A stretch of DNA of 21,029 bases from a virus, in the IMG/VR virus record IMGVR_UViG_3300047491_000622, positions 1-21,029 of that record; one strand, given 5' to 3'. The position numbers and the translations under genes are program-made. The notes beneath the pieces were generated by a model that saw only the letters and a program-made list of their open reading frames with translations, made no database searches and was not told where the DNA came from. Below, in pieces: positions 1 through 21,029 of the stretch. How positions within the stretch are numbered: the stretch's first letter is position 1; each line of letters starts with the position of its first letter.

Positions 1-56
1 GAAATAACACTCGAATTACCTTACTCTATTAGATGAACTTAATTGAGGTTAGGTAA

Positions 57-1697
57 ATGGCTAAGTATATTTTTGTTGTTGGTGGTGTTATTTCTGGAAC
101 TGGCAAAGGTGTTTCCGCTGCAAGCATAGGTCTTTTGCTTAAGCTTAGAAACCACGATGTCACATTGGTGAAGTTTGACCCATATTACAATGTCAACGCT
201 GGCATTCTTGGGCCCGGAGAGCATGGCGAGTGCTTTCTTTGTGATGACGGCACTGAGACTGATCTTGATCTGGGACACTATGAAAGAATAGCTGGAATCA
301 CTGTAAGCAAGTCCAACATATGCACCCATGGAATTCTCCAAAAGGAGCTTATCGAGGAGCAAGAGCAAGGCAAATACCTTGGCGAAACAATTCAAGTCAA
401 CCCGCACCTGACGGACAAGATCGAAAAAAGGCTTGTTGACCTCGGCAAAACACATGACATTGTCATAGCAGAGGTTGGTGGAACGGTTGGTGATTCTGAG
501 AGTTTTGCTTTCTTTGAGTCAATCAGGCTTTTTAAGCAAAAGCAGCGATCCAATGTTGTCATGGTGCTTGTGGCGCCCATCTTATGGGTTAAAACCATCA
601 AGGAATTCAAAACAAAACCATTGCAAAATGCTGTCAAAGAACTGCAGAGGCATGGTCTTCAGCCCGATGTGATACTCTGCAGAACAGAAACGCCAATACC
701 AGACAAGATTCTTCAGAAGGTTTCACAGCTTTCCAATGTCGCCCGTGAGGCTGTTTTTGACGCACCAGACTTTGAGTCCATCTATCAAGTGCCATTGGCA
801 TTTTATGATCGACACATAGACGACCTTTTTGTTGATCTTTTTCACCTCAACAGAAGCGCCTGTAGGATACACAAGTACCGTGAAGTTGTGGAGAAGTACA
901 CCAACAACCACCTTCAGCCAGTGACAATTGGCATATTTGGAAAGTACGACAACTGCGACGAGGCATACATCTCATTGAAGGAGGCCTTGCTGCATGCTGG
1001 CATAGCCAATGATGCAAAGGTTGTCATTAAATGGCACAAGTCAGAGGAGTTGGAGAAATACAAGGATGCACGGGGCTACCATAAGTTCTTTGATGATCTT
1101 GATGGCATAATCATACCTGGAGGATTCGACAACCGTGGCATTGAGGGAAAAATCAAAGCCATCCAGTATGTTCGTGAAAAGAAGATACCTTTTCTCGGCA
1201 TATGTCTCGGGCTGCAATGCGCCGTCATTGAGTTCGCAAGGAATGTGTGCGGACATGAAAATGCAAACAGCATGGAATTTCAGAAAGACCCAGTCCATGC
1301 CGTGGTTAAGTATGTGCAAGGCCAAGACAATATAGCCAAGAAATCTGGCAGCATGCGACTTGGCGCTTATGATTGCGACCTCAAGAAGGATTCCATCGCC
1401 TACCATCTTTATGGCCAAAAGATTATCCGTGAGAGGCACAGACACAGGCTTGAGGTCAATGAGGTTTATGTCCATGAGTTTGAGTCCAAGGGTTTTATCG
1501 TGAGTGGTAGGAATCCACAAACTAACCTTGTGGAAATCATGGAGTTGAGTGACGAATTGCACCCGTATTTTGTCGGCACACAAGCACATCCAGAGTTTAA
1601 GAGTAGGCTTACTACGGCTGCGCCATTGTTTGTTGGTTTGATTGCGGCTGCGCTTAAGAACAAAAAACCTAGCTTTGAAAACATAAATAAATCATGA
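57..1697 (+). CDS. pyrG: CTP synthase (glutamine-hydrolysing)
   Basis: Makes CTP from UTP, ATP and glutamine in the cytoplasm. The 546 residues match the full family length. The N-terminal synthetase domain (about 1-270) shows the P-loop region GGVISGTGKG (9-18), DLDLGHYER (69-77), EVGGTVGD (139-146) and KTKPLQ (185-190), the last being the UTP/CTP-site segment used in feedback inhibition. The C-terminal class I glutaminase domain (about 288-535) shows PGGF (354-357), nucleophile Cys383 in GICLGLQ, and His511/Glu513 in HPEF, so the catalytic triad is complete. GTSGxGKG-type spacing differs from the usual bacterial GGVVSxLGKG and HGECFLCDDG replaces HGEVFV, so this is a divergent subtype. GAGG-like ribosome site at 45-48 precedes the ATG. 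Its stop overlaps the next start (ATGA). Identity is secure; enzymatic activity is inferred from intact motifs. Confidence 0.97.
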   Translation: MAKYIFVVGGVISGTGKGVSAASIGLLLKLRNHDVTLVKFDPYYNVNAGILGPGEHGECFLCDDGTETDLDLGHYERIAGITVSKSNICTHGILQKELIEEQEQGKYLGETIQVNPHLTDKIEKRLVDLGKTHDIVIAEVGGTVGDSESFAFFESIRLFKQKQRSNVVMVLVAPILWVKTIKEFKTKPLQNAVKELQRHGLQPDVILCRTETPIPDKILQKVSQLSNVAREAVFDAPDFESIYQVPLAFYDRHIDDLFVDLFHLNRSACRIHKYREVVEKYTNNHLQPVTIGIFGKYDNCDEAYISLKEALLHAGIANDAKVVIKWHKSEELEKYKDARGYHKFFDDLDGIIIPGGFDNRGIEGKIKAIQYVREKKIPFLGICLGLQCAVIEFARNVCGHENANSMEFQKDPVHAVVKYVQGQDNIAKKSGSMRLGAYDCDLKKDSIAYHLYGQKIIRERHRHRLEVNEVYVHEFESKGFIVSGRNPQTNLVEIMELSDELHPYFVGTQAHPEFKSRLTTAAPLFVGLIAAALKNKKPSFENINKS

Positions 1698-2227
1698 ATT
1701 TCAAGAAATTTATGCTATTTGAAGACACCGCAAGCCTTGCCAAGCAATTGGGTGACATATACTCAATGCTGCAAGAGCTTGAAGGCATTGCAGACAAGAA
1801 AAATCAAGCCACCATTATCGCAACCGACAACATCATTGATAAAATAAGGACTCCAATAAAGGGTCTTGATTCGAGGGATCATAGGGATTATCTCGAGAAG
1901 CTTGCTGATATTGCGGTCATGTTATCAAAGTCTGTTGCCGGTGATTATGCGGATGGTGAAAACGCAATACCGCTCCCAGATGCTGTCAAGATGTCATCCA
2001 AGGCCATGTTTAAACTTGTGCAGAAACTGGGAAGCCCAATAAACAACCTTGCTGTGGATGACGCAACAAAGATGAGTGATATAAAGCAAGTTGATAAGCC
2101 AAAAGTTGGCAAGGCCACTGTTCCTCCAAGCGATGCAATGTCCGTTGAGCCAACAAGTCCAGGTTCTATACCGCCAGACAGCGCCAAGCCACTTGGTGGA
2201 AGCACTGGAGACCTCAAGAATCTCTAG
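1694..2227 (+). CDS. Hypothetical protein with capsid-targeting-like N-terminus
   Basis: Unrecognised 177-residue protein. The start overlaps the CTP synthase stop in ATGA, implying translational coupling. The first residues, MNFKKFMLFED, resemble the T4 capsid-targeting sequence (MKTYQEFIAEA in internal proteins), and Leu8-Phe9-Glu10 fits the (L/I)xE site cut by T4-type prohead protease at the same position. Residues 14-115 look mainly helical. The tail from about 130 on is rich in Pro, Ser, Gly and Lys and likely disordered. There is no signal peptide or membrane segment. A head-internal or scaffold-associated protein is an inference from the N-terminus only; its neighbours here are metabolic genes. 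Confidence 0.8.
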   Translation: MNFKKFMLFEDTASLAKQLGDIYSMLQELEGIADKKNQATIIATDNIIDKIRTPIKGLDSRDHRDYLEKLADIAVMLSKSVAGDYADGENAIPLPDAVKMSSKAMFKLVQKLGSPINNLAVDDATKMSDIKQVDKPKVGKATVPPSDAMSVEPTSPGSIPPDSAKPLGGSTGDLKNL

Positions 2228-2236
2228 GAGATAAAA

Positions 2237-3370
2237 GTGTGCGGCATAGCTGGTTACATCGGAAAATCCAAAGATATGGGCGTTTCGTTCTCTCTTCTTT
2301 CTTGCCTCTTCAAGCGAGTTGAATCACGGGGTATGGATGCTGCAGGCTACTGGATGTCTGAGTTTGGCGAAAATGGAAGGGTTCATTACCACAAGCAACC
2401 AGGGAAATCCAGTGACCTCGTTGGTTCAGAAAGGTGGCTTGCAAACTCACGGGTTGATGCAAATCTTGCTCTTGTGCATGCACGGGGAGCAAGCAAAGGA
2501 AGTGGAAGTCCACTGAGGAACGAGAATAACCACCCATTTGTCAGCAAAAGCAGAAATCTGGCTGTCATCCACAATGGCAAGGTTGATGACATTGAGTACC
2601 GTGAGATAGTGCGAAGGTACAGGGTTGGGTCTGAATGTGACAGCGAGGTTTTTCTGAGGATATTTGAGCAAGCTGCTCACATATACGGCGACTCAGAACT
2701 TGATGGTTATGTTGGCGATATGCCAGAGCGTCATAGGATGGCTGGAATTAAGGACATATTTTCACTTATAAGCGAAGGCCACATGGCCGTTGGCATAGGT
2801 GAGTGGAAGCCAAACAACTCTAGAAACCTATGGCTTTTTAGGAATAGGCATAGACCATTGTGGGTCGCAGACCTGCGGTTGGAGCTAGGCCAAGTATTTT
2901 TCTTCTCCGAGCCAGGCATATGGAAGGATTCCGTTCGTGAAATAAACCACACATCTATTGCGAACGCAAAGATAGCCGAGGTTCCAGAGGATGAGGTCTG
3001 GCATTTCCAAACGGATTGCCAGATGGTTTATGCTGGCAAGCCATCTAGACACACGGTTGTGCGCACCGATCCGAGGCCATTGCAGCGCCCAGGCGCAAAG
3101 CTTGATTTTGCGGTGGATGATGTGACCATTGATGTGGTTACTACTTTAAATGATATGGCACAGGATGAATCATCCGATGATGATGACAAGCTGCTTGGTG
3201 TGGTTGAAGGCCACATCAAGAAGATAGCTGAAACATGCCAGAACATCTACGCAACATCTCAAGTGTTGCTAAGGTGCAAATCAATAGGTGTCTCGGACAT
3301 CACGCAGGTTGCGCAGATGCTTGAGGAGCATAGCAACAGCCTCTTGGAGATCGAGAGGTTGTTTGGGTAG
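2237..3370 (+). CDS. Stand-alone class II (Ntn) glutamine amidotransferase
   Basis: Likely releases ammonia from glutamine; the acceptor is unknown. The GTG start puts Cys2 right after Met, as required for an N-terminal nucleophile; AGGAG lies 6 bases upstream. Residues 1-9 (MCGIAGYIG), RG 31-32, HARG 81-84, NHPF 98-101, oxyanion residues Asn113-Gly114 in IHNG and Asp135 in SECDSEV line up with the glutaminase domain of GlmS-type enzymes. The domain ends near residue 260. No SIS/isomerase, asparagine synthetase or PRPP domain follows; instead there is an acidic stretch (DESSDDDDK, 310-318) and a helical, coiled-coil-like end. It would have to work with a separate synthase or as a plain glutaminase. 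It lies 9 bases after a possible head protein and one gene from CTP synthase, another glutamine user. Confidence 0.88.
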   Translation: MCGIAGYIGKSKDMGVSFSLLSCLFKRVESRGMDAAGYWMSEFGENGRVHYHKQPGKSSDLVGSERWLANSRVDANLALVHARGASKGSGSPLRNENNHPFVSKSRNLAVIHNGKVDDIEYREIVRRYRVGSECDSEVFLRIFEQAAHIYGDSELDGYVGDMPERHRMAGIKDIFSLISEGHMAVGIGEWKPNNSRNLWLFRNRHRPLWVADLRLELGQVFFFSEPGIWKDSVREINHTSIANAKIAEVPEDEVWHFQTDCQMVYAGKPSRHTVVRTDPRPLQRPGAKLDFAVDDVTIDVVTTLNDMAQDESSDDDDKLLGVVEGHIKKIAETCQNIYATSQVLLRCKSIGVSDITQVAQMLEEHSNSLLEIERLFG

Positions 3371-3378
3371 GGGGCAAG

Positions 3379-3942
3379 ATGAAGAATGGTTTTGATGATG
3401 AAGATTTTGTTGTTGATGACATAATAAGCAATCGTGACAAAAGAAACAAATCAAAGAAAAAGGTCAATGGCAAGCAAAAAGGAAGTCGTGTCGAGCGTGA
3501 ATTGACCAAGATACTCAACAGTCGTTTCAATTGCGAGGACTTCTCAAGATCAGTTGGTAGTGGCAATAGGTGGGGTCAAGTAAACCATTTGCCCAAGCAC
3601 GCCAGAGATGTGTTCAGTGGTGATTTGATCGTTCCAGCGAATTTTAAGTTTTGCTTAGAATCAAAGGGTGGCTATGATGGGATTGATCTAAATTCCATAT
3701 TCCACCATGGCAGCAACGAACTTGATAGCTTCCTTGAACAAGCGCAGAATGATGCAATCAGATGCAATAGGAAGCCTATGCTATGTTGGAAGAGAACCAG
3801 AAGATCTTGGCTTGCATTTTTGAAGACAGATGACCTTGATGGTAGGTATTTCAAGCATTCGATTAAATATGGCGAATGGACTGGCGTGTCTCTTGATTCG
3901 CTTTTGCAGATTGAGGATGAATTCTTTTTGTCAACCGATTGA
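3379..3942 (+). CDS. Putative PD-(D/E)XK nuclease (resolvase/VRR-NUC-like)
   Basis: A 187-residue protein with a lysine-rich N-terminus (19-36) followed by a pattern typical of small PD-(D/E)XK nucleases: Glu40 in the first helix (RVEREL), RSVGSG (57-62), Asp82 in SGDLIV, then Glu94-x-Lys96 in LESKGG, and Gln121 in a following helix. These would be the metal ligands and catalytic lysine. Family context suggests a Holliday-junction resolvase-like or structure-specific DNA nuclease used in replication, recombination or packaging, but substrate cannot be read from sequence. It starts 8 bases after the amidotransferase stop, with a G-run near 3370-3374 as ribosome site. Its stop codon is part of a strong hairpin shared with the next gene. 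Nuclease fold fairly likely; specific role unknown. Confidence 0.7.
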   Translation: MKNGFDDEDFVVDDIISNRDKRNKSKKKVNGKQKGSRVERELTKILNSRFNCEDFSRSVGSGNRWGQVNHLPKHARDVFSGDLIVPANFKFCLESKGGYDGIDLNSIFHHGSNELDSFLEQAQNDAIRCNRKPMLCWKRTRRSWLAFLKTDDLDGRYFKHSIKYGEWTGVSLDSLLQIEDEFFLSTD

Positions 3943-3984
3943 CCTTTCTTTGCATATGTGTCGCATACATATGTAAAGAAAGGT
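3942..3984 (+). promoter_or_regulatory. 18-bp hairpin covering the STAS gene ribosome binding site
   Basis: Left arm 3942-3959 and right arm 3967-3984 are complementary over 18 positions with a single G-U wobble (3952/3974) and a 7-base loop. The hairpin begins on the last base of the nuclease stop codon and its right arm contains AAAGAAAGG, the Shine-Dalgarno-like stretch about 9 bases before the STAS ATG at 3993. No T-run follows, so it is not a classical terminator. It could limit initiation at the STAS gene, act as an mRNA processing or stability element, or, as DNA, be a dyad operator. A second G-rich stretch (GGTGGTGGGG) lies just outside the stem. Confidence 0.75.
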
Positions 3985-3992
3985 GGTGGGGC

Positions 3993-4316
3993 ATGAATTT
4001 CATAAACACTTCGTTTGCTGATAATGTGACCACTGTTTCATTCAAGGACGCAAGAATATTTGACGAGACATGCATAATCGCCCTTGGTGATGAACTCATT
4101 GATGTCGCATTAAAATCTGAAACTGGTCATTCTGTAGTCATTGATTTCAACAAGGTGAATTACTTATCAAGCGCCGCACTTGGCAAATTGATAACTATGA
4201 ACAAGCGCCTTAAAGAAAAAGAATGCAACCTGAAGCTTATCAATATAAGTGATGACATCATGGAGATATTCGAGATAACAAGGTTGAATCGCTTCTTTTT
4301 GATTGAAAAATCTTAG
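3993..4316 (+). CDS. STAS-domain protein (anti-sigma factor antagonist-like)
   Basis: A single STAS domain of 107 residues, the SpoIIAA/RsbV fold that usually binds an anti-sigma factor or switch kinase and is controlled by phosphorylation. The core strand-helix signature is VVIDFNKVNYLSSAALGKLI (48-67), with Ser59-Ser60 at the usual switch loop, followed by the typical helix and a C-terminal EITRLNRFF segment (94-102). Aligned with SpoIIAA, the exact phospho-serine position may be Ala61, so phospho-control is uncertain. The ATG at 3993 is preferred over an in-frame ATG at 3939, which overlaps the nuclease gene and would encode the hairpin. The stop overlaps the end of the convergent VWA gene by a few bases. 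Partner in the host or phage unknown. Confidence 0.85.
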   Translation: MNFINTSFADNVTTVSFKDARIFDETCIIALGDELIDVALKSETGHSVVIDFNKVNYLSSAALGKLITMNKRLKEKECNLKLINISDDIMEIFEITRLNRFFLIEKS

Positions 4317-5599
4317 ATGAAATCATCAAGCATAAATATTTTGCATCCTTTGTCAATCTGCGAAATTGTTCCATTCTTTGTTATGAACCAATGCCACATT
4401 TTTGGCTGTTCTGGTCGCAAAGTTTCACCATAGCCGTAGCCATCAGTGAGCACAAATATGTTTGGATGCTTGCCAGTATCCTTGGCGTGCTGTTTCACGA
4501 ATGTATTTATTGGGAAAAAGTTTGTGCCGCCGCCACCATATATCTTCCTTGAGTCAACAGATGTCTCTTTTATGCTCGTGTCAAAGCAGAATATCCTTGT
4601 GTTGAACCTTGATTTGTTGAGGCTCCCAGCTGCCGCAAAAAATCTGTCCTTGTTCCCTATGCAGCTGCCTGATGTGTCCATGAAAAAGAAAACATCAACC
4701 TTTGATTCAACCTTCACTGGTTGGTAGGTCTCAACCTCACTCGGGAGGAACAAACACCTTTCTAGGAGCGTGTGGCTTCTGGATACCCTGAGCCACTGTT
4801 CCGCTATGCCGTAGCTGTCTTGTGTCCTCTCCCTTTCCCAAGCTTTTATGACAGTTTCCCAGCGCCGTTTCTGCTTAAGCTTGGTTGGGTCGACATGTAT
4901 CCACATGCCATTCCCTAGAGTTGCGAATGATTTATTGCTGTGTTTTTTCAGAAGGTCTTTTATTGCCGACATGTCATCGTTGACCAAATCCTTGACCATG
5001 TCAGAAAGGAATTCTTCCCAATCTTCGCCAAAAAATCCATGATCATCCAGACACCCTTCATTTACCCCGGCAGCTATTATTGGCATCCCATCGCCAAATT
5101 TATCCTTGTATAAGTTGTAGTAATATTCAAAGTGCATATCTTCGCTTACTTTTTCGCCCTTGAACACACCATCAACCCAGCAAAGGGATTGCTCACCACC
5201 ATTTGTCCCAAGCGCAGCAGATATTTCACCCTCCACAGCGTCCCTTGAGAATCCAAATCCTTTGACCAGGGTGTGGTTGACGACAAGATCAAGGCATATA
5301 TTGGCTGCCACCTTGTCCATTGAAAGCGTGCTTTTTGTTCTTTTGCCATGGCCAAGAATTATATGGAGCATCTCATGGCATATGCAGAATAGTCGTCCTT
5401 GTGTGCCAAGTGAAGCCCAGAATTCTGGGTTGAATATGAAGTTTATGCAGTTTCCCGTCTTGTCAAACTCAACTGCCGCTGTTGGAACCATGTCGGATAG
5501 TGATGGCCTTCCAACAGACCAAAGCTTGTAGAAAATGGCATGATGATTCTCAAGCTGCATGGCTATCTCAGACCACTCCATGGAGCTTATGGTGTTCAT
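4313..5599 (-). CDS. VWA-domain protein with HExxH metallopeptidase-like domain (DUF2201-type)
   Basis: Two-domain protein of 428 residues. The N-terminal half carries a zincin motif, His75-Glu76-x-x-His79 in CHEMLHIILGH, as in the putative metallopeptidase domain of DUF2201-type proteins. The C-terminal part (about 300-428) is a von Willebrand A domain with an intact MIDAS: DTSGS (308-312), Thr359 in GGGGTNF and Asp386 in LTDGYG. Such proteins are usually paired with MoxR AAA+ ATPases and are thought to help them load or remodel metal-containing or multi-subunit complexes. It starts 2 bases after the MoxR gene here, so the pair is one operon. It has no signal peptide or membrane helix and should be cytoplasmic. 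Its stop overlaps the convergent STAS gene. Substrate unknown; the protease activity of the HExxH domain is unproven. Confidence 0.9.
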   Translation of the reverse strand: MNTISSMEWSEIAMQLENHHAIFYKLWSVGRPSLSDMVPTAAVEFDKTGNCINFIFNPEFWASLGTQGRLFCICHEMLHIILGHGKRTKSTLSMDKVAANICLDLVVNHTLVKGFGFSRDAVEGEISAALGTNGGEQSLCWVDGVFKGEKVSEDMHFEYYYNLYKDKFGDGMPIIAAGVNEGCLDDHGFFGEDWEEFLSDMVKDLVNDDMSAIKDLLKKHSNKSFATLGNGMWIHVDPTKLKQKRRWETVIKAWERERTQDSYGIAEQWLRVSRSHTLLERCLFLPSEVETYQPVKVESKVDVFFFMDTSGSCIGNKDRFFAAAGSLNKSRFNTRIFCFDTSIKETSVDSRKIYGGGGTNFFPINTFVKQHAKDTGKHPNIFVLTDGYGYGETLRPEQPKMWHWFITKNGTISQIDKGCKIFMLDDFI

Positions 5600-5601
5600 T
5601 T

Positions 5602-6669
5602 CTAGCTGTTTCCAAGAGCCTGCATTGTTTCGCTTAATTTTTTTGCAACATCTGGGTTCTGTGTGAAGAAGCGCTTTATTTTTGTAATCAGTTTGGAATC
5701 GCTGTTTGCCCTCATGATGTCATTGATGACAATGCCATACTTTTCAACGATTGTGCACATGGAAAGTGTGTGCTTGAGAACCTTTTCATTTGTTGACATG
5801 AGGCACGCAAGCTTCTCGGTTCCAACCAATGGCATGAACCACTCCATGAGGGTTTTGCTTTCTTGGATGTACTTTATGGCAGATGAGAAGTTGTTCTCAT
5901 TGCAGAGCCATGTCTTGGCGGAGTCCCTATCATTGTCACTCATGAACTTTGATAGTTTGTCGCCAGTCGGCCCCTCACGCAAGGTCTGTATCAATTTGGA
6001 AACACCACTTTCCTGTGGAAGGTAATCACGGAGGTCACCTCCTCTTGAATAGGCCATCATGGCGTAATCAAGTCGCCTTGGTGAGACAATGTTCTTTGTG
6101 TCATCATCAAGCTCTGACCACCATGATATGGCGCCATCTGCGGTGGTCTTTCCAAACTTGTCTCTGAAATACTGGGCGTCTGGTCTGTAATCAATTCGTT
6201 TGTGGACTTCAAATCGGTCTAGTTGCGCCTGGTCAAGCTTTTCGACATCATACACTTCAGCGTCGTCATCTGGGTTTATGGCGGCCCACACCATTCTCAG
6301 ATTTGGGAATTTTTCCCCATTGATGCTTTTGAATTGTATGAGCTCCAGAACTGCATTCCTAATCTTTTTTGGTGACCTATTGAATTCATCCAAGAATATC
6401 GCCTCGACCTCCCCAAGGGCAAAGTCGAGTGGCCTTACCATTTTTATGAAACTCACATCCTCGCCAGCTATGATTTTTGTGGCCTCTTTTGGAATACCAA
6501 CAAAATCAGTCCATGGGTCCATGGTTGCGGCGCTGAAGTATTTCCATTTGACCTTGTTTCTTTCAAATGCGGACTTAATCATGGCAGTTTTTCCAACGCC
6601 ATGCTTGCCAATCAATAGTACATTCTGGTTGTGGGCTATCCACTCATCAAGCTTGTAGTCGATGTTCAT
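5602..6669 (-). CDS. MoxR-family AAA+ ATPase
   Basis: A 355-residue AAA+ ATPase. Walker A is GKHGVGKT (21-28), Walker B AIFLDEF (90-96), sensor 1 is Asn132 in AAINP, the arginine-finger-like DRF lies at 151-153 and a sensor 2-like SPRRLDYA at 196-203. Residues 210-355 form a helical lid and an unassigned C-terminal region. MoxR proteins act as chaperone-like remodellers together with VWA proteins, and the VWA/HExxH gene follows after only 2 bases. GGAGG sits 5 bases before the ATG. Upstream are 51 noncoding, AT-rich bases and then the baseplate-side genes, so it may be the distal part of a late operon or have its own promoter (no convincing one was seen). Family assignment is firm; the role in a phage is inference, possibly virion assembly or inactivation of a host complex. 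Confidence 0.92.
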   Translation of the reverse strand: MNIDYKLDEWIAHNQNVLLIGKHGVGKTAMIKSAFERNKVKWKYFSAATMDPWTDFVGIPKEATKIIAGEDVSFIKMVRPLDFALGEVEAIFLDEFNRSPKKIRNAVLELIQFKSINGEKFPNLRMVWAAINPDDDAEVYDVEKLDQAQLDRFEVHKRIDYRPDAQYFRDKFGKTTADGAISWWSELDDDTKNIVSPRRLDYAMMAYSRGGDLRDYLPQESGVSKLIQTLREGPTGDKLSKFMSDNDRDSAKTWLCNENNFSSAIKYIQESKTLMEWFMPLVGTEKLACLMSTNEKVLKHTLSMCTIVEKYGIVINDIMRANSDSKLITKIKRFFTQNPDVAKKLSETMQALGNS

Positions 6670-6720
6670 CTCAGCCTCCAGGCCAAGATAATATCACAAA
6701 TGTTTATTTTTTAAAAGTAA

Positions 6721-7464
6721 TCATTCAAAAATCTGGATTTGGTTCTTTTCACTGACAAATGTGTTTTCTGCGTACTCCAGCTCAAACCAAACATTGTAAA
6801 TTCCGGCGTCATACTCATTGGTGTCAATGAAGTAATAGGCGTACATTTTCTCTCGGTAATCCACGAGCTGCCGATCAACAACCAATCGTAAATCTTTCTC
6901 CTGGGGGACACAATCCCCGCAGGATTTTTCGATCGATATACGCAAATCTGAGACTATGGCGAGATTTTCGTAATACGGCTGGAGATCGGCACCTCGAGGT
7001 ACATTTGGCGTTATCTGTATGATGAGATAGCGCTTTGTTCCCTTTACGATGCGGTTTGGCCTGAATCCAAATGAGAAGTCATAAACGGGCGGTATTGGAG
7101 AGGTGAACCAAAGGTCTGGGTACAACTTGAACACATTGTTTATTTCAGCTTGCTCGCACCCGCCACTTTTGAATGTGACTGTCCAGACATCAATGTAGTC
7201 GCCAATCGTGTACAGTGGGCTTGATGCAGTCACATCAATGTAGTAGGCGCCAGTTCCCTCGGACACAATGCTGGCGCTCTGGAATGTCTCTACGAGCCTT
7301 CGACCATCTGGGTTGAGCGCAGTTACGGCATTTGGGTCAATCGTGTAGATGTCCACACGGTCAACCGACTGTAGATCAGCCCTGTTATTGCTGTTGTAAG
7401 AGAAGAGCCTTAACCTAATGGTGTCATTGCAGGTTGGATTCTGCATTCTTTCTTTGGTTGGCAT
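6721..7464 (-). CDS. Hypothetical beta-rich protein, probable virion structural
   Basis: Unrecognised 247-residue protein. It appears almost entirely beta-strand, in two halves of about 115 residues; each half ends in a segment that looks like an Ig-like or beta-sandwich edge (DVWTVTF at about 91-97 and NVWFELEY near 225-232). It has no signal peptide, membrane helix or catalytic motif. Four cysteines lie in two close pairs around a GGC and a CGDC motif. It starts 3 bases after the stop of the small baseplate-associated gene, so it belongs to the gp26-like operon. A baseplate, tail or decoration role is inferred from position and fold character only. ATG at 7464 with AGAGAAAG upstream is preferred; an in-frame ATG at 7446 is possible. 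Confidence 0.78.
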   Translation of the reverse strand: MPTKERMQNPTCNDTIRLRLFSYNSNNRADLQSVDRVDIYTIDPNAVTALNPDGRRLVETFQSASIVSEGTGAYYIDVTASSPLYTIGDYIDVWTVTFKSGGCEQAEINNVFKLYPDLWFTSPIPPVYDFSFGFRPNRIVKGTKRYLIIQITPNVPRGADLQPYYENLAIVSDLRISIEKSCGDCVPQEKDLRLVVDRQLVDYREKMYAYYFIDTNEYDAGIYNVWFELEYAENTFVSEKNQIQIFE

Positions 7465-7467
7465 TTT

Positions 7468-7617
7468 TTACTTTCTCTTGTTGCTCGCCTTGCGACGCTC
7501 GGCATCCATGGCTTCGTTTTCTTTTTCTTTCTGCTCAATGAATCGCTGCACTATCCACTGCCTAACATTTATGGGCATTGCCAGCGTCTTCCCCATGTCT
7601 TGTTGCAAGTGGTACAT
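7468..7617 (-). CDS. Small basic protein downstream of gp26-like gene (possible -1 frameshift product)
   Basis: From the first ATG this frame encodes 49 residues (MYHLQQDMGK...), with PINVRQWIVQRFIEQKEKE in the middle and a basic end. The frame stays open upstream to the slippery site at 7695-7701, adding 26 codons including GKNLLEEIFFF, which reads as part of the same domain. No ATG, GTG or TTG exists in that extension. The only Shine-Dalgarno-like bases before the ATG (AGAAGAA) are one arm of a 7-bp inverted repeat (7620-7636). The pattern LEEIFxxxYHL...PIxxRxW recalls small tail or baseplate assembly proteins next to gp26 in T4-like phages, where T4 itself has gp51. Either it initiates weakly at 7617 or it is a C-terminal extension of the gp26-like protein (about 410 residues in total). 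Confidence 0.7.
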   Translation of the reverse strand: MYHLQQDMGKTLAMPINVRQWIVQRFIEQKEKENEAMDAERRKASNKRK

Positions 7618-7655
7618 GAAGAAGAATATTTCTTCTAGGAGGTTTTTGCCTAGTG

Positions 7656-8699
7656 TTAGGCTTGGGTGTTCTTTTCCCTTTTCCTCCGGGGGAAGAAAAA
7701 ATTTGCTTCAAGTGGTAGCTCAATTGAGAATTCGGCTTGACAGCTTGGGCAGTTGATCTCGACATTTGTATCCACGCCAAACGGTGGCTCATTGATGATG
7801 CTGCGGATGTACGAAACATCGTTGATTGGAAGATTCTTGAGGAGAATCTGCAGTTCCATCTTATCGGTCACGCCGTCGATCTCATCAATCAGTTGCGCCG
7901 TCCTATATGTAAGCGTGTCATCGGTTGCTGTGTCGCCAAACATCTTGAGTCGTCTTTCACGGTACTCATTGATCTCCTGCTCATCCCTGCCAGTGGAAAG
8001 TCTGTATTTGAATTTGAGTTTCGAGTTTGGCAATGTATCCTCAAGGGCTGGGCCAAATTCGACTGGGCATTGGTTGACATAGAGGCTGCTGAGATCAACA
8101 TTTGTGCTAAACTTTGTAGAGCACTCTGTGCATTTGACCTCAACATCATAGCTGTGGGAGTATGAGATCGTTCGGAGGTACAGAAGAAGGTATGTTCGGT
8201 CTGTCGTGAGCAGGTTTTCAACCTTGAAATCTTCCTTGATGCACTTCTGGAAGATCATGTTTATGGCCTGCCCTTTGCGGACAAATCTTGGGGTTGCCAA
8301 GATCTGCTCTTCTTCGCCAGTCATTGGTCGAATATGAACGATTCCATCGGCTGGTCCATTGGTTCCATCGTAGAATCTGCCCTTGGATGGGAGCTGCACC
8401 TCTTCATATTGCGCAAGGTTGCCCCTCAAGGAGTCAAGAATTTCCTTCAATCTTCCACTTTGGTTGTTTTGGGGGAAGCTGGCTGTTGCCGGGGCTTTGG
8501 AAATGCTTGGTGTGTTGGTCTGGTTTTTTTCACGCAAGGCTCCAAAAGACTGATTTGGCTTCTGCAGTTGCGATTGAGGAGCTTCTGGCTGTTGACCAGA
8601 GTTCTGTTGGTTTAGGGCTTGAAGAAACTCTTGCGGCACATTGCCTTGAATGTTCATGCCGCCTTCACTTTTCTTTAAATTCAAATTTTCATCTGCCAT
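7656..8699 (-). CDS. gp26: Baseplate protein, T4 gp26-like, with two CxxC zinc motifs
   Basis: The 347-residue protein has a disordered Gln/Asn/Pro-rich N-terminus (about 15-80), then a conserved part starting VQLPSKGRFYDG (101-112) and HIRPMTGEEEQIL (122-134). Zinc ligands are probably Cys190/Cys193 and Cys317/Cys320, with a helical stretch rich in Arg and Glu between (237-255). The end ANFFFPRR is typical of gp26-like baseplate proteins of T4-related phages. In T4, gp26 is a baseplate hub-region component; the same place in the virion is inferred. The ATG at 8699 has AGGAG 7 bases upstream and is preferred over an upstream TTG/ATG frame that would run into the divergent gene. It heads a minus-strand operon continuing through 4313. 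The last codons carry the candidate frameshift site. Confidence 0.82.
   Translation of the reverse strand: MADENLNLKKSEGGMNIQGNVPQEFLQALNQQNSGQQPEAPQSQLQKPNQSFGALREKNQTNTPSISKAPATASFPQNNQSGRLKEILDSLRGNLAQYEEVQLPSKGRFYDGTNGPADGIVHIRPMTGEEEQILATPRFVRKGQAINMIFQKCIKEDFKVENLLTTDRTYLLLYLRTISYSHSYDVEVKCTECSTKFSTNVDLSSLYVNQCPVEFGPALEDTLPNSKLKFKYRLSTGRDEQEINEYRERRLKMFGDTATDDTLTYRTAQLIDEIDGVTDKMELQILLKNLPINDVSYIRSIINEPPFGVDTNVEINCPSCQAEFSIELPLEANFFFPRRKREKNTQA
7695..7701 (-). promoter_or_regulatory. Candidate -1 ribosomal frameshift site (U UUU UUC)
   Basis: On the minus strand the heptamer T TTT TTC is in the correct phase of the gp26-like reading frame (codons 334-335, Phe-Phe). A stop in the -1 frame lies just upstream, and after slipping the -1 frame is open through the small downstream gene to 7468. 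Downstream, CUUCCC can pair with GGGAA across about 11 bases, giving a weak stimulatory stem. Zero-frame reading ends 12 codons later at 7656. This is a sequence-based candidate only. Confidence 0.45.
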
Positions 8700-8750
8700 G
8701 GAATAGCTCCTGATGTTGCATAAATGTGCCTTTGGCTTTAAAATAGTGAG

Positions 8751-9113
8751 ATGCAAATAAATCTTGGAAATATTGAGCAAATAATTTTTCAGAATTCAGC
8801 AGTATTTTCTTGCCTGCCAGAGCTGAAGCCATTCCTTGGGCAGTGGAAGATATCCCAAAGCGTTCCTGGCATGAGGGATATGGGAAAAAGAGCTGCGTTG
8901 AATCTCATGAACATTCTTGATGACAACATGCTTTCCAGAATCAGTGATTGCATTGGTGAGGATCTATCAATCTTGCGCACCAGCGACAAGCTTGTTGAAA
9001 ACATATCATGTGATGTTGAAAAACTGGAAAGTTACATTTGCAACTATGATGGATTTACTGATTTATGCGTGTATCGTGATGGCGAAAATGTAGAAATAAC
9101 ACTATGGAGGTAG
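8751..9113 (+). CDS. Conserved phage hypothetical protein
   Basis: A 120-residue, mainly helical soluble protein. The stretch PELKPFLGQWKISQSVPGMRDMGKRAAL (24-51, key residues Trp32, Val38-Pro39, Arg42, Gly45-Lys-Arg) recalls a family of unknown function in T4-like phages with a VPxLRxxGKRA motif; this is from memory and was not searched. The second half is more acidic and ends in a beta-like VEITLWR. It starts 51 bases from the divergent gp26-like gene with a poor ribosome site (GTGAG). Its stop lies 2 bases before the next start, whose Shine-Dalgarno (GGAGG) overlaps this stop, implying coupling. No function can be assigned. Confidence 0.78.
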   Translation: MQINLGNIEQIIFQNSAVFSCLPELKPFLGQWKISQSVPGMRDMGKRAALNLMNILDDNMLSRISDCIGEDLSILRTSDKLVENISCDVEKLESYICNYDGFTDLCVYRDGENVEITLWR

Positions 9114-9115
9114 AC

Positions 9116-9469
9116 ATGCAGGATTTTCTTTTGTTCACATTTGGAACCATTGGCATGGCTCATATCATTGTCGATGGTTCAATCATGGAGCCGTTTAGGC
9201 GATTTTTCAAAGGCGTCACAGGAAAAATCGGTATTCCAAAGGCTGGTGAGGTTGTTGAGTGTTATATGTGCTGTGGCACTTGGTGTGGTTTTTTGATGGG
9301 TTACATTATTTTTGCCATTGGCAACGACCTAGCCACAAGTCTTCCTGTTGTTTTCGCTTGTGGTTGTGCTGGTGGATTTCTTTCAAATTTTGCCGCCATG
9401 ATCCTTAATTGGGTTGAGTCTGCGACTATAGTCAACATGCCACAAGAAAATCAAAATGAAACCGACTAA
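9116..9469 (+). CDS. Small membrane protein, DUF1360-like
   Basis: About 117 residues. Hydrophobic segments lie near the N-terminus (FLLFTFGTIGMAHIIV), in the middle (GFLMGYIIFAIG) and toward the end (LPVVFACGCAGGFLSNFAAMIL), so it is probably an inner-membrane protein with three helices. ECYMCCGTWCG (CxxCxxxW-type) matches the cysteine motif of DUF1360-like proteins found in Bacillus and many T4-like phages; function unknown. The ATG at 9116 is chosen over 9104 because GGAGG at 9107-9111 is then 5 bases upstream, whereas the earlier ATG would translate it. The acidic Gln/Asn-rich tail overlaps the next gene by 14 bases. Confidence 0.8.
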   Translation: MQDFLLFTFGTIGMAHIIVDGSIMEPFRRFFKGVTGKIGIPKAGEVVECYMCCGTWCGFLMGYIIFAIGNDLATSLPVVFACGCAGGFLSNFAAMILNWVESATIVNMPQENQNETD

Positions 9470-9716
9470 CAAAACCTACCAACTATATTGCCAGTTCTGT
9501 CATTACAAAAAAACATTTGACGGCGATGATTCAAAGTCATTGTCCCTAAGCAAGTCATCTGACATCCAGGCTGGCATACCAAGGTATGATTCGGAAAACA
9601 AGGCAATAGAGCAACCACCAATGAAGCGTGGCAAGCCAAAATCCAAATGCCCAAATTGTGGAAGAATGATTTTTGTGACGAGGTATAATGAGCCAAAGCA
9701 AGATAAGCCTTCTTGA
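9456..9716 (+). CDS. Zinc-ribbon protein
   Basis: An 86-residue protein with two cysteine pairs: CQFC (12-15) and CPNCGR (65-70), the second of the standard zinc-ribbon knuckle form. Between them lies a polar, Ser/Lys-rich linker of about 50 residues, longer than in most ribbons. It may bind nucleic acid or a partner protein. The start overlaps the membrane-protein gene by 14 bases and the end overlaps the next gene by 29 bases, so translation is probably coupled; its own ribosome site (AAGAAAA) is weak. Specific role unknown. Confidence 0.72.
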   Translation: MKPTNKTYQLYCQFCHYKKTFDGDDSKSLSLSKSSDIQAGIPRYDSENKAIEQPPMKRGKPKSKCPNCGRMIFVTRYNEPKQDKPS

Positions 9717-10071
9717 TATCAAGCAAGCCTTGAAGGATTCAAGGTTCAGAGATACACTGCCGCCAAATCTGACTGATGAGGTGCAGAAGTTTCTCAAGAA
9801 CCCATCATGCGCTTGCAACATGCCATTGTACCGAAAAATACTGAGGGAATGCGGCGACCAGCTTAGGTCTTACTTCCCAACTCGTGAATTAATTGACATG
9901 GATGAAGAGATCAAAAAGATGGCCGAAAACAAATTCTCGGTCATAAATTGCTCCGTACATGAGCTTGAGGAAAGGCTGAGAAAGCTTGGCGTCGGCAGGA
10001 AACAGATTGCCATGTCACGCTACGGAGACCAGGTCACAGTCATAGTCAATGATCTTGATGTCATTTACTAG
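9688..10071 (+). CDS. Conserved phage hypothetical protein
   Basis: A 127-residue protein, soluble and mainly helical. NPSCACNMPLYRKIL (residues 38-52) carries a Cys-x-Cys and a PLYR motif that recalls a protein of unknown function shared by T4-like phages of aquatic bacteria, again from memory. The end is beta-like (DQVTVIVNDLDVIY). GAGG at 9680-9683 precedes the ATG, which lies inside the zinc-ribbon gene. The last 11 bases overlap the convergent glycosyltransferase gene. Function not assignable. Confidence 0.78.
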   Translation: MSQSKISLLDIKQALKDSRFRDTLPPNLTDEVQKFLKNPSCACNMPLYRKILRECGDQLRSYFPTRELIDMDEEIKKMAENKFSVINCSVHELEERLRKLGVGRKQIAMSRYGDQVTVIVNDLDVIY

Positions 10072-11008
10072 GCGTGTACATCTTGCTGGTTGATATCATT
10101 TTTTTGCAGCTTTCAATCATTTGCACTGGGTGTTTCTTGTACTTTGCCACATGGAACGGGTACTCATCATCCTTTAGCCTCCTTGACCCTAGTGTCATGG
10201 CATTCTCGTAAAAGTGCATGGCCTTCTCAAACTTGTCAAGTGAATAGTATATGTCACCAAGCAGGCACCAGTGCTCGGCCATCAACGGGTTTGCCATGAG
10301 GCACTCCAGAACCAGCTTTGAGGCACGGTCATACGCTCTCTTCTCATAGGCCAGCACGGTTGCCATGTAATATTTTGTCATGTAATAAGACATCTGTGGT
10401 GTCTTTTCAAGGAACAGATACCTCTCTGACCTTTTGAGGAACTCATCAATTCTCCCGTTCGCCAAGCTCATGCAGGCAAGGTAGTAGTGTGGCTGTGATG
10501 AAAGTGGCTTTTCTGAAGCCCATTTTGAAACAATCTCCTCCCTCTCTTTTTGGCGTATGCGTCCAATCTGAGATATGTAAATGTCGCTGTGGGTCGTTGT
10601 TGATTTTATGGATTCAAAGGCTGGGTTGGAGAATCTTGCCTTTGATCCCTTTCGCACCACACGGATTTGCTTTGTTATCACCTTTTCTTGTATTATGTTG
10701 ACCCTTATTGAGTCATTTTCAAGTTGCAATGTCTCCATGCCCCTGGTGATCCTTTCGTTTGGCTCGAGGAAGAATAGCCACTCACTGTCAATTGCCTCTA
10801 TGGCCAAATTCTTTGATGTTGCGTAATCATTTTTGAATGGTACGGTGACGACTTCGCAGCCATAGTCACGGGCTATAACCTCAGATCCATCGCTGCTACC
10901 CATGCTGACAGCAACTATGTCATGGTCAAATGCTTGGCACGACTTTATGCAGTCCTCCAGCACATCTGATTCATTTCGCATCGTTATGGCTATCGCCAGT
11001 TTTTTCAT
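10061..11008 (-). CDS. GT2-family glycosyltransferase with C-terminal TPR repeats
   Basis: Residues 1-90 form a GT-A type N-terminus: AIAITMRNE (5-13), a GSSDGS turn (37-42), FKNDYATSKNLAIEAI (58-73) and FFLEPNERI (79-87). These line up with the GT2 consensus (RNE, DxGSxDGT, DDFAxxRNxAL, LDADE), but the DxD is changed to Glu82-Pro-Asn84 and the Asp before GS is Met36, so metal and sugar-nucleotide binding may be altered or lost. Residues about 170-285 contain TPR-like helices (HYYLACMSLANGR, WCLLGDIYYSLDKFEKAMHFYENAM). Similar GT2-TPR proteins glycosylate peptides or proteins in bacteria. The gene overlaps the small upstream TPR-like gene by 38 bases and is convergent with the plus-strand hypothetical. 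Acceptor unknown. Confidence 0.85.
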   Translation of the reverse strand: MKKLAIAITMRNESDVLEDCIKSCQAFDHDIVAVSMGSSDGSEVIARDYGCEVVTVPFKNDYATSKNLAIEAIDSEWLFFLEPNERITRGMETLQLENDSIRVNIIQEKVITKQIRVVRKGSKARFSNPAFESIKSTTTHSDIYISQIGRIRQKEREEIVSKWASEKPLSSQPHYYLACMSLANGRIDEFLKRSERYLFLEKTPQMSYYMTKYYMATVLAYEKRAYDRASKLVLECLMANPLMAEHWCLLGDIYYSLDKFEKAMHFYENAMTLGSRRLKDDEYPFHVAKYKKHPVQMIESCKKMISTSKMYTPSK

Positions 11009-11150
11009 CGAATTTCTTTCGGATCAATAGTTTAAAGGCTTCGGCTTCATTGTGCATGCCTTTTTCGGTATAATACGCAATTAGTTCCCTGTAATATCGT
11101 GGGGAGTACGGATTTTCAAGCAATCCAACAAATATATCGGGAAGATTCAT
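10971..11150 (-). CDS. Small TPR-like protein
   Basis: A 59-residue reading frame whose core, SPRYYRELIAYYTEKGMHNEAEAFKLL, is a single TPR-like helical hairpin (Tyr-Tyr, Gly, Ala-Glu-Ala spacing). It could be an accessory to, or a detached part of, the GT2-TPR protein that it overlaps by 38 bases. The ATG at 11148-11150 shares three bases with the start of the divergent glycosyltransferase (CATG). A GGAG lies 13 bases upstream, a poor spacing. Real gene status rests on the motif and the operon arrangement. Confidence 0.6.
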   Translation of the reverse strand: MNLPDIFVGLLENPYSPRYYRELIAYYTEKGMHNEAEAFKLLIRKKFDEKTGDSHNDAK

Positions 11151-11997
11151 GTTCAAAGATCACGCTCCAATAAGGGATAAAATGGCGGTTTTCAAACCAT
11201 GGGAGGGTTCCAATCCTATCAAGCCATGGGAATACAAAGTCACCGCAGCAATACCCGTCCTTGACACATTTGAACAAGTGGAGATTTGTCTGGAGCTTCT
11301 CAGGATGCAAACCACCAGACCATTCATTGTAATCATAGACACTGGCAGCACTCAAGATGAGCTTGAAAAGATCATCTCGCTCCGTGCCGAGGATGTTGAG
11401 GTTCACAGCCTGCGAATGAATGGCGTCATGCACCCAAGTGATTTCCCGGCCATAGCGATGGATCTTGCGTTCTCCATGTGCAGGACAAGTCTATTGTATG
11501 CCACGCACGCAGATGTTTTTGTGCGAAGGAGGGATTTCCTTGAGAGTATGGTTGGCATGTGCGACCAGTCATCGCCAGTTGTTGGGTATGAGATATCACC
11601 AAGGGCTCATGAGGATTGGAAGGGCATGGTTTCACACACAGCCACCATGTATCACATGGAAACGATGGATAGGATAGGATTTGGCTGGAGCCTTCGGAGG
11701 TTATGCAACCAATTTGGCATCAGCAATCACAAGCCAGATCCAAGGCGTCCAGGGTGGCCAGATACCGAATTGTTGGGTAATTACATCATGAGGCAGAACG
11801 ATATTTCACCAAGGCTCATTGGCTCTGAACAGAACTTCGAAAGAACGCTTGATTTAAATATTGATCATTTTCGCAGTTTTACCTCGGGAAAATTGTACAG
11901 CCGTTCGTATTATAGAGTAGTCAGCGAATGGTATGAAGATGCCAAGAAAGCTGCCCTTGAAAGAATTGATGAATGGAAAGGCGAGCCGGAACCATGA
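11149..11997 (+). CDS. Glycosyltransferase (GT-A/GT2-like)
   Basis: Up to 282 residues. The domain opens with KVTAAIPVLDT (30-40), then VIIDTGST (61-68), which matches the nucleotide-binding DxGS turn, and THADVFV (119-125) in the DxD position. Unlike the minus-strand neighbour, these motifs look functional. The C-terminal half (WPDTELLGNYI, about 204-214) resembles acceptor-site regions of GT2 enzymes. It may modify a virion protein, host surface glycan or DNA; none is indicated. Two starts are possible: ATG 11149 with GGGAAG 6 bases upstream, or ATG 11182 with AAGGGATAA directly upstream. Next on the strand, 28 bases on, is the late sigma factor gene. Confidence 0.8.
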   Translation: MFKDHAPIRDKMAVFKPWEGSNPIKPWEYKVTAAIPVLDTFEQVEICLELLRMQTTRPFIVIIDTGSTQDELEKIISLRAEDVEVHSLRMNGVMHPSDFPAIAMDLAFSMCRTSLLYATHADVFVRRRDFLESMVGMCDQSSPVVGYEISPRAHEDWKGMVSHTATMYHMETMDRIGFGWSLRRLCNQFGISNHKPDPRRPGWPDTELLGNYIMRQNDISPRLIGSEQNFERTLDLNIDHFRSFTSGKLYSRSYYRVVSEWYEDAKKAALERIDEWKGEPEP

Positions 11998-12025
11998 TAA
12001 TTTTGTTACAAAATCAAGGAGCTAA

Positions 12026-12568
12026 ATGGCTAATGAATACCTCAACAACAAAAATTTCGAATCGCTCATATCCAAGTTTATAAAAGTAAAGAAAAACAAA
12101 GTAAAATTTGAAACGCTACTTGAGGAAATCAAGGACACGGAGAAAAGAACCTCTGGCAGGAAAGGCTTCAAGAAGCCAGATTCCTGGAATGAAATTGAAA
12201 AGGAATTTGAGATCCACCTCAAGGAATACAACCACCTCAAGGGCGAACTCACAATCGCCTTCTATCTGCTGTCTGAGAATATAACTCGATACCGAAAGTT
12301 CAACCTCATTGATGCGGATGACGCCATACAAGAGGGTGTGATGATTTGTTTTGAGAAGGTTGACAGGTTTGACCCCAACAAGGGCAAGGCCTTCAATTAC
12401 ATGACAACTTGCATCATAAACCACTTCCGCCAGCTCTACAGAACCGCCAGAAACTACAACGAGCTTAAAAAAAAATATCAGGAGCATCTGAGCGTGAGCA
12501 TGGAGCAGAGGACGATCACCAGCCGTAGCAAGGGCATATATAAAAACCACCACCCGAATGATAGATGA
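12026..12568 (+). CDS. gp55: Late-transcription sigma factor, T4 gp55-like
   Basis: A 180-residue sigma70-related protein. Residues about 70-140 correspond to sigma region 2: ADDAIQEGVMICFEKVDRFDP (97-117, core-RNAP binding helix) and FNYMTTCIINHFRQL (123-137). Lysine-rich helices precede it (10-70). There is no region 4. This matches the pattern of T4 gp55, which directs host RNA polymerase to late promoters. T4 gp55 ends in a hydrophobic/acidic sliding-clamp-binding tail (DFLYE type), but here the end is basic (SRSKGIYKNHHPNDR) and no such tail is visible. AAGGAG lies 5 bases before the ATG. It follows the glycosyltransferase by 28 bases. Identity as a gp55-type sigma is likely; clamp dependence is uncertain. 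Confidence 0.85.
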   Translation: MANEYLNNKNFESLISKFIKVKKNKVKFETLLEEIKDTEKRTSGRKGFKKPDSWNEIEKEFEIHLKEYNHLKGELTIAFYLLSENITRYRKFNLIDADDAIQEGVMICFEKVDRFDPNKGKAFNYMTTCIINHFRQLYRTARNYNELKKKYQEHLSVSMEQRTITSRSKGIYKNHHPNDR

Positions 12569-12575
12569 TTCGGTG
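12551..12575 (+). other. Weak hairpin across the end of the gp55-like gene
   Basis: CCGAAT and ATTCGG form a 6-bp stem around an 8-base loop, extended by two pairs past a bulged C. It spans the sigma gene stop codon (12566-12568). No T-run follows, so termination is doubtful. Confidence 0.3.
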
Positions 12576-12582
12576 TGAAAGC

Positions 12583-12611
12583 TTGAAAAATTGCAACCAA
12601 AAATTTATACT
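12583..12611 (+). promoter_or_regulatory. Sigma70-like promoter
   Basis: TTGAAA at 12583-12588 and TATACT at 12606-12611 each match 5 of 6 consensus bases and are separated by exactly 17 bases. Transcription would start near 12618, about 35 bases before the ATG at 12653. It sits in the only sizeable gap of this plus-strand block (12569-12652), which is AT-rich. It would let the small downstream gene be transcribed by unmodified host polymerase, separately from the sigma gene. Confidence 0.6.
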
Positions 12612-12652
12612 TAAATTAGTGGATGTTGTATGCCACTTATACCAAGGACACC

Positions 12653-12907
12653 ATGAGCAATCTTATTGAAGCACTTGAAAAACAAGAACTAATACAGAAA
12701 TTGATAGAGAAAGGATATGCGCCACTCATAGACGCACTTCTTGATAATGAGAAGGATGTCTATACCAAGAAGGGTAGGCTCAACAAAAGCGGCGCATGTC
12801 GTGTGCTTGGTTGGAAGCCAAAAGAGCTGGAACAAGCTTTGGAGGCATGCCGTGAGATTCTGAAGAACGACTTGTTCTTCAATGATAGCGAGGAAGAAGA
12901 GGATTAG
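12653..12907 (+). CDS. Small acidic-tailed protein next to gp55-like gene
   Basis: 84 residues, mainly helical. The middle, GRLNKSGACRVLGWKPKELEQALE (41-64), has helix-turn-helix character; the end, NDLFFNDSEEEED, is a hydrophobic patch followed by an acidic run. T4 late co-activator gp33 also ends in a hydrophobic/acidic clamp-binding motif (DFLL), so a gp33-like role is a possible but unproven reading; the rest does not resemble gp33 as I remember it. ATG 12653 has AAGGA 4-5 bases upstream and is chosen over ATG 12623, which has no ribosome site. The stop overlaps the convergent tail-tube paralogue by 4 bases. Confidence 0.7.
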   Translation: MSNLIEALEKQELIQKLIEKGYAPLIDALLDNEKDVYTKKGRLNKSGACRVLGWKPKELEQALEACREILKNDLFFNDSEEEED

Positions 12908-13413
12908 ACCCTTTCCCAATATGCCCTATCATACCTAATGGTGAGATCGATATAAACGACACCAGAGTCGCTGTGGTCGAGATCACCAAAGTCGGCGCTC
13001 TCTATGTACATGTTTTCAAATATCCATCTCTCAATTACCTCGCCACACCCATCGTAGAGCTCGAGCTTTCCTTCCTTTTTGAAGCCATCTGTTGCATATT
13101 TGAACTTTACCGAACTTTGGTCAACCTCATACATAAGCTTTATCCATTCTATGACTGGATGCCTATTTTTTTTTATGTCAAATAGGGTTAGCGTCACAGG
13201 CTTCCAGTCTGGTTTGCCTGGGAAATATATTGTCTCATGTAGGTGTTGGGCCTCCATGCTTTTGAATGACAAGCTTGGCCTTGCTGATTTGTTTGGTGGC
13301 AAGGCGTTGATTGGTTCATCTGATACATCTGGTATCTTCATCAGCCATCTATACTTGCGCTTAAAGCATGCATCTGTCTTTTCAAGACCGTAATCAAAGC
13401 TCATTCTTGCCAT
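12904..13413 (-). CDS. Tail tube paralogue (T4 gp19 family)
   Basis: A 169-residue protein clearly paralogous to the next gene upstream. Shared features in order: FKRKYRW near residue 18, ARPSLSF, a LHETIYFPGKPDWKPVTLT segment, a YDGCGE turn, then ADFGDLDHSDSGVVYIDLTIRY near the end. In T4, gp19 forms the tail tube and the related gp54 and gp48 start the tube on the baseplate, so this copy could be a tube-initiator, terminator or minor tube protein. GGAGATAAC precedes the ATG at 13413, which is preferred over a TTG 18 bases further out. It follows a terminator-like hairpin after the main tube gene. Its stop overlaps the convergent plus-strand gene. Confidence 0.85.
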   Translation of the reverse strand: MARMSFDYGLEKTDACFKRKYRWLMKIPDVSDEPINALPPNKSARPSLSFKSMEAQHLHETIYFPGKPDWKPVTLTLFDIKKNRHPVIEWIKLMYEVDQSSVKFKYATDGFKKEGKLELYDGCGEVIERWIFENMYIESADFGDLDHSDSGVVYIDLTIRYDRAYWERV

Positions 13414-13433
13414 GTTATCTCCAATATGCAAAT

Positions 13434-13466
13434 AAAGCCCCGCATCTTTGAAAGAGTCGGAGCTTT
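13434..13466 (-). terminator. Terminator or attenuator hairpin between two tail tube genes
   Basis: On the minus strand AAAGCTCCG and CGGGGCTTT form a 9-bp stem (one U-G pair) around a 15-base loop with an inner CTTT/AAAG pairing. The RNA then reads UUUAUUUGC, a short broken U-tract, and A-rich sequence precedes the stem. It lies 28 bases past the tube gene stop and 20 bases before the paralogue's ATG. A leaky intrinsic terminator is the simplest reading. Confidence 0.55.
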
Positions 13467-13494
13467 ATAGTTTTTGATGTGCCGAACTTTGCTA

Positions 13495-14073
13495 CTAGCA
13501 GCCCAAGCAAACAGGAGTTGGGTTGGTTCCGCAAAGATTTCTGTAGATAGCTTGATAGTACCTAAGGGTCAATTCAACCGTTACTTCTTCGGATGAACTG
13601 TAGTCAAGATCGCCGAAGTTAACGGCTGATGGCCACACACCTCGGAGTTCCCAAGATTCAAGCTCTGTACCGCAGCCGTCATACATGACCAAGGTTCCCT
13701 TGCCAGCCCAGCCGCCGTTGTTTCCGTCGCCTTGGATGGTGGTCTGCTTCATCATGTTGCTGCCTTGATCTTGGAAGTTGTAGATCGAGGCCAGCCAGCT
13801 GTAAAGCTGAGTGATGCCGTTGTTCTGTGAGCGAGCGACATCATAGTAGGTCACGGTGATGGTTTCCCAGCTTGCCTTGCCTGGGATCCACATCTTGCCA
13901 TGGAGGTAATTGATTTCAGTTTCCTCAATGGTCAGGTTGGGGCGGCTTGCCAACTTTACAAAGTTCTTGCCAACCTTCTGGCCATTCCATTGAACTTCAA
14001 AGGTCCATCTATACTTTCTTTTGAATATCAGGTTGGTGTTTGTGGCCAACTCATTTAAATGCATTAGTGCCAT
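13495..14073 (-). CDS. gp19: Tail tube protein, T4 gp19-like
   Basis: A 192-residue protein of the gp19 tail tube family; it polymerises into the inner tube of the contractile tail. Features: FKRKYRWTFEV (17-27), ASRPNLTIEETEINYLHGKMW (42-62), WETITVTYYDV, YDGCGTELESWEL, AVNFGDLDYSSSEEVTVELTLRYYQAIY near the end. The extreme C-terminus is cysteine- and proline-containing (CGTNPTPVCLGC), unlike T4. It directly follows the sheath gene (22 bases), the conserved T4 order 18-19, and has GGAGAG about 8 bases upstream. The longer loop at about 100-115 (Gly/Asn-rich) is absent from the paralogue. Confidence 0.9.
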   Translation of the reverse strand: MALMHLNELATNTNLIFKRKYRWTFEVQWNGQKVGKNFVKLASRPNLTIEETEINYLHGKMWIPGKASWETITVTYYDVARSQNNGITQLYSWLASIYNFQDQGSNMMKQTTIQGDGNNGGWAGKGTLVMYDGCGTELESWELRGVWPSAVNFGDLDYSSSEEVTVELTLRYYQAIYRNLCGTNPTPVCLGC

Positions 14074-14094
14074 TTTTTATCTCTCCTTTGGAAA

Positions 14095-16455
14095 TTAGAA
14101 TGCGTCAGTGGTCTCGCTAAAATCGCTGCCAGTGCGGTGGATACTGAACTCAAGGAACATGAATTCTACCGCTCTTGTGGGCTGAACACCGATTCTAGCC
14201 CTGAACTCATTCCTATCGATAACATCGGAGGTGTTTAGCTCAGCGTCTGCCTTGATCTTGAAGGCTGTGATGCCCCTGTCGGTCAAAACTTCTTGCAGAA
14301 CCAAAGTTGCGATTCTGACGAACTCTGCTCTGAACTCCTCATCGTGTGGCTCGAACAACAGAATTCTGGACTTTGCCTTGATCTGCTTTTCAATGTAGAA
14401 CATGAGTCGTCTAACATTTACACGATCCAAGGCTGTTGGCCTTCTCTGCAGGGTCTTTTGGCCCCACACCACGAAGCCTTCGCTGTCCACAAACTGAACG
14501 ATTGGGTTGATGCAGTTCCTGTAACCATACATCAAGTCTCTCTCTTCCTGGGTTGGTCGTGAGTAGACATCGTTGATGCCTGGAACAAGTCCACGGGTGA
14601 TGCCAGCAGGGGCAAACCATGGGCGTGCAAGTCGGTCGCTCTGGGCGTAAACTGCCATGATGGATCCGCTAGGCGGCGCCCAGATGTCAACCCTATTGTA
14701 GTTGTCACGGATGCGAACCCAAGGCCAGTAGAGCGCCCCAAAGTCGCTGTCGAACCTTACGGTGTTCAGCGGGTGGGTTCCATTCTGCCATGCGATGATT
14801 TCGTTCACGGTCAATCCGAATGGAGCATCGATGATCGCCATGCAGTCCATTCTGAAGTTCTGGCACATGTAGAGCAATTCTGTCACGACAGTCGTGCTAC
14901 TGTGACCAGGTACGGCAACAAGGTCGATGTCAAATTGTTCACTTTCAGAGACAGCATACAAGCCGCTATAGGCAACAGAGTTGCCAATGAGCAGTGCATC
15001 CTGCTTGTCTGGATCTGATGGAATGCCATCAGAGCCACCAGAAAGGTTGTAGGTTCCATCGGCTGGGCCGGCCAACACATCTGTGTTATCAACAACACGG
15101 ATGTAGTCGGATACCAGCGATAGATAACTCCCAACATAGAAAGTGCTTACTGAATCCTTGGTCAACTGGCCCCAAGATTCAACTTGGCTGCCATTGTTGT
15201 AGATCTCGAAAATCCAGTTCTTGTCACGAGTGTTGTTCTTAACAACAACTTGGGTGAAATTCCCCTCAATGCCAACCGTGTCGGCTGTTATGGTGAAAGT
15301 GACATCTCCGGCGGTGTTGGTGTCGCCGTTGATTCTTCCATAGGTTTCATCGGCAGCATCGCCGGTTGTTCCCGATGGGCTTGTGCCAATCTTGGTGGTG
15401 GTTGAAAGTCCAAAGATTTGTTCTGCAGTGCTGGTTGGCTTGATGCGCAGGCGTGCGTCACGGCCATGGTGCAAGGTGTAGAAAGACAGTGATGTGCCAC
15501 CCTCTACAGACGCAATCCAACCGCCTGGAAGAGTTCCACCGTTGCTTACCCGTTGGTTGTTGATTTCACTGGCCACTTCATTTGCGGTCCAGCTGTTGCC
15601 TTCAAGATCGGCAAGACTGACAGTCTGCACGATGTTGTCAATCAATACATTGTCGGTGCCATCAACCACTACCTCAAGTGTAAGGCCACTAAGACCGTTT
15701 AGGTCATAGACGCCTGGTGTCTGGTAGCCAACATTCGGGAACATGGACATGGTTCCAATCACAGATGCTGTTGTCATGCCAGTCCCAAGCCCAGTTGGGT
15801 TTCCCTCGGAGACAAGGCCACCATAGATTGCATTCTGGACAGACACGAACTCAAGCTCGGCGCTTGGGCCATATGCCCACAAGGTGCGGACACTTATAGT
15901 TGCGCTGTCGCTTTCATAGAACTGGATGCCATCGTTCTGGAAATCAAGCTGATCATTCAGCGTGGTGATAAGTTCGGTGACAGTGTATGTGTCTTGGAGA
16001 ACGACAAGTGTCTTCTCGCTGAGGGTTCCGTTGAGCCTCCACCTGAAGAACGAGTCTTGGTCAAATGTGTAGGGGCCTGCGGTTGCGGACTCTACCTCGA
16101 TGGTCGTGCCGGCTGACGGCACATTGACCTCGGCGATGGTCGCAGACTCATCGCTTACTGGGTCGGTGTCAGCAACACGGACAATGTAAAGCTCGTTTGC
16201 GACCAAGAGGTATGCCTCTGCCGCATAGATCAAGTATGGATCGCCGCTTTCTGGATGCGGGTTGCCAAATGTCCTTCTCAGCTGTCTTTGAGATGCAACG
16301 ATGGTAGGAATGTTGATTGGTCCCTTGCTGGCAAAGCCGATCAAGGCAGCCCTGTGCAGTGTCTGTTCTGGCAGAACAAAGCTAAGGTCTTTCTCCGCAA
16401 TTCTAACACTCGGACTGATTGTGTTGCTTGGTGGAAACCCTCTTAAAATCGCCAT
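14095..16455 (-). CDS. gp18: Contractile tail sheath protein, T4 gp18-like
   Basis: The 786-residue sheath subunit surrounds the tail tube and contracts on infection. The N-terminus (about 1-95: LRGFPPSNTISPSVRIAEKD, LIGFASKGP, YLVANELYIVRVAD-like) and C-terminus (about 600-780: NCINPIVQFVDSEGFVVWGQKTLQ, LDRVNVRRLMFYIEKQI, RILLFEPHDEEFR, VEFMFLEFSI) are the conserved sheath core. Between them lie about 450 residues of variable, Thr/Gly/Ser-rich beta domains exposed on the tail surface, making it longer than T4 gp18 (659). Good ribosome site GGGAG upstream of the ATG. It sits between a small conserved gene and the tube gene in one minus-strand operon. Confidence 0.95.
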   Translation of the reverse strand: MAILRGFPPSNTISPSVRIAEKDLSFVLPEQTLHRAALIGFASKGPINIPTIVASQRQLRRTFGNPHPESGDPYLIYAAEAYLLVANELYIVRVADTDPVSDESATIAEVNVPSAGTTIEVESATAGPYTFDQDSFFRWRLNGTLSEKTLVVLQDTYTVTELITTLNDQLDFQNDGIQFYESDSATISVRTLWAYGPSAELEFVSVQNAIYGGLVSEGNPTGLGTGMTTASVIGTMSMFPNVGYQTPGVYDLNGLSGLTLEVVVDGTDNVLIDNIVQTVSLADLEGNSWTANEVASEINNQRVSNGGTLPGGWIASVEGGTSLSFYTLHHGRDARLRIKPTSTAEQIFGLSTTTKIGTSPSGTTGDAADETYGRINGDTNTAGDVTFTITADTVGIEGNFTQVVVKNNTRDKNWIFEIYNNGSQVESWGQLTKDSVSTFYVGSYLSLVSDYIRVVDNTDVLAGPADGTYNLSGGSDGIPSDPDKQDALLIGNSVAYSGLYAVSESEQFDIDLVAVPGHSSTTVVTELLYMCQNFRMDCMAIIDAPFGLTVNEIIAWQNGTHPLNTVRFDSDFGALYWPWVRIRDNYNRVDIWAPPSGSIMAVYAQSDRLARPWFAPAGITRGLVPGINDVYSRPTQEERDLMYGYRNCINPIVQFVDSEGFVVWGQKTLQRRPTALDRVNVRRLMFYIEKQIKAKSRILLFEPHDEEFRAEFVRIATLVLQEVLTDRGITAFKIKADAELNTSDVIDRNEFRARIGVQPTRAVEFMFLEFSIHRTGSDFSETTDAF

Positions 16456-16458
16456 AGT

Positions 16459-16686
16459 CTATTCTCCCTTTTTTGACAAATAATTGTTCGATACCTGTTT
16501 GACAGAGATCAATCCGTCGTTAACTGCTCTGTCTATATATTCAGTTGCCCTTTCATCTTCCAAATAAAAAACATTTTTTCCACATCCGACGCCAGGGATG
16601 TTTAAGCAAGTGAATGAGCGAGGGGACTTCCTTGACCTTATGATCAACTGGACTGGAAATCTATGCTTGTTCTTAATCTCTAACAT
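16459..16686 (-). CDS. Small protein between gp15-like and sheath genes
   Basis: A 75-residue protein: a beta-rich first half (LEIKNKHRFPVQLIIRSRKSP), a GVGCGKN loop and a helix around DERATEYIDRAVNDGLI. Unrecognised by name. The ATG overlaps the end of the gp15-like gene and has AAAGGA 6 bases upstream; its stop lies 3 bases before the sheath start. Tight placement among tail genes suggests a minor tail or assembly protein; nothing in the sequence shows more. Confidence 0.78.
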   Translation of the reverse strand: MLEIKNKHRFPVQLIIRSRKSPRSFTCLNIPGVGCGKNVFYLEDERATEYIDRAVNDGLISVKQVSNNYLSKKGE

Positions 16687-17669
16687 TTAAGTTCCTTTGC
16701 ACTTTCTTCCAATCTCGCCATAACCTCATGTATCTGATCTTCGCTTAGCCCATCAACCAAGTCGACCTTGGTCTTGAGCACCGCCTTCTTTCTGGCAATC
16801 GGCTGAGGTATGTAGGTTTCAGTGGTCATTTGGAACTGATACTTAATCACCCTTATCGCTTGGTCGCCCGGCTCGTAGTCCAGGTTGTTTGCGATGGAGT
16901 CAAGCTTTACTATGACCTCATACGGCACGCCAGTTACGGTTATATATGCCGTTTGGCTAAATTTTAGCAAGATTTGCTCCAGAATTTGATTCATGTCCTC
17001 CATATACAGCGTCCATGCGTACAGAGTGTATGATATGTCAACTGGTATACCCCTTGCGAATCCGAGCACTGTGTCACGGCTGTACTTTTCATCCATGGTG
17101 AATCCTGGCTTGTTGTCCTCACGGAGATACCTCCTGTAGTCAAGCGCCTTGTGGTACACATATCTGTTGGTGTTGAATTGTATGTCGCTGTCATGTATCG
17201 CAAGCATTGGCAGCTTTATTCTGTCCACGACAAGGGTCTCATCCTTGCGGACATTGCTCAGAAGTATTGCGGCAACGGCCTTCTCCTGGGTTCCCCAGAT
17301 TATTGGTATTGGGTGAGCCTTGCCATTCTCATCTATGACAACCACATCCGTGAACAGATCACGCATGGCCTCGTCGCACGCCCTCTTCGCCTTGGAGTAC
17401 CTATATATGGTGTCCCTGCTTGGCTCGGCTGTGTCATTCAGTATCTGCCCAGTCTGCATGGGGTCGCAGTTTGCGCCGCTTCCAAGGCCGGTCTTCTTGT
17501 TTGTTGTGTCCTTAAGCCAGTTGAGAGACTTATCGTTGACGGCCCTACTGTTGCTTGGGTCTCCAGGTTCGCAATTCTCTGGAACGGGATCCCCGTTGGG
17601 TTTATAATGGATTGGACTCTTTGCGTTGCATTCATTGAGTCCCTTGGATGGATGGTTTATGTCGTTCAT
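16680..17669 (-). CDS. gp15: Tail sheath stabiliser/terminator, T4 gp15-like
   Basis: A 329-residue protein. Residues from about 90 on match the pattern of gp15-like tail completion proteins: IPIIWGTQEKAVAAIL, LPMLAIHDSDI, a long ARGIPVDISYTLYAWTLYMEDMNQILEQIL segment and YQFQMTTETYIPQPI. In T4, gp15 caps the tail tube and sheath and joins them to the neck. The first 80 residues are polar, with several Cys, Asn and Pro, and look like an extra disordered arm. The ATG at 17669 (AAGG 6 bases upstream) is preferred over GTG at 17675. It heads the tail operon, divergent from the plus-strand gene 34 bases away. Assignment by pattern memory, moderately sure. Confidence 0.75.
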   Translation of the reverse strand: MNDINHPSKGLNECNAKSPIHYKPNGDPVPENCEPGDPSNSRAVNDKSLNWLKDTTNKKTGLGSGANCDPMQTGQILNDTAEPSRDTIYRYSKAKRACDEAMRDLFTDVVVIDENGKAHPIPIIWGTQEKAVAAILLSNVRKDETLVVDRIKLPMLAIHDSDIQFNTNRYVYHKALDYRRYLREDNKPGFTMDEKYSRDTVLGFARGIPVDISYTLYAWTLYMEDMNQILEQILLKFSQTAYITVTGVPYEVIVKLDSIANNLDYEPGDQAIRVIKYQFQMTTETYIPQPIARKKAVLKTKVDLVDGLSEDQIHEVMARLEESAKELKC

Positions 17670-17703
17670 GTTCACCTTATCTAGTTATGGGGCACACTGA
17701 CAA

Positions 17704-18591
17704 ATGTCTTCTGAAAGTATCAGAGTAAAGTACCGCTCATGGCACACGGCCATGCCACCGAAGCCTATCAAGCTAAGCATACCGGGCTGGAGTGGGTGCG
17801 ATCACACCCACAAAACTGGCAGTAAGGCCCAACCGTGGCATTGCCAGCCTTTCGTGGACGGCTCGACCTATGGCCTAGAACTTTCCTATCCATTTTCGAC
17901 TGAGTGCCATGCCATCATGCGTGACGGCAAGATGTTCTTTGATGGTGACTTCACGGCTGAGAACGAGATCACCAAGCCACAAGGTGTGACGCTGCCACCA
18001 TTTGCGTGTTTTGCCGATGGACATTTTGGAATGACATCTTGCCTTGACATCGAGATCCCAGACACGCATGTGCTGAGAATAGAGTCGCACCCTAGGTTCT
18101 ACACCGACACAACTGGAACCGCACCTTGTGTTGTGCCTGGACACCTTCACACAAGCTGGTGGCCGAAGATATTTTTTGTAGTGTTCAAAAACCCGCAAGA
18201 AGGCCAGCGCTACATATTTAGGAGCAACGAGCCATACGCCCAGGCACTCATAATTCCAAAGAAGGTATCCTATGATATAGTTAGGATGACTGACAGAGAG
18301 GTGTACCATCGTGGATACCTTGATGGCATCATCTCAGATCATGCAAGGTTGATTGCTGGGCAGACATGGCACTCCGAGGGCGGCCACCAGTTTGATGACA
18401 AATACAAGAAGCTTTCCAGCATAGCTGCCAAGAGTGGCTGTCCACATGTCGCAAAACACCTTGAGATGGTTAAGGCCAGCCCAAGGGGAAAGATCAGGAG
18501 GAGACTCCTAAAGGGAAGCAATGAAGATCCCGGCGTACAAGCTCACGAAAAAGAACAGGGGAGTAAGTCCCTTGATATTCATGGAAAATAG
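17704..18591 (+). CDS. Conserved protein of unknown function (DUF6065-like)
   Basis: A 295-residue soluble protein rich in Trp, His and Pro. Marked motifs: KPIKLSIPGWSG (20-31), QPWHCQPFVDGSTYGLEL (43-60), a LDIEIPDTHVLRIESHPRFYTDTTGT stretch (113-138), VPGHLHTSWWPKIFFVVFK (143-161) and EPYAQALIIP (176-185). I recall this pattern from a family of unknown function (probably DUF6065) in bacteria and large phages of aquatic hosts; no enzyme motif is certain. The highly basic C-terminal part (about 260-275) may bind nucleic acid. It lies alone on the plus strand between two minus-strand virion operons, with a poor ribosome site, which suggests a later insertion. The final 71 bases overlap a candidate small gene. 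Confidence 0.82.
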   Translation: MSSESIRVKYRSWHTAMPPKPIKLSIPGWSGCDHTHKTGSKAQPWHCQPFVDGSTYGLELSYPFSTECHAIMRDGKMFFDGDFTAENEITKPQGVTLPPFACFADGHFGMTSCLDIEIPDTHVLRIESHPRFYTDTTGTAPCVVPGHLHTSWWPKIFFVVFKNPQEGQRYIFRSNEPYAQALIIPKKVSYDIVRMTDREVYHRGYLDGIISDHARLIAGQTWHSEGGHQFDDKYKKLSSIAAKSGCPHVAKHLEMVKASPRGKIRRRLLKGSNEDPGVQAHEKEQGSKSLDIHGK

Positions 18592-18688
18592 ACTGCCAAG
18601 GCCAGTCATGCCGAGGCTTTTGGTGACTAAGACGCACCAGCTTGGCATGACCACCCAGCGTAATTTCACTATTGCTGTGGGGGAGTAG
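18521..18688 (+). CDS. Candidate 55-residue basic protein
   Basis: An ATG-started frame with AAGGGA directly upstream, beginning MKIPAYKLTKKNRG and ending in a beta-like NFTIAVGE. It overlaps the last 71 bases of the preceding gene in another frame and the end of the convergent Pro/Ala-rich gene by 20 bases. It fills the only gap here (18592-18668). No family recognised. Its ribosome site is better than that of the gene before it, but the frame could be chance. Confidence 0.4.
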   Translation: MKIPAYKLTKKNRGVSPLIFMENRLPRPVMPRLLVTKTHQLGMTTQRNFTIAVGE

Positions 18689-19088
18689 CCCCTGGAGCTG
18701 GCGCTGCTGGAGGTGCAGCGGCTGCCATCTGGCCAGCTTGCGCCTGCGCTGCGGCTGGATCCTGTGGTGGCTGCGCCGCATCTGCCGGCTTGCCGCCCTT
18801 GTCGCCACTTGCGTCCGTGTCCATCAAGTTGTTGTCCTTGAGGAAATCCTCAACCCTCTTGCGGTTCTCGTCGCTGAGACTCTCCATTGAAGACTTCATG
18901 ATCTGAACAAGCTTTTCAAATTCACTGTCATGCGCTGGATCTGATGTCTGGTTGCCATCCTGCTGCTCCGGTGTTGCATCCGGTGCTGTTTGGTTGTTGG
19001 CTGGCTGAGCTGGCGGCTGTTGCTCGCCTTGCTCGTTGATTCGCCTCTCACGCCTAATCTTTTCCATAAATTCAAAGAATGTTTTCAT
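18669..19088 (-). CDS. Pro/Ala/Gln-rich protein with capsid-targeting-like N-terminus
   Basis: A 139-residue low-complexity protein. The N-terminus MKTFFEFMEK closely resembles the T4 capsid-targeting sequence MKTYQEFIAE of internal head proteins, and Ile17-Asn18-Glu19 fits an (L/I)xE prohead-protease site. Residues 20-50 are Gln/Pro/Asn-rich, 55-90 form a short charged helix (SEFEKLVQIMKS...RKRVEDFL), and 100-139 are almost only Ala, Pro and Gln. Mostly disordered; no membrane segment. AGGAG lies 6 bases before the ATG, 8 bases after the preceding gene. Role as a head-internal or scaffold-related protein is inferred; the T4 comparison is from memory. Confidence 0.8.
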   Translation of the reverse strand: MKTFFEFMEKIRRERRINEQGEQQPPAQPANNQTAPDATPEQQDGNQTSDPAHDSEFEKLVQIMKSSMESLSDENRKRVEDFLKDNNLMDTDASGDKGGKPADAAQPPQDPAAAQAQAGQMAAAAPPAAPAPGATPPQQ

Positions 19089-19096
19089 GATTTCTC

Positions 19097-19639
19097 CTAT
19101 ACGATTTTGATTTTAAGGTCAGGCTGCTTCTGGGTGACATCACCCTCGCCAGTTGTGACTGACTCTTGGAACCTTTGACAGACAAGCTCAAGCCTGAGTG
19201 CGCCCCAAAGTTTGAACTCACCAAGATTTCTTTGAACAACCATCCAGTTCTCCCTGAGGTGTGGGCTGAAGATCCTTGAGCCAATCTTTGGCGGGTGGCC
19301 TATTGACTTGAGGACTGCCCTGTAGTTGACCTCGAACACCATCTCGTCAGGGCTATCTATGCCAAATGGTGATAGCTCATTCTGTGATGGTATTGGCTCA
19401 TATGTGCACCATATCTGTATTGGGTTGTTGCTGAATATCTTGCCCCTGTCCTCGATGTAGAGTGGATCAACCGTCTGCTGCTGTATGAAAACCTCATAGT
19501 AATAAAGCGGCGAACCGCCACGCATCAATGACTCTTGGTCCCACTGGTTGAATAGGTCGTGCTCGGGCGCAAGCGGGTTGAACTGCTGCACGCTTCCAAG
19601 CGTTTGGTAACATGTTCCATCAAGGTTGCGAAGCGCCAA
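19097..19639 (-). CDS. Probable neck/head-completion structural protein
   Basis: A 180-residue, mixed alpha/beta protein starting at TTG: GGGAG lies 6 bases upstream, and the next in-frame ATG would remove a conserved-looking N-terminal third. Its second half, EMVFEVNYRAVLKSIGHPPKIGSRIFSPHLRENW (about 99-132) followed by LGEFKLWGALRLELVCQRF (139-157), recalls neck or head-closure proteins of T4-like phages. This is a pattern impression rather than a firm family match. It lies 23 bases after the collagen-like gene and 8 bases before the capsid-targeting-like gene, in the same operon. It would act in the virion at the head-tail joint if the reading is right. Confidence 0.7.
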   Translation of the reverse strand: MALRNLDGTCYQTLGSVQQFNPLAPEHDLFNQWDQESLMRGGSPLYYYEVFIQQQTVDPLYIEDRGKIFSNNPIQIWCTYEPIPSQNELSPFGIDSPDEMVFEVNYRAVLKSIGHPPKIGSRIFSPHLRENWMVVQRNLGEFKLWGALRLELVCQRFQESVTTGEGDVTQKQPDLKIKIV

Positions 19640-19662
19640 TTTAACTCCCGGTCTTGTTTAAA

Positions 19663-21029
<1,367 letters not shown>

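Follow-up and report, generated by a model that had tools for sequence, protein, structure and literature searches.

The window, by which we mean the whole 21,029-nt stretch of viral DNA analysed here, carries on its minus strand a gp26-like gene (designated G) whose product matches the T4_baseplate family (PF12322; E = 1.2e-21, 77.8 bits against a cut-off of 24.5). The match aligns protein residues 98-335 with positions 4-218 of the 219-position profile, and the protein also matches PHROG_150 (E = 9e-27). No second PF12322 match was found among the scanned proteins of the window, which is a 21-kb genome fragment. The AF2 model of G (pLDDT 88) matches the gp26-like protein of phage SP-15 with a TM score of 0.80-0.85. 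Order in the modelled fold extends roughly as far as the FFF site near the protein's end, and the 0-frame tail beyond it is disordered (pLDDT < 50 for residues 255-263), which places the candidate slip site described below at a domain boundary. A fold search of G against solved tail-assembly chaperones returned no significant match (HK97 gp13, 2ob9, at E = 3.9 and TMt 0.33).

The gp26-like gene ends, on the minus strand, with GAA GCA AAT TTT TTC TTC CCC CGG AGG AAA AGG GAA AAG AAC ACC CAA GCC TAA and contains the slippery heptamer T_TTT_TTC (Table 1). The X base of the heptamer is a third codon position, the phase is that needed for a tandem -1 slip, and the 0-frame stop lies 15 codons downstream. 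Two codons before the heptamer the -1 frame is closed by a stop; from the heptamer it has no stop over 77 codons, down to position 7468. From the two slipped Phe codons, it runs for 26 codons without ATG, GTG or TTG until the ATG at 7617. The first-pass annotation had described this arrangement at 7468-7720 (the in-phase heptamer at 7701-7695, a -1 frame closed just upstream and then open into a small gene, and an extension free of start codons), and the minus-strand sequence agrees with it on every one of these points, coordinates included. Reading through the heptamer in the -1 frame would append an extension (designated T) to G and yield a predicted fusion of 333 + 77 = 410 amino acids, with the junction peptide LEANFFLPPEEK.

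Table 1. Positions of the features at the 3' end of the gp26-like gene.
Feature	Position	Strand	Remarks
gp26-like gene, coding part (347 aa; G, probable short tail-assembly chaperone)	7659..8699	(-)	0 frame; PF12322, PHROG_150, AF2 model
Stop TAA of gp26-like gene	7656-7658	(-)	0 frame
Slippery heptamer T_TTT_TTC, in phase	7695..7701	(-)	codons 334-335 = TTT TTC; invariant in 47/47 relatives
-1 frame T extension (FFLPPEEKGKEHPSLTLGKNLLEEIFFF...KR), 77 codons from heptamer	7468..7701	(-)	open in all relatives; coding by codon-position differences; three helices (AF2)
-1 frame stop TAA	7468-7470	(-)	
0-frame tail after heptamer (FPRRKREKNTQA plus stop), dual-coding with -1 frame	7656..7694	(-)	constrained -1-frame codon positions; disordered in G model
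49-codon ATG ORF	7468..7617	(-)	ATG replaced in most relatives; start would cut EEIFFF core
7-bp inverted repeat AGAAGAA-ATA-TTCTTCT	7618..7640 (approximate limits)	(-)	just before ATG 7617

About 40 in-phase heptamers occur within genes of the window. As in-phase heptamers arise by chance, the one in the gp26-like gene is weak evidence when taken alone. A second heptamer, A_AAA_AAA (approximately 5644-5638, minus strand), served as a control. It lies 14 codons before the end of an AAA ATPase gene (5602-6669) and opens a long -1 frame into a metallopeptidase-like gene (4313-5599, minus strand). We rejected it as a second frameshift site: it is kept solely in L001 and L002 among the relatives and is, therefore, probably a chance occurrence.

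We collected relatives of the gp26-like locus from an IMG/VR scan (44 loci) and from further searches, which added three loci of the same clade and LR756511. The clade comprises 47 loci with a readable gene end, 28 of them non-redundant at 95%; L001 is identical to the window sequence and thus not independent. No relative was found in the genome contigs searched and, as a result, no host or prophage was identified. The first-pass annotation had proposed aligning homologues to see whether the heptamer is conserved and the -1 frame open, and this is so: every one of the 47 loci has T_TTT_TTC in phase and a -1 frame that continues without interruption into one conserved domain. Among them is LR756511, which is 43% identical. 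Furthermore, the two heptamer Phe codons (TTT and TTC) are the sole codon-invariant columns among the 111 that are conserved in amino acid and degenerate across the 28 sequences. The third, adjacent Phe is TTC in 96% of the sequences, and all other conserved Phe columns reach 57-68%. The codon preceding the Phe pair varies among AAT, AGT and GGT (Asn, Ser, Gly) and is always xxT. Hence, the slippery codons are conserved beyond the need for the amino acids.

The pattern of substitutions indicates that the -1 frame encodes protein. By -1-frame codon position, sequence pairs differ by 0.33/0.22/0.58 within the T core and by 0.35/0.18/0.25 where the -1 and 0 frames overlap, with all three positions constrained in the overlap. 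The conserved T domain has the consensus [LA]EE[IV]FFFxYHxxxxxxxxxxPINxRKWMIERFIxQKExEN, and AF2 predicts three helices in the extension, the first spanning extension residues 13-31. A fold search with the T extension gave no significant match. The ATG at 7617 corresponds to residue 29 of the extension; a protein starting there would begin past the EEIFFF core and retain little of the first helix. At this position most relatives have Ser, Gln or Leu. The first-pass annotation had read GKNLLEEIFFF in the extension as the natural beginning of the domain, a reading upheld by the conserved EEIFFF core and by the start of the first predicted helix upstream of the ATG. It had also named homologues with a normal start for the small gene as the finding that would speak against frameshifting; in most clade relatives no start codon precedes the T core. 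Because the ATG is mostly absent and the first predicted helix starts upstream of it, the 49-residue ORF is most likely a truncation of the T domain introduced by ORF calling rather than a separate gene. The 7-bp inverted repeat noted before this ATG is real, and its bases are the coding letters of the conserved EEIFFF (GAAGAAATATTCTTCTTC), with alignment columns that follow the coding sequence. The repeat is a by-product of the EEIFFF codons and, as it encodes the conserved core, no regulatory role is needed to account for it.

The same arrangement extends beyond the clade. A scan with the Sf-FS3 protein recovered 80 cyanophage-type loci (61 distinct, 41 non-redundant), and in 61 of the 61 distinct loci the heptamer joins gp26 to a "too short" gp51, with T in the -1 frame. 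Codon-invariant columns number 2 of 84 in the 41 non-redundant loci and are exactly the heptamer. The combination of heptamer and -1-frame T was also found in Atu_ph07, Sf-FS3 and IC12 (RL38J1 has TTTTTTG), as well as in syn9, ME01, P-TIM68, Mendera, phiAS5/phiWae14 and ValKK3; the hosts of phages with the heptamer include Stenotrophomonas, Aeromonas, Vibrio (ValKK3), Rhizobium and Agrobacterium. Ackermannviridae and some Vibrio and Pseudomonas phages (L091, L093, L094, L095 and L098) also encode T in the -1 frame, but the junction has just one Phe (xTT TTC) and lacks a canonical heptamer.

We also identified a sister clade that encodes T in the +1 frame, which is equivalent to -2. A +1 T is present in SP-15, LIS04, GXN1, LR756508, Mel-JY01, Immutovirus and RM378, together with loci L059-L072, L074-L076, L078 and L079 (L061 is SP-15 again and not an extra member). 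Loci L047, L048 (SP-15, after 6690), L049, L050, L051, L053 and L054 likewise have T in +1. In this clade the T frame runs without a stop through the corresponding Phe-Phe/Leu position, where TTT or CTT commonly precedes TGG, a site resembling the CTT_T of RF2. Two of its loci (L073 and L077) have a T with a longer N-terminus and an ATG of its own adjoining the G stop, possibly reflecting a loss of recoding. The T profile of the +1 clade matches the T of the window at E = 2e-12. Direct profile matches of the window T to cyanophage T and T4 gp51 were not significant; the window T is tied to them through gene position and the +1 clade.

On this comparative evidence, it is highly probable that the gp26-like gene encodes a short tail-assembly chaperone and that a -1 slip at T_TTT_TTC yields a long, G-T form. 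A minority of ribosomes with tRNA-Phe in the P and A sites would step back by one nucleotide, from UUU UUC to UUU UUU, and continue in the -1 frame through the 75-residue helical T domain, producing the 410-residue G-T fusion alongside the 347-residue G. If the lambda scheme applies here, the tape-measure protein would be coated by many copies of G and few of GT, and tail-tube subunits would be brought in by T. No conserved RNA stimulator was found, as family-wide structure is lacking downstream of the site: folding across the clade is no stronger than in control stretches (mean z -0.64 vs -0.39) and the consensus structure is weak (-4.2 kcal/mol, with 1 of 11 pairs covarying). The window's own downstream sequence folds at a z of about -3, and a stem of this type is present in its closest relatives only. 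With a single tRNA-Phe decoding it, a T_TTT_TTC site may be enough for product at the percent level.

An alternative is that T is a separate small gene with its own start (ATG 7617 or a non-ATG codon), coupled to the end of G, and that the heptamer is incidental. The ATG carried by the window, the cyanophage T with an ATG 5 bases past the G stop and annotation as gene gp51, and the longer T adjoining the G stop in L073 and L077 speak in favour of this explanation. However, the ATG of the window lies inside the T domain and is missing in most relatives, which mostly have no alternative start before the core, and the cyanophage start could add free T without replacing the fusion. A separate gene also fails to account for the -1-frame constraint in the overlap and leaves the invariant TTT TTC codons without a reason, making this explanation very unlikely. 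We assign a slightly lower probability still to slippage of RNA polymerase on the T run, which would make a fused mRNA in place of ribosomal frameshifting. The signal is indeed a stretch of six T, and in other systems polymerases do slip on homopolymers, but six T are short for this. Furthermore, what is conserved is precisely xxT TTT TTC, held in codon phase, which is the hallmark of slippage by tandem tRNAs, and RL38J1 keeps the phase with TTTTTTG. Transcriptional slippage has been reviewed (PMC5009743). A homopolymer sequencing or assembly error that splits one ordinary ORF has a negligible probability: a T6 run is a classical place for indel errors, but the same frame relation recurs in the 47 clade loci (from many assemblies), in the 61 cyanophage-type loci and in finished genomes, and the 0-frame tail and its stop persist in a constrained overlap.

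The chaperone function proposed for G and G-T draws on the gene order of relatives. In SP-15, LIS04 and Immutovirus the order is tail tube, gp26-like gene, small ORF and tape measure, which matches the V-G-T-H order of lambda and suggests that G and G-T are the short and long tail-assembly chaperones, respectively. In the window, two tube genes precede the G/T pair, separated from it by a cassette on the opposite strand, and no tape-measure gene adjoining T was identified there. The long form would consist of the short form plus a C-terminal T domain, as indicated at the sequence level by the T homology of the +1 clade and by the layout of T4 gp51. The comparison with lambda G/GT made in the first-pass annotation is apt, given the position of the pair between tail tube and tape measure in those three phages. 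Its assignment of the site to a baseplate gene fares less well, since the gene order in relatives makes the gp26-like protein probably a short tail-assembly chaperone instead of a structural baseplate protein. As is proposed for the window, lambda uses a -1 slip near the 3' end of the small gene to append a short domain from the next ORF, and counterparts are known in long-tailed phages (Levin 1993; Xu 2004; reviewed in PMC5009743). Unlike lambda G, the gp26-like protein belongs to an unrelated family (PF12322, with two CxxC motifs), and its site is T_TTT_TTC. The G-T shift has been described as widely conserved in long-tailed phages "except T4" (PMC5009743), and the shift proposed here would carry the lambda G/GT mechanism over to the T4-type phages, formerly the named exception.

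Cyanophage gp26 and short gp51 (Sullivan et al. 2010, PMC3037559) share the heptamer and the -1 relation with the window. They differ in having the 0-frame stop one codon past the heptamer and a T ATG right after it, 5 bases past the G stop, whereas in the window the 0-frame tail continues for 12 codons and T has no start. Cyanophage gp51 lacks approximately 200 N-terminal residues (PMC3037559), which frameshifting would supply. The -1 shift of the tail-assembly chaperones of Vandenendeviridae and Andersonviridae (PMC12846349) resembles the one proposed here in its T-rich signal at the end of a myovirus chaperone gene and in its comparative argument, but has a GTTTTT motif and concerns other phage families.

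The first-pass annotation knew of no such frameshift at a T4-type gene. The lambda-type likeness that it noted stands; the novelty is smaller than it supposed, as the T4-type chaperone pair has been published already (Vladimirov 2022). According to its title, that study (Vladimirov, Gautam & Davidson 2022, Virology 566:9-15) identified tail-assembly chaperone genes in T4-like phages and proposed a mechanism other than frameshifting. One later paper credits it with "some T4-like phages" that have a short gene and a fused long gene (PMC10885494), and another cites it for poly-T -1 signals in the chaperone genes of T4-like phages (PMC12846349). Going by these two secondary accounts, frameshifting in T4-like phages seems to have been described at least in part. 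Our analysis contributes the uncultured clade of the window, an unusually clear case without a start codon, together with a test of codon invariance run in two independent clades, a sister clade with T in +1, and a tree in which the duplicated T4 pair nests among frameshift members.

In T4 itself, gp26 (208 aa) and residues 1-201 of gp51 both match PF12322. The last 48 residues of gp51 align with cyanophage T (cyanophage gp51) at E = 7e-5, and gp26 ends in EFF plus three residues, at the slip position of its relatives. Thus, T4 shares the family and a T-like gp51 end with the window, but encodes the short and long forms in two genes on opposite strands, without a frameshift. In a maximum-likelihood tree, T4 gp26 and gp51 form one clade (98/92) that falls within the -1 frameshift members, and four changes, the minimum possible, account for the five expression modes. 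The deep joins are unsure because some branches (RM378 and Atu_ph07) are long. We lean towards frameshifting as the ancestral state of the T4-type chaperone pair, with T_TTT_TTC retained in cyanophages, several T4-like groups and the uncultured clade, a +1 reading of the same T domain at the corresponding Phe-Phe position in the sister clade, and an escape by gene duplication in T4, where gp26 would have kept G and gp51 would be a fixed G-T fusion. If so, the short gp51 of cyanophages is not a stand-alone protein. T is currently annotated as a tiny hypothetical gene or as a "baseplate hub assembly catalyst", and hundreds of T4-like phage genomes therefore probably lack the true fused product in their annotation. 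One T domain read by a -1 shift, by a +1 shift or from a duplicated gene would offer a clean system in which to follow the gain, switch and loss of recoding.

Several other genes of the window merit mention. The two tail tube genes are adjacent T4 gp19-like paralogs (PHROG_4542; 12904-13431 and 13495-14073, minus strand). The plus strand encodes a CTP synthase and a protein with a glutamine amidotransferase domain (GATase_6), both phage-borne (57-1697 and 2237-3370). A PDDEXK endonuclease (3379-3942) adjoins the plus-strand gene of a STAS-domain (anti-anti-sigma-like) protein (3990-4316; PF01740, E = 1e-10). We also identified a protein with sigma-70 region 2 (12026-12568, plus strand; PF04542, E = 2.5e-8), possibly a late sigma factor similar to T4 gp55, and collagen-like Gly-X-Y repeats (TGATG...) on the minus strand (20600-21029) that run off the end of the window.
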